Shown: one piece after another, positions 1-64,000 of the stretch | How the letters are laid out: the number at the start of each line of letters is the position of its first letter | Numbering within the stretch: position 1 is the first letter of the stretch | Source: an uncultured Rikenellaceae bacterium | GTDB taxonomy: Bacteria; Bacteroidota; Bacteroidia; Bacteroidales; Rikenellaceae | NCBI GenBank assembly: GCA_944326815.1 | Contig: CALVFI010000014.1 | Span: 186,001 to 250,000, forward strand | Length of the DNA stretch: 64,000 bases | Direction of reading: 5' to 3' | The notes under the pieces: generated by a model | What the model saw: only the letters and a program-made list of their open reading frames with translations | The model's database searches: none | Told to the model about the DNA's origin: nothing | Program-made: the position numbers and the translations under genes

Positions 1-249
1 GGTGGCCCGGTCGTTTCGTCCCATTTCCCGCACTGAGATACCATCGAGATAGTATTTTCCGGAGGAGGGGGTATCCAGACAGCCGAGGATATTCAACAGG
101 GTTGATTTGCCCGAACCGCTGGTTCCCATGATGGTGACGAACTCTCCTTTGCGGATGCTGAATGAGACATCCCGCAGAGCATGTACCGTCTCGTCTCCCA
201 CCTGGAAGTCCCGGCGTAGTTTTTCAACTCGTATGATGTAATCTTCCAT
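1..249 (-). CDS. MacB/LolD-type ABC transporter ATPase (partial, cut by window edge)
   Basis: N-terminal 83 residues of an ABC ATPase; the rest lies beyond base 1. The ATG at 249 opens a protein with the Walker A motif GTSGSGKST near residue 40 and the stretch TLLNILGCLD after it, which is typical of the MacB/LolD group that powers mechanotransmission-type export of macrolides, peptides or lipoproteins. It follows the adaptor gene by 22 bases on the same strand, completing a TolC, MacA, MacB order. Whether a membrane domain is fused or encoded separately cannot be seen. Confidence 0.88.
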   Translation of the reverse strand, partial: MEDYIIRVEKLRRDFQVGDETVHALRDVSFSIRKGEFVTIMGTSGSGKSTLLNILGCLDTPSSGKYYLDGISVREMGRNDRAT

Positions 250-271
250 GAGTTTTGGTTTTATGTTCGGA

Positions 272-1444
272 TTATTTCTTTTTGTCCGAGTCCGGGCGTT
301 TGGGCATGAAAGGACTCTCGCCACCTTCTTCGCTGCCTTTGTTGATGAGGTTGCCGATGCTGATGGCCGTGACTACCTGATCACCTTCCTTGATGTCGCC
401 GCTCACTTCGGTAAAGATTCCGTCGGAGTCGCCGCTCGTAACGTTAACCATGTGGATGCCGTTCGGGTCTTTTAACCACAGTGTTTTTGCGTTTGGATTG
501 GCCGGATCGGTAACGATTGCTTCCGTGCCGTCGGGATGGAAGCGGAGCGCTTTCGATGGAACGACCAGAACATCGTTTTTCTCCATCGTATAGATGGTGA
601 TATTGGCCGTCAGGCCCGGTTTCAGTTTCAGGTCGGGGTTGGGTGCGTTGATCACCACCTCGTAGGTCACGACGTTCGATTCCGTGGTGGCTTGAAGCCG
701 TACCTGGGTGACGGAACCTTCGAATACGTCATTCGGGTAAGCATCTACGGTGAAGGTCACTTTTTGGCCCTCTTGTACGCTGCCGATATCGGCTTCATCA
801 ACATCGGCGATGACACGCATTTGCCGCAGGTCGTTGGCGATGGTGAAGAGTGTCGGTGTCTCGAAGCTGGCGGCAACGGTCTGCCCCTCCTCCACTTCAC
901 GTCCGATGACGATGCCGTCGATCGGTGCGGTAATGGTGGCATATCCGAGGTTTTGGCTCACCTTGAACATGTCGGCCTTCGATTTGTCGTAGGCACTTTT
1001 GGCTTTGTTGTAGTTGTACTCGGCGGTTTCGAATTCCGTGTCGCTTACCATGCCTTTGTCATGCAATCCCTTGGTTCGGGCAAAATTCTTTTCCTGATAT
1101 TCATACTCTGTCTGGTTGGATTGCAGCGTGGCCGTACTTGATTCCAGTTCGGCTTCGAGCGTGGAGCGGTCGATCTCTGCGATGACCTGTCCTTTTGTGA
1201 CGATGGAGTTATAGTCGACGTAGATGTGCGAGATGATGCCTGAAACCTGCGTACCGACCTCTACCTGGATAATCGGCTCGATGGTTCCCGTGGCGGTGAC
1301 GGTGTTGACGATGGAACTTCGACGCACCTCGGCGTAGTCATAAGTCACTTTCGGATCGGACTTCGAGGTGAAAATCAGCAGGAGCACCCCGGCTATGACC
1401 ACCAGTATGATAACGGGGGTAAGGATTTTTTTTACGGTTTTCAT
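272..1444 (-). CDS. MacA-type periplasmic adaptor (HlyD/RND efflux adaptor family)
   Basis: 390-residue membrane-fusion protein linking an inner-membrane ABC transporter to a TolC-type channel. It has one N-terminal membrane anchor (residues about 8-26), then a barrel-sandwich (biotinyl-lipoyl-like) half, a coiled-coil hairpin around residues 95-165 (TLQSNQTEYEYQEKNFARTK region), the second lipoyl half with APIDGIVIGREVEEGQTV, and a beta-barrel domain. The C-terminus is charged (PKRPDSDKKK). This pattern matches MacA rather than RND adaptors such as AcrA, which are lipoproteins. It sits 15 bases after the TolC gene and 22 before the ATPase, so one operon is likely. The substrate cannot be told from sequence. 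Confidence 0.9.
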   Translation of the reverse strand: MKTVKKILTPVIILVVIAGVLLLIFTSKSDPKVTYDYAEVRRSSIVNTVTATGTIEPIIQVEVGTQVSGIISHIYVDYNSIVTKGQVIAEIDRSTLEAELESSTATLQSNQTEYEYQEKNFARTKGLHDKGMVSDTEFETAEYNYNKAKSAYDKSKADMFKVSQNLGYATITAPIDGIVIGREVEEGQTVAASFETPTLFTIANDLRQMRVIADVDEADIGSVQEGQKVTFTVDAYPNDVFEGSVTQVRLQATTESNVVTYEVVINAPNPDLKLKPGLTANITIYTMEKNDVLVVPSKALRFHPDGTEAIVTDPANPNAKTLWLKDPNGIHMVNVTSGDSDGIFTEVSGDIKEGDQVVTAISIGNLINKGSEEGGESPFMPKRPDSDKKK

Positions 1445-1459
1445 TATGCTGTGTTTTTA

Positions 1460-2791
1460 TTATAATTCAATCGGTTGGTTACAATAGAAATTGAGCAGCT
1501 TGATCGATAATACGGCTTGGTATTTGGCTTGCAGTTGCTCCATTTGAGCCGAGAGGTAGTTGTTTTTCTCGGTAAGCAGTTCAACGGTGTTTTTCATTCC
1601 CTCGTCGAATTGGGCACTCACCAGATCATAGCTGATTTTGGCCGATTTCACCTGATCCGAGGCTGAAAGGTAGCGGCTCTGGGCCGATACGGCATCCTGA
1701 TAGAGTGATTCGACCGTTTTCAACAGGTTTTTCTCCGTATTGAGATAGTCGATCTCCGCCTGTTGGGTCTGGAGTCGTGCCTGGGCTATGGAGGAGCGTG
1801 CCTTGCGGTTGCTGAAGATCGGGACGCTGATGGTGATGCCGGCGCTTTCGTTCAATTGATTGTTCAACTGGTTGTAGAAAGAGTAGTTCGAGCCTGAATA
1901 GTTTCCGGTTCCGATTGCGGCATTGGCGGTGATGGTCGGGAGCTTCTCGGCCGTGGCGATTTTTTCGCCGACTTCTGCGGATTGGATGTTCAGTTGGCTG
2001 CTTTGTACCTCCGGTAACCAGGCCAGGGCGCTGCTGTAAACGCTGGCGACGGAGGGAATGGCGGCCATTACCTGATCATCGCCTAATTCCGGGAAATCCA
2101 CCTCGAACGGTTCATCGAGACCCAGTTCCAATAGTTGCTTGAGTGTCAGACGAGCCTGCGCGAGTGTGTTTTCACTTACGGTAAGTTGATAGCGGTCGCT
2201 GCTGAGTTGCGACTCAATTTGGGCGTAATCACTTTGCGAGATAGAGCCCGCCTCGTAGAGAGCTTTCGACCGGACGAGTTGTGCTTCGGAACTTTCGACC
2301 GTTTGTTGGTTGATCTTTACCGACTCGTTGGCATAGAGAATATCGAGATAGGCTTGTGTGACGGCAATCTCGATGTCGTTCTGAGCCGTTGCTACATTGA
2401 GAGAGCTGCTTTGTGCCGCAATTTGCTGTTGTTTGACGGTATTGGCCAGTTTGCCTCCTCCGTAGAGTGTGACATTGGCATTCAGGGCATAGCTGCCCGA
2501 GTAGGTGCCGTTGGAGGAGTAACTGCCATCCTCATTCTGTCGTTTTTCATTGACAAAATTCTGTCCGGAGGAGAATCCGAGCGATGGAATCCATTGGGCT
2601 TTGGCTTCCTGCAGACTCACTTCGGTACTTTGTTGTGTGATTAGTGAGGTTTGTACCTGGAGGTTGTTTTCGCGTGCATAATCGATGCACCGGCGGAGTG
2701 TCCATTTTCCGGCGGCGTCTTGTGCAGTAGCTGTTGCCATCAACAGGCAGCAAGCGACCGATACGAATGCAGATTTGATTTTCCCTGTCAT
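1460..2791 (-). CDS. TolC-family outer membrane efflux protein
   Basis: 443-residue TolC-like protein with a cleavable signal peptide (MTGKIKSAFVSVACCLLMAT ending TAQ) and two repeats of long alpha-helical OEP domains separated by strand segments such as NANVTLYGGGKL and AGITISVPIFSNRKA. The reading frame is open further upstream to 3031, but the ATG at 2791 was chosen because a signal peptide starts exactly there and a promoter-like TAGATTTG lies 30 bases upstream. It is the first gene of the efflux operon and would form the outer-membrane exit duct for the adaptor and ATPase that follow. Confidence 0.9.
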   Translation of the reverse strand: MTGKIKSAFVSVACCLLMATATAQDAAGKWTLRRCIDYARENNLQVQTSLITQQSTEVSLQEAKAQWIPSLGFSSGQNFVNEKRQNEDGSYSSNGTYSGSYALNANVTLYGGGKLANTVKQQQIAAQSSSLNVATAQNDIEIAVTQAYLDILYANESVKINQQTVESSEAQLVRSKALYEAGSISQSDYAQIESQLSSDRYQLTVSENTLAQARLTLKQLLELGLDEPFEVDFPELGDDQVMAAIPSVASVYSSALAWLPEVQSSQLNIQSAEVGEKIATAEKLPTITANAAIGTGNYSGSNYSFYNQLNNQLNESAGITISVPIFSNRKARSSIAQARLQTQQAEIDYLNTEKNLLKTVESLYQDAVSAQSRYLSASDQVKSAKISYDLVSAQFDEGMKNTVELLTEKNNYLSAQMEQLQAKYQAVLSIKLLNFYCNQPIEL

Positions 2792-2820
2792 ATTTGTGGT
2801 TGTTATGCTTTTCAACGTCA

Positions 2821-2851
2821 CAAATCTACCAGGGGATGAACGCCTTTCCAA
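2821..2851 (-). promoter_or_regulatory. Bacteroidetes-type promoter of the efflux operon
   Basis: On the minus strand a -7 box TAGATTTG (2828-2821) fits the consensus TAnnTTTG, and 19 bases upstream lies TTGG (2851-2848), a near match to the -33 TTTG. It would start transcription about 20 bases before the TolC start codon at 2791. Confidence 0.5.
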
Positions 2852-2908
2852 GCAAGTTCGGCCGAGAGGCTGATTGTCTCGACAAAAAGCTTTTTTTGGT
2901 CGACGAAT

Positions 2909-2953
2909 TAAAAAAGGAAGATGCTTTGGAACAATCTCCAAGGCATCTTCCTT
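2909..2953 (-). terminator. Intrinsic terminator after the TonB receptor gene
   Basis: 17-bp inverted repeat (2914-2930 with 2937-2953, one G-U type pair) with a six-base loop. On the minus strand it is followed by a run of T (A-run at 2909-2913 on the plus strand). It lies 29 bases after the receptor stop codon and separates it from the efflux operon promoter. Confidence 0.85.
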
Positions 2954-2981
2954 ATGTAGAGAATTGATATTGGACGGATAA

Positions 2982-5783
2982 TTAGAAGGTAAGATTTGCT
3001 TGCATAATGAAAGTACGCGGAGCAGAAACATCCATCGGACGGATAGAATATTCTTCGTTCAACAGATTGTTTACGCTAAATTGGAATCTTACGTTATTTG
3101 TTACTTGAACTCCTGCCCGTACGTCCATTACGAAATATCCATTGTTCATTTTTTCCCAATACCCTTTTAGGTCGCCGAACATCAAATAGCGCACATAATC
3201 CATGATTTCTGGCTTTGCTTTGGGCCGTTCATCCGCGAGGAAGTAATCTACGGCCAAAGTCTTGCTTTTCCATCCGAGGTTTGTACCGAGAGTGAGTCGT
3301 TTCCACTGCAGGTCGAACACCCCTTTTACGGAATGTTTCTGGCGATATTTCAGGTATTTCGAGTTATTCGATTTCTGTTTCATCTGTAAAGGATCGGTAT
3401 AGGCATCCTCAATGGCGTTACGCTTTTTGTAGTTTACATCTTCCGGCTCGGTATAGACATATCCGATGTTGTAGGTCAGTTGTGTATGAGGATTAATTTC
3501 GCAGATACCGGTCAACGACAGATCCACGCCGTAGATACGCGCTTTGTCTACATTGAAGAACTGTGCGCCTATACCTGGCATATTCCCATTGAGTATCATA
3601 TCAACCACTTGTTTGAGGTTGCTGACGTAATCGTAAGGAGGATTGGTATTGAACAAGCCGATGTTGAATTCGATCATATTGTCGTATTCGGTATAGAATC
3701 CGGCGGCATCGAAATAGCCTTTGAATGGCCCGAACATGTATCCTTGTTTGAATCCGACCTCTACGTTATAACCACTCTCTGCTTTCAGGTTCGCATTGGG
3801 GAATGCTCCGATGCCTCCGATGTCCTTGCGGATAAACTTCTCGGTGATAGAGGGATAGCGGTAGCCTTGTCCGAACGAAGCACGGATAAAGCTGGCTTCG
3901 GCCAACTGATAGTTCAAACCGGCGCGCAGAACCGGTTTCATGGGGATATTTTTTCCGAATACCTTGGTTTCTGCCTCGCGGTAACGGTCATCGACACGAT
4001 AGTATTCGAAACGGGCTCCGAGCGACAGGTTCAGACGGTCGAAGAATTTGTCGTCATATTGAAAATAGAGTGCTGCATTATCACTTCTGTGCTTGCCGTT
4101 GAAGCTTGAGTTGATATACATATGTTCGTAAGTAACTCCCGCTGTGATCTGGCCTCCGCGGTCGAAACCTTTATTGAATTGGTAATCGAAATAGTATTGG
4201 GAGATACGATCGGGATGGATCAATGGTTCGGGTGCTGTTTTGTTCGGGTTAAGGAATAGATTTAACACGTCGTTGGTGTTATGTACCAAGGGAAGGCGTC
4301 CCATTGTCCAGGAAACGAGGTCCATGTAATCGGCCGGTTTGGCATTGGGGAAGAAGTGATTTCCTACGCGTTTGATCGTGTTGATCAGGTTGTCGTAATT
4401 CCCGTTGATGGCATCCAGGGCGGGAGGAACCAATGAGGCAATGATGTTCGGGTAGTCATTGATCAGTTCGGGAATGGACGTCGTGTAGTTGAATCCCATG
4501 TTGTCGAGAATCTCGAACAGGGATTTATCCGTGGTATGAGTCAGAATGTTGTCTGAAGCGAAATAGACACGGCTTTTGATTCGATGAGAGGTCTTGTTGG
4601 ACGAGTTGTAGTAGTTGATAAACGGATCGAGGTAGAATTGATTGCCCTGACGTGACATATTGGTAAGGGGCGACTGCCGGTAAGCCTCTTCCGGCGAACG
4701 CCAGAGGAAAACGTCGGCGGCCTCGTCCGACATGAAATTAATATTGGCTCCGTAATTGAGCCCTTTGATCGTGGGGTTGTGATGTGTTACGTTGCCTCCT
4801 ACCCGGACGCGCTTGTTGAAACCTCCTTCCTTGTACCCCTCGTCGGTGAAGAGGTTCAGAGCTCCGGATACGTCCCAGTCGCCGATTCGCCGTGCGTGCG
4901 ATACATCCAGACCATTATACATTGGATTGCGGACGCCGGAGAGGATGGTCTTGCGCATGAGTGGCTCTACTTCGTATTTTCCTTGTTTCCAGAAGGTCCG
5001 GTCCCACCAGATGTAACTTTCCTTGTCGGGATTGCCGTATACACCCATGTAGGCATTGACGCGAGTGACGGGATCGGCGCCCGGACGGGAGGTGCGGACA
5101 TTGATCAGACCGTTGAGGGCGGATGAACCGTACAGTACGGAGGAGGCTCCTTTGATCACCTCCACCTGTTCCACATTCTCCATCGGGATGGTGTTCCAGT
5201 TAATTTCACCGCCATCGGGCGAGAGTATCGACATGCCATCTACCATGATGAGGCAACGGCTGCCCACACCGTAGGTCCAGCCGCTTCCGCCACGGATGGT
5301 AGGTTGTTTGTCCACTACATCCACTCCTGAGATGTTGTTGAGTGTCGCACGCAAATCGGAGGGATTCTGCTTGAGTACATCTGTGGATTTGAGTACGTTC
5401 ATCGAGACGGTAATATCGCTCAGTTTCTGGCTGAAACGACCGGCACTGACGACGACGGCGTCCAATGCACTTGAATTCGGTTTCAGGTAAATATCTTGTG
5501 TGTAAACTTCTTTTTTCTCAATGACTAACGGTACGTTTTTGGTTTCGTATCCGATAAAACTGTATGTTAGCATAATGCCACCTTCCGGAACAGTGATTTC
5601 ATAATATCCCTCGTTGTTGGATACCGTTCCTTTTGGGCCGGTTTTATCGGTATAGTAAATGCTGACTCCGGCCATCGGTGCATTTTTGTTTCCTGCATCG
5701 TATACATACCCAATCACTTTTTGACCTAGTACGTTTTGAGCGGCCAATAACAAAATCAGTGCGATAAATATGTTTTTTTTCAT
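2982..5783 (-). CDS. TonB-dependent outer membrane receptor
   Basis: 933-residue receptor. Signal peptide (residues 1-20, ending VLGQ), a carboxypeptidase-regulatory-like domain of about 90 residues (VIGYVYDAGNKNAPMAGVSI onwards, with SFIGYETKNV), then a plug domain (DAVVVSAGRFSQKLSDITV; RGGSGWTYGVGSR; VEVIKGASSVLYGSSALNG) and a 22-strand-type barrel ending in a terminal phenylalanine (MQANLTF). The length and plug resemble siderophore, heme or cobalamin receptors more than SusC, and no SusD gene lies next to it. It follows the DUF4925 lipoprotein gene by 30 bases and probably shares its transcript. Ligand unknown; iron or another scarce micronutrient is a guess from family only. Confidence 0.92.
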   Translation of the reverse strand: MKKNIFIALILLLAAQNVLGQKVIGYVYDAGNKNAPMAGVSIYYTDKTGPKGTVSNNEGYYEITVPEGGIMLTYSFIGYETKNVPLVIEKKEVYTQDIYLKPNSSALDAVVVSAGRFSQKLSDITVSMNVLKSTDVLKQNPSDLRATLNNISGVDVVDKQPTIRGGSGWTYGVGSRCLIMVDGMSILSPDGGEINWNTIPMENVEQVEVIKGASSVLYGSSALNGLINVRTSRPGADPVTRVNAYMGVYGNPDKESYIWWDRTFWKQGKYEVEPLMRKTILSGVRNPMYNGLDVSHARRIGDWDVSGALNLFTDEGYKEGGFNKRVRVGGNVTHHNPTIKGLNYGANINFMSDEAADVFLWRSPEEAYRQSPLTNMSRQGNQFYLDPFINYYNSSNKTSHRIKSRVYFASDNILTHTTDKSLFEILDNMGFNYTTSIPELINDYPNIIASLVPPALDAINGNYDNLINTIKRVGNHFFPNAKPADYMDLVSWTMGRLPLVHNTNDVLNLFLNPNKTAPEPLIHPDRISQYYFDYQFNKGFDRGGQITAGVTYEHMYINSSFNGKHRSDNAALYFQYDDKFFDRLNLSLGARFEYYRVDDRYREAETKVFGKNIPMKPVLRAGLNYQLAEASFIRASFGQGYRYPSITEKFIRKDIGGIGAFPNANLKAESGYNVEVGFKQGYMFGPFKGYFDAAGFYTEYDNMIEFNIGLFNTNPPYDYVSNLKQVVDMILNGNMPGIGAQFFNVDKARIYGVDLSLTGICEINPHTQLTYNIGYVYTEPEDVNYKKRNAIEDAYTDPLQMKQKSNNSKYLKYRQKHSVKGVFDLQWKRLTLGTNLGWKSKTLAVDYFLADERPKAKPEIMDYVRYLMFGDLKGYWEKMNNGYFVMDVRAGVQVTNNVRFQFSVNNLLNEEYSIRPMDVSAPRTFIMQANLTF

Positions 5784-5813
5784 CTCTTCGTTGTTTTATG
5801 TTTCCCAGAGGGT

Positions 5814-7055
5814 TTAATTGAGATCGGCGAGATCAGCCGGAATCGCTTCGGGATTCATCTTAAGAGTCAGGTCGACCGTTTCGGTAATAGTGACAGCAAA
5901 AGAGAGCGTATTGATGATACTTGTGACGAATGGCTTCAACGCTGCGCCATTCTCTCCGAAGTCCAGATTTGTCAACAACGGTTTTACTAACGGAAGCATT
6001 TTCAGTATGGGGAGCAGTTGTTCGGTTTCGAGTGTAAGGGTTACCGAACCATCCTGACTTTCATTGATCGTCAACGGAATACCATCAGTCAACCACGGTT
6101 GAATCGTGGTGAAGAAATTCATGAGATCTGCTTCTGAGATGCCCAGGCCGCTCTTCGTTTGAGTCTCTTTAGGGGCGGTAGCGATTGCTACGATCTGTTG
6201 AATATTGGGAACGAGATACAGTGTTCCCTCTTTGACGTAAAATTGACAGAGGTTCTGATCGGGGGAGTAAGTCCACGTCGGGGTCCCTCCACTCATAGCA
6301 TCCATGCCGTTGGGAGCATAGACCGCCCGGATGTTCCCTGTTTCCTGGAACTGGATATCGCGTACGAACAGGGGGAGAATCATGCTGACCATTGGTCCCA
6401 AGGCACTGTTCAGTCCCAATGGATCGCGATTCTCTTCCGTTACCACGACATCCGTTACGTCGGTGGGATCATCTGGATTAACATATTGATAATTACCAAT
6501 TTTGCAGACAAAGGTGATGGCAATAGCGTCTCCTTTTGAGCTTAGTGCCCACCAATTGGTTCCTTTACTGTTTTTATTGAACGAATTTTCCGGGAAAACA
6601 ACATTGGTGAGCCCCAGTGTCATGTGCCCGGGTGTGACGTAGGAGTCGCCGGTGAGTGCAAACTGAACGCCCTCCGAAGTCGTGATGGTCGATGTCTTGC
6701 TCGAAATCTTGAACAAAGTCGTATCGGCCTTGTCACGTGTTAGGTTGACATCGAACTGGACTTGAGGTTCGCCAGGCACGACATATTGTAAGGTGATGGT
6801 TCCGTTTTGTAGGTCATTTGTTTTGAGTCCGACATTTTTGCCGGGCAATGGCAATCCTGCATTATTGGCATATCCGAAAGTGAGTTCCAGCGAGTTTGCC
6901 GGATATAATTCATCCGAATAAACCGTGTTTAATTGTTCCGCCAAAGTGGGTTGAGGCGTAGGAGTGATCTCCTCCTTGTCGTTGCAGGAAGAAAAAACGC
7001 CCAGGCTCAATGCACCCGTCAATACCCATAAATAATAGAGGTACAGTTTTTTCAT
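5814..7055 (-). CDS. DUF4925-like surface lipoprotein
   Basis: 413-residue predicted lipoprotein: hydrophobic signal (MKKLYLYYLWVLTGALSLGV) followed by a FSSC lipobox, then Asp/Glu just after the Cys (NDKEE), which in Bacteroidetes often marks surface export. The body is rich in short beta segments with an ordered repeat of Thr/Leu strands and no enzyme motif. The frame is open to 7124, but the ATG at 7055 carries the signal peptide and is chosen. It resembles the DUF4925 family known mainly from Bacteroidales; no function is established. It is the promoter-proximal partner of the TonB receptor downstream, so a ligand-capturing role for that receptor is plausible but inferred. Confidence 0.75.
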   Translation of the reverse strand: MKKLYLYYLWVLTGALSLGVFSSCNDKEEITPTPQPTLAEQLNTVYSDELYPANSLELTFGYANNAGLPLPGKNVGLKTNDLQNGTITLQYVVPGEPQVQFDVNLTRDKADTTLFKISSKTSTITTSEGVQFALTGDSYVTPGHMTLGLTNVVFPENSFNKNSKGTNWWALSSKGDAIAITFVCKIGNYQYVNPDDPTDVTDVVVTEENRDPLGLNSALGPMVSMILPLFVRDIQFQETGNIRAVYAPNGMDAMSGGTPTWTYSPDQNLCQFYVKEGTLYLVPNIQQIVAIATAPKETQTKSGLGISEADLMNFFTTIQPWLTDGIPLTINESQDGSVTLTLETEQLLPILKMLPLVKPLLTNLDFGENGAALKPFVTSIINTLSFAVTITETVDLTLKMNPEAIPADLADLN

Positions 7056-7213
7056 GATTTTTATCTCAAATTTTTGAAAATTTGCGCTAAGTACCGGATT
7101 TTCCTCGCATTGAACAAGTCCCATATTTCATATTCTTTGTCCTTTTTTTAAGATTGTTTAAAATTCTGATGATTTTTTCTTTATTTTAATGTCCTATTCA
7201 TAAAGATGACCCG

Positions 7214-8050
7214 ATGAATCAGAAGTTTCCTGATGTCGATATGCCGATTGATTTTGTCACAGGAGTCGACATAACGGAAGAGATACTGAATCTCTATCGC
7301 TTTCCATGCCGTTTGAAAGCGGGGATTTTCGTATTGTGTTTGGAGGGGGAATTGCGGGCGATGATTAATTTATCGGAATATCGGATAGTGAAGAATGATT
7401 TCATTACACTCGCTCCTGAGAGTATCATCCAATTTTATGAGACGTCGGAAGATATTAAGGTGTGTTTTGCAGGATTTTCTTCCCATTTTTTGAACAATTC
7501 GAGTCAGCTGAAATTGAAATTCGAATTTGTTCCGACAGTTATGGAGTCTCCGGTAATCAGTCTCCGTCCTGATATAGCCGATATTTACAAAGATTATTTC
7601 TCCCTGATGAAAAAGGCATTTGTCTGTAATCGTTTGGATAATCCGGAAATAGTTCGTTGTATCCTCAATTCGTTATTAGAGGGGGTGCGCGGTTTTTATC
7701 GGGAGGAACCTAAAGATAATAGGCTATTGAGTCGCAAGGAAAATATTTGTCGGCAATTGGTTAAGTTGGTGATGCAACATTTTGCGACAGAACGCAAAGT
7801 GTCGTTCTATGCCGATCTGTTGCACATAACTCCTCAGCATTTGAGTGTTACTGTGAAGCAGGCCAGCGGAAAGACTGTGTCTGATATTATTGCTGAAGTA
7901 GTCATCATGGATGCCAAAGCTAAATTGAAATCGACGGATATGACAATTCAAGAGATCTCTTATTCGCTCAGTTTTCCCAATGTGTCGTTTTTTGGAAAAT
8001 ATTTTAAACGTTATGTGGGAATGTCTCCAAATGAGTATCGTCGAAGTTGA
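7214..8050 (+). CDS. AraC-family transcriptional regulator
   Basis: 278 residues. The N-terminal half is a cupin-like sensing domain (residues about 30-150, FVLCLEGELRAMINLSEYRI). The C-terminal 100 residues form the two-helix-turn-helix AraC domain, with VSFYADLLHITPQHLSVTVKQ as first HTH and a second ending FFGKYFKRYVGMSPNEYRR, the classic AraC signature. It is divergent from the DUF4925/TonB operon across a 158-base region and is the obvious candidate regulator of it; it also precedes the peptide/fimbrillin operon by 226 bases on the same strand, which is the other possible target. Confidence 0.9.
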   Translation: MNQKFPDVDMPIDFVTGVDITEEILNLYRFPCRLKAGIFVLCLEGELRAMINLSEYRIVKNDFITLAPESIIQFYETSEDIKVCFAGFSSHFLNNSSQLKLKFEFVPTVMESPVISLRPDIADIYKDYFSLMKKAFVCNRLDNPEIVRCILNSLLEGVRGFYREEPKDNRLLSRKENICRQLVKLVMQHFATERKVSFYADLLHITPQHLSVTVKQASGKTVSDIIAEVVIMDAKAKLKSTDMTIQEISYSLSFPNVSFFGKYFKRYVGMSPNEYRRS

Positions 8051-8131
8051 TTCTGCATAAAGTTTCTGGTCAATTTATTGGAAAAAATGTTCTTTATTCG
8101 AGATTGGAAACATCTCTCTGAAAAATAAATG

Positions 8132-8139
8132 TATTTTTG
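8132..8139 (+). promoter_or_regulatory. Possible -7 box (TATTTTTG) of the small-peptide/fimbrillin operon
   Basis: TATTTTTG fits TAnnTTTG. It lies in the AT-rich 226-base gap between the AraC gene and the 56-residue peptide gene, giving a leader of about 130 bases. No convincing -33 TTTG is found at 19-20 bases, so this is a weak call. Confidence 0.35.
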
Positions 8140-8276
8140 TTGTTGCTTTGTATAAATCTATGATTCAGTTTAATAATATACAATAAGTCCGTAATATAAG
8201 CCTTGTTTCAATCTTTATGAAAAAAAGTCGATTTGTTAGATGACTGTAAGATATATAATTAAATAACTCAGTTAAA

Positions 8277-8447
8277 ATGGAGAAACAGATGAAATTGAAT
8301 GAGAGTACATGCGTGAATACCGTGTCTGGTGAAGCATGTTCGCAGAAAGAACCTTATGCTGCTCCGGTAATCGAGGTGGTAGATGTAAAGGTGGAACAAG
8401 GATTTGCTACTTCCATGCCGTCGTGGGAAGATCCGCAGCCGTGGTAA
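8277..8447 (+). CDS. 56-residue unknown peptide, Bacteroidales small-peptide type; candidate exported or modified precursor
   Basis: Short gene, ATG at 8277 to TAA at 8447. No signal peptide; the first half is polar with two cysteines (C12, C21). The second half has a patterned segment YAAPVIEVVDVKVEQGFATS (residues 27-46) followed by MPSWEDPQPW. From memory, short Bacteroidales proteins of the form Y-x-x-P-x-x-E-V-x-x-V-x-x-E-x-G-F-A-x-S with an acidic/aromatic tail are common near fimbrillin-like genes and are usually annotated hypothetical. The tail holds Ser, Glu, Asp and two Trp. It precedes the fimbrillin-like lipoprotein by 36 bases and would be co-transcribed. Function unknown; a precursor for the convergent PqqD/kinase/ABC cassette is one hypothesis, and a leader or accessory protein of the lipoprotein is another. 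Confidence 0.72.
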   Translation: MEKQMKLNESTCVNTVSGEACSQKEPYAAPVIEVVDVKVEQGFATSMPSWEDPQPW

Positions 8448-8483
8448 AAGGTCGTATGTTGAATTTTTGAAAAAGTATTGATT

Positions 8484-10655
8484 ATGAGAATGATATATTG
8501 GATGATGGCTGCTGCTGCGACGGTGTTGGTGGCAGGTTGCCAGAAAGAGGGTGAGAGTACGGTCAAAAAGGATGAAGGGGCATTCCGTTTTGAAGTTGCG
8601 GCAAAAGATTTCTCGGCACGTACGGCTCTCGGTGAAGATGGAAAGACGGTAACGTGGGTGGCTACCGATGAATTGGGTGTATGCGGTGTTTCGGGAGGAG
8701 TATTTTCCGGTAACCAAAAGTTTACCACTTCGAGTGAAAATATTACTCCGGATGGAGTCAGCGCTACATTCTCGGGCGATCCGCTGGTTGCCGGCGATTA
8801 TGTAGCTTACTATCCTTATGATGCCGCAAAGAACGGTTCGCTGGAGTTCACGTTGCCCGAGACGCAGACACAACAAGTGGATACGCGCGATCATGTGGGC
8901 GAGCACGACGTGTTGGTATCCGATCCGGTGAGTGTTTCGGATGGACAATTGTCGGCCAATCTGGTCTTCAACCGGTTGCATGCGCTGTTGCGTCTGTCTG
9001 TAAAATTGAATGGTGAGACCTCCGGGGTGACCGTTTCGAAGATTACCCTCGCATCGAATGACGGTTCAGCCATCTTCAACCGGACGACGACCTGCTCGGT
9101 AGAGGATGGGAAAACGGTCTTTACTTCGAGCAATCCGACCAATGCCCTCTCCGTGGAGGTAACCGGTTCGCAGGAGTTGGCCTCCGACGGGATGTTCCAC
9201 ATCTGGATGCTTGTCCCCGAGGTGAACTACGATGGGCAAATCGATGTTACTGTGACAACCTCCATGGGTACCTATACCTTTACGAAACCCTCAGCCAATT
9301 TTGTACGTGGCCAGAGTTATTACATCACCAGCGATCTGGGCGAAGGACTCGTGCTGCCGGTGACTGTCGCTTCGGTTGAGGATTGGAATAAGGCGGTGGC
9401 TGCCGTCAATGCTGCAGGGCAGCCCGCTACGTTTGTCATTACGCAGGATCTGACTCTGCCGGCTGATGTGCTCTTCCCAACGGTGCCTCTGACGCTGAGC
9501 GGTTCCGGTACGCTGACACTGACTCCTGCCGTTCCCGAATCGGCTACGGTTGCCGGGGATGTTACGAGCAATACGGCGCTCGATCCTTCGCAGTTGAATG
9601 CCGAGGTGACGGTTCCGGATCACCTGACGGTTGCTTGTGGTTTGGCGGTCAATAACGGTATCATTCGCGGCACGAATCTCACGCTTGCCGATGGCGGATC
9701 GCTTGCCGGTCCGGGGCGTCTCTCCCTTTCCGGGACATTGACGGTGGCTTCCGGGGCATCCGCTTCCGTAGCGGCAAATATGGTTGTGGGCTGCAACACC
9801 CTGACCAATGGCGGTACGCTGGCCAACAACGGTGCATTGTATTATAACGCCGGCACCCCCGGTACCGTAAACTCCAACAGTGCCGTTCTGACTACGGGCG
9901 TCTCCGTAACCGGTCCGCAGTTGCCCTACTCCGGATTTGACCAGTGGTATGAGTCTCAGGTTTCTTATATGGGCTTTATGAGAGGGACGGGTCAGTTTAT
10001 CGGTGAAAAGTCGGGTTCCAATAATGTATGGGCGTCGGGGAACGGTTCTGAGAAAAGTAGTGTTGGAGGCATTGCTGTATCTGGGACCAATCCTACCCAG
10101 CCGGCCGAATCAGGGAAAATACATGGCGGTGCCGGGGCCTTGAAGATGATCTCTGAACATGTGACGATAGTGATTGTAAGTAAATTTGCTGCCGGTAATG
10201 TTTTCCTCGGCAGTTATGATAAAACAAATACTACCGGTGCGGAAATGACTTTTGGAATACCTTATACCTTGCGTCCGTTGGCTTTGACCGGGTATTTCGA
10301 CTATACTTCCGGATTGATTGATTATAACAATAGCCAAAAAGTGGATAATCCATCCGTACAGGATCAGTGGGATATTTATGTGGCATTGACGACGAAAGCC
10401 TACTCCATCAATACGGATGATGATTCGACCTATCCTCAACTTGAGACGGATGATGCGGTTATTGCCTACGGTCGTATTACCAGTCCGGTTTCTACGAACG
10501 GATATCAGAAATTCCGGGTAGAGCTCAAATATAAAAATATGGTTGAAGTGCCGACTCATATTCTGATTACCGCTTCGAATAGCGTAGATGGCGCAGCCTT
10601 TACGGGTTCTACGTCGAGCGTGTTGTATTTGGACGATCTGCAGTTGGAATTCTGA
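8484..10655 (+). CDS. Fimbrillin-like lipoprotein with beta-helix-like middle and C-terminal PCMD domain
   Basis: 723-residue surface lipoprotein. The ATG at 8484 is preferred over a TTG six bases earlier. Lipobox LVAGC with Cys19. Residues about 28-285 resemble the fimbrillin/Mfa-like family (FSARTALGEDGKTVTWVATD, then PLVAGDYVAYYPYD, ending FVRGQSYYITSDL). Residues about 290-475 are Gly/Thr/Leu/Asn-rich with repeating short strands (LTLADGGSLAGPGRLSLSGT), suggesting a beta-solenoid. Residues about 480-723 match the PCMD pattern (SGFDQWYES, AGNVFLGSY, FGIPYTLRPLALTGYFDYTS, YLDDLQLEF), a putative carbohydrate-binding fold common in Bacteroidales surface lipoproteins. A cell-surface adhesin or glycan-binding role is inferred. 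The domain mix is unusual. Confidence 0.85.
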   Translation: MRMIYWMMAAAATVLVAGCQKEGESTVKKDEGAFRFEVAAKDFSARTALGEDGKTVTWVATDELGVCGVSGGVFSGNQKFTTSSENITPDGVSATFSGDPLVAGDYVAYYPYDAAKNGSLEFTLPETQTQQVDTRDHVGEHDVLVSDPVSVSDGQLSANLVFNRLHALLRLSVKLNGETSGVTVSKITLASNDGSAIFNRTTTCSVEDGKTVFTSSNPTNALSVEVTGSQELASDGMFHIWMLVPEVNYDGQIDVTVTTSMGTYTFTKPSANFVRGQSYYITSDLGEGLVLPVTVASVEDWNKAVAAVNAAGQPATFVITQDLTLPADVLFPTVPLTLSGSGTLTLTPAVPESATVAGDVTSNTALDPSQLNAEVTVPDHLTVACGLAVNNGIIRGTNLTLADGGSLAGPGRLSLSGTLTVASGASASVAANMVVGCNTLTNGGTLANNGALYYNAGTPGTVNSNSAVLTTGVSVTGPQLPYSGFDQWYESQVSYMGFMRGTGQFIGEKSGSNNVWASGNGSEKSSVGGIAVSGTNPTQPAESGKIHGGAGALKMISEHVTIVIVSKFAAGNVFLGSYDKTNTTGAEMTFGIPYTLRPLALTGYFDYTSGLIDYNNSQKVDNPSVQDQWDIYVALTTKAYSINTDDDSTYPQLETDDAVIAYGRITSPVSTNGYQKFRVELKYKNMVEVPTHILITASNSVDGAAFTGSTSSVLYLDDLQLEF

Positions 10656-10677
10656 TTGCCAGAGACATCATGATAGC

Positions 10678-10708
10678 AAAAAACCGCCTGCGAAAGGCGG
10701 TCTTTTTG
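10678..10708. terminator. Bidirectional intrinsic terminator between convergent operons
   Basis: Seven-bp GC-rich stem (accgcct/aggcggt, 10683-10689 with 10695-10701), five-base loop, A-run on the left and T-run on the right. It can end the fimbrillin transcript on the plus strand and the five-gene cassette on the minus strand. Confidence 0.88.
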
Positions 10709-10758
10709 TTTCTGGGCCGTAGAGATGTTCTGCGTGGGGATGATTTTGTTGGCGGGGG

Positions 10759-11265
10759 TTAGGGCTGTTGGTTGCGACGAAGGGTTGGAATGTGTCGATA
10801 CAGGGCTCTCCGGAGTCGGCGCAAAGGGCGGAACAGGGCAAGGCGGAACAGGGAGCGGAAGCGCCAGCCGGCCGTGCAGACAATCTTCCGTTTCTCCGGG
10901 GTGGAAATGAGTCGGACGACGGCAAGGATGTCCGTTGGATTGGGAAATTCGTAAACCTGCCAGAGATTGTCGCCGCGCGTTGTGAGACGATGGCCGGTGC
11001 GGATGATCCGGTGCAGGAGGTGCCCGCCGCCATACCGGAACAGGATGATGTCGCCCCGATGCAGCTGGGAAGAGGCCCCTTGGGGGGTGTTGTCCGTCAC
11101 ATAAGGATGCAGTTCTACCTCCGTGCGTCCGTTCCGCAAGGCAGGCTCCATGCTGGTTCCATATACCCGAATACGGACTGAGCGTCCTTCTGCGAGCAGT
11201 CGCTCTATTTCGGCGAAAAATACGGCGTTGCCGATCGTTCTGGAGGTGACGGATTGCTGTTCCAT
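10759..11265 (-). CDS. S24/S26-type peptidase (signal-peptidase-like, Ser/His form)
   Basis: 168 residues. The ATG at 11265 is chosen because the open frame above it overlaps the kinase-like gene. Motifs in order: YGTSMEP with nucleophile Ser38, GDIILFRY (residues 71-78), LLHRII with His85 where bacterial signal peptidase I has its Lys box, and TRGDN (96-100). Ser/His with RGDN is the arrangement of SipW/ER-type signal peptidases. Unlike those, there is no N-terminal membrane helix; instead the C-terminus is strongly basic and amphipathic (residues 136-164). Last gene of the cassette, 13 bases after the HprK-like gene. A cytoplasmic peptide-processing role, for example removing a leader, is inferred from context. 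Confidence 0.85.
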   Translation of the reverse strand: MEQQSVTSRTIGNAVFFAEIERLLAEGRSVRIRVYGTSMEPALRNGRTEVELHPYVTDNTPQGASSQLHRGDIILFRYGGGHLLHRIIRTGHRLTTRGDNLWQVYEFPNPTDILAVVRLISTPEKRKIVCTAGWRFRSLFRLALFRPLRRLRRALYRHIPTLRRNQQP

Positions 11266-11278
11266 GGCTGAAGTGTGT

Positions 11279-12184
11279 TTATTGAGGACCGAATATGGCG
11301 GAGAAGGCCGCTTCGGCTGCTTGACGGTTGGGCAGACACTCGAGTCGGTAGGTGCGGACATTTCGAATCGTGTCGGAGAGAATGGTGCAGATCCGGTCGG
11401 AGAGCAGGGGGTCACGGGCGAATGCCGGAGGGCACGAGGGGTATAAGGCTCCGAATGCGTGTACGATCGGAAGTAGTGAGATCCGATTGTGGGGTGCCTG
11501 GCAGAGTCGGACCACGGCAGCGAGCGGAAAGCGTTCGTTGCGGAAGCAGGCGGTTTTGCCGCTCCACGGCGAGCCGTACACATAGGGAACACCCTCTTCT
11601 ATGCGCAGAATGGGACTGTCGTCGTTGAGCAGTGAGGATCCGGGAATATACTCCTGCCAGAGACGTGTATGGGTGCTTTTGCCTGTTCCGGATTCTCCCA
11701 GGAAGAGAATGGCTTTTCCTTGCCAGACGATGGTCGAAGCGTGAATGGGAATGGCTTTCTGAAAAACTCCCGCCAGGCCGTAAGCGGTCCAGAGACCAAA
11801 GCGGAGCATGGTTGCGTGGCTGGGGAGGGAGGCCTCGATGAGTGGATTGCCGGGTTGGAAGCGAAGATTGAAAACGTCGCCGTGTGGAGAGGTCATGGTC
11901 AGGAAATAGCCGGAGGGTTTCTCTGCCTCTGTATGCTGTTCGGTAGGCTGTGTGCGTCCGAAACGGCATTCGATGCTGTCGAACGAGAAGTCATATAGGG
12001 CATTCGCTTGGGGAATGGAAAAGCTATCGCTGCTCTGAAAAAGGAGAAAAGGTTGCTGGGCTTCGGAAGTACGGAACGTCTCGAAGTCGGGGGCCTCGCG
12101 GAGTAGTGCGATTGCTTTGGCACCCGTGACGCAGAGGTCGAATCCTCCGATGCGGAAAGTGAGTGTCGGGATGGATGCGGTCAT
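11279..12184 (-). CDS. HPr-kinase/PEPCK-like P-loop protein (HprK-related kinase)
   Basis: 301 residues. Walker A GESGTGKST at 163-171, followed by the acidic NDDSP at 187-191 and GSPWSGK at 204-210, the signature order of the HprK-like group that shares its fold with ATP-PEP carboxykinase. HprK proper is a two-domain HPr Ser-kinase/phosphorylase; this one has a different N-terminal 140 residues. Homologues in lasso-peptide clusters (ThcoK, PadeK) phosphorylate the C-terminal serine of the precursor peptide. The ATG at 12184 overlaps the exporter stop as ATGA, indicating translational coupling. The substrate here is unknown; an exported or modified peptide is the best guess. Confidence 0.82.
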   Translation of the reverse strand: MTASIPTLTFRIGGFDLCVTGAKAIALLREAPDFETFRTSEAQQPFLLFQSSDSFSIPQANALYDFSFDSIECRFGRTQPTEQHTEAEKPSGYFLTMTSPHGDVFNLRFQPGNPLIEASLPSHATMLRFGLWTAYGLAGVFQKAIPIHASTIVWQGKAILFLGESGTGKSTHTRLWQEYIPGSSLLNDDSPILRIEEGVPYVYGSPWSGKTACFRNERFPLAAVVRLCQAPHNRISLLPIVHAFGALYPSCPPAFARDPLLSDRICTILSDTIRNVRTYRLECLPNRQAAEAAFSAIFGPQ

Positions 12185-13890
12185 GAGGGGTCGATTTCGA
12201 TGATACGGTCGCAAAGTGCCAGAGAGGATTCCCGATGTGCGATGATCACTATGGTGAGCATACGACAGGGATTCGAGAGCTCTGCGATGGTACGTGTGAT
12301 TTCATGTTCTGTCTCATTGTCGAGGGCTGAAGTCGCCTCGTCGAAGAAGAGAACCTCGGCTCCTTTATAGAGTGCTCGGGCGATTCCGATTCGTTGTCGT
12401 TGTCCGCCGGAGAGCCGACTGCCGTTCTCCCCGACGGGAGTGTCGATTCCCTCAGGCAACTGGGCGACCCATGAGGAGAGACATACCTGATTGAGAATTT
12501 GGTGGATTTTTTCACGGTCGATATCACGTCGGCCGAAAGCGATGTTCTCGGCCAGGGTGCCGTCGATGAGGAGAACCTCCTGGGGAACATAGCCGCATTG
12601 CTGCTGCCAGGCTTGGCGTGTATCGGCAGTAAGAGGGATGTCGTCGATCAGAATCTCGCCCTGTTGGATCGGATAGAAACCCAGCAGGAGGTTGAATAGC
12701 GTCGTTTTTCCGCCACCTGACGCGCCTCGGATTCCGATGCGTTCCCCTTTGCGTATGGTTAGAGAGCAGTCTCTCAGTACGGGGTGATGGCCGTCGAACG
12801 AGAAGGTAAGTTGTTCTGCCCGGATTTCTCTCTGGAAAGGGAGTGGAGTGCTCTGGTTGCAGGAGTCTGTATGGGTGGAAGATGATCTCTCAGAGGCTTC
12901 GGACTCAAGTGCCGTGCGGACGATTTCTGCCGTATAGAGGTTGTTTTTGATTTGTGCCCATCCCCCCAGCAGAGAGCGTACGGAGGGCAGCAGTCGGATA
13001 GCGGCGATGGCGAATACGCCGAACAGCATGCGCAAGGAGCCCCCCGGGACAGTGAACAACACCAGCAGTGTGATACCGATTGCCAGACCGGTCTCTGTCA
13101 GAATGGGAGGAATGCGGAGCAGGGTTTCGGTCCGTTCGTCGAGCCGTGAGATGTCGTACAATCCTTTTTGAAAACGGTCGCGGATCAGGGGCATCGCCTC
13201 ATTAATCTCTACTTCAGCATACCCCTTGAGAGCCTCCTGTACGGTTTGTGTCTGACGTACACGCAGGCGGTTTCCCTCTTTGCCGTAATCTGTGAGGCGT
13301 CTTTTGACAATTGCGACGTAGATCCATACCAAAGGCAGGAAGCAGAGCGGCAGGAGTAGTGCCACACCCGGGGCATAGAAACCTAACGCGATTAGCAGTA
13401 TGAGAATGAAGGCTGCCTCTCCGGCCATGGACAGTAACGGTGCAAGCACCTTTGTTACGAAGGTGTGGCACACGTAATTGATCTCATGTGATAATCCGGA
13501 GCTGTTCTGTCGCTTGATGAAAAGCAACCCTCGATGGTGGTAGGAGGTGAAGAGAGCGTCCGAATAGTATCGGTACAGGGAGAGAAGATAGCGGCTTTGC
13601 CTGCGTGAGATCCATAGTGATAGGCCATTCTTCAGCAAGATAATGCCGAGGACTCCGATGCAGAGTACGATGGCAAAGGTCTCTTTCGACCTGAAATCTC
13701 CCAAGGTGTATAATTTTTCCAGCCAGGGGCTGCTTTCCAGGCCATCGTTATTCAGTACCAGCAGAAGTATCGGCAGAAAAGCGGCCAATCCCGCCAAGTC
13801 GAGTACCGCCCTTAAGGGCGCTGCTGCGACCATGCGTCGTCCCTGAGCTCGAAAGGCAGGTGGTATGAGGGATAGCAGCCGGCAGGTCAT
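12181..13890 (-). CDS. ABC exporter, fused membrane and ATPase domains (peptide/lipid exporter type)
   Basis: 569-residue half-transporter. Six predicted membrane segments in residues about 20-300, then an ATPase domain with Walker A GASGGGKTT near 390, signature LSGGQRQR, Walker B VLFFDEATSALD and switch IIAHRE. Position 5 of the usual G-x-S-G-S-G-K-S/T-T motif is Gly instead of Ser, a mild variant. No C39 leader peptidase domain is present, so any leader removal must be done by another protein, fitting the S26-type peptidase two genes on. Starts 3 bases after the nucleotidyltransferase stop. It would export the product of the cassette. Confidence 0.9.
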   Translation of the reverse strand: MTCRLLSLIPPAFRAQGRRMVAAAPLRAVLDLAGLAAFLPILLLVLNNDGLESSPWLEKLYTLGDFRSKETFAIVLCIGVLGIILLKNGLSLWISRRQSRYLLSLYRYYSDALFTSYHHRGLLFIKRQNSSGLSHEINYVCHTFVTKVLAPLLSMAGEAAFILILLIALGFYAPGVALLLPLCFLPLVWIYVAIVKRRLTDYGKEGNRLRVRQTQTVQEALKGYAEVEINEAMPLIRDRFQKGLYDISRLDERTETLLRIPPILTETGLAIGITLLVLFTVPGGSLRMLFGVFAIAAIRLLPSVRSLLGGWAQIKNNLYTAEIVRTALESEASERSSSTHTDSCNQSTPLPFQREIRAEQLTFSFDGHHPVLRDCSLTIRKGERIGIRGASGGGKTTLFNLLLGFYPIQQGEILIDDIPLTADTRQAWQQQCGYVPQEVLLIDGTLAENIAFGRRDIDREKIHQILNQVCLSSWVAQLPEGIDTPVGENGSRLSGGQRQRIGIARALYKGAEVLFFDEATSALDNETEHEITRTIAELSNPCRMLTIVIIAHRESSLALCDRIIEIDPS

Positions 13891-13893
13891 GAT

Positions 13894-15015
13894 CTATACC
13901 TTTAGAAAGTTTTTCGGATAGCGTATATGTGTTTGAATTGAGAGTCGGAGACGGGTGGCCAATCCGCCTTTGCGTCCGTATACGGCATGGTATTTCCACT
14001 GTATGGCACAAAAACGACGAATTTTGAAGCAGATGATTCGTAGTGGATTTCGTGACTGAATCGACCGCTTTTCGTGCAGAATGCTGTCCCAAATCTTTGC
14101 AGCCAGTTCTCGATCCGGAGTGTTCGTATTGGGTAAATATTCGACTGGTAACCCTAACTGTTCAGTAGCGAGCATCCCCAAGGCATTTGCAATGCGATCT
14201 AGGCCGGTATCCTGTAAAATTTTTTGCCAGGCTTGTTTGTCGAATTCGTCTCCGTGTACGAAGAGAAATCGTGCCCAGTCGCAGAGATGGCGAAGCCGGA
14301 TGTCGCAGGTGGTGAAGTGCGTGGCTGTATGTATCAGCAGGAACAGTGCGTTGAAATCGGCAGAGGGGAGATAGGGTTCATGCGTGTGGCTCTCCTCGTT
14401 CGGAAGCCGTGGAAGTTGTTTTTTGTCCTGCAGCAGAATCTGAAGTCTCGGCTCCAGCAGCCGATTGACGGCGAAGAGACGGACATCCAGAAAGTGACGG
14501 TGATTTTCTACGATGATTCCATCATATACGAAGGATGAGTGTTTGTCGCCTCTTTTTACGGAACTGAAATGTTCGGTTGCCAGTTGCATACCCTTCTCGT
14601 ATTGTCCGAAAAGCCAGAGGTCGATGTCGCCGCTCTCGCGATGGTCGGGAACCGAAAAATCCAGGGCTTGGCCGACCCCTTTGAGAACCATTGTGTCGAC
14701 TCCATGGCGATGGAAAAATGCCGTTAGTTCGCGGGTTGCAGTGAGGTAGTGGTTGAAACGCTTCTCTGCAGCAGCAGCATTGATGCCCCATTGTAGTTTC
14801 AATGTACGTGGCGGCTGCAATGTCTCCGGGAGACGCATCATTCCGTCGAATGCAATGGCTTGTACTCCTTGTCCTACGGCAGCGGCATAGATTTTCTCCC
14901 ATTCGGAAACCGTCAGTCCATGAAATGCCCCCTCTTCGGATCTTCCCCAAAGAGCGTTTCTTAACAAAGCGACTAAGGCCTTTTCCGATTGGGTTATGGT
15001 TCCAGAATGTGGCAT
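13894..15015 (-). CDS. Nucleotidyltransferase of the NTP_transf_5 type
   Basis: 373 residues. The ATG at 15015 lies inside the end of the PqqD-like gene (22-base overlap). The core is a Pol-beta-type nucleotidyltransferase: MVLKG at 109-113, then HRESGDIDLWL, where the D-x-D pair (D130, D132) would bind metal and nucleotide. The remaining C-terminal two thirds is helical (HTATHFTTCDIRLRHLCDWA region). Such proteins accompany PqqD-like and HprK-like genes in RiPP and capsule-type clusters, including the paeninodin lasso cluster, where their reaction is not firmly known. Here it probably acts on the same substrate as the kinase-like protein. Confidence 0.82.
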   Translation of the reverse strand: MPHSGTITQSEKALVALLRNALWGRSEEGAFHGLTVSEWEKIYAAAVGQGVQAIAFDGMMRLPETLQPPRTLKLQWGINAAAAEKRFNHYLTATRELTAFFHRHGVDTMVLKGVGQALDFSVPDHRESGDIDLWLFGQYEKGMQLATEHFSSVKRGDKHSSFVYDGIIVENHRHFLDVRLFAVNRLLEPRLQILLQDKKQLPRLPNEESHTHEPYLPSADFNALFLLIHTATHFTTCDIRLRHLCDWARFLFVHGDEFDKQAWQKILQDTGLDRIANALGMLATEQLGLPVEYLPNTNTPDRELAAKIWDSILHEKRSIQSRNPLRIICFKIRRFCAIQWKYHAVYGRKGGLATRLRLSIQTHIRYPKNFLKV

Positions 15016-15263
15016 GCGATCAGTTGATTGGCCCAGTCCTGTGCATCGTGCAGGGCGGTTGATGGATCTGTTTCGAATCTTTCCGTGAGTAGTGCGGCGA
15101 TATCGGTGACGGTAAAGTCCCGTCCTGCGAGGTTCTCCCAAAGCCATGCGGCCGTCGGATTCAGCGATACGATGCGTGTCATGTCGGCGTGACATTCATT
15201 TTGCATGATGACAATCTTCTCGCCTGCGATTTCACGGATTTTATATTCCGGTTTCAGTTTCAT
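14994..15263 (-). CDS. PqqD-like protein (RiPP recognition element type)
   Basis: 89 residues covering the complete PqqD fold: an N-terminal beta-hairpin (IREIAGEKIVIMQN), the helix with TRIVSLNPTAAWLWENLAG, a helix-turn-helix-like part (TVTDIAALLTERFETDP) and a last helix (DAQDWANQLIACHIL). PqqD-like domains bind leader peptides and present them to modifying enzymes. First gene of the minus-strand cassette; its stop overlaps the nucleotidyltransferase start by 22 bases. No PQQ biosynthesis gene is nearby, so a role in peptide recognition is favoured over PQQ synthesis. Confidence 0.85.
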   Translation of the reverse strand: MKLKPEYKIREIAGEKIVIMQNECHADMTRIVSLNPTAAWLWENLAGRDFTVTDIAALLTERFETDPSTALHDAQDWANQLIACHILEP

Positions 15264-15372
15264 CCGTTTTTTATTATGGTCTATTTTGCAATATTACGAA
15301 TTTTCGGGCGGATTCCCTTTCATGCGGAGCCTATTTCTGTTGCTTCTGTTTTTGTCCTGGAGCATCCTTATA

Positions 15373-15406
15373 AAAAAGTAACAGGTCCGAAAGGGCCTGT
15401 TACTTT
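15373..15406 (-). terminator. Intrinsic terminator after the DUF3332 gene
   Basis: Near-perfect inverted repeat around the tetraloop GAAA (15388-15391), stem aagtaacaggtcc/gggcctgttactt, with an A-run on the left that gives a T-run on the minus strand. It separates the DUF3332 gene from the PqqD cassette promoter region. Confidence 0.85.
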
Positions 15407-15430
15407 TTATGATGAAACATGATGTATGGT

Positions 15431-15991
15431 CTACAGTGTAGCAAAAGAGGTGTAGTTCTGTTGCATGGCTTTACGGAATGCCATCATGCCGGGTTGATCC
15501 AATGTTACGTCCATCGTTTTCCCCTCGGATAGATAGATTCTCACTTTGTTGTTCTCGAGGAAGGTCATGAATTTGGTCTCTTTGTCTTTTGATATGGCAG
15601 ACCATGTTTGGGTCTTCTCGTCGAATTTCAGATTTACGGCTACTTTGCGATTCTCGTTGAGAATCTTATAGCCGTTACGGGTACGTTTTACCAAATATTC
15701 CTCGCCGTTCTCTCCTTTTATTTTTTGTATTTTATCGCTGGATGCAACAGGATTGCTGCCCGACCAGAATTCGATGCTGTTCAACAATACTACGTCTGCC
15801 AGAACGGCTATCTCATAAACGGGAAGAACCCAGAAACAGAAGAAGACTACTTCATTGGCAAACTTGCTGCCGATACTTTGATTCCATGTTCTGAGATTGT
15901 TAAAGAGTTTGAAAGAGCCGATGCAAGAAGAAAACAGAATACTTCCGCACAATACAGCTACCATCAGACAGGTCATTTTTCCTTTTTTCAT
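15431..15991 (-). CDS. DUF3332-family lipoprotein
   Basis: 186 residues. Signal region followed by a lipobox LFSSC (Cys23), then the family's typical segments SFKLFNNLRTWNQSIGSKFANEVVF and a second hydrophobic stretch around residues 48-70, and a C-terminal beta-rich part. Quoted segments match the DUF3332 family of Bacteroidetes and gammaproteobacteria; function unknown. Monocistronic: its own promoter at 16026-16056 and its own terminator at 15373-15406. Confidence 0.8.
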   Translation of the reverse strand: MKKGKMTCLMVAVLCGSILFSSCIGSFKLFNNLRTWNQSIGSKFANEVVFFCFWVLPVYEIAVLADVVLLNSIEFWSGSNPVASSDKIQKIKGENGEEYLVKRTRNGYKILNENRKVAVNLKFDEKTQTWSAISKDKETKFMTFLENNKVRIYLSEGKTMDVTLDQPGMMAFRKAMQQNYTSFATL

Positions 15992-16387
15992 AGCTTTTGA
16001 GGTTTATGGGTTGAAGAATTCCTTTCAAAGTTAGCTTTTTCTGAGGAATAGTACAAGTTTATTTTGCTTGGTTTGTGTCCTAAACAGAGGGTATATGAGT
16101 TTAGATATGTTATAGAATTTTCTATTTATGCAAATCTGTTGCAAAAAGTGTCTAAATCGACGATAAGTACGACTATATAAAGAATTGATGTAGTGCAACA
16201 TTTTCTTATCTTGGTAACAGAATATGACGAAAAAATAGTAGCATACGTAAGTCCGAATTTTATAATAAGAAAGGAGGGGTTAAGATAGAGAAAATTAGGT
16301 GTTAAAACAGTAGCTTATATGTCGTTGAAATGATAGATACGGCTTTTTCTTTGAAATTGAATTTAACAACCCGAACATGTTAAAACT
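15992..16387. other. AT-rich intergenic region of 396 bases without a recognisable gene
   Basis: The right-hand part is clearly richer in A/T than the rest of the window. It holds the DUF3332 promoter (16026-16056, minus) and the leader of the unknown secreted protein at 16388. Only ORFs under 15 codons were found by eye; no RNA gene is recognised. Confidence 0.6.
16026..16056 (-). promoter_or_regulatory. Promoter of the DUF3332 lipoprotein gene
   Basis: -7 box TAACTTTG (16033-16026) matches TAnnTTTG exactly, and TTG (16056-16054) stands 20 bases upstream as -33 element, both on the minus strand. The start codon at 15991 follows about 35 bases later. Confidence 0.6.
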
Positions 16388-16852
16388 ATGAAAAAGATTT
16401 TTTTTGCATTAGCCATGATTTTCTGCGCCAGCGGCGCTTTCGCTCAGTCTATTGAATTTAGTAATGTGACAAAATCTATCCAGTCTGGATTCAATGGTAT
16501 GCAAGCCGAAATTCGTAATCCTTATAATTATGAGGTGACAATACAAGTCTTTTATGGTTCTTGGGGCGCTCCGACGAATCTTCCTACAATTTGGTTGATG
16601 AGTGAAGGAGCCTCTGGAGATAATGGTCAGACTGTAGGTGTAGAGCAAATACTTGGCTCTGGCTCTATGGATAAGACTTTAACTATTCCGGCTAATAGTA
16701 CAATAACAATCCATCACTTTGTGGCAGTTTCTGGTTTTGATTATACATATAGCGCAGGAAAGCAGAGCTGTGAAACACTTATGGAAATTCGATATGGTTC
16801 TGGTTATACGGTCGGAGCTAATAATCGTTTAGAACTTGAGGGATATTATTAA
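16388..16852 (+). CDS. Unknown secreted protein, 154 residues
   Basis: Clear signal peptide (MKKIFFALAMIFCASGAFAQ) and a mature part of about 134 residues rich in Thr, Ser, Gly, Asn and Tyr, alternating as expected for a beta-sandwich (YEVTIQVFYGSWGAP; TLTIPANSTITIHHFVAVSG). One cysteine in the mature part. No family is recognised. Codon use is more A/T-rich than in neighbours, and the gene stands alone, with an AT-rich 396-base region before it and its own terminator after it, which suggests a recently acquired or fast-evolving gene. An extracellular or periplasmic location is likely; function unknown. Confidence 0.75.
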   Translation: MKKIFFALAMIFCASGAFAQSIEFSNVTKSIQSGFNGMQAEIRNPYNYEVTIQVFYGSWGAPTNLPTIWLMSEGASGDNGQTVGVEQILGSGSMDKTLTIPANSTITIHHFVAVSGFDYTYSAGKQSCETLMEIRYGSGYTVGANNRLELEGYY

Positions 16853-16877
16853 TGGGTTTTAAACGATTGTAATAAAC

Positions 16878-16909
16878 AACCCCGGCCTGCATCGTGGTCG
16901 GGGTTTTGT
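16878..16909 (+). terminator. Intrinsic terminator after the 154-residue secreted protein gene
   Basis: Eight-bp stem CCCCGGCC/GGTCGGGG (16880-16887 with 16896-16903, one G-U), eight-base loop, then TTTTG. It ends the upstream transcript before the cobalamin riboswitch. Confidence 0.85.
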
Positions 16910-17031
16910 TATGTTGATGATAAACGGGTTGATGGACTTGTTTTTAAACTATATTTGTTTGATTATAAGAATGTTTCGAGAGTAATTCTATAAATTTTGC
17001 CTATTCTGGGAAGGTTTTGGTGAAAAAAATC

Positions 17032-17039
17032 TATCTTTG
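17032..17039 (+). promoter_or_regulatory. -7 box (TATCTTTG) just before the cobalamin riboswitch
   Basis: TATCTTTG fits TAnnTTTG and would start the transcript at about 17043-17047, exactly where P1 of the aptamer begins. No good -33 TTTG is seen at 19-20 bases. A second match, TATATTTG at 16950-16957, lies farther up. Confidence 0.45.
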
Positions 17040-17040
17040 T

Positions 17041-17240
17041 CATGCAATGGTTCCCTGACTGCTCCGATGTAGATCGCAGAAAGGGATTAAAAGGGAATGC
17101 CGTGTGAATCGGCAACAGTTCCCGCTGCTGTAAGTTCCGATCCCTGTGTGGGGATTCAGTATGTTTCGGCTCTCTTTGCCACTGACCTTCGGGTTGGGAA
17201 GGCGTCGGAACAGGAATAAGTCAGAAGACCTGCCTTTGCA
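17041..17240 (+). ncRNA. Cobalamin riboswitch in the nrdDG leader
   Basis: The conserved blocks appear in order: AAAGGGAATGCCGTGTGAATCGG at the start of the core (17086 on), the CAACAGTTCCCGCTGCTGTAAG block, GCCACTGACC (17178 on), GGGAAGGCG, and the B12 box AAGTCAGAAGACCTGCC (17218-17234). TGCAA (17043-17047) can pair with TTGCA (17236-17240) as P1. It sits 150 bases before nrdD. B12 elements upstream of B12-independent enzymes such as NrdDG are known in genomes that also encode the B12-dependent NrdJ; repression by cobalamin is therefore the expected logic. Confidence 0.93.
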
Positions 17241-17305
17241 ACTTTTTTGGATGGCTTTCGGGAATAAAGGCCGACAAAGGAGACTTCTGACTTATCCGTT
17301 TTTGT
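17216..17305 (+). promoter_or_regulatory. Candidate expression platform: long hairpin that consumes the B12 box
   Basis: ATAAGTCAGAAG (17216-17227) pairs perfectly with CTTCTGACTTAT (17284-17295), and inside this CCTTTG (17233-17238) pairs with CAAAGG (17275-17280). The left arm covers most of the B12 box and the 3' strand of P1, so this hairpin and the folded aptamer exclude each other. TTTTTG follows three bases after the stem. It may act as an antiterminator/anti-sequestor used without ligand, or as a terminator; sequence alone does not decide. Confidence 0.6.
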
Positions 17306-17390
17306 TGAGAGCGGTTGCTGGTTGAAATCTTTTCGTCGTTTGTTTCCGAGAGTCTATGGATGGATTATAAACGCAAAAAAGATCATAACT

Positions 17391-19499
17391 ATGGGCAGCT
17401 CAGAAATTACTATCGTAAAACGGGACGGTAAACGGGAGTCGTTTTCGCTCGACAAAATCAAAAATGCTATTCGTAAGGCTTTTCTTTCCGTGGGCGGACT
17501 GGCTACGGAAGACGATCTCGCCGCTATTCTAGGACGTGTGCGTATCTCCGATGGAATGACCGTCGAGGAGATTCAGAACCAGGTGGAGGTAGCTCTTATG
17601 GCCGAGCGTTATTTCGCCGTGGCCAAATCCTACATGCTCTATCGCCAGAGCCACCTCGAGGATCGGGAGGTGCGTGACCGGCTCGATTTTCTGATCAATT
17701 ATTGCAATGCCGAGAATGCGGCGACGGGGAGCAAGTACGATGCGAATGCCAATGTGGACCAGAAGAACATCGCCACTCTGATCGGCGAGCTTCCCAAGGC
17801 GGGATTTATCCGTTTGAACCGTCGCTTGTTGACCGACCGACTCAAGGAGATGTATGGCAAAGAGTTCGCAGACAGATACCTCAGGATGCTCAACGGCCAT
17901 TTTATCTACAAGAACGATGAGACGAGTCTGGCTAACTACTGTGCCAGTATTACGATGTATCCCTGGCTGCTGAACGGAACGCTCTCCATCGGCGGCAACT
18001 CGACAAAACCGACCAATCTGAAATCTTTCTGCGGGGGATTCGTCAATCTTGTTTTTATTGTGTCCAGCATGCTCAGCGGCGCGTGTGCCACGCCCGAGTT
18101 CCTGATGTACATGAACTATTTCATCGGGCTCGAATACGGGGCGGACTACTATCTGCATGCAGATAAAGTGGTGGATCTTTCCAAACGACAACGGACCATA
18201 GACAAGGTGATCACAGACTGTTTCGAACAGATTGTCTATTCGATCAACCAGCCTACCGGCGCACGGAATTTTCAGGCTGTTTTTTGGAATATCGCTTATT
18301 ATGACCGTCCCTATTTCGAAAGCCTGTTCGGGGAGTTCCGCTTTCCGGACGGTTCTCAGCCGGATTGGCCTTCGCTCAGTTGGTTACAGAAACGGTTCAT
18401 GAAGTGGTTCAATCGGGAGCGTACCAAAGCGGTGTTGACTTTTCCGGTCGAAACCATGGCGCTCTTGACCGATGGCGGTGATGTGCGTGATGCCGAGTGG
18501 GGCGATTTTACTGCCGAGATGTATGCCGAGGGGCATTCCTTTTTCACCTATATGAGTGATAATGCCGATTCTTTGTCGAGTTGCTGTCGTCTGCGCAACG
18601 AAATACAGGATAATGGATTCAGCTATACGTTGGGTGCCGGAGGGGTTTCGACCGGTTCGAAAAGTGTTCTGACAATCAATCTGAACCGATGCGTGCAGTA
18701 CGCCGTAAGAAACGGGATGGATTATCTGATTTTTCTTGCCGAGGTGGTCGATCTTGTGCATAAGGTGCAGTTGGGCTATGACGAGAATCTCCGTGAGCTC
18801 TACCGGAAGGGGATGCTGCCGCTCTTCGATGCGGGGTATATCAGCATCGGACGGCAGTACCTCACGGTTGGCATCAACGGATTGGTCGAGGCGGCGGAGT
18901 TCCTTGGAATCTCGATCGACGACAATCCGCAGTATGAGGGTTTCGTGCAGAGTGTCCTCGGGCTTGTGGAGCGTTACAACAAAAAGTACCGTTCGAAGAA
19001 TACCCTGTTCAATTGCGAGATGATTCCGGCCGAAAACGTAGGGGTGAAACATGCCAAATGGGATCGGGAGGATGGTTACCTTGTGCCTCGTGATTGCTAT
19101 AACAGCTATTTTTATGTGGTGGAGGACGACTCGCTCAATATCATCGATAAGTTCCGCCTGCATGGACGCAGATACATCGAGCATCTTACGGGAGGTTCGG
19201 CGCTGCACATGAATCTGGAGGAGCATCTGTCGCAGAAACAGTATCGGCAGTTGTTGCGTGTGGCGGCCATGGAGGGATGCAATTATTTCACGTTCAATAT
19301 TCCGAATACGGTGTGTAACGATTGTGGCCACATTGATAAACGCTATCTGAAGGAGTGCCCGGTATGCCACAGCCGTAACATAGATTATCTGACACGTATC
19401 ATCGGCTACATGAAACGGATCAGCAACTTTTCCGCAGCGCGTAAGCGGGAGGCCGCCAGAAGGTATTATGCTTCGGAGAAGGGAGAAATCTCATGCTGA
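17391..19499 (+). CDS. nrdD: Anaerobic (class III) ribonucleoside-triphosphate reductase
   Basis: 702-residue glycyl-radical enzyme that reduces ribonucleotides to deoxyribonucleotides without oxygen. Residues about 4-95 form the ATP-cone allosteric domain (TIVKRDGKRESFSLDKIKNA). The C-terminus has the zinc site C642-x2-C645...C656-x2-C659 and the glycyl-radical segment RIIGYM with Gly672. The start at 17391 is preferred over an in-frame ATG at 17322, since the ATP-cone begins four residues in and the upstream part looks like leader RNA. Downstream of a cobalamin riboswitch, and overlapping nrdG by seven bases. Confidence 0.96.
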   Translation: MGSSEITIVKRDGKRESFSLDKIKNAIRKAFLSVGGLATEDDLAAILGRVRISDGMTVEEIQNQVEVALMAERYFAVAKSYMLYRQSHLEDREVRDRLDFLINYCNAENAATGSKYDANANVDQKNIATLIGELPKAGFIRLNRRLLTDRLKEMYGKEFADRYLRMLNGHFIYKNDETSLANYCASITMYPWLLNGTLSIGGNSTKPTNLKSFCGGFVNLVFIVSSMLSGACATPEFLMYMNYFIGLEYGADYYLHADKVVDLSKRQRTIDKVITDCFEQIVYSINQPTGARNFQAVFWNIAYYDRPYFESLFGEFRFPDGSQPDWPSLSWLQKRFMKWFNRERTKAVLTFPVETMALLTDGGDVRDAEWGDFTAEMYAEGHSFFTYMSDNADSLSSCCRLRNEIQDNGFSYTLGAGGVSTGSKSVLTINLNRCVQYAVRNGMDYLIFLAEVVDLVHKVQLGYDENLRELYRKGMLPLFDAGYISIGRQYLTVGINGLVEAAEFLGISIDDNPQYEGFVQSVLGLVERYNKKYRSKNTLFNCEMIPAENVGVKHAKWDREDGYLVPRDCYNSYFYVVEDDSLNIIDKFRLHGRRYIEHLTGGSALHMNLEEHLSQKQYRQLLRVAAMEGCNYFTFNIPNTVCNDCGHIDKRYLKECPVCHSRNIDYLTRIIGYMKRISNFSAARKREAARRYYASEKGEISC

Positions 19500-19960
19500 A
19501 ATGTTATAACTATGACATCGTCTGTCAGGAGATCCCGGACGAAATTACGCTTGCATTGAATCTGTCGGGATGCCCGAATCGGTGTCCTGGCTGCCATAGT
19601 CCCTGGTTACAGGAGGATGTTGGTGAGCCGCTGACGTCGGAGATGCTGGATGCCTTGCTCGACCGGTATGGAGGTGCGATTACCTGTGTCTGTTTCATGG
19701 GCGGCGATGGCGAACCGGGAGAAGTTGCGCGATGGGCACGCTATCTGGCCCGTGCACATTCCGGATTGAAGATCGGGTGGTATTCGGGACGAAACCTCTT
19801 CCCGGAGCCTTCCGATCTTCCGTTTTTTGATTTTATCAAGTTGGGGCCTTATATCGAATCATTGGGAGGGCTGCGTTCCGAAACGACGAACCAACGGCTC
19901 TATCGCATCGATTCGGATGGCCGTATCGAGATTATGCGTTTGAATCGTCATCCGGAATAA
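19493..19960 (+). CDS. nrdG: Anaerobic ribonucleotide reductase activating protein (radical SAM)
   Basis: 155 residues. The radical-SAM cluster motif is C27-x3-C31-x2-C34 (SGCPNRCPGCHSPWL), followed by the glycine-rich CFMGGDGEP. It uses SAM and a 4Fe-4S cluster to place the radical on Gly672 of NrdD. Start codon overlaps the nrdD stop by seven bases, so the pair is translationally coupled and shares the riboswitch. Length is normal for NrdG. Confidence 0.95.
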   Translation: MLKCYNYDIVCQEIPDEITLALNLSGCPNRCPGCHSPWLQEDVGEPLTSEMLDALLDRYGGAITCVCFMGGDGEPGEVARWARYLARAHSGLKIGWYSGRNLFPEPSDLPFFDFIKLGPYIESLGGLRSETTNQRLYRIDSDGRIEIMRLNRHPE

Positions 19961-20208
19961 TTTATTGGGGATTGTAACTGATGAAAAGGTGTCTTCGCGT
20001 AGGGAATTATCACTCATTGGCGTTTACATTTTTTCTAATAAGACGATATGTTAACCATCTTATATATAGATATATAATTGTATACCTGATTTCATTTACA
20101 GATACTGGGCGGATGCTTCCCGGGCGATAATTGTTATATTCGTACTACCCGAAAGGACTATTTGTGGGACGGTCTGTCGCAGACAATGGTCTTTTAATCT
20201 GAAAACCG

Positions 20209-21156
20209 ATGAAGAAAAGAGTAGCATGGATTGTCGCAGGGATTAGTTTCCTGTTTGCCTCCGTAGAGGCCCAGCCCGTTTCCGAACAACCGGAGGGGGC
20301 GCACGATTGTCAGATCCGTTTGATTACATTGGCCAGTCCTTTCACCGAGGAGCATTGGATGCTGACCAAGCAGCGGGGCCTTCTCAAGAATTATACGGCT
20401 CAAGATGTGTTGGAGATGATCGCGGAGCTGAAACCTACCTGCCTGGAGCGTTTCATTACGGGGTGCCCTGACCCGGATGGCTGGGTGCCGGTGCGGAAAG
20501 GGTGTCCGCCGATGACGGTCCTGGAGTTTCTGAATGCAGCAATCGAGGCTGGGGGCGAGGGTTGCCAGATCGTACCCAAAATGAATCTGCAATGGCTGAA
20601 AAATCCGAAACAGGCGGAATATTTCTGGGAAGCCGCCCAGCAACTCTATGATTTGCCGCTGGTACGACCCATTCGCAATATCAACCTCGATGTGTGGGAC
20701 TACTATTGCAAAGAGATTCATACCACGCAGGAGGAGCGGGATGCGATGTTTCAGCGGCTGCGCGATATCGGCTATGAGGAGATCGGAGTTAATATGACGG
20801 GACTCTATTCGGTGAACCATCCTCAGATCGACTATGCCGATTTCAATATCAATAAGGAGAACTGGACGGTGAACGAAAAGGTAATCGAGACGCTGAGAAA
20901 TTATCCGAACATTAAGAAACTTTATATGTATATCGACTATCCCGGAGCGATGGATGCTTTTCGGAAGAATTTGCCCGACCGTCAGGCCGAGGTCTACTCC
21001 GAGGTCATCTATCCTGCCCAGGAGTCATTGGATTTTACTTTTGTTTATGCCATTCTGCAGGACTCTTGGGATGCTCATGCGGTCAGAACCTCTCGAAAAG
21101 GCCCGTATGGAGGGAAAACCATCTATGAATTGATTAAGGAGTTGTTGAACCGATAA
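20209..21156 (+). CDS. Unknown secreted protein heading the sulfatase operon
   Basis: 315 residues with a signal peptide (MKKRVAWIVAGISFLFASVEA). The mature part reads like an alternating alpha/beta barrel: IRLITLASPF, ELKPTCLERFITG, CQIVPKMNLQWL, IRNINLDVWDYY, EEIGVNMTGLYS, IKKLYMYIDYPG, FTFVYAILQDSWDA. Strand ends hold acidic, aromatic and polar residues (NLDVWDYY, YIDYPG), as in (beta/alpha)8 carbohydrate-active enzymes. I do not recognise the family. It lies 12 bases before the first sulfatase and is probably the first gene of the operon; a periplasmic carbohydrate-active role is inferred. Confidence 0.8.
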   Translation: MKKRVAWIVAGISFLFASVEAQPVSEQPEGAHDCQIRLITLASPFTEEHWMLTKQRGLLKNYTAQDVLEMIAELKPTCLERFITGCPDPDGWVPVRKGCPPMTVLEFLNAAIEAGGEGCQIVPKMNLQWLKNPKQAEYFWEAAQQLYDLPLVRPIRNINLDVWDYYCKEIHTTQEERDAMFQRLRDIGYEEIGVNMTGLYSVNHPQIDYADFNINKENWTVNEKVIETLRNYPNIKKLYMYIDYPGAMDAFRKNLPDRQAEVYSEVIYPAQESLDFTFVYAILQDSWDAHAVRTSRKGPYGGKTIYELIKELLNR

Positions 21157-21168
21157 TAGTTTTAACTT

Positions 21169-22620
21169 ATGCATGGGATCAAGACAATTACGACCTTGTC
21201 CATCTTGGGATGTGCCACTGCCGTGTCGGCGCAGGAGCGGCCGAATATTCTGCTGATTATCACCGATCAGCAACGTTGGGACATGGTAAGTGCACTGCAT
21301 GGGGATGGTTACTTTTCTACGCCCAATATCGACCGGTTGGTAAAGGGGGGCTTCAGCCTTGACAATACGTATTGCGCCAATCCGATATCGGTTCCCTCGC
21401 GTTGGTCTATGTTTACGGGTGAATCTACGGCGCAGTTCGGCATACAGGACAATACGGCTCCGGTGTCGCGGAAAGAGGCTTTCCTGGAGGTGGCAGGGAG
21501 TCGCTCCTTGGGGGCTTTGCTGAAGCAGGCGGGGTATCGGAATTATTATGCCGGGAAGTCGCATCTGCCCTTTGGCGAGGGCAAAACTCCCGGAGGAGAC
21601 AAGGCGATCAATTGGCAGTTCGATCATATTACGAAAGACGATCGCCTTGGTGCGGTTGAAGCGAGTGAGAAATTCTTCAAGGAGCATCCTCGGGATGGGC
21701 AACCATTTCTGTTCGTCGTTTCGCTCATTAACCCCCACGATATCGGTGCCGACAAACTGGTGATCGTCGACCATCCGAATCCCGAGAAGAGTCCGCAGGC
21801 CACTAAACCGGCTGGAATTAACGCCTTGACTTATCTGCCTAAAATAGAAGCCTTGGGCAATGACTATTTTCTCAGCGATGAGTCGGGTCGGTTGCCTTTC
21901 AATTATGCCCCGACCGATCATCATCCTCAGAGTCAGATTTTTCAAAAGAGTTATGGCTCGTATAGCGAGTTGATGTGGAAAAAATACATCTGGTTTTATC
22001 ACCGGTTGGTCGAACAGGTCGACGGCGAAATCGGCCGGGTGCTCGATGCTTTTGAACAATCCCCCTATGCGGACAATACGATTGTGATCTTTACCTCCGA
22101 CCACGGGGATATGATGGCATCGCATCGGCTGGCCAAAAAGAACATTATGTATAACGAATGCCAGAGGGTGCCGTTGATTTTTTATGGTCCCGGCGTACAA
22201 CACGCTGTCGATCGTACGACCCCCGTGTGCAATGGCTGGGATCTGGTTCCAACCTTATGCGACATTGCCGGAGCATCGGTTCCTGCGCATCTCAGAGGGG
22301 TATCGCTGTGGGATTATATATGTGGAAAGAGCGAAGCTCCCTCCCGGGAGTATCTCTATCTGGAGGGATCCAATGCTTTTGAAATCATTCAGAACGGCCG
22401 TTGGGCTTATATTCTGTATGAGTCGGCGGGGAATCCTGCTGTTCTGTTCGACCTTGAAAACGATCCGGGACAAATGCACAACCTTGCGGAGGACCCCGCC
22501 TATCGTATTAAGATGGAGGAATTACGCACCATCTTGGATGGGGAATTGAAGGATCGAGGGTTAATCTTGACGGAAGATCGGCCCTATTCGATATCGGGTC
22601 TTGTGAAAGGCCGTAAATGA
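21169..22620 (+). CDS. Exported sulfatase 1 (S1 family, serine-type)
   Basis: 483 residues, signal peptide ending VSAQ. The formylglycine site is S74-V-P-S-R78 in NPISVPSRWSMFTGES, so the nucleophile precursor is Ser, which needs an anaerobic sulfatase-maturating enzyme. Metal ligands appear as ITDQQ (D33, Q34) and SDHGDMMASH. The sequence resembles the third sulfatase of the operon (shared DQQ, CNGWDL-x-PT and DN-x-I-x-FTSDHG blocks), so these two are probably paralogues. It would hydrolyse sulfate esters from glycans in the periplasm or at the surface. The substrate position is not inferable. Confidence 0.93.
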   Translation: MHGIKTITTLSILGCATAVSAQERPNILLIITDQQRWDMVSALHGDGYFSTPNIDRLVKGGFSLDNTYCANPISVPSRWSMFTGESTAQFGIQDNTAPVSRKEAFLEVAGSRSLGALLKQAGYRNYYAGKSHLPFGEGKTPGGDKAINWQFDHITKDDRLGAVEASEKFFKEHPRDGQPFLFVVSLINPHDIGADKLVIVDHPNPEKSPQATKPAGINALTYLPKIEALGNDYFLSDESGRLPFNYAPTDHHPQSQIFQKSYGSYSELMWKKYIWFYHRLVEQVDGEIGRVLDAFEQSPYADNTIVIFTSDHGDMMASHRLAKKNIMYNECQRVPLIFYGPGVQHAVDRTTPVCNGWDLVPTLCDIAGASVPAHLRGVSLWDYICGKSEAPSREYLYLEGSNAFEIIQNGRWAYILYESAGNPAVLFDLENDPGQMHNLAEDPAYRIKMEELRTILDGELKDRGLILTEDRPYSISGLVKGRK

Positions 22621-22648
22621 TTTTGGGAAGACGAAAAGTTGATGAGGT

Positions 22649-24160
22649 ATGAAGAATACATGGAGTTGTTTGGCTGGATTGGCTTCTTTGGCGGCACTGT
22701 CATGTCATGGGGCTGACAAGCCCAATGTCATTCTTGTCTTGGCGGATGACTTGGGATACGGGGATATTTCGGCGCTGAATCCCCAATCTAAAATCGAGAC
22801 CCCCAACATCGATGCACTTAGCCGCGGGGGCATTACCTTTACCGATGCCCATGCGACCTCTTCGTTGTCGACCCCTTCACGTTACTCTATTCTGACGGGC
22901 CGTTATTCCTGGCGCACGACACTCAAAAAAGGGGTAGGCGTCGGTTATTCAGGGCCGATGATTACGGAGGGGCGTGCGACGTTGGCGTCGATGTTCTCCG
23001 AATCCGGATACCATACGGCCTGTATCGGGAAATGGCATCTGGGTTGGAATTGGGCCCCCAAAGCCGGAGCCAAAAACGAAAAAGATGTGGATTTCAGCCA
23101 ACCCATTACGGCCGGAGTGACCGAACGCGGCGGATTCGATTATTTCTACGGGATAGCCGCTTCGCTCGATATGCCGCCTTATGTCTATGTTGAGAATGAT
23201 AGGGCTACTGCTGTGCCGGACAGTATTTCGGAACGAATGGATGGCCTTCGTCTTTTTCGATCGGGTCCTATTGCACCCGATTTCGATCCGAGAGAATGTC
23301 TGGAGAATTTTTTTCGGCGGGCAATGAATTATGTGGATGCACAAAAAGAGAGCGGTCAACCGTTCTTTCTCTATTTGCCGTTGACGGCTCCTCATACGCC
23401 GATCCTGCCTTCGAAAAAGTATGAAGGCAAGACCTCGATTGGCCCTTATGGAGATTTCGTGGTGATGATCGATGACCTTTTGGGAGAACTAGTAGCCAGG
23501 TTGAAGGCGAACGGTCAGTGGGACAATACGATTCTCATCTTCACTTCGGATAACGGCTGTGCCCCTTACATCAATATCCCAGTGCTCGAGCGTCAGGGGC
23601 ACTATCCCAGTTACATTTATCGTGGTGCGAAAACGGATATTTATGAAGGAGGTCATCGTATGCCATTGATAGTCACCTGGGGTAATCGTTATAATCAAGT
23701 TATCGATACTTCGTTGGTTTCTTTGAGCGATCTTTATGCTACTTTTGCTGAGATGGTTGACCATAAACTCCGCGATAACGAGGCAGAGGACAGTTACAGT
23801 TTCTGGCGCAATCTTACACGGACGGGTACGACCGATCGCAGGGATTTGATCTCCCTATCCGGTTTCGGTTATCTGGCATTGCGGGTACCCGATCTGAAGT
23901 TGATTTTCTGGTGTGGTTCGGGGGGCCAATCCTATCCGACTAAACCGGAGGATCTGGTCGGATTGCCCGATATGCAGTTGTACGATATGGAGTGTGATGT
24001 CCGGGAGCGTATCAATCTGATCGACGATCCGAAATATCGGAAGACGGTTGAAGAACTCACTGCCAGGATGCGGAGCTATGTAGACAATGGCCGTTCGACT
24101 CCCGGCAAACCACAAAAGAACGATACGGACAACCATTGGGAACAAACTAAACTTTTTTGA
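22649..24160 (+). CDS. Exported sulfatase 2 (S1 family, serine-type)
   Basis: 503 residues. Signal region MKNTWSCLAGLASLAALSC, which could be a lipobox (ALSC) or an ordinary cleavage site. Metal ligands LADDLGYGD (D33, D34), the modification site S74-T-P-S-R78 in SSLSTPSRYSILTGRYS, IGKWHLG, and FTSDNGCAP. DD plus DNG is the classic arylsulfatase arrangement, different from the DQQ/DHG pair of sulfatases 1 and 3. Starts 28 bases after sulfatase 1 and ends one base before the start of sulfatase 3. Confidence 0.93.
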   Translation: MKNTWSCLAGLASLAALSCHGADKPNVILVLADDLGYGDISALNPQSKIETPNIDALSRGGITFTDAHATSSLSTPSRYSILTGRYSWRTTLKKGVGVGYSGPMITEGRATLASMFSESGYHTACIGKWHLGWNWAPKAGAKNEKDVDFSQPITAGVTERGGFDYFYGIAASLDMPPYVYVENDRATAVPDSISERMDGLRLFRSGPIAPDFDPRECLENFFRRAMNYVDAQKESGQPFFLYLPLTAPHTPILPSKKYEGKTSIGPYGDFVVMIDDLLGELVARLKANGQWDNTILIFTSDNGCAPYINIPVLERQGHYPSYIYRGAKTDIYEGGHRMPLIVTWGNRYNQVIDTSLVSLSDLYATFAEMVDHKLRDNEAEDSYSFWRNLTRTGTTDRRDLISLSGFGYLALRVPDLKLIFWCGSGGQSYPTKPEDLVGLPDMQLYDMECDVRERINLIDDPKYRKTVEELTARMRSYVDNGRSTPGKPQKNDTDNHWEQTKLF

Positions 24161-24161
24161 T

Positions 24162-25655
24162 ATGACTATTAGGAACTTGAAAATGACCGGATTTGCGGCA
24201 TTGCCGTTTGTGGTTGCCTCTTCGGCGTGTGCTGCTGGAGAACGTCAGAACGTGGTCTACATTATGACCGACCAACAGAGCTACTACCTGATCTCTGCCA
24301 TTACCGAAGCCCTTGGATCCGATCCGTATGCTCATAATTCTTATTTCAAGACCCCAAATCTCGACCGATTGGTGAAGCAGGGATATACCTTCTCGAACTG
24401 TTATGCCGGTCATCCGGTTTCGGGGCCTTCGCGTTTCGCTTTGTTGACAGGAGAGGCTCCCAACGCTTACGGAATGACGGGCAATTTCTCTCCCGGAGGA
24501 GAGAACGGACAGCGGATGTTTTCGACCATTACCTCGCGTGCGATGGGCGTTCTTTTTAAAAATGCGGGTTATGAGACCTATTACGGTGGTAAATGTCATC
24601 TGCCTTGGGCTAATGGCACCAGCGGCAAGGGGTCGATTTATGAACCACCTTATAAATACGGATTCGACCATTATTTGACTAGAAACGATCGGGATGAGTT
24701 GGCTGTGAAGGGAGCCGAGTTCTTCTCGGAGTATAAAGGAGACAAGCCATTCCTGTTGTTCCTTTCGTTTATGAACCCTCACGACATTTGTATGGCGCAA
24801 TTGCTCTTCAATAACAAACAGCTTGAGGATTTTCAGACATCCGATATTGAGATGTGGGCGCGTGCGAATCAGATCCGGTGGCGTGGCGTTTATCGTTCGA
24901 TGGATCCGACGCTGTTCGACGGCGATCAGGTGGCGAAACTGCCGTTCAATACGGCTGAAACCGATCGCTTCCCGCTTACGAAGTTGAAACAGCCCTATGT
25001 GGGGGATTCTCATAAGACCCGGGCGCATATCTGGTTCTATTATCGTCTGATGGAGCAGGTGGATAAGGAGATAGGTGTGGTGTTGGATGCTTTGGAGAAG
25101 AGTCCTTACAAGGACAATACGACCATCATATTCACCTCCGATCATGGAGAGATGGCCGGTTCGCATGGGGCCGTAGGCAAGAACCTTCCCTATCAGGAGT
25201 GTCAGAAGGTACCTTTTATCTTTGTCGGAAAGGGAATAAAGCAAGGCGTGGTTGACAATACAACCCCTGTATGCAATGGCTGGGATTTGCTTCCTACGAT
25301 GCTCGACCTGGCCGGTATTGACATTCCCAAGGAGCTCAATGGCCTCTCTTTGAAGGAGACGATTACCGAGGGGAAGGCGCTCGACCGGAAATACCTCTAT
25401 TACGAGACGGTGAACTCCTATGGGGTATTGGATAGCGGTCGTTACAAATATACCCGGTTCAATGTGCCTCAGGATGCTGAAAACGGCACGGAATCCCTCT
25501 TTGACCTGGATAAGGATCCGGGTGAACTTCACAATCTTGTTGGCGATGCATCCTATGCATCGAAATTAGATGAGTTGCGCAAAGAGTTGGTAGTGCAGAT
25601 GAAACGTTTCCATACGAGTTGGGATTTATTGAAACCTACTGTTAAGAATAAATGA
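24162..25655 (+). CDS. Exported sulfatase 3 (S1 family, serine-type)
   Basis: 497 residues. The ATG at 24162 follows the preceding stop by one base and begins a signal peptide (to about residue 25, ASSACAAG). The modification site is S87-G-P-S-R91 in HPVSGPSRFALLTGEA; metal motifs IMTDQQ and SDHGEMAGSH. An open frame exists back to 24087 inside sulfatase 2 but would remove the signal peptide from the N-terminus and is rejected. Close relative of sulfatase 1. Confidence 0.93.
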   Translation: MTIRNLKMTGFAALPFVVASSACAAGERQNVVYIMTDQQSYYLISAITEALGSDPYAHNSYFKTPNLDRLVKQGYTFSNCYAGHPVSGPSRFALLTGEAPNAYGMTGNFSPGGENGQRMFSTITSRAMGVLFKNAGYETYYGGKCHLPWANGTSGKGSIYEPPYKYGFDHYLTRNDRDELAVKGAEFFSEYKGDKPFLLFLSFMNPHDICMAQLLFNNKQLEDFQTSDIEMWARANQIRWRGVYRSMDPTLFDGDQVAKLPFNTAETDRFPLTKLKQPYVGDSHKTRAHIWFYYRLMEQVDKEIGVVLDALEKSPYKDNTTIIFTSDHGEMAGSHGAVGKNLPYQECQKVPFIFVGKGIKQGVVDNTTPVCNGWDLLPTMLDLAGIDIPKELNGLSLKETITEGKALDRKYLYYETVNSYGVLDSGRYKYTRFNVPQDAENGTESLFDLDKDPGELHNLVGDASYASKLDELRKELVVQMKRFHTSWDLLKPTVKNK

Positions 25656-25698
25656 ACGATATAAAAATAAAACAGATTAACCTGAACAGATAAAAGAG

Positions 25699-27333
25699 AT
25701 GACTTATAAACTTCTTACGCTGCCGGTTGTGACGGCAGCCTTGTTGCCTGCAGGATCGGCCATCGCCCAGCAAGAGGCTCAAAGGGTCAATATCATCCAT
25801 ATTATGACCGATGACCATTCCTATCAAACGCTCAGTGCTTATGGTGGTCCGATTTCGAAGTTAGCTCCTACTCCCAATCTTGATCGTTTGGCTGCACGAG
25901 GTATGCTTTTTACGCACGCCTATGTCGAAAATTCGATCTCTTCCCCCAGTCGTGCCACTTTGTTGACCGGTAAGTACAGCCATATGCACGGGCAGATCAA
26001 ACTGGGCAAGAAACCAGCTTTCAATGGAGATCAGATGACTTTCCCGAAGTTGTTGCAGGAGGCGGGTTATCAGACTGCTATTTTCGGCAAGTGGCATCTG
26101 TGGAGTACTCCGCAGGGGTTCGACGACTATAAAATTCTGAACGGACAGGGCACCTACTACCATCCGGAGTTTAGCTCGAACGAACATCCCGAATTTGTGC
26201 GGGAGGAGGGCTATGTGGCCAATATCATTACCAACGATGCCATCAATTGGTTGGAGCACCGCGACAAGGAGAAACCCTTCTGCCTGCTCGTTCATCACAA
26301 ATCCGTACACCGGAATTGGTTCCCGGAGTTGAAATATGCCGATCTATATGAGGATGTCACCTTCCCGGAACCTGAGACCTTTTTCGACGACTACAGTACT
26401 CGGTGCAGTGCTGCACGTACGCAGACCATGACCATTGAGCATGAGATGAAAATGGTCGACGACTGCAAAGTCTTCGAACTGCTCGAAGATCCGAATGCCA
26501 AGAATACCTTCAATGAAGAGTTCCTGCGCATGACACCCGAAGAACAGAAGCAGTTTAAGACGATTTATGGTCCGTTGAATGAGAAAATGCTTGCTCAGAA
26601 TTTGCAGGGTAAGGATCTGGTGCGTTGGAAATATCAACGTTATATCAAGGATTACGTACGTTGTGTCAAGTCGTTGGACGATGAGGTCGGTCGTCTGCTC
26701 GACTATCTCGACGAGAACGGTTTGAGCGAAAATACGATTATTGTTTATACCTCCGATCAGGGTTTCTATATGGGGGAACACAACTGGTTCGATAAACGGT
26801 TCATGTATGAGGAGTCGTTTCGCACGCCGTTGATTATTGCCTATCCGAAGATGATACAACCCAGTACGGTGTGCGATGAGTTGGTACAGAATATCGATTT
26901 CGCACCGACTTACCTGGCTATGGCCGGTGTGGAGATTCCCGAAGAGATATGTGGCGTGCCTCTTACGCCGTTGTTCGCTACGGGGAAGGCTCCCGAGGGA
27001 TGGCGCGATGAACTCTACTATCACTATTATGATTACCCCAGTATTCATAATGTCCGCCGTCACGACGGAATCATGACCCGCGATTACAAACTGATTCACT
27101 TCAAGGATCAGGGAGGTGGCAATAACCGGACGGATGGCCCGATCGACTGCTGGGAGTTGTACGACCTCAAGAAAGATCCGACGGAGGTGAATAATGTTTA
27201 CAAGGATCCGGCTTACGCCGATGTGGTGGCCGATCTCAAAAAGCGGTTGGCCGATAAGCGGGCTGAATTGAGGATTGAGGAGAGCGAAAGCAAGTTCGAC
27301 CTGGAGGCCTGGAAAAACAAAAAAAGTAAGTAG
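25699..27333 (+). CDS. Exported sulfatase 4 (S1 family, serine-type)
   Basis: 544 residues, signal peptide ending AIAQQ. Metal ligands IMTDDH (D38, D39), modification site S81-S-P-S-R85 in NSISSPSRATLLTGKYSH, FGKWHLW and YTSDQGFYMGEHNWFDKR. The last motif, with GEH-x-W-x-DKR-x-MYEES, is shared with sulfatase 5 and with N-acetylglucosamine-6-sulfatase-like and choline-sulfatase-like groups. 43 bases after sulfatase 3. Probably periplasmic. Confidence 0.93.
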   Translation: MTYKLLTLPVVTAALLPAGSAIAQQEAQRVNIIHIMTDDHSYQTLSAYGGPISKLAPTPNLDRLAARGMLFTHAYVENSISSPSRATLLTGKYSHMHGQIKLGKKPAFNGDQMTFPKLLQEAGYQTAIFGKWHLWSTPQGFDDYKILNGQGTYYHPEFSSNEHPEFVREEGYVANIITNDAINWLEHRDKEKPFCLLVHHKSVHRNWFPELKYADLYEDVTFPEPETFFDDYSTRCSAARTQTMTIEHEMKMVDDCKVFELLEDPNAKNTFNEEFLRMTPEEQKQFKTIYGPLNEKMLAQNLQGKDLVRWKYQRYIKDYVRCVKSLDDEVGRLLDYLDENGLSENTIIVYTSDQGFYMGEHNWFDKRFMYEESFRTPLIIAYPKMIQPSTVCDELVQNIDFAPTYLAMAGVEIPEEICGVPLTPLFATGKAPEGWRDELYYHYYDYPSIHNVRRHDGIMTRDYKLIHFKDQGGGNNRTDGPIDCWELYDLKKDPTEVNNVYKDPAYADVVADLKKRLADKRAELRIEESESKFDLEAWKNKKSK

Positions 27334-27357
27334 TACACGACTTGTAATGAATGCGAA

Positions 27358-28419
27358 ATGAAATCGATCAAATATCTTTTATCCATCCTGCTGCTCGTTA
27401 GCGGCATGGCAGTCAGCGGAGCATCAAAAATTGCTCCGAACGAGAAGAAAATCGTAATCGAAGGCGCGATGCATCTGAAATATGAAGAGGGTAAGATGCA
27501 GATCAACAGATTCAGCGATGAATTGTGGAGCAGAGAGGATTTGAATAACTTTTCCAAGTCCAAAGCCTTGACTCAATCGGGTGTGAGGATTATTTTCAGA
27601 ACCGACAGCAAAACCGTAAAACCCGTTTTTAGTGATCGAGAAGGGGCCGATTTGCGTAAACCAACCAATTATTACGGAATATACAAGAATGGAGAGTTCA
27701 TCGGCAACATGAAGGGCGATAGCCTGATCCTTGAATCTCCGGAGGGTGGAATCGTCGAGTGGGAGATCGTTCTGCCGATCTATTACGGGGTCAATTTCGA
27801 AGGGTTGATCCTTGATGATGGGGCTAAATTGTTCGACGTAAAGCGGGAGAAGCGTCCGGTGCTGGTGGCGATCGGTGATTCGATTACGCATGGGGCTGGT
27901 CAGACGAAATGCGGGTCGAATGGATCCTATCCGTTTGTTCTGGCTCAGACGAATGGATACGATCTCTACAACCTGGCGGTGGGTGGTTCCCAAATATCCC
28001 CGGCTGTTGCCGGAGAGTTGACCGAGGTCAAAGCCGACATCATCACGGTGTTGTGGGGATTCAACGACTGGAATGGGACCCGAGGCGATATCGAGGAGAT
28101 TACCCGGCGCTATACCGCTCTTCTGTCGGAGTTACGGAAGGTGCAACCCGATGCCAGAATCTATTGTATCCTGCCGACGACGGCTGCGGACGAGAGCGGT
28201 AAGAACGGTAAAAAGGGAAAGATTCCCGGCCGGCCTCTTAGCGATGTGCGCGATGCCGAGCGTCAGGTGGTGGAGGCAGCCATGGCGAAAGGCGACAGGA
28301 ATCTGTTTATCATAGAGGGGAATAAACTCTCATCGACACAAGACCTGCTGGGGAATGTCCATTTCAACAACAAGGGGGCTGCTCGTTTCGGGAAAACTCT
28401 TGCCGAGCTGGTCAAATAG
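27358..28419 (+). CDS. Secreted SGNH/GDSL hydrolase with N-terminal beta domain
   Basis: 353 residues with a signal peptide (to about residue 20). Residues 30-160 form a beta-rich domain seen in two-domain carbohydrate esterases; the SGNH domain follows with block I AIGDSITHG (Ser175), Gly210 in AVGG, Asn236 in WGFND, and His335 in GNVHFNNKG. The usual Asp three residues before this His is Gly332 here, so the triad may use another acid or be a Ser-His dyad. An esterase removing acetyl groups from sulfated glycans would fit between sulfatases 4 and 5; this is inference from context. Confidence 0.85.
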   Translation: MKSIKYLLSILLLVSGMAVSGASKIAPNEKKIVIEGAMHLKYEEGKMQINRFSDELWSREDLNNFSKSKALTQSGVRIIFRTDSKTVKPVFSDREGADLRKPTNYYGIYKNGEFIGNMKGDSLILESPEGGIVEWEIVLPIYYGVNFEGLILDDGAKLFDVKREKRPVLVAIGDSITHGAGQTKCGSNGSYPFVLAQTNGYDLYNLAVGGSQISPAVAGELTEVKADIITVLWGFNDWNGTRGDIEEITRRYTALLSELRKVQPDARIYCILPTTAADESGKNGKKGKIPGRPLSDVRDAERQVVEAAMAKGDRNLFIIEGNKLSSTQDLLGNVHFNNKGAARFGKTLAELVK

Positions 28420-28462
28420 TAATTTTGCAAACAGATATTTCACCCCAAAAAAACAGACCATT

Positions 28463-30007
28463 ATGCGTAATACGGCGGTTATCACGTTGTGCGTTCCGTT
28501 GTTGGCGGGATGCACCTCGAAAAGTTCCAAGAACGATCTCTCGGTCACGTATCTTCCCGATGCGAAACCTCGTAATGTCATCTTTATCCTGAGCGACGAC
28601 CATCGGTATGATTATATGGGATTTCTCCATACCGTACCCTGGTTGCAGACACCCAATATGGATTTTATGGCGGCCAATGGGGCTTATGTCAAGAATGCTT
28701 TTGTCACTACGTCGCTGTCGTCTCCTTCGCGGGCTTCGATCCTTACGGGATTGTTCTCGCATGAACATACCGTGGTGGACAATGTGGCGCCGGTGCCTGA
28801 AGGGTTGACCTTCTTCCCGCAGTATCTGCAGAAGGCGGGCTATACTACGGGCTTCTTCGGCAAGTGGCACATGGGTGATACGGACGATAGCCCGCAGCCG
28901 GGATTCGACCACTGGGAAAGTTTCGAGGGACAAGGAACCTACTACAATGTGAAGATGAATGTCAATGGAGAGGATGTCGTATATCCGGAGGATGCCTATG
29001 TCACCGATTTGTTGACCGATCATGCCATTGAGTTCATTGACGCCAACAAGGATAAACCCTTCTTTGTCTATTTGTCGCATAAGGCGGTGCACGATCCGTT
29101 CCAGGCGTCGAAAGAACATGAGGGAATGTATGCAGAGGAGAGTATGCCTAAACCGGAGAATTTTTATTGTCCGACCTACGGTCAGCATGCCGTTCCGTCG
29201 AAAGATCAGGAGGGCGAACCGGCCAAAGGCGCCGAATGGTATGGCGAGGGTCGTATGCCTGACTGGGTGAAAGAGCAGCGGGAAAGTTGGCATGGGGTCG
29301 ATTACAGTTATTTCGGCCGTACGGATTGGGAGACCGAAGCCAAACGATATTGCCAGTGTCTGACGAGTCTGGATGCCTCGATCGGCCGTGTGCTGGATTA
29401 TCTGCGTGAAAACGGCATGGATCAGAATACGCTGGTGATCTATATGGGCGACAATGGTTTTTGTTGGGGCGAACATGGGCTGATCGACAAGCGGACCTTC
29501 TATGAGGCCTCGGTGCGCGTTCCGATGCTTGCCTATTGTCCGGAGATTATCAAACCGGGGACCGTGGTCGAGAATATGATTCAAAACATAGACATCGCTC
29601 CGACTGTGATGGAGGCGTGTGGTATCGATAAGGCGGAACAGATGCGGGGACGGTCGATGCTCCCGTTGCTCGAGGGAGAGGAGATTGCCGATTGGCGTCA
29701 GAGAATCTATTACGAATATTATTGGGAGTATGACTTTCCTCAGACACCCACCACGTTCGGTGTGCGGACCGACAGGTACAAATACATCCGTTATCAGGGC
29801 ATCTGGGATACCAACGAATTCTATGATCTGGAGAACGATCCGTATGAGACCAATAACCTGATTGCCTCGCCCGAACATCAGGAGACCATCAAACAACTTG
29901 CAGAGGATCTTTATACATGGCTCGAGGAGACCAATGGAATGGCCATTCCGTTGAAACGTACCGTGAAACATCGTATAGGCGATCATAGGAACCTGGAGGT
30001 CTATTAA
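28463..30007 (+). CDS. Sulfatase 5, lipoprotein (S1 family, GlcNAc-6-sulfatase-like)
   Basis: 514 residues. The ATG at 28463 gives a lipoprotein signal with lipobox LLAGC (Cys17); an upstream in-frame ATG at 28355 overlaps the SGNH gene and is rejected. Metal ligands ILSDDH, modification site S86-S-P-S-R90 in TTSLSSPSRASILTGLFSHEH, FGKWHMG, and MGDNGFCWGEHGLIDKR. This pattern resembles N-acetylglucosamine-6-sulfatases of mucin or glycosaminoglycan degraders. As a lipoprotein it is probably surface- or outer-membrane-bound, unlike sulfatases 1, 3 and 4. Last gene of the operon. Confidence 0.92.
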   Translation: MRNTAVITLCVPLLAGCTSKSSKNDLSVTYLPDAKPRNVIFILSDDHRYDYMGFLHTVPWLQTPNMDFMAANGAYVKNAFVTTSLSSPSRASILTGLFSHEHTVVDNVAPVPEGLTFFPQYLQKAGYTTGFFGKWHMGDTDDSPQPGFDHWESFEGQGTYYNVKMNVNGEDVVYPEDAYVTDLLTDHAIEFIDANKDKPFFVYLSHKAVHDPFQASKEHEGMYAEESMPKPENFYCPTYGQHAVPSKDQEGEPAKGAEWYGEGRMPDWVKEQRESWHGVDYSYFGRTDWETEAKRYCQCLTSLDASIGRVLDYLRENGMDQNTLVIYMGDNGFCWGEHGLIDKRTFYEASVRVPMLAYCPEIIKPGTVVENMIQNIDIAPTVMEACGIDKAEQMRGRSMLPLLEGEEIADWRQRIYYEYYWEYDFPQTPTTFGVRTDRYKYIRYQGIWDTNEFYDLENDPYETNNLIASPEHQETIKQLAEDLYTWLEETNGMAIPLKRTVKHRIGDHRNLEVY

Positions 30008-30050
30008 AGAATGGGTCCGTTCCCCGTCAGGCGAACGGACCCATTCTTTT
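30008..30050 (+). terminator. Intrinsic terminator of the sulfatase operon
   Basis: Perfect 15-bp stem (30008-30022 with 30033-30047) with a ten-base loop and TTTT, directly after the last sulfatase stop codon. Confidence 0.92.
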
Positions 30051-30084
30051 ATGAAGCGTTCAAATCTTTTTTACCGTACGATAA

Positions 30085-31689
30085 ATGATGTGCATGAGAA
30101 CGATAAAAATCATAGTATTGGGGCTTTTCTTATTGGGGCTTTGTTATGGAGTGGTAAGAATTGCATCGTCCTCTTCCGAACAGGGGGAGAGCATCGATTC
30201 ACTGCTCGTGGTACTGGACAGAACCATAGCCGATAAAACGCTCTATGCCCAGATACGGCAAAATAACATAGATTCTCTGAAAAGGAGATTGGTTAAAGAG
30301 ACTAATGTAGAGAAGAAAATAGGTTTGGCTCAACAGATCTTTGATCTCTATTTCGATTTTCAGAACGATTTGGCCATGGAGTATGTCGTTCTCATGCACG
30401 ATTTGGCCGAGAAGGTCTATGGTCGGAATCCCGACTATTTGTGGATGGCGGATATAAACCGGGCCCGCCTGCTGCGATATACCGGACAATTGAAGGAGTC
30501 GGTCGAACTGCTCGACGAGATAGGGCAGCAAAGGCTTTCTCCGACGATGCATTATCTCTATGTTTCGGAAAGAGTAGTGAGTTACTCTTTTTTGCATGAT
30601 CATAGCCCTACGCCTGAATATCAGGAATATTATGACATGATGACCGAAATCTATCGGGACTCGGTTTTTATGTATGCGGATAAAACGGCTGTTATTATCA
30701 AAGCTGAGCGATTTCTGAAGCAGAATAGTCCTCAGGAGGCTCTGGTTTTGCTTCACGATGAATACGATACTCTACCTCCGCTTTCCAAGCGAGCCGGGAC
30801 GTTGGCCTATAACATCGCTTTGTGTCACGGAGAAGAGGGCGATACGTTGAATCTTAGACGATACTTGATTCTGTCGGCCATTGCCGATTTGCACAATGGA
30901 GTGCGTGGATATAAATCTTTACAGCATCTTGCGGTTGAGATGTATCGTATGGGGGAGATCGACCGGGCCTACAATTACATGAAGTGCTCCATGGAGGATG
31001 CGATTGAAAGCAGTGCACGCATCCGGGCCCAGGAGGCTTCCGAGATGTTCGTGATTATAGACGAGTCCTATCAGAAGAAGGTGGCTACACAAAACCGCGA
31101 GATATTCAATCTGTTGATTGGTATTGGCGTTGTGGGAGTGCTATTGCTTGTATCTCTGTTTGTGATCAGCTATCAGAATGCCCGACTGGTCGCAGCAAAG
31201 CGCAACCTCTCCGAGGCCAATCTCATTAAAGAGGGATATCTGGGGGTCTTTATCGAAGAGTATTCAAACTATCTGTCGAAGATGAACTCGTATCGAGTGA
31301 AGTCGGTCAAGATTCTTAAGAAAAAGAATCTGGATGAGATACAGGCTTTTATCAACGAGGCGCTCAATACGACCGATGACCAGAGGGAACTCTACAAGAA
31401 ATTCGATGCCACCATACTTTCTATATTTCCCACTTTTATCGAGGAGTTCAATCAATTGATGAACGAGGGAGGTACGACAAAGAAAAACGACGGACAGGAA
31501 TTAACAGCAGAGCAGCGAATCGCGGCCTTTATACGTCTTGGAATCAAGGAAACGGAGAAAATAGCTCTTTTCCTGCGTTATTCCGTGCGTACGGTCTATA
31601 ACTATCGCAGCCAGATGCGTGCCAAGGCCCGAAATCCCAAGGATCTCGAACAGGAGATCATGCGGATAGGAATCGTGCAGAGCAAATGA
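30085..31689 (+). CDS. Membrane-anchored regulator, DUF6377 type (periplasmic TPR-like domain, TM, cytoplasmic HTH)
   Basis: 534 residues. An N-terminal hydrophobic segment (IKIIVLGLFLLGLCYGVV), about 310 residues of paired helices resembling TPR repeats, one transmembrane helix (LLIGIGVVGVLLLVSLFVIS, near residue 350), then a cytoplasmic part with VKILKKKNLDEIQAFI and a C-terminal helix-turn-helix (LTAEQRIAAFIRLGIKETEKI...YSVRTVYNYRSQMRAKA). This is the layout of DUF6377 proteins of Bacteroidales, often next to carbohydrate-use genes. It would pass a periplasmic signal directly to DNA. Position right after the sulfatase operon makes it a good candidate regulator of it. Confidence 0.85.
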   Translation: MMCMRTIKIIVLGLFLLGLCYGVVRIASSSSEQGESIDSLLVVLDRTIADKTLYAQIRQNNIDSLKRRLVKETNVEKKIGLAQQIFDLYFDFQNDLAMEYVVLMHDLAEKVYGRNPDYLWMADINRARLLRYTGQLKESVELLDEIGQQRLSPTMHYLYVSERVVSYSFLHDHSPTPEYQEYYDMMTEIYRDSVFMYADKTAVIIKAERFLKQNSPQEALVLLHDEYDTLPPLSKRAGTLAYNIALCHGEEGDTLNLRRYLILSAIADLHNGVRGYKSLQHLAVEMYRMGEIDRAYNYMKCSMEDAIESSARIRAQEASEMFVIIDESYQKKVATQNREIFNLLIGIGVVGVLLLVSLFVISYQNARLVAAKRNLSEANLIKEGYLGVFIEEYSNYLSKMNSYRVKSVKILKKKNLDEIQAFINEALNTTDDQRELYKKFDATILSIFPTFIEEFNQLMNEGGTTKKNDGQELTAEQRIAAFIRLGIKETEKIALFLRYSVRTVYNYRSQMRAKARNPKDLEQEIMRIGIVQSK

Positions 31690-31704
31690 TTTCGATGCGA
31701 CGGG

Positions 31705-32556
31705 TCAGCAGCAGTGGCGAAACTGACTTGGAGAGTTTCCTGTGGCTTTTTTGAAGAAGAGGCAGAAGTCCCTTTCCGACGGAAACCCGAGGTCGGAGGC
31801 GATGCGAAAGATGGGCTGTCGGGTTGTGCGCAGCAGCCTTTTGGCCCGAGAGACGAACTGGAGATTCAGGTACTCTTCGTGCGATATTCCCCGTTCCTGC
31901 CGAAGCAGGTCCCGGAAGTAGGCTTCCGAAAACCCGAGTTGTGAAGAACAGTCCTGGGCAGAGAGTTGTGCGCTTGACAAGAATCCATGGCCGGAGATAA
32001 AATCCTGAATCATCGTGTCATATCGCTCGATGGCATTTTGTACGGAGAGATAGCGCGTAGTGAACTGACGCTCGTAGAAGCGCGTACAGTAATCAAGCAA
32101 TAGTTCTATCTGTTTGGAGAGTATGCGTTTGCTGTACGGAGCCGTCCAATCACATGCTTCGTTTCGGATGTCGTCCATACATGCATCGATAGTGCATTTC
32201 TCACGCAATGACAGATGCAAAGCTTCCGTAGCCCGATACCCGAAGAAAGTATAGTGGTCTATGGTCATGCCCGGAAGCGATTCCTGTAACATGTCCGGCA
32301 GGAATGCGACGATTCGTATGTCATTGCGGCGGTGGCCGAATAGTCGTGATGCGACCGATGATTCTGGCGTGAAAGCACACAATGTCCCATCGGTGTAGTC
32401 GTCGTATTGTTGTCCGTATGTTCGATTATTCTCTGAGGCTCCGTACAATACAATCCCATAATAACCGGCAGGGCGAAGAACCGGAACAATCATGTTGGCT
32501 TCCGCTCCATCGGCCATGACGACCGGTGAATGGATGCGTTCCATGGACATAGCCAT
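31705..32556 (-). CDS. AraC-family transcriptional regulator (downstream paralogue)
   Basis: 283 residues: N-terminal sensing domain with cupin-like strands (YYGIVLYGASENNRTYG), helical linker with RFYERQFTTR, and a C-terminal AraC domain (SEAYFRDLLRQERGISHEEY; second HTH ending FCLFFKKATGNSPSQFR). The linker block YERQFTTR also occurs in the gene just upstream, so the two are paralogues. Its ATG shares one base with the upstream stop (TGATG), a sign of translational coupling. Confidence 0.9.
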   Translation of the reverse strand: MAMSMERIHSPVVMADGAEANMIVPVLRPAGYYGIVLYGASENNRTYGQQYDDYTDGTLCAFTPESSVASRLFGHRRNDIRIVAFLPDMLQESLPGMTIDHYTFFGYRATEALHLSLREKCTIDACMDDIRNEACDWTAPYSKRILSKQIELLLDYCTRFYERQFTTRYLSVQNAIERYDTMIQDFISGHGFLSSAQLSAQDCSSQLGFSEAYFRDLLRQERGISHEEYLNLQFVSRAKRLLRTTRQPIFRIASDLGFPSERDFCLFFKKATGNSPSQFRHCC

Positions 32557-33452
32557 CAGTTTTTGGTCCGGTATTCGTTAGGGGTGCAGCCGGCAATCCG
32601 TTTGAACATGCGGCTGAAGTGCTGCGGATACTGAAACCCGAGGTCGTAGGCAATCTGACTCATCGTCTTGTCGGAGGAGAGCAAGGCCTCTTTTGCTCGG
32701 GATATCAACTTGTTCTGGATGTACTCGGAGGCAGTCTGTCCGGTTTCCCGTCGAATCATGTCTCCGAAATAGTTGGCCGAAAGGCACACCTTGTCGGCAA
32801 AATATTTGACCGATGGCAACCCTTCCTGTTGTGGAGTATCGCCCTCGAAATATGCCTCCAGCAGTTGCTCGAAGCGGGTGACGATATCTTTGTTCACTTC
32901 GCTGCGGGTCGTGAACTGACGCTCGTAGAATCGCATGCAGTAGTCGAGCAGCAAACCGATGTTGGCGGTAATCAACCGGCGGCTGTGTTTGTCGATGGCG
33001 TGTTCGAGTTCTGCCTCTATCTTATAAAGGCAGTCCATGACTGTCTGCCGCTCCTCTTCGGAGAGGTGGAGTGCTTCGTTGGTCTCATAGGAGAAGAAAG
33101 TATAGCGGCGGATCTCCTGCCCGAGTGCCGTGCCGCGAATCAGGTCGGGATGAAACAGCAGGCCGTGAGCCAGCGGTTGTACGTCCGGCAACATCTCCAG
33201 GTCGGCAACTTGTCCCGGGGCAAAACATACCACGGTTCCCTCCTGGTAGTCGTAGTTTTGTCGTCCGTATTTGATATTTCCGCACTTGATGTCTTTCAGG
33301 AAAAGGGCGTATACGCCATAATTGAACCAGGCGCGCAGAGGCCATCTCTGGGCTTTTGACAAATCCACGACACTGACCAGCGGATGGCGTGTCTCCAGTC
33401 CGAAGAGTTTGTTGTATCGGTCGACGCTGTCGATTTTGATAATTTTGTCCAT
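32556..33452 (-). CDS. AraC-family transcriptional regulator (upstream paralogue)
   Basis: 298 residues, same layout as the following gene: N-terminal sensing domain (residues about 25-170), linker RFYERQFTTR, and a C-terminal AraC domain (SANYFGDMIRRETGQTASEY; second HTH ending FSRMFKRIAGCTPNEYR). Divergent from the cupin/flavodoxin/CMD group across about 240 bases; AraC genes in this place often control such redox genes. A TATATTTG -7 box (33478-33471, minus) lies 19 bases before its start codon. Confidence 0.92.
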   Translation of the reverse strand: MDKIIKIDSVDRYNKLFGLETRHPLVSVVDLSKAQRWPLRAWFNYGVYALFLKDIKCGNIKYGRQNYDYQEGTVVCFAPGQVADLEMLPDVQPLAHGLLFHPDLIRGTALGQEIRRYTFFSYETNEALHLSEEERQTVMDCLYKIEAELEHAIDKHSRRLITANIGLLLDYCMRFYERQFTTRSEVNKDIVTRFEQLLEAYFEGDTPQQEGLPSVKYFADKVCLSANYFGDMIRRETGQTASEYIQNKLISRAKEALLSSDKTMSQIAYDLGFQYPQHFSRMFKRIAGCTPNEYRTKN

Positions 33453-33470
33453 GGGGCTGATCTTTTCTTA

Positions 33471-33478
33471 CAAATATA
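33471..33478 (-). promoter_or_regulatory. -7 box (TATATTTG) of the tandem AraC operon
   Basis: Exact TAnnTTTG match on the minus strand, 19 bases before the ATG at 33452. The -33 region (TTCC) is poor. On the plus strand TATTTTTG at 33576-33583 could serve the divergent cupin gene. Confidence 0.4.
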
Positions 33479-33692
33479 GAGGCTTCTTTCGGGAAAAGGA
33501 ATACTCTTATCGTGGAATCCGGAATTCGGGTATACATTCCGATGAATTGTTCACAAAAAGGGGGCTCGGCGAGGTTATTTTTGCAAACAGAATCCAATGG
33601 AGGAGATGAAAACAGTGCGGGAGGGGTTGCTTTTTTTCGGTATAAAGTCGACAAAAATTCTGCAAATTCGAATCAACCTATCTAACTTTGAT

Positions 33693-34187
33693 ATGAAAAG
33701 ATGGAAAATCATGTTCGTTTCGGTTGCATGGCTGTGTGTTGCCGGGACTTTAAACGCTCAGGAGATGAAAAAAACGGAATATCCTCAGAATCTTAGCGCT
33801 TTTCCGATCGGGGAGGAGAATGTCGGATATGCGCAATATTTTACCGGTAAATCGTGGTTGGCACCGCTGACCGTCATGAAGGCATTGAATGTGCCGATAT
33901 CAAATGTAACCTTTGAACCCGGATGCCGGAACCATTGGCACAGCCATACGGGCGGTCAGATTCTGATCGCTGTCGGCGGTGTAGGCTATTATCAGGAGAA
34001 GGGCAAGGCTGCACGGCGACTGGAGCCGGGCGATGTGGTGGAGATTGCCCCCGATGTGGTTCATTGGCATGGAGCGGCTCCGGAGAGCTGGTTCTCGCAC
34101 CTGGCAATTGAATGCAATCCGCAGACAAACAAGAATACGTGGCTCGATCCGGTGAGCGATGCCGAGTATGCCGATGCGGTGAAGTGA
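33693..34187 (+). CDS. Secreted cupin-domain protein
   Basis: 164 residues. The ATG at 33693 begins a signal peptide ([20 protein letters not shown] ending NAQ); the frame is open to 33597 but without coding sense. A single cupin barrel with [20 protein letters not shown] (metal-binding His residues) and [13 protein letters not shown]. Cupins of this type next to carboxymuconolactone decarboxylase and flavodoxin genes are frequent in Bacteroidetes; the reaction is not known. First gene of a plus-strand group of four. Confidence 0.88.
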
Positions 34188-34236
34188 CTTGCTTGATTTT
34201 TGGCTGAAAGAGAGTGTAATTTTAATTCAGGGAACG

Positions 34237-34722
34237 ATGAATAGTAAAAAGATTTTAGTCGTCTATTTTTCGTGTACGGGAACGACGAAAGCGGTCGCAG
34301 AACGTTTGGCGGCAACGGTCGGCGCAGACCTCTATGAAATCAGGCCCGAGCAGCCCTATTCGGCTGCCGATTTGAACTGGAACGATAAGCAGAGCCGCAG
34401 TTCGGTGGAGATGCGCGACCCTTCTTCCCGCCCGGCTATTGCGGGTAAACTCCCGGACATAAAACCGTACGAGACCGTATTACTTGGTTTCCCGGTGTGG
34501 TGGTATGTCGCTCCGACCATCATCAATACTTTTCTGGAGGAGTGCGATTTCGTCGGTCAGACCGTTATCCCGTTTGCCACGTCGGGGAGTAGCGGTATCG
34601 CTCCCTGTGAAAAGAATCTGCGGGCGTCCTATCCACAGATTCATTGGAAAGAGGGAAAATTGCTGAATAGGCCCTTGTCGAAGGAAGCGGTCTTGGAGTG
34701 GCTGGGTATCAAAGGCAAATGA
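34237..34722 (+). CDS. Flavodoxin
   Basis: 161 residues. FMN phosphate loop [14 protein letters not shown] near residues 12-25, then [18 protein letters not shown] and the isoalloxazine-binding region FATSGSSGI. Long-chain-type flavodoxin or flavodoxin-like reductase used for electron transfer. Start at 34237 preferred over 34189. It follows the cupin gene by 49 bases and precedes the CMD gene by 15, so it likely supplies or accepts electrons for that small redox group. Confidence 0.9.
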
Positions 34723-34737
34723 TAGGTTTCATTGAGT

Positions 34738-35583
34738 ATGAAAAAATTGATTTTTGCTCTTCTCTGCTGCTGGGTTGCTGTACCGACAATGGCGCAGAAT
34801 GAGAGTCATAATGTGGATCGTATGGATAGAATTGAATTTTGCAAGAAAACCTACACGGCGCTTTTCGGTGGAGAGGCGCTCACCGGACAAGGCACGGACC
34901 CGGAGTTTATGGATATCCTCCAGAAGTTTATTTTTGGAGAGGTCTTTGCCACCGGCAATCTGGACCATCCGACCCGGGAACTGATTACTTGTACCACTCT
35001 GGCCGTCATGCAGACACTTCCGCAACTCAAGGCTCACGCCGGAGCGGCGCTGAATGTGGGGGTTAGTCCTGTGGAGTTGCGCGAGGCGATGTACCAGTGT
35101 GCCCCGTTCATCGGATTTCCAAAGACGTTGAATGCCATTGGAACGGTCAACGAGGTGTTTCAGGAACGCGGCATTGCTTTGCCCTTGGAGCATCAGGGAA
35201 CCGTGACGGAAGAGTCGCGTGCGGAGAGGGGCGCAGCCATTCAGCAGCCGCTTTACGGTGATGAAATCGCACGGAAATTGGCCGATGTTCCGGGAGGTAT
35301 GGGGAAAGAGGTGGCCCGTTTCCTGACGGAGTATTGTTTCGGCGATCTGTATACTCGTAACGGATTGGAACTGAAAACCCGTGAATTGTTGATTTACTGC
35401 ATACTCACCGCATTGAATGCTGAAGACCAATTATATGCTCATGCGGCAGGTAACCTGCGGATCGGCAATAGCGAAGAGACACTGGCTGCAGCTGTCGTGC
35501 AATGCCTGCCTTACGTGGGGTTCCCGGCCGCAATGAAGGCTCTCGAGGCGATTGAAGCGGCCAAGGAGTCTGTAGCTGAATGA
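34738..35583 (+). CDS. Secreted two-domain carboxymuconolactone decarboxylase family protein
   Basis: 281 residues with a signal peptide (MKKLIFALLCCWVAVPTMAQ). Two CMD-type helical domains: the first with ELITCTTLAVMQTLPQLKAHAG, the second with RELLIYCILTALNAEDQLYAHAAGN. Some family members are AhpD-like disulfide reductases with a C-x-x-C; no such pair is visible here, so a peroxidase-type redox role is not supported directly. Start at the ATG 34738, six bases after an in-frame TTG. Confidence 0.88.
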   Translation: MKKLIFALLCCWVAVPTMAQNESHNVDRMDRIEFCKKTYTALFGGEALTGQGTDPEFMDILQKFIFGEVFATGNLDHPTRELITCTTLAVMQTLPQLKAHAGAALNVGVSPVELREAMYQCAPFIGFPKTLNAIGTVNEVFQERGIALPLEHQGTVTEESRAERGAAIQQPLYGDEIARKLADVPGGMGKEVARFLTEYCFGDLYTRNGLELKTRELLIYCILTALNAEDQLYAHAAGNLRIGNSEETLAAAVVQCLPYVGFPAAMKALEAIEAAKESVAE

Positions 35584-35612
35584 AGGTGGCGAATAGATAA
35601 ATTAGAGATTTT

Positions 35613-36203
35613 ATGACGCTTGAAAGTTTTTTGCAATATGTGAAAACCGGGCAACCTTTGGATTCGGAAGAGATTGGCCGTTTTATGGATGACATGAGCG
35701 ATGAGGCGCGCCGTATTACATTCGTGTTGAACGGTGCATACCACACTCCGGAAGAGGTGCGGGAATTGTTGTCCAGACTTTTTGGCCGGAAAGTCGATCC
35801 CACACTACGGGTTTTTCCTCCGTTCTATACTGATTTCGGTAAGAATATACATATTGGTAAAGGGGTGTTTATTAATGCCTGTTGCCATTTTCAGGATCAT
35901 GGTGGCGTAACACTGGGAGATGGTTGTCAGATCGGCCACAATGTGGTTTTTGCTACGTTGAACCATATGATGGAGCCGGAACGGCGCAAGACGACCTATC
36001 CTGCCCCTATTGTGCTCGGAAAGAACGTTTGGGTGGGTTCGAATGCGACGATTTTGCAGGGGGTTACCGTTGGGGATAATTCCGTTGTCGCTGCGGGAGC
36101 TGTTGTGACCCATGATGTTCCTGCCGATGTCGTCGTTGCCGGGGTGCCTGCGAAAGTGATCAAAACTCTGGAAACGAAACAGAACTTACATACTGAAATA
36201 TAA
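35613..36203 (+). CDS. Sugar O-acetyltransferase (left-handed beta-helix, maltose/galactoside type)
   Basis: 196 residues. N-terminal helical maltose-acetyltransferase-like segment (residues 1-60), then hexapeptide repeats (IHIGKGVFINACCHFQDHGGVTLGDG, and VLGKNVWVGSNATILQGVTVGDNSVVAAGAVVT). The family transfers acetyl from acetyl-CoA to sugar hydroxyls; the catalytic His would be in the FQDHGG segment. Last gene of the plus-strand group, 29 bases after the CMD gene. Confidence 0.9.
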   Translation: MTLESFLQYVKTGQPLDSEEIGRFMDDMSDEARRITFVLNGAYHTPEEVRELLSRLFGRKVDPTLRVFPPFYTDFGKNIHIGKGVFINACCHFQDHGGVTLGDGCQIGHNVVFATLNHMMEPERRKTTYPAPIVLGKNVWVGSNATILQGVTVGDNSVVAAGAVVTHDVPADVVVAGVPAKVIKTLETKQNLHTEI

Positions 36204-36221
36204 ATAGATTGATGCCTAAAG

Positions 36222-36254
36222 AGGAAATAGCCACACTTTATGTGTGGCTATTTC
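36222..36254. terminator. Bidirectional terminator between acetyltransferase and tRNA-Leu
   Basis: 14-bp perfect stem AGGAAATAGCCACA/TGTGGCTATTTCCT with a five-base loop. It lies 18 bases after the acetyltransferase stop and just beyond the 3' end of the tRNA on the opposite strand, so it can end both transcripts. The U-runs are short. Confidence 0.7.
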
Positions 36255-36261
36255 CTGATTC

Positions 36262-36343
36262 AGTACCCAGAGCCGGGATCGAACCGGCACGGATCGCTCC
36301 ATTGGTGTTTGAGACCAACGCGTCTACCAATTCCGCCATCTGG
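36262..36343 (-). tRNA. tRNA-Leu (anticodon CAA)
   Basis: 82-base class II tRNA. Acceptor stem GCCCAGA/TCTGGGT, D-arm GGCGGAATTGGTAGACGC, anticodon stem TTGGT/ACCAA with loop CTCAAAC (anticodon CAA), a short variable arm, T-arm GCCGGTTCGATCCCGGC, and discriminator A. The 3' CCA is not encoded, as usual for this phylum. Confidence 0.95.
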
Positions 36344-36391
36344 GCCTCAATAGAGTCGTCTCCAAGGACGACCTGTGGATTTTGAAGTGTG

Positions 36392-36422
36392 CAAATATAC
36401 CTATTTTTTGCAAACTTGCAAA
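36392..36422 (-). promoter_or_regulatory. Consensus promoter of tRNA-Leu
   Basis: TTTG (36422-36419), 19-base spacer, TATATTTG (36399-36392) on the minus strand: both elements match the Bacteroidetes primary sigma consensus exactly. Transcription would begin about 40 bases before the mature tRNA. Confidence 0.75.
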
Positions 36423-36436
36423 AAAACGGAGGTGTC

Positions 36437-38311
36437 TTATGATTTTTGTGTGATTTTATTGTAGATGCCCTCTTCGTCGTAACCGCATAAGGAGCGCAAT
36501 TGGGCAATGGTCCCGTGTTCGACGAATTGATCCTCGATGCCCAGCATTTCGATGTGGCATGTGTATCCATGAGCATTGAAAAATTCGTTGACTGCACTTC
36601 CAACTCCCCCATGTATGACGCCATCTTCGATCGTAATAACGCGGTTGAATCGCTGACCTACCGTATGCAGCAACTCTTCGTCGAGAGGCTTGGCATAGCG
36701 TAAATCCGCCTGGAAAACAGAGACCCCTTCAGTCTCAGCCCGTGCTATGGCGCGAGCTGCTATATTCCCCACTGGGCCGAACGTTAATACAGCCACATCT
36801 TTTCCCTCCCGTAGGATGGTCCCTTTGCCGATCGGCAACTGTTCAAACGAGGTCGATAGAGGCACCCCTTCTCCATGTCCGCGGGGATAACGAATCAGAA
36901 ACGGTTTGCCGGACTCTTTGGCCGTATACATCAGGTTGCGCAGTTCGGCTTCATTGAGCGGAGAGGAGAGGATGAGATTCGGGATGGCTCGGAAACAGGC
37001 AATGTCGAATAACCCGTGGTGCGTTGCCCCGTCTTCGCCCACCAGCCCGGCGCGGTCAAGGCAAAAGACAACCCCCAGGTTTTGCAGTGCTACGTCGTGA
37101 ATCACATTATCGTAGGCGCGTTGCATGAACGAAGAGTAGATGTTGCAGAACGGTATGAGTCCCGTAGCGGCCAGGCCTGCCGAAAAGGTGACGGCGTGAC
37201 CTTCGGCAATTCCGACGTCGAAGCATCGTTCGGGCATCTGCTCCATCATGATGTTGAGCGAACAGCCGGTGGGCATGGCGGGAGTTACCCCGACGATACG
37301 ATTGTCTTGACGGGCCAGTTCCAGAATCGTCTCCCCGAAGATATCCTGATAACGAGGAGGGAGCTGTTGGTTGCCCAGCAGTCGTTCTCCGGTTTCGGGG
37401 TTGAATTTGCCGGGAGCGTGCCAGATCGATTGGTTGTTCTCCGCCGGACGATAGCCCTTTCCCTTGACCGTGAGGACATGCAGGAGTTTTGGACCGGGAA
37501 TCTCCCGCAGGTCGCGAAGTACCTTGGTGAGTAGTTTCACGTCATGTCCGTCTACGGGACCGAAGTAGCGGAAGTTGAGACTCTCGAACAGATTGCTCTG
37601 CTGAAGAAATCCCTGTTTGAGCGCATTGCCGGTTTTCTGGAGCAGGCGGCGGAACCTGGGCGCTATCGAGAGCCACTCCCAGATTTTATTCTTTGCTTTA
37701 TTATAATGTTTTGAGGTCGAGATGCTGAGCAGGTACTCTTTGATCGCTCCTACGTTGGGGTCGATCGACATGTGGTTGTCGTTGAGGATGACCAGCAGAT
37801 CGGTGTTGGCGGCACCTGCGTTGTTCAACCCCTCGAAGGCTAATCCTCCCGTCAGGGCACCGTCTCCGATAATGGCTACTGTTTCGCGTCGCTCGCCCCG
37901 CAGTTTGCTGGCGGTCGCAATGCCCAGTGCAGCTGAGATCGACACCGACGAATGGCCTCCCCCGAATGCATCGTAAGGGCTTTCGCTCATGCGGGGAAAT
38001 CCGCTGAGCCCGTTCAGTTTGCGGTTCGTGGAGAAACGGTCTCGTCGTCCGGTGATGATTTTGTGGGCATAGGCCTGATGCCCCACATCCCAGATTAACT
38101 TGTCATCCGGAGTATTGAAAACATAATGCAGGGCTGCGGTAAGTTCTACCGTGCCGAGACTCGAGGCCAGATGGCCCGGATTTTCGGCCAACTGTTCAAT
38201 GATAAAGTGACGCAGTTCGTCGCAAAACGGCTGCAACTGATCTGTGGTCAGCTTCTTCAGGTCGTCGGGCGAGTTCACTCTCGACAGATATGTATAGTGC
38301 GTATCGGGCAT
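36437..38311 (-). CDS. dxs: 1-deoxy-D-xylulose-5-phosphate synthase
   Basis: 624-residue thiamine-diphosphate enzyme that condenses pyruvate and glyceraldehyde-3-phosphate in the first step of the MEP isoprenoid pathway. Seen: LIWDVGHQAYAHKIITGR, the ThDP/metal motif GDGALTGGLAFEGLNNAG...NDN, and the C-terminal transketolase parts (DRAGLVGEDGATHHG, RYPRGHGEG). The ATG at 38311 is chosen over the in-frame TTG at 38332, because a TATCTTTG promoter box at 38337-38330 overlaps that TTG. Divergent from the OmpA-type gene. Confidence 0.95.
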   Translation of the reverse strand: MPDTHYTYLSRVNSPDDLKKLTTDQLQPFCDELRHFIIEQLAENPGHLASSLGTVELTAALHYVFNTPDDKLIWDVGHQAYAHKIITGRRDRFSTNRKLNGLSGFPRMSESPYDAFGGGHSSVSISAALGIATASKLRGERRETVAIIGDGALTGGLAFEGLNNAGAANTDLLVILNDNHMSIDPNVGAIKEYLLSISTSKHYNKAKNKIWEWLSIAPRFRRLLQKTGNALKQGFLQQSNLFESLNFRYFGPVDGHDVKLLTKVLRDLREIPGPKLLHVLTVKGKGYRPAENNQSIWHAPGKFNPETGERLLGNQQLPPRYQDIFGETILELARQDNRIVGVTPAMPTGCSLNIMMEQMPERCFDVGIAEGHAVTFSAGLAATGLIPFCNIYSSFMQRAYDNVIHDVALQNLGVVFCLDRAGLVGEDGATHHGLFDIACFRAIPNLILSSPLNEAELRNLMYTAKESGKPFLIRYPRGHGEGVPLSTSFEQLPIGKGTILREGKDVAVLTFGPVGNIAARAIARAETEGVSVFQADLRYAKPLDEELLHTVGQRFNRVITIEDGVIHGGVGSAVNEFFNAHGYTCHIEMLGIEDQFVEHGTIAQLRSLCGYDEEGIYNKITQKS

Positions 38312-38329
38312 TGCTTTCGTGTTGTCAGG

Positions 38330-38337
38330 CAAAGATA
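38330..38337 (-). promoter_or_regulatory. -7 box (TATCTTTG) of dxs
   Basis: Exact TAnnTTTG match on the minus strand, 18 bases before the ATG at 38311. The -33 position (TTCA at 38360-38357) is a half match. It rules out translation from the TTG at 38332 on this transcript. Confidence 0.5.
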
Positions 38338-38404
38338 CCGAATATATGCGGATTTCTGAAAAAATTTGTATCTTCGTCCATGTAAAACAAATTGGCAGAA
38401 ATAT

Positions 38405-39253
38405 ATGAAAAAAATTGGAATTTTGTGCTTGCTGACTGTCGCTGCAAGTTCATGTGTTTCCACTAAGACCTTCAATTCGATGAAGGCAGAGGCGTTGCGT
38501 CTCGATGGGGAACTCACTTCCGCCAATATCCGGATCGAGGAGCTGTCTGCAAGGAACAAAAAACTGACAGCCGACAACGAGGCCCTTATGGCGGATACGG
38601 CACGACTGAACAGAGATTATTTATATCTGAACAATAAATATAAACAACTGTTGGCTGACGGTTCGGCCGAAGCGGCCCGTATGCTTAAGCAACTTGAGGA
38701 GAGTCAGCAGGCGCTTGACGAACGTTCGCAACAGGTGGAAGAGTTGGAGCAGTTGCTTCGTTCCCGGGAGGAGGCTATCGCAGCAATTCGGCAGAAAGTG
38801 GCCGACGCACTGCTCGGTTTCGAAGGGAAGGGATTGTCGATCTCTACCCGCGACGGGAAAGTCTATGTTTCGATGGAGGACAAACTGCTGTTCAAATCGG
38901 GAAGTTTCAATATCGATCCGCGTGGGGCGGATGCCGTGAGGGAGTTGGCCAATGTGCTGGCGCAGAATCCGGATATCAACGTGATGGTAGAGGGCCATAC
39001 GGACGATGTGCCGTATAAACCGAATGGACAGCTGCAGGATAATCTCGATTTGAGTGCCAAACGGGCTACGACGGTGGTGCGTCTGTTGTTGGAGAATGAG
39101 GAGATTGCTCCGAGTCGGATCATTGCGGCAGGACGGGGCGAATCGCTTCCGGTGGCTCCCGGCAAAACAGCCGAAGCACGTGCCCAGAATCGCCGGACGG
39201 AGATTATTCTTACGCCCAAACTTGATGAGCTGATGCAGTTGATGGATAAGTAA
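38405..39253 (+). CDS. OmpA-family lipoprotein with coiled coil
   Basis: 282 residues. Lipoprotein signal MKKIGILCLLTVAASSC, then a long charged coiled coil (residues about 25-135, LDGELTSANIRIEELSARNK; QQVEELEQLLRSREEAIAAI), then an OmpA/MotB peptidoglycan-binding domain (VMVEGHTDDVPYKPNGQLQD, SAKRATTVVRLL, GRGESLPV, NRRTEIILTPKL). It would tether the outer membrane to peptidoglycan. Divergent from dxs, 20 bases before pyrH. Confidence 0.9.
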   Translation: MKKIGILCLLTVAASSCVSTKTFNSMKAEALRLDGELTSANIRIEELSARNKKLTADNEALMADTARLNRDYLYLNNKYKQLLADGSAEAARMLKQLEESQQALDERSQQVEELEQLLRSREEAIAAIRQKVADALLGFEGKGLSISTRDGKVYVSMEDKLLFKSGSFNIDPRGADAVRELANVLAQNPDINVMVEGHTDDVPYKPNGQLQDNLDLSAKRATTVVRLLLENEEIAPSRIIAAGRGESLPVAPGKTAEARAQNRRTEIILTPKLDELMQLMDK

Positions 39254-39273
39254 CCGAAATTAAAACGAGAATC

Positions 39274-39993
39274 ATGACGCTATATAAACGGATTCTGCTC
39301 AAACTCAGCGGTGAATCATTGATGGGAGGAGAAAAGTACGGTCTCTCGACCGAGGTGCTCGAGTCGTATGCCCGGCAGATTAAGGAGGCTGCAGCAACGG
39401 GAGTTCAGATCGGTATTGTCATCGGTGGAGGCAATATATTCCGGGGACTGAGCGGGGTGAACAAAGGTTTCGATCGTGTGAAGGGCGATCAGATGGGGAT
39501 GCTGGCCACGATTATCAACTCTCTGGCCCTGCAATCCGCCCTGGAGAGCGAAGGGGTGAAATGCAAGGTATTGACCTCGATCCGCATGGAACCGATCGGC
39601 GAATATTATTCCAAGGCAAAGGCGTTGGAGTATCTTGAGGCCGGCCAGGTAGTCATCATCGGTGGCGGTACGTCGAATCCCTATTTCTCGACCGATACGG
39701 CATCGGCCTTACGGGGCGTGGAGATCGAAGCTGATGTGATGTTCAAAGGTACACGCGTGGATGGTGTCTACACGGCAGATCCGGAGAAAGATCCTACGGC
39801 GGTGAAGTTCGATCGGATCACCTTCGATGAGGTGTATCGGCGAGGGCTGAAGGTGATGGACCTTACTGCTTTCACCCTTTGCAAAGAGAACCGTTTGCCG
39901 ATCATCGTATTCGATATGGATACGCCGGGTAATCTGGCCAAAGTACTCGCCGGAGAGCAGATCGGTACGCTCGTTGCCAACGAGGCTGAATAG
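39274..39993 (+). CDS. pyrH: UMP kinase
   Basis: 239 residues, amino-acid-kinase fold: KRILLKLSGESLMGG, IVIGGGNIFRG, the QMGMLATIINSLALQSALE segment, GGGTSNPYFSTDTASALRG and TFDEVYRRGLKVMDLTAF, all typical of hexameric bacterial UMP kinase. Phosphorylates UMP with ATP for pyrimidine nucleotide supply. In the usual pyrH-frr neighbourhood, here separated by the TlpA-like gene. Confidence 0.97.
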   Translation: MTLYKRILLKLSGESLMGGEKYGLSTEVLESYARQIKEAAATGVQIGIVIGGGNIFRGLSGVNKGFDRVKGDQMGMLATIINSLALQSALESEGVKCKVLTSIRMEPIGEYYSKAKALEYLEAGQVVIIGGGTSNPYFSTDTASALRGVEIEADVMFKGTRVDGVYTADPEKDPTAVKFDRITFDEVYRRGLKVMDLTAFTLCKENRLPIIVFDMDTPGNLAKVLAGEQIGTLVANEAE

Positions 39994-40059
39994 GGGGGCG
40001 GGAAAGGTTGTAGAACTTCTCCGGATACGTATATGTATTTTTATTGAGAGAGATTTGTT

Positions 40060-40584
40060 ATGAATGTATTGAAAAGTATTGCAGTCGCTTTGTTTGGGGG
40101 CTTTGTGGCCGGGGTTTTTGCTTGTCGGGCACAGGATGCCCCTGAACGTGTCTCTGCGGGAGATCAGGTGCCTTCATTTACGGTGACCATGGTGGATGGA
40201 AGCACAATCCACATGGGGGGTCTTCGGGGCAAGGTCGTTTTGGTGAACTTCTGGGCAACGTGGTGTCCGCCCTGCCGTGCCGAGCTTAAACGTGTGCAAA
40301 AAGATATTGTGGACCGTTTTGCTGGCGAAGATTTTGTTTTTCTTCCTATTTCACGTGGAGAGAAGAAGGAGACGGTGGAAAAATTCCGTCAGGAGAACAA
40401 CTATGCCTTCCCGATGGGGCTTGATCCCGATCAGACGATCTTCAAACGGTTCGCAGAGACCTCGATCCCGCGAAACTACCTTGTCAATCGCGAGGGAGTC
40501 ATCGTGAAGAGTGAGATCGGGTACACGCCGGAGTCGTTCGAAGAGTTGGTTGCTGAAATTGAAAAAACATTAAATACCAAATAA
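40060..40584 (+). CDS. TlpA/ResA-like periplasmic thioredoxin-fold protein
   Basis: 174 residues with a signal peptide (residues 1-25, ending CRAQ). The redox motif is WATWC69PPC72RAEL with the cis-Pro later in [14 protein letters not shown]. Members act as extracytoplasmic thiol-disulfide reductants, for example in cytochrome c maturation or cysteine repair. It lies between pyrH and frr, nine bases before frr, which is an uncommon insertion into a normally conserved pair. Confidence 0.92.
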
Positions 40585-40592
40585 TAATCGTT

Positions 40593-41156
40593 ATGACAGA
40601 AGAATCCAAGCTGATACTCGATGTGACCGCCGAGAAGATGCAGAAGGCGGTAGAACACCTCAAGGAGGCGTTGCTGAGCGTCCGTGCCGGTAAAGCCAGT
40701 CCTAACGTCCTGAACGGGGTGATGGTGGAATATTATGGCAGTCAGATGACCGTAGCGCAAGTGGCCAGCGTGACGGTGCCCGACGCGAAGACCATTCTGG
40801 TGCAACCCTGGGAGAAGAATATGATTCCTGTGATCGAGAAGGCGATTCTTGTATCGAATATTGGGTTGACTCCTTCCAATAACGGAGAGCATATTCGTTT
40901 GACCATTCCGGCTTTGACCGAGGAGCGTCGTAAACAGTTGGTGAAACAGGTGCGTACCGATGCGGAGACGGCGCGTGTCAGTCTGCGTAATGCTCGTCGC
41001 GATGCGGTCGATGCGTTTAAGAAGGCTCAAAAGGATGGTATGCCGGAGGATGCCGCCAAGGATGGTGAGGTTGAAGCTCAGAAGCTGATCGACAAATTTT
41101 CCAAAAAATTGGAAGATCTACTCGCTGAAAAAGAACGCGAGATCATGACGGTTTGA
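40593..41156 (+). CDS. frr: Ribosome recycling factor
   Basis: 187 residues, full length for RRF. Seen: [31 protein letters not shown] with the conserved RAGKASP, the domain II part [17 protein letters not shown], and the C-terminal helix ending [10 protein letters not shown]. With EF-G it splits post-termination ribosomes. Convergent with comF. Confidence 0.97.
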
Positions 41157-41178
41157 TCTTTTTTTGACCGTTTCAAAG

Positions 41179-41886
41179 TTATTTCTCTAATTCTCCTCGG
41201 GGAACAGCCAGAGTGGCGATGCTCAGATGACAGTCAGGTACGGCACGCAGGATTGTTCCTCCGAGCGATTGGAGTGTGGACGAACTTTTCAATACGTCGT
41301 CCACCAGGAGGATATGTTTCCCGGCGAGACGTTCCGGATGGCGCACGGAGAAGATGTCGCGTACGTTATCCCAACGATCTTCCCTAGAGTGGCGGGTCTG
41401 GCTACTATTGTTGCGTGTCCGGACAACACTCTGTGTGTCGACCGGAATCTTCAGCGATTCGGCGATTCCTTGAGCAATATAGGCGGATTGATTGTATCCG
41501 CGATGCAGTGTTCTGCGGATATGCAACGGTACAGGGACGATCACCTCTACGGTGTCGTACAATCCACATTCCTTCAGTTCACTACCGTATATCCGACCCA
41601 ATTCCAAAGCGACTCTCCATTTGCCGTTGTATTTGAATCCGTGAATCAGTTCGCGGAATTCGCTGTCATGGACGAAATAGAAGAGCGAGGATGCTTGCAC
41701 AATAGGGAGCACGTCGTGGAATTTACGGGCTACCGGGTTGTCGACCTCTTTCCAAAAGCCGGTGAGCGGCATGTTCCAGCGACAGCGTGTGCAGAGAAAC
41801 GCCCCTTTGTCGGGCAACGGTTCGCCGCAGGCCGGACAGACATGCGGGAAGAAAAGTCGATAGAGATCACGCAGTGGATGGCTCAT
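41179..41886 (-). CDS. ComF-family phosphoribosyltransferase-like protein
   Basis: 235 residues. An N-terminal zinc ribbon (CPACGEPL...CTRCRWN) and a phosphoribosyltransferase domain with the PRPP-loop motif HILLVDDVLKSSSTLQS. ComF proteins take part in DNA uptake or recombination and in some anaerobes are of unknown role. The ATG at 41886 is chosen; upstream frame overlaps priA only by chance. 25 bases after priA, an often conserved neighbour pair in Bacteroidetes. Confidence 0.9.
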   Translation of the reverse strand: MSHPLRDLYRLFFPHVCPACGEPLPDKGAFLCTRCRWNMPLTGFWKEVDNPVARKFHDVLPIVQASSLFYFVHDSEFRELIHGFKYNGKWRVALELGRIYGSELKECGLYDTVEVIVPVPLHIRRTLHRGYNQSAYIAQGIAESLKIPVDTQSVVRTRNNSSQTRHSREDRWDNVRDIFSVRHPERLAGKHILLVDDVLKSSSTLQSLGGTILRAVPDCHLSIATLAVPRGELEK

Positions 41887-41911
41887 GGGATGCTCAGTTT
41901 TCAGAAAAGGA

Positions 41912-44200
41912 TTATTGCGGATCGACATTGCAGACAACCGTTACGGAACTGAAGCCCGCTGTCGCATGCAGTTTTGCGATTGTCTCTGCAAGTAATTTTT
42001 TGGCTTGGATGAACGACCGGTTGCGTTCCACCTTCAGCAGGAACGTCAGCAGATACTCTTCGCGAATGCGGTCGACGGGTGGGGGTTGAGGCCCGAGCAG
42101 ACGTTGCCCGAAAATGGTGTGGAGATCGTCTCCCAGTCGATTGGCGGCACGCCACAACAGTGCCTTGTCTTTGTGCCGGAGCAGAATGCTGATCAACCGG
42201 CAGTAGGGCGGATAGAAAAATGCTTTGCGCTCGGCCAGCTGGCTTCGGAGCATGGCCATATAGTCGCCATTGGCCACTTGCTGCAGCAGTGGATGTTGTG
42301 GCTGTGACGTCTGGATGATGACCTCTCCTTGGATTTGCCGTCGTCCGGCGCGTCCTGCCACCTGGGTCATTAACTGGAAGGCTCGTTCCGCAGCCCGGAA
42401 ATCGGGATAGTTGAGCAGATTGTCTGCATTCAGAATGGCAACGAGCGAAACTCCCTCGAAGTCGAATCCTTTGGTGACGAGTTGCGTGCCGACCAGAATA
42501 TCCGTTTCTCGCCGGGCAAACGATGCCACGATGCCATGGAATACCCGAGGACTCTGCATGGTATCGCGGTCGAGTCGTGCGACACGCGCCGTGGGAAACA
42601 GGCGGAGAATCTCCTCTTCGACCTTCTCCGTGCCGAAGCCGCGTGGCTCGATGCTCTGTTGGCCGCAGGAGGGACAGATGGTTGGCGAAGTCATGCTGTA
42701 TCCGCAATAGTGGCAACGTAATTGATGGATCGCCTTGTGGAGCGTGAGCGTGACGTTGCAATGGGGGCATGAGGCCGTCCAACCGCAATGGCTGCACTCG
42801 ACGTAGGGCGAGAAACCTCGTCGATTCTGGAAGAGAATGGCCTGTTCCCCGGCAGCTAATACGTCGGTGAGTTTCTCAATGAGTATTTTATTGAAGTGGA
42901 TGGTCCGTTCGCCGCGTTGGACGGCACGGAGCGTATCCGAAAGAATGATCTGCGGAAGCGTTGCCCCGCCGTATCGCTCGTTGAGAGTTGTCAGGCCGTA
43001 TTTGCCTTCCTGGGCGTTCACATAGCTCTCTATCGAAGGAGTGGCACTGCCCAGCAGGGCTTTGGCTCCGGCCATCCGTGCCAGTACCACGGCACAATCT
43101 CGCGCGTGATATCGTGGTGCGGTGTCGGTTTGTTTGTAACTTGTGTCGTGCTCCTCGTCCACGATTACCAGTCCGAGTGGCCCGGGAGGCAAAAAAAGTG
43201 CGGAACGGACTCCAAGAATCAACTCGCCGCCTCGACTGCGGTCGGCCCGAAGATAATTCTCCACGCGAGCCCGGTCCGTAAATCGTGAGTGGTAGACGAT
43301 TACCCGCTCTCCGAAGTAGCTCTTGATTCGTTCTACGAGTTGGGCTGTCATGGCGATCTCCGGCAGCAGATACAGCACATTCCTTCCTTCGCGTAGTTGT
43401 TCGTCGATTAATCGTATGTAGATTTCCGTCTTGCCGCTGCCTGTGACGCCATGGAGCAATACGGTGTCGTGTGTATGGAATAATCTGTGAATGGCATCTA
43501 TGGCTTGCCCCTGGGATTCGGTTAGCTTCGGCAAGGAGGTTGGCAAGGGAGGCAGTTCGCCCGATGACAATTCCTGGGTTTCGATTCGGAGAATGTGTTT
43601 CTTCTCGAGCGCCCGCAACAGCGATGAGTCGATGGCCAGTCGTGTACGGAGAACCCCTCCAGGAAACGGACTTCTTTTCGTTGGGAAAAGCTCCTCTTCC
43701 GGGACTTGAGATACGAAAGAGAGCAGTGCGTCGTATTGTTTTCTGGCGCGTCGTGCCAGTATCTCAAGCTGCTCGTTGAGTTTGTCAAGGGAGTCTATCT
43801 CCGGATGCAGTGTGATGTACTCGACGGTGCGGGGGCGGAAAACCTCCCGGGAGAACTCTTCGGCCGAAAATCCCTCGGGCTTGAGGGCCGAGGGCAATGC
43901 GGCGCGCATCACCTCTCCCAACGTGCACATATAATAGCGGGCTATCCACTCCCAGAACCGCATCTGCACCGGAGTAAGCGTGGGCGCATTCTCTACGAAG
44001 GTTTCCACGCTTTTAATCGTCTTGAAGGGAGGCTCTTCGTTGTGGAGTCGCCAGACAATACCCGTGTAAAATTTGTTTTGCCCGAATGGTGCTTTGACGC
44101 ATCGCCCCTCCGTAATACTCGCCCGAAGAGAGTCGCCTATGCGGAAGGTGAAGGTCTCTTGAGCCAGAGGTAACAGAATATCGGCATAGGTGAAAGTCAT
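41912..44200 (-). CDS. priA: Primosomal replication protein N' (PriA helicase)
   Basis: 762 residues. N-terminal DNA-binding domain (ADILLPLAQETFTFRIGD; GRCVKAPFGQNKFYTGIVW), helicase motor with Walker A LLHGVTGSGKTEIYIRL, DEEHDTSYKQ, GSATPSIES, the zinc-binding insert (CSHCGWTASCPHCNVTL; CHYCGY; CPSCG), and motifs VGTQLVTKGFDFEGVSLV and QVAGRAGRR. It restarts stalled forks by loading the replicative helicase. Slightly longer than E. coli PriA, as usual for Bacteroidetes. Confidence 0.96.
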   Translation of the reverse strand: MTFTYADILLPLAQETFTFRIGDSLRASITEGRCVKAPFGQNKFYTGIVWRLHNEEPPFKTIKSVETFVENAPTLTPVQMRFWEWIARYYMCTLGEVMRAALPSALKPEGFSAEEFSREVFRPRTVEYITLHPEIDSLDKLNEQLEILARRARKQYDALLSFVSQVPEEELFPTKRSPFPGGVLRTRLAIDSSLLRALEKKHILRIETQELSSGELPPLPTSLPKLTESQGQAIDAIHRLFHTHDTVLLHGVTGSGKTEIYIRLIDEQLREGRNVLYLLPEIAMTAQLVERIKSYFGERVIVYHSRFTDRARVENYLRADRSRGGELILGVRSALFLPPGPLGLVIVDEEHDTSYKQTDTAPRYHARDCAVVLARMAGAKALLGSATPSIESYVNAQEGKYGLTTLNERYGGATLPQIILSDTLRAVQRGERTIHFNKILIEKLTDVLAAGEQAILFQNRRGFSPYVECSHCGWTASCPHCNVTLTLHKAIHQLRCHYCGYSMTSPTICPSCGQQSIEPRGFGTEKVEEEILRLFPTARVARLDRDTMQSPRVFHGIVASFARRETDILVGTQLVTKGFDFEGVSLVAILNADNLLNYPDFRAAERAFQLMTQVAGRAGRRQIQGEVIIQTSQPQHPLLQQVANGDYMAMLRSQLAERKAFFYPPYCRLISILLRHKDKALLWRAANRLGDDLHTIFGQRLLGPQPPPVDRIREEYLLTFLLKVERNRSFIQAKKLLAETIAKLHATAGFSSVTVVCNVDPQ

Positions 44201-44251
44201 ATGCGGGAAGCGGTGGCGCGAGGAGTTATGGGTATTTCGTCCGTTGCCGGT

Positions 44252-45277
44252 TTATTTGATGTTGCGCAGATGTTTTTCCCAAGCCCATGCCGAAGCGAGC
44301 GTTTGGTCGAGAGTACGCTCGGCTTTCCATCCCAGTTCGGTATTGGCCAGCGTGGTGTCGGCCCAGACGGCTTCGACGTCGCCCGGTCGACGTCCTACGA
44401 TCTTATGGGGTACCTGGACACCGTTCACGCGCTCGAATGCGTTCACCAGTTCGAGTACTGAAGTGGGCTTCCCGGTGCCGATGTTGAATATCTCGTAGCG
44501 GGCCTTCCCTTTGTTCTGTATCATACGGTTGACGGCGACCACATGGGCTTTGGCCAGGTCGACCACGTCGATGTAATCCCGGAGACAGGAGCCGTCGGGG
44601 GTATTGTAATCGTCTCCGAAGACGCTCAACTCCTTGCGGATGCCTGCTGCTGTTTGTGTGATGAATGGCACGAGATTGCTGGGAACCCCCTTCGGTAGTT
44701 CCCCGATCAGAGCTGAGGGATGGGCTCCGATGGGGTTGAAGTAGCGCAGGGCGATCCCTTTGATTCCTGCGTAGGCAGCGATGCTGTCGCGGAGAACGTC
44801 TTCGCAGATCTGTTTAGTATTGCCGTAAGGGGATGTGGCGGGTTGACGCGGTGTCTGCTCCGTGGTGGGCAGTTTGTCCGGTTGACCGTAAACGGTGGCC
44901 GAAGAGGAGAAGACGATATTCTCCACACCGTGTTCTTTCATCAACTCCAGTACGTTCATGAACGATCCCAGGTTGTTGCGATAGTATTGCAGAGGCTCGG
45001 CGACCGATTCTCCTACGGCTTTGCTGGCGGCAAAGTGGATGACCGAATTGAACTTATATTTGAGAAAGAGTTTTTCGAAATCCTCGTAACAGCAGCAGTC
45101 CACCTCTTCGAATGGAATCTCTTGTCCGGTGATTTTCCGTACGTTCTCAACGGCAGACAACTCTGCATTCGACAGGTTATCTGCAATCACCACTCCGAAA
45201 CCTGCTTCTACGAGCTCCACGGTCGTGTGTGATCCGATGAAGCCTGCACCTCCTGTAACTAAAACACTCTCTTTCAT
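44252..45277 (-). CDS. galE: UDP-glucose 4-epimerase
   Basis: 341 residues, short-chain dehydrogenase fold: NAD-binding VTGGAGFIGSHT, catalytic S-x(n)-Y-x3-K as FSSSATVYG and SPYGNTK, and the substrate region IALRYFNPIGAHPSALIGE. Interconverts UDP-glucose and UDP-galactose. The ATG at 45277 is chosen; an in-frame codon at 45310 overlaps the end of the upstream permease. 29 bases after the ABC-2 permease stop. Confidence 0.95.
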   Translation of the reverse strand: MKESVLVTGGAGFIGSHTTVELVEAGFGVVIADNLSNAELSAVENVRKITGQEIPFEEVDCCCYEDFEKLFLKYKFNSVIHFAASKAVGESVAEPLQYYRNNLGSFMNVLELMKEHGVENIVFSSSATVYGQPDKLPTTEQTPRQPATSPYGNTKQICEDVLRDSIAAYAGIKGIALRYFNPIGAHPSALIGELPKGVPSNLVPFITQTAAGIRKELSVFGDDYNTPDGSCLRDYIDVVDLAKAHVVAVNRMIQNKGKARYEIFNIGTGKPTSVLELVNAFERVNGVQVPHKIVGRRPGDVEAVWADTTLANTELGWKAERTLDQTLASAWAWEKHLRNIK

Positions 45278-45306
45278 TTTGTCTGTTTTTATTTGATTGA
45301 CCCCGT

Positions 45307-46629
45307 TCAATATTTATATCTGATCCATTTCAGCAACTCGCCGAATGTGGGTTTTTTGCCATACATGAAGATCCCTACGCGATAGATCTTCCCTGCCACC
45401 CAGACCATGAAGATGAAGCTGGCGTAAAGCAATGTGATGGAAAGGACCAACTGCCAGATGGGGACTCCATAGGGGAGACGTGCCACCATAATGATTGGTG
45501 AGGTGAGCGGAATCATGCTGAACCAGACGGCCATCGAGCTGTGCGGGTCACGCATGACATTCAGCATGATGATGAGTGCAAGGATCATTGGAATCGTCAC
45601 GGGCAGTTGCAGTTGTTGCGTGTCGGCGACGTTGTCCACTGCGCTGCCGATCGCTGCGAACATGGCTGCATAGAGCAGGTAGCCGCCGATGAAATAGACA
45701 AGGAATCCCCCGAGGATATTGACAAGGAATCCGATGTCGGTTATGCTCTTAATAGCCGCGATTGTCTCGGGATTCACCTCCTCCAGCCCCGGAGGGACGG
45801 CTCCCGGCATGGTCGAAGCACTGGCTGCCAGATCGCCGGCAAAAGCCTGCATCGCCAGACTCCCTCCGATGAACATCACTACCATCCAGATAAGAAACTG
45901 GGTGATGGCGACCGTGGCGATCCCGATGATTTTACCCATCATCAGCTCGTAGGGCCTCACGGAGGAGACCATGATTTCGAGTACCTTGGAGCTCTTCTCT
46001 TCGACCACTCCCTGCATGACCATCGCTCCGTAGATGAAAACGAACATATAGATCAGGAAGCCGAACACATAGGCCAAACCCATCGAGAGTATGCTGGAAC
46101 TCTCCTTGTCGTTTCCGTTTTCATCGATTCGGAAAGCGGTCAAGGCAACGTCGGTTTTGACTGCCGCCATGATTTGGGGCAGACTGTCGATGTCGTATTG
46201 TTTGAGTTTCTGTTCCTCGATGATCTTCTCGATCTGTTGCGAGATGGCGTTTTCGATATCCAGCGTCGAAGACTCGTAGGTATAGAGTTGAACGTCTCTG
46301 GGATTCTCCATGACCTCCTTGCCGATCACGAGAATGCCGAACAGATTCTCTAACTCTCCGTTGTTTTTTTGTGCTTTGAGCTCCTCGAGCGAAGCATCTT
46401 TCGGCAGGAATCTCAGTTGCCCCTCATTGGAGAGCTGTTCGGCAATGATGCCGCTGGCATCCGCTACGGCGATCTCCTTCGGTCCTGAGGTTTTGAGCTT
46501 CATGAGCAGTGCCGGAACCACCATGATGCCGATGAAAAGCAATGGTGTGAGGATTGTCGTGAGGATAAAGCTCTTCTTGCGTACACGTTCGTTGAACTCT
46601 CGTTGTATGATGATGCCTATCTTTCCCAT
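45307..46629 (-). CDS. ABC-2 type permease (NatB/YhaP-like)
   Basis: 440 residues. One N-terminal membrane helix (FILTTILTPLLFIGIMVVPALLM), an extracytoplasmic domain of about 140 residues, then five to six clustered C-terminal helices (AYVFGFLIYMFVFIYGAMVM; IGIATVAITQFLIWMVVMF; LGGFLVYFIGGYLLYAAMF; LPVTIPMILALIIMLNV). This is the sodium-exporter-like or ABC-2 exporter fold. It follows its ATPase gene by 13 bases. Substrate unknown. Confidence 0.9.
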   Translation of the reverse strand: MGKIGIIIQREFNERVRKKSFILTTILTPLLFIGIMVVPALLMKLKTSGPKEIAVADASGIIAEQLSNEGQLRFLPKDASLEELKAQKNNGELENLFGILVIGKEVMENPRDVQLYTYESSTLDIENAISQQIEKIIEEQKLKQYDIDSLPQIMAAVKTDVALTAFRIDENGNDKESSSILSMGLAYVFGFLIYMFVFIYGAMVMQGVVEEKSSKVLEIMVSSVRPYELMMGKIIGIATVAITQFLIWMVVMFIGGSLAMQAFAGDLAASASTMPGAVPPGLEEVNPETIAAIKSITDIGFLVNILGGFLVYFIGGYLLYAAMFAAIGSAVDNVADTQQLQLPVTIPMILALIIMLNVMRDPHSSMAVWFSMIPLTSPIIMVARLPYGVPIWQLVLSITLLYASFIFMVWVAGKIYRVGIFMYGKKPTFGELLKWIRYKY

Positions 46630-46642
46630 AGCTGTCGAAGAA

Positions 46643-47581
46643 TTATTGTTCTTTTTGATCGGCGAGATTGCCCGCTACGGCCCGGATGAATATGTCGTTC
46701 ATGCTGGGGATGATCTCCCGGAAAGAGCGGATCTCTACCTGATCGTTGATGAATCCGATCACCTCGCGGACCTGTGCGTTGGAGGGAATGTGGATCTTCA
46801 ATGAGTTGTAGATCGTATCCTCTTCCGATCCCTCCAGAATCATGGCTTGTCCCTCGAGAGCACTCCGGAGCTTCTCCCGATCTCCTCGGAAATCGACCTG
46901 GAAGATGTTGTTTCCGTGCCGGTGTCGGATGTCGTTCACCTCACCGCTGAGGATATTTTTCGAGCGGTTGATCAATGTGATGTGATCGCAAATCTCCTCG
47001 ACCGAAGACATGTTGTGTGTCGAGAAGATCACCGTAGCCCCTTTGTCGCGCAACTGAAGAATCTCCTCTTTCAACAGGTTGGCATTGATGGGATCGAACC
47101 CGCTGAACGGTTCGTCGAGAATCAACAACTTCGGCTCGTGCAGTACCGTGACGATGAACTGCACCTTCTGAGCCATGCCTTTGCTGAGCTCCTCCACCTT
47201 CTTGTTCCACCATCCCTGGATGCCGAATTTGACGAACCACTCTTTCAGTCGGCGGGTCGCCTCTCGCCGGGAGAGTCCTTTGAGCATGGCAAAATAGAGC
47301 GCCTGTTCGCCGACCCGCATTTTTTTGTAGAGTCCTCGTTCTTCGGGCAGATAGCCGATTTTGTAGATATCCTCCGGGGCGATTTCCCGACCGTCGAGCC
47401 AGACCTTGCCTTGATCCGGTGCCGTAATGCGGTTGATGATGCGGATCAGAGTGGTTTTACCGGCGCCATTGGGGCCGAGCAGACCGTAAATGCTGCCCTG
47501 GGGTATGCTGAAGGAGACATCGTCGAGAGCCGTATGCCCGGCATATCTCTTGGAGACGTGTTCCACTTTCAAGATATCCAT
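46643..47581 (-). CDS. ABC transporter ATPase (NatA-like, DUF4162 type)
   Basis: 312 residues. Walker A LLGPNGAGKTT, signature ELSKGMAQKVQF, Walker B LLILDEPFSGFDP, switch STHNMSS, plus a C-terminal 90-residue extension (DUF4162-like). A TACTTTTG box (47621-47614, minus) lies 33 bases upstream as possible promoter. First gene of an operon with the permease and probably galE. Confidence 0.93.
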   Translation of the reverse strand: MDILKVEHVSKRYAGHTALDDVSFSIPQGSIYGLLGPNGAGKTTLIRIINRITAPDQGKVWLDGREIAPEDIYKIGYLPEERGLYKKMRVGEQALYFAMLKGLSRREATRRLKEWFVKFGIQGWWNKKVEELSKGMAQKVQFIVTVLHEPKLLILDEPFSGFDPINANLLKEEILQLRDKGATVIFSTHNMSSVEEICDHITLINRSKNILSGEVNDIRHRHGNNIFQVDFRGDREKLRSALEGQAMILEGSEEDTIYNSLKIHIPSNAQVREVIGFINDQVEIRSFREIIPSMNDIFIRAVAGNLADQKEQ

Positions 47582-47613
47582 AGATTGGTGTGGTGGTTTA
47601 AATAAATCAACCT

Positions 47614-47670
47614 CAAAAGTAGTAATTAATTGCCAAAATTATTAAAAACGAAGAAAAACTCTTATTTTTG
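47614..47670. promoter_or_regulatory. Divergent promoter region of the ABC-2 operon and manA
   Basis: On the minus strand TACTTTTG (47621-47614) and on the plus strand TATTTTTG (47663-47670), both matching TAnnTTTG and both about 35-45 bases from the respective start codons. The -33 elements are not convincing. Confidence 0.4.
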
Positions 47671-47714
47671 AACTCGGTAACGAAGTGTATAAAAAACAAT
47701 AAATAAAAATCGAA

Positions 47715-48683
47715 ATGTTATATCCGTTGAAATTCAAACCGCTCTTCAAAGAGCGTATTTGGGGCGGTACGGCACTGGCCTCCGCCATGGGAAAGAAATT
47801 GCCTGCCGGCAAAATAATCGGCGAAAGTTGGGAACTTTCCGGTGTGGAAGGCGATATCTCGGTGGTAGCCAACGGGAAACTTAAGGGGAATAACCTGCAG
47901 GAGTTGATCGAGGTGTATATGGGAGATCTGGTCGGCGAGAAGGTTTATGAAAAATTCGGTCTGGAGTTTCCGTTGCTGATTAAGTTGATTGATGCTCAGG
48001 ATGTGCTCTCGATTCAGGTCCATCCGGACGATAAATTAGCCGCCGAGCGTCATAACTCTTATGGGAAGACGGAGATGTGGTATGTGATCGATAATGAACC
48101 GGGAGGATCGCTTTATGTAGGTTTCAAAGGCCATGTGACCCGCGAGCAGTATCTCGATGCCGTAGCCAAAGGGACGCTTCCGACCCTTTTGAACAAATAC
48201 GAAGTGAAAAAAGGCGATGCCTATTTTATCCCGGCCGGTACGATTCATGCTATTGGTAAGGGGTTGCTGATTGCAGAGATTCAGCAGACGTCGGATATTA
48301 CCTATCGTGTGGACGATTGGGGCCGTGTGGACAAGGATGGCAATCCTCGTCAGCTGCATACCGAGTTGGCTGTCGATGCGATCGACTTCACCTCGCATGA
48401 CAATCTGAACGTAACCCGGGCTCCGAAAACGAATGAAGCTGTCACCATAGAACATTGTAACTATTTTACTACCAATGTGCTGGAGGTGAAAGGTGAGGTG
48501 GAACGCGATTATGCACCGCTGGATTCGTTTGTGATTTATATGTGTCTGGGAGGCAATGTAGAGGTGTTGTCTGCCGAGGGTAACGAGACGCTGACCAAGG
48601 GCGAGACCATGTTGATTCCGGCAGAGACTAACAGTGTGACCCTCAAAGGAGAGGCTACTTTGTTGGAAATTTATATTCAATAG
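47715..48683 (+). CDS. manA: Mannose-6-phosphate isomerase, class I
   Basis: 322 residues, cupin-type zinc enzyme converting mannose-6-phosphate and fructose-6-phosphate. Seen: FKPLFKERIWGGTALASAMG, the zinc ligands in LSIQVHPDDKLA and in IPAGTIHAIGKGLLIAEIQQ, and SDITYRVDDWGR. Short Bacteroidetes/Firmicutes form. Probably co-transcribed with the YitT gene 27 bases downstream. Confidence 0.94.
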   Translation: MLYPLKFKPLFKERIWGGTALASAMGKKLPAGKIIGESWELSGVEGDISVVANGKLKGNNLQELIEVYMGDLVGEKVYEKFGLEFPLLIKLIDAQDVLSIQVHPDDKLAAERHNSYGKTEMWYVIDNEPGGSLYVGFKGHVTREQYLDAVAKGTLPTLLNKYEVKKGDAYFIPAGTIHAIGKGLLIAEIQQTSDITYRVDDWGRVDKDGNPRQLHTELAVDAIDFTSHDNLNVTRAPKTNEAVTIEHCNYFTTNVLEVKGEVERDYAPLDSFVIYMCLGGNVEVLSAEGNETLTKGETMLIPAETNSVTLKGEATLLEIYIQ

Positions 48684-48710
48684 AATTGAAACTTAAAAAT
48701 CCTTCGGGCG

Positions 48711-49604
48711 ATGATACAGATTTCCCGTAAACAGATTCTTCGGACGATAAAAGAGTATACGCTGATGTTTCTCGGTTTGTTGCTCTATTCGTTCGGATGG
48801 ATGGGTATTATTCTTCCGGCTAAGATCGTAGGAGGCGGTGTAGCCGGTATGTCAATGCTGATCTATTTCGCTACGGGGGGTGCCGACGGCGGTATACCGG
48901 TAGCCTACTCCATGTTTGTTATCAATGGAGTGCTGCTTGCTGTCGCGGCCATTATTATTGGAATCAAGTTCAGTGCCAAGACGATTTTTGCCGTTTTTGC
49001 ATTGGCTTTTACCATGGGACTCATGCAGAATCTGGTACCTCCTGATTTGCTTGGATTGGGCAATGACCGGTTGCTGTCGGCAATTCTCGGAGGTGCCTTG
49101 GCTGGGTTGGGTATCAGTATCTGTTTCTCGCAGGGCGGAAGTACAGGTGGTACGGATATTATTGCCATGATTATTAATAAGTACCGTAACTTTAGTTACG
49201 GGAAGATTATCATGACCTGCGATTTTATCATCATTGGCCTGTCGTACTTTATCGGCAATGAGATTACCACGGTGATATACAGTTATGTTCTCGTCGGAGT
49301 ATCTGGTTATACGCTTGATGCGGTGCTGGCCGGGAACCGTCAATCGTCTCAGATCCTGATCATCTCGAAAAAGTATGAAGAGATTGCCGGACGGATCGGT
49401 CGGGATGCCCATCGAGGTGTGACGATGTTGGATGGATCTGGCTGGTATACCAAGGAGCCGATGAAGGTGGTGATGGTAGTTTGCCGGAAAAGTGAGACCA
49501 GCATCATCTTCCGAATCATCAAGGAGTGTGACGCCAATGCCTTCATCACGGTAGGCAGCGTCATGGGAGTCTATGGAGAAGGATTCGAAACGTTGAAAAA
49601 ATAA
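48711..49604 (+). CDS. YitT family membrane protein (DUF161/DUF2179)
   Basis: 297 residues. Five predicted membrane helices in the first 200 residues (YTLMFLGLLLYSFGWMGIIL; SMFVINGVLLAVAAIIIGI; ISICFSQGGSTGGTDIIAMI), followed by a soluble DUF2179 domain (VTMLDGSGWYTKEPMKVVMV; ANAFITVGSVMGVYGEGF). Widespread family of unknown transport function. Confidence 0.92.
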   Translation: MIQISRKQILRTIKEYTLMFLGLLLYSFGWMGIILPAKIVGGGVAGMSMLIYFATGGADGGIPVAYSMFVINGVLLAVAAIIIGIKFSAKTIFAVFALAFTMGLMQNLVPPDLLGLGNDRLLSAILGGALAGLGISICFSQGGSTGGTDIIAMIINKYRNFSYGKIIMTCDFIIIGLSYFIGNEITTVIYSYVLVGVSGYTLDAVLAGNRQSSQILIISKKYEEIAGRIGRDAHRGVTMLDGSGWYTKEPMKVVMVVCRKSETSIIFRIIKECDANAFITVGSVMGVYGEGFETLKK

Positions 49605-49657
49605 TGTTGCCTTGCCCGCCCCCTCTTATTTTGAGGATTTGCGGCCGGCTTGGATAT

Positions 49658-50695
49658 TTAGACCAGTTCGATACCGGCTTCGGCGCACTCTCGGCGCATG
49701 CTTTCCGGCCAGATACTGCTCTGTATCTCTCCGATATGAGCCTTCCGAAGCAGGAACATGCACAGACGAGACTGCCCGATACCTCCTCCGATCGTGGCCG
49801 GGAGTTCTCCGCGCAGCAGACGATCATGGAAGAAAAGTTTGCTGCGTTCCTGTTGTCCCCGCATCTCCAGTTGGCGGCGCAGGGCCTCGGGATCGACGCG
49901 AATACCCATGCTCGACACCTCGAAAGCGCTTTCCAACACAGGATTCCATAGAAGAATATCGCCGTTCAGACCGTAGAAACCTTCATCGTTCGGGGTACTC
50001 CAGTCGTCATAGTCGGCAGCACGGCCGTCGTGCGGTTGCCCATCGCCGAGAGGCATTCCGATACCGATCACGAATACGGCCCCGTATTGGTGAACGATTT
50101 TGTTTTCGCGCTCTTTGGGTGAAAGATCCGGATAGAGTTGTCGCAATTGTTCTGCATGGATGAAGTAGATCTCCTCCGGCAGTTGGGGCTTGATCTGCGG
50201 AAATTCCACATAGACCTTGTTTTCTGTCACCTTGATCGATTCGTAGATACGGCGCACGGTCTGCTTGAGAAAAGCGATGTTGCGTTGCTCGGGGGTGATG
50301 ACCTTCTCCCAGTCCCATTGGTCTACATAGATGGAGTGCAGGTTGTCCAGCTCTTCATCGGGACGCAGAGCGTTCATATCGGTATAAATGCCGCGCCCGG
50401 GGTCAACGGCCATCTCGGCCAGTTTCAGCCGTTTCCACTTTGCCAGCGAATGAACCACTTCGGCCGGGGCATCCCCCATGTCGAGAATCGGGAAAGAGAC
50501 AGGACGTTCCACGCTGTTCAGGTCGTCGTTGATTCCAGTGCCTTTGAGAACCACCATCGGTGCTGTTACACGCAACAGGGCGAGTTGGGCCGACAGATTC
50601 TCCTGAAACATGTCTTTTACGTATTTGATGGCCTTTTCCGTGTTTTCGACCGATCCGAGAAGGTTCCGATATCCTGTTGGCTTGATAAGTGTCAT
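49658..50695 (-). CDS. asnA: Aspartate-ammonia ligase (asparagine synthetase A)
   Basis: 345 residues, a class II aminoacyl-tRNA-synthetase-like fold making asparagine from aspartate, ammonia and ATP. Seen: ENLSAQLALLRVTAPMVVLK near the N-terminus, VDQWDWEKVI, and the C-terminal ATP-binding motif TIGGGIGQSRLCMFLL. Length and motifs are normal. Convergent with the YitT gene. Confidence 0.95.
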   Translation of the reverse strand: MTLIKPTGYRNLLGSVENTEKAIKYVKDMFQENLSAQLALLRVTAPMVVLKGTGINDDLNSVERPVSFPILDMGDAPAEVVHSLAKWKRLKLAEMAVDPGRGIYTDMNALRPDEELDNLHSIYVDQWDWEKVITPEQRNIAFLKQTVRRIYESIKVTENKVYVEFPQIKPQLPEEIYFIHAEQLRQLYPDLSPKERENKIVHQYGAVFVIGIGMPLGDGQPHDGRAADYDDWSTPNDEGFYGLNGDILLWNPVLESAFEVSSMGIRVDPEALRRQLEMRGQQERSKLFFHDRLLRGELPATIGGGIGQSRLCMFLLRKAHIGEIQSSIWPESMRRECAEAGIELV

Positions 50696-50745
50696 GTGAA
50701 AAACGTTTGGTTAAATTTAAGTTTAATCCTACCCCTCCCCTCGCT

Positions 50746-51531
50746 TTAGAATCGATAGGACAGATTGAATTGTATCGAGCGGTTGCGCAGGGCGGGCTCT
50801 TTTGGTTTTTTGCGGAGTAGATCAGTCAAGCCATAGCGTTTCGTAACGCCGACGGTGACATCACCATACCGGAGTCCCAATCCCCACGAGATTCCTCCTT
50901 CATTGCGGAAATATTCGTTGAAATTGATCTCCCGGTCTCCTTGTTTTGCACTGAATGTATAACGATAGTAGGCCCCCACCGAGATGTAGCCCCCAAAGGG
51001 GTGCGATTCGGGAACCTGCAGAACAAGATTCAGAGGGACGGTCAGTGCATTCGGCCGAACCACGCCTCCCGGATATTGGGCCTGATTACGCTCATAGAGC
51101 ACCTCGGGACGAATCGCGAAAAAGCCCATGTTGAGTTGCCCGTAGAAACCTGCTCCGAAAGCAAATGCACTTTTCCCGGTTACCTCTCCCGATTGATAGT
51201 GATAGTGGTTTGTGCCTAACAGGAGGGTCAATCCGAAGCTGAAGCGTTTTTGTTTCGGGACATTTCGTAGGGAGAGTCCAGGTACGATGCTCCCGGCTCC
51301 AGCCGGATTCACGATTGCCTCCTCTTCTCCCGACGCTTCTGCGTGGGTCGTGTCATCATACGATACTCCGTTTGGAGTTTCTGCAGGGAGCGTATCGGCG
51401 GCAATGAAAGCTATTTCCCTTTTCAGATTATTTTCAATCCGATTTTCCTTAGGACTCTCTTGTCCATAGCTCCCGGCAATGAAAACGACCGGCAACAGGA
51501 AGCAAATGATTGTCTTCAAACTCCGTGTCAT
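50746..51531 (-). CDS. Predicted outer membrane beta-barrel protein
   Basis: 261 residues with a signal peptide (residues 1-23, ending SYGQE), a low-complexity acidic linker (residues 30-85), and then about eight amphipathic strands (FSFGLTLLLGTNHYHYQ; AFGAGFYGQLNMGFFAIRPE; PFGGYISVGAYYRYTFSA) ending with the aromatic terminus NLSYRF. Like small porin/PorT-type barrels. Function unknown. It sits between tyrS and asnA on the same strand. Confidence 0.8.
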   Translation of the reverse strand: MTRSLKTIICFLLPVVFIAGSYGQESPKENRIENNLKREIAFIAADTLPAETPNGVSYDDTTHAEASGEEEAIVNPAGAGSIVPGLSLRNVPKQKRFSFGLTLLLGTNHYHYQSGEVTGKSAFAFGAGFYGQLNMGFFAIRPEVLYERNQAQYPGGVVRPNALTVPLNLVLQVPESHPFGGYISVGAYYRYTFSAKQGDREINFNEYFRNEGGISWGLGLRYGDVTVGVTKRYGLTDLLRKKPKEPALRNRSIQFNLSYRF

Positions 51532-51609
51532 ATGATTTTTTCGTTTAATTATCTTTTCATGGCGCGAAGCATTCGATTCCCTCTCCCAGACGATACTGAT
51601 AGTCCTCGA

Positions 51610-52899
51610 CTACTCTGCGGTGATCAGATAGTAATTCTTTTTCCCTTTTTGAACGAGCAGATACTTCCCTGCGATCAGATCTTCTGCTGTGACGAGGCGG
51701 CCTGTCGAGGTCACTTTCTCTTTATTGAGCGATACGCCCCCACCTTGGATCAGCTTCCGTGTTTCGCCTTTGGAGGGGAAGATCTGTAACGCTCCTCCGC
51801 AGAGGTCCACGAAATTGATGCCTGTTGCGATCTCCGAGGCCGGCACGGTGTATTGGGGTACGCCTTCGAATACCTGTAGAAGCGTTTGCTCGTCGAGTTG
51901 TTTCAATGCCTCGGCCGTAGCGCCGCCGAAGAGAATCGTAGAGGCCTCTACGGCTTTTTCATACTCTTCCTGAGAGTGGATCATGCAGGTGAGCTCCTTG
52001 GCAAGTGTTTTTTGAAGTTTACGTTCATGAGGAGCCGCATCGTGTTCGGTAATCAAGCCGTCGATCGTCTCACGGTCGAGTAACGTAAAAATCTTGATGT
52101 AGCGCTTGGCATCTTCGTCACTGGTGTTGAGCCAGAACTGATAGAATTTGTAAGGCGATGTGTAACGGGGATCGAGCCAGATGTTTCCGCTTTCGGTTTT
52201 CCCGAATTTCGTGCCATCGGCTTTTTTGATCAGCGGACAGGTGAGGGCGAAAGCCTCTCCGTCCAGTTTACGGCGGATCAGTTCGGTGCCGGTAGTAATG
52301 TTGCCCCACTGGTCGCTTCCTCCCAGTTGCAGTTTGCAGTTGTGGGTTTGATAGAGGTGCAAAAAGTCGTATCCTTGAACCAGTTGATAGGTGAATTCGG
52401 TGAATGACATTCCTTCTCCTTCGCCGTTAAACCGCTTTTTGACGGAGTCTTTGGCCATCATGTAGTTGACGGTGATGAGTTTGCCCACGTCGCGGATGAA
52501 GTCGAGGAACGAGAAATCCTTCATCCAGTCGTAATTGTTTACAAGGATGGCGGCATTTGGAGCATCCGACTCGAAGTCGATCAACTTGGAGAGTTGGCGT
52601 TTGATTGCTTCCTGGTTGTGACGCAGGGTCGATTCGTCGAGCAGGTTCCGTTCGAGGGATTTGCCCGACGGGTCTCCGATCATTCCCGTGGCTCCACCTA
52701 CGAGAGCGATTGGGCGGTGGCCGCATCGTTGAAAGTGTTTCAGGATCATTACACTGACCAGGTGTCCTATATGGAGTGAATCGGCCGTCGGGTCGATACC
52801 CACATAGGCCGTTGTCATCTCTTTGTTCAATTGTTCTTCGGTTCCGGGCATGATATCGTGGATCATGCCTCTCCAGCGAAGTTCTTCTACGAAATTCAT
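51610..52899 (-). CDS. tyrS: Tyrosine-tRNA ligase
   Basis: 429 residues. Class I synthetase signature HIGHLVSVM, tyrosine-binding [14 protein letters not shown] and [13 protein letters not shown], the KMSKS equivalent KFGKT, and a C-terminal S4 RNA-binding domain ([20 protein letters not shown]). Charges tRNA-Tyr. Normal length for TyrRS of the bacterial type. Confidence 0.97.
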
Positions 52900-53083
52900 C
52901 GATTACAGTCGTTTTTCTATTGTGTTAGACAATATGCGGATATCCGTTTCTATAAATCAGACTATGGAATAATGCACAAAAATACGTTTTTATCCCGAAA
53001 TTGCCCAATGCTTGAAACGTTTTTCCCGGACTTTCTGTTTTTTCTGTCAGTAGATTAACGTCGTTCAGAGGACAAGATACAGA

Positions 53084-53109
53084 AAAAGGCAGCATTCCGC
53101 TGCCCTTTT
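53084..53109 (-). terminator. Intrinsic terminator after ilvE
   Basis: GGCAGC/GCTGCC stem (53088-53093 with 53099-53104), five-base loop, and on the minus strand a run of five T. It lies 36 bases after the ilvE stop codon. The rest of the 245-base gap to tyrS (52900-53144) shows no gene. Confidence 0.8.
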
Positions 53110-53144
53110 CATTATGGTTCGGTCGTATGGTGCCGATTTTTAAA

Positions 53145-54161
53145 CTAAAGGATGGTTATCCAACCATGAGTATCGGGTTGCTCCCCATATTGAATACCAC
53201 GTAGACGCTCATACAATGCAATGCACCATTTGCCGGCGGTTTTCCCATTGCCGTAAATATATGTCTTTTCGTTGTCGGGGTCATAGATGCTGCCGATCGG
53301 CGAAATGACTGCTGCCGTACCGCATGCTCCGCACTCCTCGAACGTAGGCAGTTCGTTCACATCTACATGGCGCCGCTCTACTTTCAGCCCCATGTCGGCA
53401 GCCAGTTCCCGAAGACTCTTGTTGGTAATGGACGGCAGTACCGAGTGTGATTCCGGCGTGATGTAGGCTCCGTCACGAATGGCGAAGAAGTTGGCTGCTC
53501 CGCATTCGTCGATGTATTTCTTCTCTTTGGCGTCGAGATAGAGTACGCTGGGGTAGCCCTTTTCGTGGCCGAGTTCCCCGGAGATCATGCTGGCACCGTA
53601 GTTGCCTCCGGCTTTGATGTGACCCGTACCGAGAGGTGCTGCACGGTCATGGTCGCGGTCGATGATCACTTTGATCGGTTTGAAGCCCTCTTTGTAATAT
53701 GGACCCACCGGAGTGACGAATACGACGAACATGTATTCTTTCGCGGGATTGACCCCGACCTGCGCTCCTGTACCGATCAGCAACGGACGGATATAAAGCG
53801 ATGCCCCCGTACCATAAGGAGGCACAAAACGTTCATTCGCTTTCACCACCTTTTTTACCGCCTCCGTAAACAATTCTACCGAAGGATAGGCCATTTTGAG
53901 ATACTCGCCCGAGGAGATCAATCGTTTGGCGTTCTCCTCGACACGGAACAGACGGATATTGCCGTCTTTCCCCCTGTAGGCTTTCAACCCCTCGAAGGCT
54001 TCCTGGCCATAGTGCAGGCAGGTAGCTGCCATGTGGAGTGGAATATACTCGTCGCTGGTCAGCTCGGGTTCGCTCCATTTTCCATCGCGGTAGTAACATC
54101 TTACATTGTAGTCCGTTTTCATATACCCGAAACCGAGACTACTCCAATCGATATTTTCCAT
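53145..54161 (-). CDS. ilvE: Branched-chain amino acid aminotransferase
   Basis: 338 residues, fold-type IV PLP enzyme. Seen: LHYGQEAFEGLKAYRGKDG, SLYIRPLLIGTGAQVGV, the PLP lysine region LGTGHIKAGGNYGASM, DAKEKKYIDECGAANFF and CGTAAVISPIG. Transfers the amino group between glutamate and leucine, isoleucine or valine. Follows metG by 35 bases. Confidence 0.95.
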   Translation of the reverse strand: MENIDWSSLGFGYMKTDYNVRCYYRDGKWSEPELTSDEYIPLHMAATCLHYGQEAFEGLKAYRGKDGNIRLFRVEENAKRLISSGEYLKMAYPSVELFTEAVKKVVKANERFVPPYGTGASLYIRPLLIGTGAQVGVNPAKEYMFVVFVTPVGPYYKEGFKPIKVIIDRDHDRAAPLGTGHIKAGGNYGASMISGELGHEKGYPSVLYLDAKEKKYIDECGAANFFAIRDGAYITPESHSVLPSITNKSLRELAADMGLKVERRHVDVNELPTFEECGACGTAAVISPIGSIYDPDNEKTYIYGNGKTAGKWCIALYERLRGIQYGEQPDTHGWITIL

Positions 54162-54196
54162 ATTAGTTTGGTTTTACGCTATTGTCTTAGTTTTCG

Positions 54197-56236
54197 TTAG
54201 CCGACGATTGCGCCGTTATTTACTTTATCTCCGGGGGAGAGCAGCACCAGTTTGCCCGTTGCATCGGCGGCCATAAGGATCATCCCTTTCGATAGGACGC
54301 CTTTCAGCTCCCGGGGTTCGAGATTCACAAGTACCAGCACCTGACGCCCCACCAACTCCTCGGGAGTGTAATACTCGGCAATCCCGGAGACGATTTCGCG
54401 CTTGTCGATACCTGTGTCGATGGTGAGTTTGAGCAGTTTTTTTGTCTTGGCAATTTTCTCGGCGGCCAATATGGTCGAAACGCGAATGTCCATCCGACCG
54501 AAGTCGTCGAAAGAGATATTCTCTTTCTGAGGTTCGGCTTTTTTCCCGGCTTCGCGGGCAAGGTTGGCTTTTTTCGTGTCCTCCAATTTCTTAAGTTGCT
54601 TTTCGACTACGCTGTCCTCGATTTTTTCGAACAACAGTTCGGCCTTGCCGAGTTTGTGACCCACAGGAAGGATGTCGAATGTCCCGAGATGATCCCATCC
54701 AAAGGGTTGCGCGTCGAGCATCTTCAGAATCTTGGCCGACGTAAAGGGCATAAACGGTTCGATGGCGATGGCAAGGTTGGCCGTAATCTGAAGCGAGAGG
54801 TTCAAGATTGTGGCTACCCGCGTTTGGTCGGATTTGATGACCTTCCAAGGCTCCGTATCGGCCAGGTATTTGTTTCCCAGACGGGCGACGGCCATGGCAT
54901 CCTTGAGGGCTTCGCGGAACCGATAGTTCTCGATGTTCTCTTCCAGCGACTTCTTGATGGCAGGCAGTTCGCTCAACGTATCGCGGTCGTAGTCGGTCAA
55001 TTCCCCTGCCGCAGGAACCTTCCCCTCAAAATACTTGTCGGTCAGCACCAGCGCTCGATTCACGAAATTCCCCAGAACGGCCACCAATTCATTATTGTTG
55101 CGCGTCTGAAAATCTTTCCATGTGAAATCATTGTCCTTCGTCTCAGGAGCATTGGCACACAGTACGTAACGCAGCACGTCTTCCTTGCCGGGAAACTCAT
55201 CCAGATACTCATGAAGCCATACGGCCCAGTTCCGCGAGGTCGAAATCTTATCCCCTTCGAGGTTGAGAAATTCGTTTGCGGGTACGTTTTCCGGCAATAT
55301 GTATCCGCCGTGAGCCTTGAGCATCGACGGAAAGACGATGCAATGGAAGACAATGTTATCCTTCCCGATGAAATGCACCATCTTGGTATCTTCGCTTTTC
55401 CAATATTTTTCCCAGTCGGGTGTAAGCTCTTTCGTTGCGGAGATATATCCGATCGGAGCATCGAACCATACATAGAGCACCTTGCCCTCTGCCCCTTTGA
55501 CGGGTACGGGAATGCCCCAATCCAGGTCCCGGCTCACGGCACGGGGCTGCAACCCGAGGTCCAGCCAGCTTTTGCATTGGCCGTAGACATTGGCTTTCCA
55601 CTCCTTATGCCCTTCGAGAATCCATTGGCGGAGGAACTCCTCGTATTCGTTGAGTGGCAGGTACCAGTGGGTGGTCTCTTTCATGACGGGTTTCGAACCG
55701 GTAATGGCGCTCCGGGGGTTAATCAGATCGGTAGCATTGAGCGTGCTCCCGCATTTTTCGCACTGATCGCCGTAGGCCCGGTCGTTCTGGCAGTGCGGGC
55801 AGGTCCCGACGATATAACGGTCGGCGAGAAATGTACCCGCCTCCTCGTCGTAATACTGCATGGTCGTCTGCTCGATGAACTTGCCGTTATCATATAGCGT
55901 TCGGAAGAAGTCGGATGCCGTTTTGGCATGCATTTCCGACGTGGTCCGGGAGTAGATGTCGAAAGACATACCCAAGCGTGCGAACGACTCTTTGATGAGT
56001 TCGTGATATTTGTCTACCACATCTTGCGGCGTGATTCCCTCGTTCCGGGCTTTGATGGTGATGGGTACCCCATGTTCATCCGATCCGCAGACCCAGATAA
56101 CGTCCTCGCCCCGCAACCGCAGGTAGCGGACGTAGATGTCGGAAGGGACGTAAACCCCTGCCAGATGTCCTATGTGAACAGGTCCGTTGGCGTATGGGAG
56201 TGCCGAAGTGACCAGATAGCGTTTGAATTTTTTCAT
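54197..56236 (-). CDS. metG: Methionine-tRNA ligase
   Basis: 679 residues. HIGH motif as PVHIGHLAG, zinc knuckle [32 protein letters not shown], the KMSKS equivalent KISTSRN, an anticodon-binding domain, and a C-terminal EMAP-II-like tRNA-binding domain ([20 protein letters not shown]) that also supports dimerisation. Complete two-part bacterial form. Confidence 0.97.
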
Positions 56237-56326
56237 CCAGATAGACCTTTATGCGTATACGTTATGATGTAAGGAACAAAGTTAAACCATTTTCCTGAAT
56301 TTCTCAACTTCGCAGGGCAAATATAA

Positions 56327-56358
56327 ACGGGGAAGGTCGATATGCAACACTTCCCCGT
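56327..56358 (-). terminator. Possible terminator after the lipocalin-like lipoprotein gene
   Basis: Nine-bp stem ACGGGGAAG/CTTCCCCGT with a 14-base loop, 22 bases after the stop at 56380. No strong T-run on the minus strand, so the call is weak. Confidence 0.4.
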
Positions 56359-56379
56359 CATATTTTCATTGAGTTTACT

Positions 56380-56976
56380 TTAGCGTTGACGGGCCAGACG
56401 CCAGAGGGGTTGTCCCTTGCGGAGGAGTATGAGCGAATCGGCATCAAGTTTCGCTATGGACAAAGTATCTGTACCGGAAATGGTTTGTCCGTTGCCGATG
56501 CTTTCGTAGGAGAGCATGAGTGTGGGAGTGGAGGCATTCGATATGTCGAGCATCCATTGACTGAATTGAAGTGTTGCCATGTTGATGGAGGCAGCTGTGC
56601 CGTCCGATTGCAATTCGACTCCTTGCAGTCCCTCCATGCCCGGAATGGGTTCTACCCATCTTCCGGGGAGATAGAAATAAGGGGAGTGGGCGGTTATGGT
56701 CAGGTCGGTCGGTTTGCATACCGTACTGCCGTTGTCGGCCTTCTCCTGGGTGTAGGTAACTTGGACCGAATCGTTGAGTAATACGCCAGGAACACGTGCC
56801 GGATCGGTATCCGTGATACTGAGTTCGATGGTGTCTCCTGTTGAGGTGACGATGGAGATGTGGTCCATCGAGGCATCCATGACGATACCGTTTACTGTTT
56901 GTGGAGCCTTGTTGTTTTGGCATGAGATGGCAACGAAGAGTGTCAGAAGCATGAATAAAAGAGCTGGTTTTCTCAT
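56380..56976 (-). CDS. Lipocalin-like lipoprotein
   Basis: 198 residues. Lipoprotein signal (MRKPALLFMLLTLFVAISC; Cys19). Two beta-rich parts: residues 25-90 with an OB-like or DUF-type strand set (NGIVMDASMDHISIVTSTGD), and a C-terminal part with GRWVEPIPGMEGLQGVEL, the N-terminal G-x-W pattern of lipocalin-like domains in Bacteroidales. Function unknown. The ATG at 56976 fits the signal; 57015 is an in-frame alternative. Confidence 0.72.
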   Translation of the reverse strand: MRKPALLFMLLTLFVAISCQNNKAPQTVNGIVMDASMDHISIVTSTGDTIELSITDTDPARVPGVLLNDSVQVTYTQEKADNGSTVCKPTDLTITAHSPYFYLPGRWVEPIPGMEGLQGVELQSDGTAASINMATLQFSQWMLDISNASTPTLMLSYESIGNGQTISGTDTLSIAKLDADSLILLRKGQPLWRLARQR

Positions 56977-57036
56977 GATAGTTGAATCTTTATGTTGTTG
57001 TTTCGTTGATTTCATGACCTGTGATTTGTGGATTGC

Positions 57037-57828
57037 TCAGAGGATACCAAAGTGTTGCAGGGCTTTGGCAATGCCGTCGTTGTCCACGGTATCGGTGACA
57101 TATTTAGCCGACCGTTTCACTTCGTCTGCGGCATTCCCCATGGCGACGCTCAAGGCGGTGTGTTGCAGCATCGGAATGTCATTGCCTCCGTCACCGAACG
57201 ACATCGTCTCCTCGAGACGGATTCCGTAGTGGTTGATTATCTGGTCGATCCCTCGTTGTTTGCTGTTGCCGCGTGGGATGACATCGGCAAAAAGCGGATT
57301 CCACCGTGCCGCATCGCAATGTGTGAGGACGTCACGCATGATAGGTATCTCCTCTTGGGCGTCGATGAACGAAACGAGTTGGAATACCTCTTCCCCGAGC
57401 ATTGCCTCCAGAGGGCGCTGCTGGGGGACGGGAAAATCGAGCAGTTCGAAGATGCGGCTGGCTTTTTCGTCTATATGATTGATATATAATTGATCTGCCA
57501 TGACATACATGACCGAGAAGGTGTTCCCTTCTTGTTGATAGCGGATCAGCGCCTCGATGTCGGACGGGTCGATCGGGTTTTTATAGATGACATTGCGTTT
57601 TCCATCTTCACCGCCGGCCAGGCAATAGCCTCCGTTGAGCGTGATGTAGCCGTCGAATCGGAGACCGTCGAGGTGGTTGATGCCTGCCAATGGGCGTCCG
57701 GTGGCGATGAAAGTCCGGATATCCCGTCTTCGGAGTTCATCCAACGCGCGGACCGTCGAATCGGATACGGTGTGTGTCTTGAAACTTAACAGGGTGCCGT
57801 CTATGTCGAAAAAAATGGCTTTTATCAT
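57037..57828 (-). CDS. Cof-type HAD-superfamily hydrolase
   Basis: 263 residues. HAD motif I FFDIDGTLLS, motif II TFIATGR, motif III lysine in the IPRGNSKQRGIDQ segment, motif IV SFGDGGNDIPML, with a C2-type cap between. Acts on sugar phosphates, FMN or similar small phosphates; the exact substrate cannot be told. The ATG at 57828 is chosen, since the protein family begins four to five residues before DIDGT. Confidence 0.93.
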   Translation of the reverse strand: MIKAIFFDIDGTLLSFKTHTVSDSTVRALDELRRRDIRTFIATGRPLAGINHLDGLRFDGYITLNGGYCLAGGEDGKRNVIYKNPIDPSDIEALIRYQQEGNTFSVMYVMADQLYINHIDEKASRIFELLDFPVPQQRPLEAMLGEEVFQLVSFIDAQEEIPIMRDVLTHCDAARWNPLFADVIPRGNSKQRGIDQIINHYGIRLEETMSFGDGGNDIPMLQHTALSVAMGNAADEVKRSAKYVTDTVDNDGIAKALQHFGIL

Positions 57829-57901
57829 CTCGATTTGTATCTTGTCACGAACTTTTGCAAAGGTAACGATAATCTGCAAAAGTGGCGCTGTTTTTCACTT
57901 A

Positions 57902-58810
57902 TCAAAGCAGTGTCTTGATTCGGTGGTAACCGGCACGAAGCAGAGGAGTCTCGCCGAACAGACGTTGGAACTCCTCTTCCGTCAGATTCTGCCAGAAAGC
58001 AGCCGTGGTTTCCGCGGGGTCTAAGACAGGGTCGAATGTCCGGAGTGTGTGCAGGGGACTGCGGGCATTATGGGGGCAGCAGCTCTGACATACGTCGCAC
58101 CCGAAAATCCAGCCATGCAGGTTGTGACGGTCGGACGCTTCCTCTTCTGGCAACCGTTCGATGGTCAGTCGCGAGATGCAGCGCCGCGCATCTATGATAT
58201 GCGGCGCTCGGATAGCTCCTGCGGGACAATGGTCGATACAGGCCGTGCAGTTTCCGCAGCGGTTCTCACGACAGGGGGTGTCATAGCAATCTGCTTCGGC
58301 ATCGAGCACCAGCTCCCCGAGGAGGATGAACGAACCGTATTGGGGGGTGATGAGCAGCGAGTTTTTCCCAATCCACCCCAGGCCAGCTTCCGTGGCCCAG
58401 GCTTTTTCGAGCAGAGGGGCCGTGTCGGTGAAACATCGTCCGCCAACATTGCCGTAACGTTCCCGAATACGGGCAAGCAGTGCGAAGAGCATCTCCTTGA
58501 TGGTTTTATGGTAGTCACGGGCATAGGCGTAGGAGGCTATTTTGGGTATTCGCTCCAAGGGCTGATTCCATGCGCTGTTTTTGTAATGGACGGCGCAAAC
58601 CACGATGGTTTTGGCCCCCTCGACCAACAGCGAAGGATCGAGACGTTTATCCATATGCCGACGCAGGTACTCGAGCGAGGCGTCATATCCCTGTGCGAAC
58701 CACTGGTCAAAAAACTTCTTGCGCTCATCGAGAGGGCGGCAACGCGCCACACCGCAGAGTGAGAAGCCGCATGCTTTGGCAGTCTGTTTGATATATTCCG
58801 AATCGAGCAT
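57902..58810 (-). CDS. queG: Epoxyqueuosine reductase
   Basis: 302 residues. Two 4Fe-4S motifs, CRENRCGNCTACIDHCPAGAI and CDVCQSCCPHN, after an N-terminal cobalamin-binding domain (LDPSLLVEGAKTIVVCAVHYK; ATEAGLGWIGKNSLLITPQYG). Performs the last step of queuosine synthesis in tRNA and needs cobalamin, linking it to B12 supply like the nrdDG riboswitch. The ATG at 58810 is used. Confidence 0.93.
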   Translation of the reverse strand: MLDSEYIKQTAKACGFSLCGVARCRPLDERKKFFDQWFAQGYDASLEYLRRHMDKRLDPSLLVEGAKTIVVCAVHYKNSAWNQPLERIPKIASYAYARDYHKTIKEMLFALLARIRERYGNVGGRCFTDTAPLLEKAWATEAGLGWIGKNSLLITPQYGSFILLGELVLDAEADCYDTPCRENRCGNCTACIDHCPAGAIRAPHIIDARRCISRLTIERLPEEEASDRHNLHGWIFGCDVCQSCCPHNARSPLHTLRTFDPVLDPAETTAAFWQNLTEEEFQRLFGETPLLRAGYHRIKTLL

Positions 58811-58825
58811 CTGTATTATTTTCCT

Positions 58826-58863
58826 CAAAAGTACGGTTAAAATCATAATAAAAATTACTTTTG
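58826..58863. promoter_or_regulatory. Divergent -7 boxes between queG and the acyl-CoA synthetase gene
   Basis: TACTTTTG occurs on the minus strand at 58833-58826 (16 bases before the queG ATG) and on the plus strand at 58856-58863 (32 bases before the synthetase ATG). Both match TAnnTTTG; -33 elements are weak. Confidence 0.45.
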
Positions 58864-58894
58864 TACTTTAAGTGTGTGACATTTCAACATGATT

Positions 58895-60529
58895 ATGGCT
58901 TTTAAAACCCTTCGAGAACTCTATCTTCACAGCATAACTACCTATCGGGGCCGGCTTGCTTCGTCGATGTTCGGCGGAGAGTCGCTGACCTATGCTGCAT
59001 TTGCAGAACGGGTGGACACAGTGGCGGAACTGCTGCGTGGAGCAGGACTCAATGCAGGAGACAAGGTGGCTCTGTTGAGCAACAACATGCCCAACTGGGC
59101 GGTATGTTATTTCGCTGTGGTTACCTCGGGCCTGGTCGTTGTGCCGATTCTGCCCGATTTCTCCGGTCCGGAACTCGACATGATTATCCGGCATGCCGAT
59201 GCGAAAGCACTATTGGTGTCGGACAGACTGTTCGGCAAGGTATCAAAAGAGACCATCGACCGACTCAATATCGTTATTCGTACGAAAAATCTCGGGGTAA
59301 TCTCACAACATTGTTCTCTCCAAGGTTCGTTCGCCGAACCGAAAGAGACGGACATCGCTGCCATTATCTATACTTCAGGAACAACCTCTACACCCAAAGG
59401 GGTGATGCTGACCCATGGTAATTTGGCAACACAACTGATGATGGATTTCGATCTTTTCCCCATATACAAAGAAGACATATTTCTCTCTATCTTACCGCTT
59501 TCCCATACCTACGAATGTTCGCTGGGGATGCTCTATCCTTTCTCAGCAGGAGCTTCAGTAGTGTATTTGGACAAATTGCCGACTGCCTCTTCACTGATGC
59601 CTGCCCTGAAACAAGTTCAACCGACCGTGATGCTGAGCGTACCGTTGGTGATCGAGAAGATCTATCGGAGTCAGGTATTGAATCGGATGACCAGGAACAG
59701 ATTGTTGAAGAAATTATATGGGTGGGCCCCTTTCCGCCGATGGATTCATCGTACGGCAGGAGCGCGATTACTCAAAATTTTCGGGGGACGGCTTCGATTC
59801 TTCGGTATCGGCGGCGCTAAACTCGACGGGGCGACGGAACAATTCCTACAGGAAGCACGATTCCCTTATGCCATCGGATATGGACTGACCGAGACGGCCC
59901 CGTTGCTTGCCGGGGCTATTCCCGGCAAGACACGTCTCGGTTCTACCGGTCCCATCCTTAAAGGGGTAAAGGCTCGACTGGAAAATGTCAATCCGGTGTC
60001 CGGTGAGGGAGAGATCGTCGTGCTCAGCCCGAGTACTATGAAAGAGTATTATAAGAATCCGGAGGCGACGGCCGATGTTTTCACCTCAGATGGCTGGTTC
60101 CGTACCAAAGACCTCGGTTATTTCGATGCGGAGGGCTATCTGTATATCAAAGGCCGGCTGGGAAACATGATCGTAGGTCCCAGCGGAGAGAATATCTATC
60201 CGGAAGAGATCGAAAATGTGATCAACAGCCATTTTCTGGTGACCGATTCAATTGTGAAACAGGAAAAGGGGAAACTGATTGCTCTGGTGCATTTCAACAG
60301 AGAAGAGTTGGAACGGAAATACTACGACCTCAAGGAGAACCTGGCTGCACGCATGGAAGAAATCAAAGCAGACGTACTGAAATACGTCAACTCGAAAGTG
60401 GGGAAATTCTCTCACATAACAGCCGTGGAAGAACAACAAAAAGAGTTCGAGAAGACACCAACCCACAAAATCAAACGTTTCCTTTATATTAAAAGCAGTA
60501 ATAAACACAATCGGAAACAGCGTACATGA
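58895..60529 (+). CDS. AMP-dependent synthetase, long-chain acyl-CoA synthetase-like
   Basis: 544 residues. ANL-superfamily motifs in order: YTSGTTSTPKGVMLTHGN (phosphate loop), GYGLTETAPLLAGA, then GWFRTKDLGYFDAEGYLYIKGR and the C-terminal lysine region around TPTHKIKRFLY. Activates a carboxylic acid, probably a fatty acid, to an acyl-AMP and then the CoA ester. Start at 58895 or two codons earlier (58889). Confidence 0.92.
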   Translation: MAFKTLRELYLHSITTYRGRLASSMFGGESLTYAAFAERVDTVAELLRGAGLNAGDKVALLSNNMPNWAVCYFAVVTSGLVVVPILPDFSGPELDMIIRHADAKALLVSDRLFGKVSKETIDRLNIVIRTKNLGVISQHCSLQGSFAEPKETDIAAIIYTSGTTSTPKGVMLTHGNLATQLMMDFDLFPIYKEDIFLSILPLSHTYECSLGMLYPFSAGASVVYLDKLPTASSLMPALKQVQPTVMLSVPLVIEKIYRSQVLNRMTRNRLLKKLYGWAPFRRWIHRTAGARLLKIFGGRLRFFGIGGAKLDGATEQFLQEARFPYAIGYGLTETAPLLAGAIPGKTRLGSTGPILKGVKARLENVNPVSGEGEIVVLSPSTMKEYYKNPEATADVFTSDGWFRTKDLGYFDAEGYLYIKGRLGNMIVGPSGENIYPEEIENVINSHFLVTDSIVKQEKGKLIALVHFNREELERKYYDLKENLAARMEEIKADVLKYVNSKVGKFSHITAVEEQQKEFEKTPTHKIKRFLYIKSSNKHNRKQRT

Positions 60530-60590
60530 AGTAGTGTGTACTTCCGGATTGGACGCATTATTGATTTGTCACCCATAAAACATCGGGCTA

Positions 60591-61667
60591 TTGAAGCAAA
60601 ATACGGGAAATAAGAGTCCTCTTGCGAAAATCAAGCTCAGCCGTGCTCTATGGCCGATTTTGATCGGACTGGGCGTCGTTGGATATATGCTCTATCGAGA
60701 GTTCAATCCGGCGGTGTTCGACGATGTTCGCTTCTCGTGGGCCTCTGTTTTTTGGCTTTTTATGGCGATTCTGTTCATGTTTGGCCGCGACATCGGGTAC
60801 ATCATTCGGATTCGGGTATTGAGCGGACATCATCTTTCCTGGCGGCAGGCTTTTCGTGTGATTATGCTGTGGGAATTCACCTCGGCCATCACCCCTTCGG
60901 CGGTGGGCGGTACGAGTGTGGCAATTCTCTATGTTCATAAAGAGGGTATCTCGTTGGGCCGCAGCTCCGCCATTGTGATGCTCACTTCGTTTCTGGACGA
61001 ACTCTATTTCATCGTGATGTTCCCTCTGCTGATGCTGATTGTCGGCGTGGACAATCTCTTCGATATTACTACGCAGGGCGGAGTGATTGCCAAGGGACTG
61101 ATGACCTTTGCCCTGGTGGGTTATTTCCTGAAACTGGCCTATGTGCTGATATTGAGCTACGGGCTTTTTATCAATCCCCGGGGGTTGAAATGGCTGTTAA
61201 TGAAGATTTTTAGATTGCGCTGGCTGCGTCGGTGGTATCGGGCCATGAATAATATCGGGACAGATATCATCATTAGTTCGATCGAAATCCGGCATTACGG
61301 GTTCCGTTTCTGGTTCAAGGCTTGCGCTTCGACCTTCCTGTCGTGGAGTTCGCGGTATTTGGTGGCCAATGCCCTGATTCTGGCTTTCTTTGCCGTAAGC
61401 GACCAATTCCTGCTGTTTGCTCGCCAGTTGGTGATGTGGATCATGATGCTGGTGATGCCCACGCCGGGAGGGAGCGGTTTCGCAGAGTACATCTTTACGA
61501 CCTATTGCAGCGACCTGATCTCGGTCCCCGTTTCCCTGCAATTGGGAGCCGCCGCACTGATCGCTTTCCTATGGCGTGGAGTGACCTATTATCCCTATCT
61601 GATTGCCGGGGTTCTGATTTTCCCCCGTTGGATCAAACGCAATTTCGGGAAAGGGAAATCCGCCTGA
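60591..61667 (+). CDS. LPG-synthase-TM / UPF0104 family integral membrane protein (TTG start)
   Basis: 358 residues, about eight membrane helices (WPILIGLGVVGYMLYREF; SVFWLFMAILFMFGRDIGYI; FLDELYFIVMFPLLMLIVGV; LVMWIMMLVMPTPGGSGFAE). The block TPSAVGGTSVAILYVHKEG and TPGGSGFAE are typical of the family, which includes flippases for lysyl-phosphatidylglycerol and related lipids. The first usable codon is TTG at 60591; the next ATG would remove the first helix. Lacks the C-terminal synthase domain of MprF. Confidence 0.88.
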   Translation: MKQNTGNKSPLAKIKLSRALWPILIGLGVVGYMLYREFNPAVFDDVRFSWASVFWLFMAILFMFGRDIGYIIRIRVLSGHHLSWRQAFRVIMLWEFTSAITPSAVGGTSVAILYVHKEGISLGRSSAIVMLTSFLDELYFIVMFPLLMLIVGVDNLFDITTQGGVIAKGLMTFALVGYFLKLAYVLILSYGLFINPRGLKWLLMKIFRLRWLRRWYRAMNNIGTDIIISSIEIRHYGFRFWFKACASTFLSWSSRYLVANALILAFFAVSDQFLLFARQLVMWIMMLVMPTPGGSGFAEYIFTTYCSDLISVPVSLQLGAAALIAFLWRGVTYYPYLIAGVLIFPRWIKRNFGKGKSA

Positions 61668-61679
61668 TCCGACAAGGGC

Positions 61680-62630
61680 CTACAACCATTTTTTCCATTT
61701 GAAATAGAGATAGGTGAGCAAAGAGACGATCACCATCAATCCCATGACATAGAAGTATCCGTATTTGAGATGAAATCCGGGTATGAACTCGAAATTCATT
61801 CCGTAGATGCTGGCGATCGTGGTCGGAGGCATGAAAAACAGAGCACCGATGGTAAAGATCTTGGTCACGTTGTTCTGTTCGATGTTGATTAAACCCAAAG
61901 CTGTATCCTGAAGGTAGTCCAGACGTTCGAAACTGAAATCCGCATGGTTGATAAGCGAATTGACGTCTTTGATCATCAACGATAACTTGGGATAGATGTC
62001 ATTCGGGAATCGTTCACTCCGCAAAATGCCCGAGAGTACGCGCTGACGGTCGAAAATATTCTCACGAACCAACATGGTGCTTTCCTGCAGCCGATTGATA
62101 CGCTTGATAACCTCCTTATCTACATTCTCGCTGGTGTTCAGGTCTTTGCTCAGAACGGCAATTTGTTTGGCCAAGGCCTCTACAAGGTCGGCATCGAAGT
62201 CGATTCTTACTTCCAGAATCGAGATGAGCAGATGGTAGCCTGTCGGATAGTTCCGATAGTTCATCTGGAGTTTCTTGGCGGCTTCGTTCAGCGTACGGAA
62301 TTCGGCGTTACGCATGGAAACGAGTACGCCCTCTGCAACAATGAACGAAATGGGTTCGATCGCGAAGCCTTCTGCCGTAGGGATAAAAAAGTTGGAGTTG
62401 GAGATAATGGCGTTCTCCGTCTCCGAGTATTTGGAGGTACTCTCGATCTCTTCGATCTGTTGGCGGGTCTGAAGATTGATCTCCATGAAACTTTCCACGG
62501 CTTTCTGCTCCTTGATCGTGGGAGAGAGAAGGTCGATCCAAAGAATGTCGTCATAGCCGAGTTCGTCGAACAGTTTAACGTCGGCATTCCGGACAATCTT
62601 GTTGTATTGCTTGAGGTAAATAGTAATCAT
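61680..62630 (-). CDS. corA: CorA-type magnesium/cobalt transporter
   Basis: 316 residues. A long alpha/beta cytoplasmic part with the typical willow helices, then two C-terminal membrane helices with the selectivity motif YGMNF between them (SIYGMNFEFIPG, GYFYVMGLMVIVSLLTYLYF) and a basic C-terminus KWKKWL. Takes up Mg2+ as a pentamer. Confidence 0.95.
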   Translation of the reverse strand: MITIYLKQYNKIVRNADVKLFDELGYDDILWIDLLSPTIKEQKAVESFMEINLQTRQQIEEIESTSKYSETENAIISNSNFFIPTAEGFAIEPISFIVAEGVLVSMRNAEFRTLNEAAKKLQMNYRNYPTGYHLLISILEVRIDFDADLVEALAKQIAVLSKDLNTSENVDKEVIKRINRLQESTMLVRENIFDRQRVLSGILRSERFPNDIYPKLSLMIKDVNSLINHADFSFERLDYLQDTALGLINIEQNNVTKIFTIGALFFMPPTTIASIYGMNFEFIPGFHLKYGYFYVMGLMVIVSLLTYLYFKWKKWL

Positions 62631-62712
62631 CTTGAAGCTCTTTTGTGCATGAATAATCCGTGTTTGTTCTCCGTTTCATGCCCCTCCGCGTCCCTTAACG
62701 GAGGGTGAGCCT

Positions 62713-62973
62713 TCAGCCGGGGTTCACTCTGGGGGCGACCTTTAGGCCCTTCTCCCAATAGAGTGAGCGTGCTTTTTGTTTCTGTTCATTGAACAGCGAG
62801 TCGATGATTTCTGTGAGATATTTCTCTCCGTAGATTTTATGGCGGTTTTCAATGTTCCAGTTCAATAAGGACAATAATACTCCTCCACACAGGTTATCTG
62901 CATGTCCCATACCGTGCATCAACAGCATGGTATAGAGCGAGGATTCTATTGTTATTTTCCGCCGGATGATCAT
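62713..62973 (-). CDS. Small unknown protein, 86 residues
   Basis: The frame from ATG 62973 to 62713 has protein-like composition (LLSLLNWNIENRHKIYGEKY; SLFNEQKQKARSLYWEKG) and opens with a charged start (MIIRRKITIESS). I do not recognise it. It lies between corA and the MazG-like gene on the same strand. It could be a genuine small gene or the 3' remnant of a longer one; codon use is more A/T-rich than in its neighbours. Confidence 0.5.
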   Translation of the reverse strand: MIIRRKITIESSLYTMLLMHGMGHADNLCGGVLLSLLNWNIENRHKIYGEKYLTEIIDSLFNEQKQKARSLYWEKGLKVAPRVNPG

Positions 62974-63079
62974 CCATAGAGAAGGTCAATTCGTTCTACT
63001 TCTGTCTTTTATGCCGGTTATCCGCCATCCGGATTCCATGAAATCCAATGCGAAGGTAATAAAAAACCGGGAGAGTGTA

Positions 63080-63382
63080 CTATTTTGTGCGGTTTTTCTT
63101 TTCAAGCACCTCGATCATGGCCTCGGTCAGGTCGGCATTGGATTGTGCGGAAAGCGAGAGCAACGCCCACAATACCTCGCCCAGCTCCTCGGAGATCGTC
63201 GGATGGCTTACCCCCTCTTCCCGATCGTTGCGGATGCCGGACTCTCCGTGTTTTTGCGCTACGGCCCGAGCCAGTTCTCCGACCTTTTCCGTCAGCAGAG
63301 CGATTCCTGTCAGTTCCCCGGGACGAATGCCGTGCTTTTCATTCCATGCATCTACCAATTCCTGTGCCTCGTTGATCGTCAT
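63080..63382 (-). CDS. MazG-like nucleotide pyrophosphohydrolase
   Basis: 100 residues, one all-helical MazG-type domain: ELTGIALLTEKVGELARAVAQ (E-x-x-E part) and SEELGEVLWALLSLSAQSNADL (second E-x-x-E/D part). Probably removes pyrophosphate from non-canonical or excess nucleoside triphosphates. About half the length of E. coli MazG, as in the single-domain family. Confidence 0.88.
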   Translation of the reverse strand: MTINEAQELVDAWNEKHGIRPGELTGIALLTEKVGELARAVAQKHGESGIRNDREEGVSHPTISEELGEVLWALLSLSAQSNADLTEAMIEVLEKKNRTK

Positions 63383-63434
63383 AGCTGTTGCCGTTTGAAA
63401 TTATGTTGCAAAAATAGCCTTTATATTCGGTTTT

Positions 63435-64000
63435 TTAAAGTGTGTCGAGCACTTGTCGGATCATGGCAGCACTCTCCTCTACCTGATCTTCGGTAATGGT
63501 CAGCGGAGGGGAAATGCGGAAGGCCGTGTCACAGAAAAGGAACCAATCGCTCAAAATCCCGTTTTCCACAAACCCCCGCATGGCGGCGAACATCCGTTCA
63601 CTGTTCTCCAGGTCGACAGCTATGAGCAGTCCCGCCCGACGGATTTCGCGTACTGCCGGGTGGTCGCGGAGCAGCGTTTCGTATAAAGCTCCCAGCGGTT
63701 CGGCCCGTTCCGACAGATGGTGCTCGAGCATGTAGTTCAAAGCAGCGAGGCCAGCCGCGCAGCAGACGGGATGGCCGCCGAAGGTGGTGATATGACCCAG
63801 TACAGGGTTACAGGTCAGACTGTCCATCATCTCTTTCGAGGCGATGAAGCCTCCCAAGGGCATGCCTCCGCCGAATGCTTTGGCCAGGGTGACGATGTCG
63901 GGTGTAACCCCGTACTTCTGCATGGCAAATAGTGCTCCGGTGCGTCCCAGTCCCGTTTGAATCTCGTCGAAAATCAGCAGGGCTCCCACCTCCGAACAAC
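63435..64000 (-). CDS. Class III PLP aminotransferase (partial, cut by window edge)
   Basis: C-terminal 188 residues. Seen: LIFDEIQTGLGRTGALFA, the PLP lysine in TLAKAFGGGMPLGGF, TTFGGHPVCCAAGLAAL and the C-terminal RISPPLTITEDQVEE. Such enzymes include acetylornithine, ornithine and 4-aminobutyrate aminotransferases; the acetylornithine/ornithine group fits best, but the N-terminus is outside the window, so no symbol is given. Confidence 0.9.
   Translation of the reverse strand, partial: CSEVGALLIFDEIQTGLGRTGALFAMQKYGVTPDIVTLAKAFGGGMPLGGFIASKEMMDSLTCNPVLGHITTFGGHPVCCAAGLAALNYMLEHHLSERAEPLGALYETLLRDHPAVREIRRAGLLIAVDLENSERMFAAMRGFVENGILSDWFLFCDTAFRISPPLTITEDQVEESAAMIRQVLDTL

Follow-up and report, generated by a model that had tools for sequence, protein, structure and literature searches.

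The DNA analyzed here, hereafter the window, is a 64,000-nucleotide stretch from an uncultured Rikenellaceae bacterium (draft genome of 1.93 Mb, completeness about 83%), and the question that it raises is whether a 56-residue ORF next to genes for peptide modification and export is a chance reading frame or a real gene and, if the latter, what its product would do with its neighbors (Table 1). Its translation (MEKQMKLNESTCVNTVSGEACSQKEPYAAPVIEVVDVKVEQGFATSMPSWEDPQPW) is exactly as the first-pass annotation described it, with Cys12/Cys21, the block YAAPVIEVVDVKVEQGFATS, and two Trp residues in the tail. The peptide and lipoprotein genes on one strand are followed on the opposite strand by those for the S26 peptidase, HprK-like kinase, ABC exporter, NTP_transf_5, and PqqD proteins. 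An AraC-type regulator is encoded at 7214-8050, on the strand of the peptide gene and 227 bp before it; such a regulator was not seen beside the relatives that were examined.

Table 1. Coordinates of the peptide gene, its subregions, and the neighboring genes in the window.
Feature	Position	Strand	Basis
Precursor peptide, 56 aa	8277..8447	+	Translation, alignment, profile search
Conserved block Y27-x-x-P30 ... E40-x-G42-F43-A44-x-S46	8355..8414	+	Conservation; roles inferred from LPP
Proposed core peptide A44-W56	8406..8444	+	Inference from LppA core A1-Q2-S3
Lipoprotein, Mfa_like_1 + PCMD domains, immediately 3' of the peptide gene	8478..10655	+	
S26 signal-peptidase-like protein, proposed leader peptidase (Ser38/His85)	10759..11265	-	
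HprK-like kinase, P-loop intact	11279..12178	-	
MsbA-like ABC exporter, without C39 peptidase domain	12181..13890	-	
NTP_transf_5 nucleotidyltransferase	13894..15018	-	
PqqD-type RRE protein (N35, D73 invariant)	14994..15263	-	

The peptide on its own matches no Pfam or NCBIfam family (E up to 1). A single-sequence query at a loose cut-off recovered relatives in 160 of 250 genomes of the same family, and a profile built from 30 relatives detected them in 156 of the 250 (E <= 0.001), with up to 19 copies per genome; the only other genome from the window's genus (64% complete) yielded none. The ORF thus belongs to a family that recurs far beyond chance, a large and so far nameless group of precursor peptides from gut bacteria. 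The relatives share the pattern Y-x-x-P-x-[IVL]-E...V-E-x-G-F-A-x-S, followed by a hypervariable acidic tail, and six columns (Tyr27, Pro30, Glu40, Gly42, Ala44, and Ser46) are invariant in the 30 aligned relatives. In a set of 100 non-redundant relatives, conservation is complete (100%) for Tyr, Pro, Glu (+13), and Gly (+15), in part because the filter demanded Tyr, Pro and, to some extent, Glu/Gly; it made no such demand on Phe (94%), Ala (91%), or the last Ser of the block (96%, with Thr in three more), although the profile favors them. Synonymous codons vary freely at the conserved positions, with all six for Ser and the full sets for Pro, Gly, and Ala represented, so that the constraint is on the amino acids rather than on the DNA. 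That the block is conserved and not part of a random ORF is thus borne out by the breadth of the family and by the conservation of the block.

The tail after the Ser has a median length of 15 residues, and 97 of the 100 tails are distinct; 27.5% of their residues are Asp or Glu as against 1.9% Lys or Arg, Trp is present in 73% of them, and Cys in none. A fixed leader joined to a variable tail is the anatomy of a precursor peptide. The fixed block is therefore the leader, while the hypervariable part is the extreme C-terminus, which revises the earlier picture of a patterned C-terminal segment. Cys12/Cys21, which had been listed as a feature, are incidental: they fall in a variable N-terminal stretch and are not conserved among the relatives.

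The first-pass annotation had further tied the element to a set of PqqD, HprK, and S26 proteins, and the family tracks this set almost perfectly. Across the 250 genomes, the counts for the peptide against the PqqD profile (both/peptide only/marker only/neither, as throughout) are 150/6/5/89 (p 1.5e-53, a statistic that ignores kinship), and the mismatches are mostly incomplete genomes (54-88% complete). In 80 selected genomes the counts are 42/0/1/37 for HprK and 42/0/2/36 for S26, so that the peptide family occurs almost only in genomes with the cassette and is not equally frequent in those that lack it, an outcome that supports the proposed recognition element for the cassette. The co-occurrence is not a single split between genera, for it is retained within the dominant genus g22 (104/4/3/28 for PqqD). 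Fimbrillin-like Mfa_like_1 genes, used as a control for the lipoproteins, are nearly everywhere (237/250) and hence explain nothing of the peptide's distribution. NTP_transf_5 (PF14907) is also associated with the peptide (134/22/7/87), and is missing from some peptide genomes; it was considered and set aside as a cassette marker, as most inspected copies end polysaccharide clusters without a cassette, and PqqD, HprK, and S26 were taken as markers instead. In peptide-bearing genomes (L132, L133, L138, L143, L146-L148), NTP_transf_5 often closes polysaccharide or sugar-nucleotide clusters away from the cassette.

The cassette itself is variably assembled, with PqqD, ABC, HprK, and S26 found together in g15 and g19, and PqqD standing alone in several g22 genomes, with ABC, HprK, and S26 elsewhere. 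These lone PqqD genes (L181, L184-L188, L195, L200) adjoin a gene for a small His/Cys-rich protein ending in LRAPP and a large gene of outer-membrane-receptor type; a further small gene, similar to a metal-binding domain, is often present as well. Most precursor genes are unlinked to the cassette. The earlier placement of the peptide near a peptide export and modification cassette thus holds for the window, but most relatives lie before lipoprotein genes instead.

Outside the family, the association recurs across the order, where 14 genomes match HprK strongly and 6 of these carry the peptide, as against 1 of the 66 others (p 6e-5); the other eight strong-HprK genomes gave no peptide match, perhaps because their precursors have diverged. 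Here the genes can be physically linked: the peptide gene lies directly 5' of an HprK-S26-PqqD-NTP_transf_5-ABC run in G265, between HprK and S26 in G478, and about 2 kb upstream of HprK in G458, and two peptide genes surround a complete cassette in G124. The last region (L272, 2245-17363) contains two PqqD genes along with the complete PqqD-ABC-HprK-S26 cassette, and its two near-identical leaders bear different tails, each preceding a large lipoprotein. In 80 named loci recruited by HprK alone, S26 is present in the flanks of all 80, and at least one motif peptide in 21, including those of Bacteroides oleiciplenus, Phocaeicola sartorii, P. faecalis, and Dysgonomonas, a frequency above even the density in the peptide-richest genome. 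The flanks of cassettes without a profile match yielded no convincing YxxP precursor. In one locus (L254, 6792-6929), a divergent precursor (...EQNILGGSG...) with a double-glycine-like leader end is encoded some 2 kb 5' of an HprK cassette.

The most constant neighbor of the peptide gene is a lipoprotein gene, which comes next after 67 of 78 assessable peptides versus 78 of 1117 background genes (7%; p about 1e-65; lipoproteins called by a simple lipobox rule). The paired lipoproteins are diverse, with BspA-type leucine-rich repeats, DUF4465, PCMD, fimbrillin-like domains, or weak BACON matches, and several have no Pfam match. In G113 (L055, 8010-8498) two different precursor peptides are encoded in tandem before one lipoprotein gene, and in G065 (L069, 6550-10067) two peptide-lipoprotein pairs stand back to back in divergent orientation. 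This pairing offers a concrete and testable clue to the function of the peptides: each may be co-transcribed with its lipoprotein and may function together with it.

In its enzyme types the window cassette equals the core set of the linear polyphosphorylated peptides (LPPs; lppA, K, B, S, D, N), a class of RiPPs (Popov et al. 2026, PMC13381572) whose leader carries the motif YxxPxVLxHQxIxFETxxS. The structure of LppB with this leader has been solved, with N33/D70 of LppB fixing the leader Pro and Tyr; LppK polyphosphorylates Ser3 of the core A1-Q2-S3, and LppS (Ser/His/Asp) cuts before A1, helped by LppB (PMC13381572). The YxxP motif is the target of this class of RRE (PMC13381572, PMC10368454). 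The window PqqD protein is confidently modeled (pLDDT 91), and among solved structures the model is best matched by the leader-bound lasso RREs TbiB1 and TfuB1 (for 5v1u, VIA Z 11.0 over 83 residues at 2.2 A); LppB (9x8z) was absent among the fold matches listed, though it is in the PDB sequence set, and the PqqD profile matched TfuB1 (4e-9) better than LppB (0.03). In the sequence alignment, PqqD N35 and D73, invariant in 99 of 99 sequences, pair with N33 and D70 of LppB. By this alignment, PqqD keeps the residues that contact the leader Tyr/Pro in homologous LppB, which favors the recognition-element proposal. In the S26 protein, whose profile relatives include SEC11A and type I signal peptidases and whose model (pLDDT 91) has signal-peptidase/LexA-type fold matches, Ser38/His85 are invariant in 114 of 114 sequences and Glu106 in 102; the sequence shows no N-terminal membrane helix. 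The Pfam/NCBIfam scan detected no C39 domain in the ABC protein.

Very probably, then, the peptide is a RiPP precursor, and its Bacteroidales system works as the LPPs do in Bacillota. The PqqD-type RRE would bind the leader, roughly residues 1-43, as a β strand via Y27-x-x-P30-x-I32, and the HprK-like kinase would phosphorylate Ser46 as the equivalent of S3 in the A1-x2-S3 core. By analogy with LPP, the likely target of this kinase is the invariant Ser46 rather than a loose Ser of the tail, as the first-pass annotation had suggested. The S26 serine peptidase is predicted to remove the leader at or near F43/A44, a site chosen by comparison with LppA, in which A-x-S makes up core positions 1-3 and S3 carries the phosphate. 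The site is uncertain, as the Tyr-to-Ser spacing is 19 as opposed to 18 in LPP and the F-3 E-2 T-1 residues at the LPP cut are not conserved. The other candidate, cleavage after A-x-S in accordance with the signal-peptidase -3/-1 rule, was dropped in favor of F43/A44. NTP_transf_5, where present, may decorate the phosphate, and the MsbA-like ABC protein would export the short acidic core. A single-copy machine could thereby serve many dispersed precursors, and, each being encoded just before its own surface lipoprotein, the finished peptide would probably act with or on that lipoprotein. Taken further, one machine might tune the surface genome-wide through many phosphorylated peptides, each capping, modifying, helping to assemble, or signaling for one particular lipoprotein; we offer this only tentatively, as a reading that is rather less likely than otherwise, but that would, if true, provide a cellular role for the unexplained LPP class.

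Other explanations were weighed against this LPP-like biosynthetic reading. A same-strand lipoprotein gene almost always follows the ORF at a distance of a few to 50 bp, and the ORF might serve as a regulatory upstream ORF, coupling or attenuating lipoprotein translation, with a sequence that matters only in cis. We consider this unlikely: its conservation is at the amino-acid level with free synonymous change, its presence depends on PqqD/HprK/S26 whereas Mfa-type lipoproteins are everywhere, and in G265 a peptide gene heads the cassette itself. Alternatively, cassette and peptides might be inherited baggage, gained and lost together without interacting, with the cassette acting elsewhere, for example on polysaccharide. 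That the co-occurrence statistics ignore the host tree and that NTP_transf_5 and some PqqD/HprK copies adjoin polysaccharide genes would accord with such a scenario, but peptide and cassette come and go as a pair, within genera as well as between families, the genes are physically linked in several families, and the YxxP of the peptide is the motif bound by this RRE class (PMC13381572, PMC10368454), leaving it very unlikely.

The similarity of the RRE to TfuB1/TbiB1, together with YxxPx[IVL], raises the further prospect of a lasso-peptide precursor, with the same YxxPxL leader, a B1-like RRE, and a cyclized core, and paeninodin-type clusters indeed contain an HprK-like kinase and a nucleotidyltransferase (PMC8498205). 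Against this, the B2 transglutaminase-like leader peptidase (PF13471) is present in 1 of 57 cassette genomes and absent from the window genome, no asparagine-synthetase-like cyclase was found among the Pfam-scanned cassette proteins of the window, and S26 occupies the place of the leader peptidase; a lasso product is thus extremely unlikely.

These comparisons place the LPP-like system among known ones. Double-glycine RiPPs and bacteroidetocins with PCAT exporters (PMC10352776) likewise occur in Bacteroidales and combine a leader and variable core with ABC export, but the window peptide has no GG motif, its ABC protein has no C39, and the RRE/kinase/S26 set is found instead. Phosphorylated lasso peptides (paeninodin, pseudomycoidin, bsf), in which an HprK-like kinase acts on a core Ser, share the PqqD-type B1, a YxxPxL or WxxPxL leader, the nucleotidyltransferase, and the ABC exporter (PMC8498205, PMC10368454), but differ in their B2 peptidase, which is essentially absent here. 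With the LPPs the likeness extends over a discrete PqqD-type RRE, an HprK-like kinase, a SipW/S26-type peptidase with a Ser-His active site, an NTP transferase and an MsbA-like ABC protein in the window (NTP_transf_5 lying elsewhere in many relatives), and the lack of lasso enzymes among the Pfam-scanned proteins of the window cassette. In the peptide it comprises the YxxPx[V/I/L] leader (YxxPx[I] in the window), the conserved Ser, the variable C-terminus, and an A-x-S that matches the LppA core one residue further from the Tyr. Instead of the full LPP consensus, the family has VExGFAxS, one residue longer; as the HQxIxFET part is unmatched, we call the system LPP-like rather than LPP. In a search of open-licence papers, no description was found of this family of peptides, nor of the cassette in any Bacteroidota, and since most precursors are scattered away from the enzymes, they are easily missed by cluster-based RiPP mining. 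Whereas the LPPs have no known role and were called restricted to Bacillota (PMC13381572), this LPP-like gene set is widespread in Bacteroidales, with Bacteroides oleiciplenus and Phocaeicola sartorii among the named isolates that carry it; what is new is this host range, the dispersed, multicopy precursors served by one, often split, machine, and their pairing with lipoprotein genes.

Follow-up and report, generated by a model that had tools for sequence, protein, structure and literature searches.

A probable five-gene peptide-modifying cassette and a dispersed family of putative precursor peptides paired with surface lipoprotein genes in Bacteroidales

The window, a stretch of 64,000 nucleotides from an uncultured bacterium of the family Rikenellaceae, carries a cassette of five genes on the minus strand at 10759-15263. 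They encode a PqqD-like RiPP recognition element (14994..15263; PF05402, 54.7 bits), an NTP_transf_5 nucleotidyltransferase-like protein (13894..15015; PF14907, 112.6 bits), an MsbA-like ABC exporter without a peptidase domain (12181..13890; PF00005 (ABC_tran), 112.3 bits), a predicted HprK-like Ser/Thr peptide kinase (11279..12184) and an S26/Sec11-like peptidase (10759..11265). The PqqD gene (15263-14994) overlaps the NTP_transf_5 gene (ATG at 15015) by 22 nt, a gap of 3 nt separates the latter from the ABC gene (13890), the ABC gene (end 12181) overlaps the kinase gene (ATG at 12184) by 4 nt, and 13 nt lie between the kinase gene and the S26-like gene (ATG at 11265). Coordinates and Pfam scores confirm this single-strand arrangement, with the same overlaps and gaps, as given in an earlier sequence-only reading. 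The clustering is beyond chance, because the same genes are found together in many relatives. No cyclase was detected with Pfam among the five cassette proteins or five scanned neighbours, and no radical SAM gene is present among the five cassette genes.

The kinase assignment is based on an eight-residue lasso-kinase motif, sub-threshold NCBIfam matches and a PEPCK/HprK-like fold. The protein did not match HprK in Pfam and stayed far below the cut-offs of the NCBIfam models HprK_rel_A (19.6 bits; cut-off 200) and ScmC (19.5 bits; cut-off 125), and the fold match was modest, with TMq about 0.4 for PEPCK and about 0.3 for HprK. The window kinase contains H148, G163, G166, G168, K169, S170, D188 and D189; these eight residues are invariant in a 14-member homologue alignment and correspond to the H-G-G-G-K-S-D-D motif of BsfK (PMC10368454). 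BsfK is an HprK-like lasso kinase with core Ser3 as its target; Thr can replace this Ser, and its own PqqD protein stimulates the enzyme. Single replacement of the motif Tyr or Leu in BsfA left phosphorylation unaffected, and with other lasso kinases the target is a C-terminal Ser (PMC10368454).

The PqqD profile, compared with the PDB, gave a sole match at E<=0.1, the lasso recognition element TfuB1 (6jx3, E 1.1e-5), and the protein is a predicted binder of a YxxP leader block. It was found in 24/24 kinase-positive genomes tested, four of which had supplied sequences to the profile, and in 0/10 kinase-negative ones. The NTP_transf_5 protein was present at E<1e-20 in 23 of the 24 kinase-positive and 1 of the 10 kinase-negative genomes; it lay just over the cut-off in another kinase-negative genome, G020, and was not found in G065. 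In lasso systems, the activity of its homologue PsmN results in a hexosylated phosphoserine (PMC9266682). The sequence-only reading had proposed nucleotidylation: the NTP_transf_5 protein is indeed part of the cassette, but the PsmN precedent means that its step need not be nucleotidylation, and the protein is proposed here as a decorator of the phosphorylated residue. The ABC protein has several hydrophobic segments and its top NCBIfam model was MsbA (251.7 bits, under the cut-off of 602).

Taken alone, the S26-like protein remained under the Pfam and NCBIfam cut-offs. A 16-member profile matched SPase IB (E 8e-5) and SEC11 (SEC11C/A; E 2e-4) in the PDB, and S38, M39, P41, H85, R86, G98 and D99 were invariant among the 16 homologues. 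The catalytic triad of Sec11 is Ser, His and Asp. The conserved Ser38, His85 and Asp99 and a related fold (LexA/SpsB-like, TMq 0.3-0.4) are shared with the S26 signal peptidases SPase IB and SEC11, whereas the cassette protein is encoded within a RiPP-like cassette and has no hydrophobic segment that could serve as membrane anchor (in the window, its 19-residue hydropathy mean peaks at 0.76). It is proposed as a leader peptidase.

A probable substrate gene, missed in the sequence-only reading, lies 2.3 kb beyond the cassette on the opposite strand. It encodes a putative precursor of 56 residues (8277..8447, plus strand) with a leader block from Y27 to S46 (8355-8414) and an acidic tail (residues 47-56). 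No recurring short ORF beside the cassette was seen by eye in 6 of the 38 family loci, and genomes were therefore searched in full with this ORF. The first search, with the single 56-residue sequence at E<=1, gave matches in 43 of 101 genomes of the window's family, namely 36 of the 39 kinase-positive genomes and seven others, five of these seven at E>0.1; a profile found the peptide family in 39/101.

The precursors are about 30-60 residues long and occur as 1-13 dispersed copies per genome. Of 105 distinct peptides, 12 had E>1e-3; these, together with frames >260 aa, were excluded when blocks and neighbours were counted, and loci <3000 bases were left out for neighbours. A block of 20 residues, Y-x-[AST]-P-x-[IV]-E...E-x-G-[FI]-A-x-[ST], was present in 88 of 93 distinct peptides by regular expression and is followed by a short, acidic, variable tail. 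It encloses the lasso-peptide leader motif YxxPx[LIV] (YxxPxL in PMC10368454), mostly with V or I replacing L: the sixth residue is V in 35, I in 34 and L in 9 of the 88 block-bearing peptides, in which Y and P are fixed by the expression itself. When no S/T was required at residue 20, Ser was found in 82, Thr in 6 and Ala in 1 of the 93 peptides, with a spacing mismatch in 4; the five peptides missed by the expression have Ser at position 19 (L134), 20 (L109, L270) or 21 (L110, L111), and in peptides of another order the Ser is mostly at position 21. Past the block, conservation falls from 3.96 bits, a value inflated by the expression, to 0.62 bits, and the tails are rich in acids, none of them fixed at any one position; lasso cores have a ring-forming Asp/Glu at position 7-9. 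Block and tail are both under purifying selection, with pooled pS/pN of 0.53/0.13 and 0.48/0.14, respectively. The profile matched nothing in the PDB; scanned against Pfam and NCBIfam, the peptides gave no convincing model, the paeninodin precursor model NF033524 matching one of the five scanned peptides weakly (E 0.013, 15.2 bits; cut-off 27). The family is apparently undescribed, and it shows the traits of RiPP-type precursors: a conserved leader, a variable core and linkage to modifying enzymes.

This linkage is close within the window's family. Kinase and peptide occurred together in 38 of the 101 genomes and were both absent from 61; the two genomes with one trait only, one of each kind (G077 and G029), are 69% and 54% complete. 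Among the 75 family genomes not used in the peptide profile the counts were 12 with both, one and one with a single trait and 61 with neither, and of the 58 genomes at least 90% complete, the same 25 had kinase and peptide. The genomes in these counts are related to one another, which makes P values exaggerate their independence. The near one-to-one presence of a peptide family bearing the YxxP motif supports the claim that the genes form a peptide-modifying cassette without a lasso protease. Two outcomes had been named as arguing against it. Homologues scattered without their neighbours were not seen, and no capsule or lipid partner recurred in unannotated ORF lists of 6 of the 38 family loci and 10 of 80 named loci, read by eye; in L048, an ORF beside the ABC gene is presumably RmlA-like.

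Outside the family the link between kinase and peptide is looser. Among 295 genomes of the order, peptide was found at E<=1e-3 in 8 of 18 strong-kinase genomes and not in the other 10, while 4 of the 12 peptide genomes had no strong kinase; G265, 99% complete, has peptide and no kinase. When nine strong-kinase genomes were re-tested with a broader profile, six were still without a match at E<=0.1, and the other three gave E values of 0.0028-0.073, overlapping those of genomes without a strong kinase (0.027-0.099). Inspection by eye of the cassette loci in seven kinase genomes that lacked a confident peptide yielded a single further candidate, L358:17327-17569 of G277; the other six loci gave none. 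In a phylum sample of 395 genomes a strong kinase (E<1e-60) was present in five, with peptide at E<1e-4 in four and at 0.0056 in the fifth, the cut of 0.006 having been set after the data were seen; G000 and G356 of this sample had supplied sequences to the profile. Two of the five belong to the other order and have 9 and 8 peptides. The match in G782 is near the background, whose values begin at 0.0098, and no lipoprotein gene follows its peptide gene.

The window peptide gene is followed after 36 nt by a gene (8484..10655, plus strand) for a Mfa_like_1 (fimbrillin-like) and PCMD lipoprotein, which scored 59 bits with PF13149 (Mfa_like_1; cut-off 27) and 132 bits with PF13201 and has its lipobox Cys at residue 19. 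This pairing recurs: for 78 of 90 the next gene after the peptide gene encodes a lipoprotein (median gap 23 nt), two of 80 matches having been dropped by eye as spurious (L275; L299 at 6031), and the same holds for 14 of the 15 peptide genes from the other order. An iterated profile, which may have drifted, placed a common fimbrillin-like N-domain in 63 of the 78 lipoproteins; with Pfam alone, at E<=0.001, Mfa_like_1 was found in 14 of the 70 partners scanned, the eight lipoproteins >1000 aa having been left out, and in the other order 1 of 10 lipoproteins exceeded the cut-off for this domain. Fimbrillin-like, BACON and leucine-rich-repeat domains each occur in part of the set, and homologous lipoproteins go with similar peptide tails. 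Precursor genes sometimes lie near the cassette: at E<=1e-4, 12 of the 80 named kinase loci, taken with up to 10 kb on either side, contain a peptide, for example those of Phocaeicola sartorii (L193) and P. faecalis (L198). The precursors are nevertheless mostly dispersed, most of them with a lipoprotein gene. The system therefore looks like one with many substrates served in trans.

We consider it likely that a single trans-acting cassette matures this scattered, lipoprotein-paired peptide family by phosphorylation, decoration, cleavage and export. By motif and homology, the PqqD protein would act as recognition element, binding each precursor at its conserved block (YxxPx[IV]E...). The HprK-like kinase would then phosphorylate the precursor, most likely at the block-final Ser/Thr (S46 in the window peptide), and by analogy with PsmN the NTP_transf_5 protein may add a nucleotide or sugar to that phosphate. 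The S26/Sec11-like peptidase would remove the leader, probably near G-[FI]-A-x-S, the ABC protein would export the acidic core, and the gene pairing suggests that the mature peptide works with the surface lipoprotein encoded downstream, as subunit, ligand or plug. With the Tyr set at -17, the block Ser becomes core residue 3; a C-terminal Ser, the target of other lasso kinases, is not conserved in the family. Cleavage directly after A-x-S, following the -3/-1 signal-peptidase rule, is conceivable and less favoured, since the occupancy of residue 20 (Ser 82, Thr 6, Ala 1 of 93) suits a phosphosite better. Phosphorylation of a tail residue was set aside: 9 of 88 tails have no S/T where 10.8 are expected from composition, which gives no sign of selection for a hydroxyl in the tail.

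That the mature peptides are instead secreted linear signals or bacteriocin-like products, with the lipoprotein as receptor or immunity protein, would agree with the ABC exporter, with the single short variable peptide accompanying each lipoprotein and with the similar tails where lipoproteins are homologous. We regard this as improbable, since the partners are in part fimbrillin-like, BACON or leucine-rich-repeat proteins, nothing receptor- or immunity-like appears among the 15 Pfam families listed for them, and there are as many as 13 peptide matches per genome. Still less credence is given to a lasso system yielding phosphorylated lasso peptides, with its protease and cyclase divergent or located elsewhere. 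The YxxP leader motif, the TfuB1-like recognition element, the lasso-kinase motif, the NTP_transf_5 protein and the weak NF033524 match in one of five peptides all recall such systems; against it, the transglutaminase-like leader protease (B2, PF13471) was detected in 0/28 kinase-positive genomes at E<=0.001 (control positive in 2/14, 1 over the cut-off), no acid has a fixed position after the block, and the five cassette genes include no cyclase. Least probable, by a little, is a regulatory role of the short ORF, as a translation-coupled leader or attenuator controlling the lipoprotein gene, with the cassette acting on another target. The position of the ORF immediately upstream, at a median gap of 23 nt, could suggest such a role; against it, the block is kept as amino acids across two orders, pooled pairs show purifying selection on block and tail alike, and peptide presence follows the cassette.

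The proposed maturation by a trans-acting cassette has relatives among described systems. The phosphorylated lasso clusters (paeninodin, pseudomycoidin, Bsf of Bradymonas) share the PqqD-type recognition element (B1), the HprK-like kinase, the ABC exporter and the YxxPxL motif, and some also have the nucleotidyltransferase (N); here, in contrast, the B2 protease was not found in 28/28 genomes, the five genes are without a cyclase, and there are an S26/Sec11-like peptidase and many dispersed precursors, most of them lipoprotein-paired. The HPr-rel-A system and the SynChlorMet cassette combine an HprK-like kinase with a PqqD-like protein, but their models (TIGR04352, TIGR04249, TIGR04248) gave weak matches far under the cut-offs (19.6/200, 19.5/125 and 19.6/100 bits), and the five genes here are without a radical SAM gene. 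Prochlorosins and similar RiPPs use a single enzyme set in trans on dispersed precursors with a shared leader and variable cores; the present cassette is kinase-based, without a lanthionine synthetase, and its precursor genes are lipoprotein-paired. The type V pilus fimbrillins (Fim, Mfa) resemble many of the partner lipoproteins, which have Mfa_like_1 or a related N-domain; no short peptide partner or peptide-modifying cassette is known to us for these fimbrillins. No paper combining fimbrillin with HPr kinase was found in an open-licence library, none of the matches listed there describes the system, and the terms nucleotidyltransferase, S26 and fimbr occur 0 times in a 2023 survey of Bacteroidales RiPPs (PMC10352776).

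Whether the cassette defines a new RiPP class of the Bacteroidia is evenly balanced in our judgement: a lasso-related cassette, lacking lasso protease and cyclase, would act in trans on up to about a dozen dispersed precursors per genome to give linear, phospho-decorated acidic peptides, each a dedicated part of one fimbrillin-like surface lipoprotein and displayed with it, and not antibiotics. The data suggest an overlooked peptide-modification system of gut Bacteroidales. For a cassette recurring across Bacteroidales they supply candidate substrates, a partner and a predicted site of modification, and they link enzymes of the lasso-tailoring type with surface lipoproteins of the fimbrillin kind in gut bacteria. 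If the interpretation is true, these bacteria bear a chemical decoration that has escaped notice, plausibly because the precursors are short and encoded mostly at a distance from the enzymes.

The five-gene arrangement first noted from the sequence was confirmed on the minus strand between 10759 and 15263, with overlaps of 22 and 4 nt and gaps of 3 and 13 nt, and the PqqD, NTP_transf_5 and ABC assignments were firm by Pfam. The kinase and S26-like peptidase of the same sequence-only reading fell below the Pfam cut-offs, and their names are retained on the basis of motif, profile and fold. The kinase, with weak, supporting matches to NCBIfam models, carries the eight motif residues of BsfK, the HprK-like kinase of a Bradymonas lasso cluster; its AlphaFold model (mean pLDDT 92.2) matched PEPCK best in the PDB, followed by HPr kinase, at modest TM values of about 0.4 and 0.3. 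In the peptidase S38, H85 and D99 are invariant among 16 homologues, the profile matches SPase IB and SEC11C/A, and the model (pLDDT 88.5) gave the LexA C-domain and SpsB as top fold matches, one of these at E ≤ 0.001; a sequence scan found no hydrophobic segment in it. SipA (PDB 4n31), titled a signal-peptidase homologue essential for pilus polymerisation, stood at rank 11 (E 3e-3) among these fold matches, which, given the fimbrillin-like partners described below, may be more than coincidence.

The kinase was present at E ≤ 1e-5 in 39 of the 101 genomes of the family Rikenellaceae. Within 8 kb and on the kinase's strand, 34 of 39 loci (the window included, some cut by contig ends) contained an S26-like gene, 32 an ABC gene, 25 PqqD and 4 NTP_transf_5; neighbours absent from the kinase locus often sit elsewhere in the genome, as seen in 34 selected genomes. 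Among the latter, PqqD was found in 24/24 kinase-positive versus 0/10 kinase-negative genomes, with a profile that contained sequences from G000, G036, G044 and G051, and NTP_transf_5 (E < 1e-20) in 23/24 versus 1/10, four further negatives matching more weakly. Across 80 named loci, which rank highest among 356 confirmed ones and include many MAGs, the gene set reaches Phocaeicola, Bacteroides, Prevotella, relatives and one Sphingobacterium; kinase, S26 and PqqD stand alone in 16 of the 35 lower-ranking loci among these 80. One genome, G394, has two HprK-like loci (L334 and L335), and close to one of its peptide genes lies a third PqqD accompanied by NTP_transf_5 (G394:C1:967980-970946), a set that suggests duplicated or specialised cassettes. 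In a Phocaeicola sartorii record two overlapping frames match the ABC gene (L193:7992-9640), a sequencing error or decay, and at a single family locus an ORF which we take to be RmlA-like, of nucleotide-sugar synthesis, lies near the ABC gene (L048:1356-2249, minus strand).

No recurring short ORF adjoining the cassette was apparent by eye in 6 of the 38 family loci. A 56-residue ORF of the window at 8277-8447 (+), with the start codon (ATG) of a fimbrillin-like lipoprotein gene 36 nt downstream, matched as single query (E ≤ 1) 43 of the 101 family genomes, often with multiple matches on many contigs, and 36 of the 43 are among the 39 kinase carriers. The profile of 26 relatives (A1, E ≤ 0.05) detected the peptide in 39 genomes, with 1-13 matches per genome. 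Kinase and peptide occurred together in 38 genomes, the kinase only in G077 (69% complete), the peptide only in G029 (54% complete) and neither in 61 (Fisher P 1.6e-25). All 26 genomes supplying A1 are kinase-positive; the 75 outside it gave 12 with both, one with each alone and 61 with neither (P 6.4e-12). Since the genomes share ancestry, both P values make the evidence look stronger than it is. G022 (99% complete) has neither gene, although its genus contains many genomes with the two together. At E ≤ 1e-4 the peptide lies inside the kinase locus in 12 of the best 80 of 356 loci.

In a phylum sample of 395 genomes the kinase E-values formed two groups: five genomes lay under 1e-60, another ten between 6.8e-22 and 6.3e-11. 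The broader peptide profile, A6, matched four of the five strong-kinase genomes (E 5e-15, 2e-8, 2.5e-6 and 1.2e-5); the fifth, G782, gave E 0.0056 and has no lipoprotein gene after its peptide gene. Its match is marginal and takes a little from our confidence in the model, the boundary to eight background genomes (E 0.0098-0.048, seven in frames of ≥149 residues) being thin and set after seeing the data. G394 and G747, of another order of the class, contain nine and eight peptide matches and constitute an independent test, since G000 and G356, not they, supplied A6. In an order sample of 295 genomes the kinase (E ≤ 1e-10) occurred in 40, 18 of these at E < 1e-37, and the peptide (E ≤ 1e-3) in 12, eight of which are among the 18; G265, G337 and G391 have the peptide without a kinase at E ≤ 1e-10, and G138 has it with a weak kinase only. 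When A6 was run on nine strong-kinase genomes in which no peptide had been called with confidence, three matched at E 0.0028-0.073 and six did not; A6 also matched three genomes with no kinase or a weak one (E 0.027-0.099). Taken together, these tallies make the kinase-peptide link strong in the family, sustained in G394 and G747, and incomplete in divergent families, a shortfall due either to divergence of the peptides or to a link that does not hold everywhere. Additional, more divergent precursor subfamilies are suggested by short ORFs that combine Y..P with a Ser further on and lie at the limit of what the profile detects (L112, L128, L129, and L358:17327-17569 (+), one more candidate by eye in G277).

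A 20-residue block, Y-x-[AST]-P-x-[IVL]-E-...-E-x-G-[FI]-A-x-[ST], was recognised in 88 of 93 distinct peptides (E ≤ 1e-3). The conservation of Y, P, E/Q, G and S/T is by construction, because the regular expression fixed them; the spacing was left free, and the length was 20 in 88/88. With S/T not required, the last residue among the 93 was S in 82, T in 6 and A in 1, with 4 not fitting. Past this residue information content drops from 3.96 to 0.62 bits, into tails of median 18 residues, net negative in 88/88 and with Trp in 64. Pooled pS/pN over six related pairs with shared members was 0.53/0.13 for the block and 0.48/0.14 for the tail, a constraint that makes translation of the peptide, and a role for its tail, very probable; single pairs differ, and one tail is unconstrained (pS 0.37, pN 0.32).

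A lipobox ORF follows on the same strand within 250 nt in 80 of 90 peptide genes (78 after removal of two judged spurious), at a median gap of 23 nt (n = 80); three of the ten exceptions are at contig ends. A simpler test marked as lipoprotein genes 68/79 downstream neighbours versus 12/68 upstream ones and 55/375 background genes. In the other order a lipoprotein gene follows 14/15 peptide genes. Pfam domains in 70 partners were fimbrillin-like (14), BACON (7), LRR_5 (4) and PCMD (2); a profile iterated from the window lipoprotein domain, in which drift is possible, matched 63/78 partners versus 42/2574 other ORFs. Among ten lipoproteins of the other order this profile matched none, and Mfa_like_1 was above cut-off in one and slightly under in one more. 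Median tail similarity was 0.63 for 11 close lipoprotein pairs, 0.24 for 43 weaker and 0.08 for random ones, and block similarity runs parallel from a higher base (0.83, 0.58 and 0.52), as expected for inherited pairs under constraint. In the window the peptide gene is immediately preceded, on its own strand, by an AraC-type regulator gene at 7214-8050 (+), which may control the peptide-lipoprotein pair. In a genome of the other order two related peptide-lipoprotein pairs stand divergently back to back (peptides at L329:2413-2628 (-) and 3113-3295 (+)).

The YxxPx[LIV] of the block resembles the YxxPxL motif of lasso leaders, placed at -17 to -12 (PMC10368454), and the single PDB match of the PqqD profile is the lasso RRE TfuB1. 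In the system of that paper an HprK-like kinase helped by a PqqD protein phosphorylates core Ser3, with Thr accepted and Tyr not (PMC10368454). With the block Tyr set at -17 the conserved Ser/Thr becomes core residue 3, for which reason we infer it to be the first candidate site that the kinase would phosphorylate; against this count the single Ala changes of the motif Tyr or Leu, which leave phosphorylation intact, and the earlier-reported lasso phosphorylations on C-terminal Ser (PMC10368454). For pseudomycoidin, the nucleotidyltransferase homologue PsmN is reported to be responsible for hexoses on phosphoserine, directly or via a host enzyme (PMC9266682). In the way it would work the cassette resembles part of a phosphorylated lasso pathway; the protease test sets it apart. 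The lasso leader protease B2 was found in 0/28 kinase-positive genomes, which leaves the S26-like protein, with no other protease seen in the cassette, as the natural candidate for leader removal.

Other RiPPs also provide cases of one enzyme set acting on many scattered precursors. Literature searches of open-licence papers found no description of the cassette-peptide system, and we know of no precedent for precursor genes paired with fimbrillin-like lipoprotein genes. The genes, motif, pairing, co-occurrence and selection are observed; all the chemical steps and the role at the surface we infer, and we consider the model as a whole fairly probable: the peptidase would remove the leader, the ABC protein would export the peptide, and the exported peptide would act with its paired lipoprotein.
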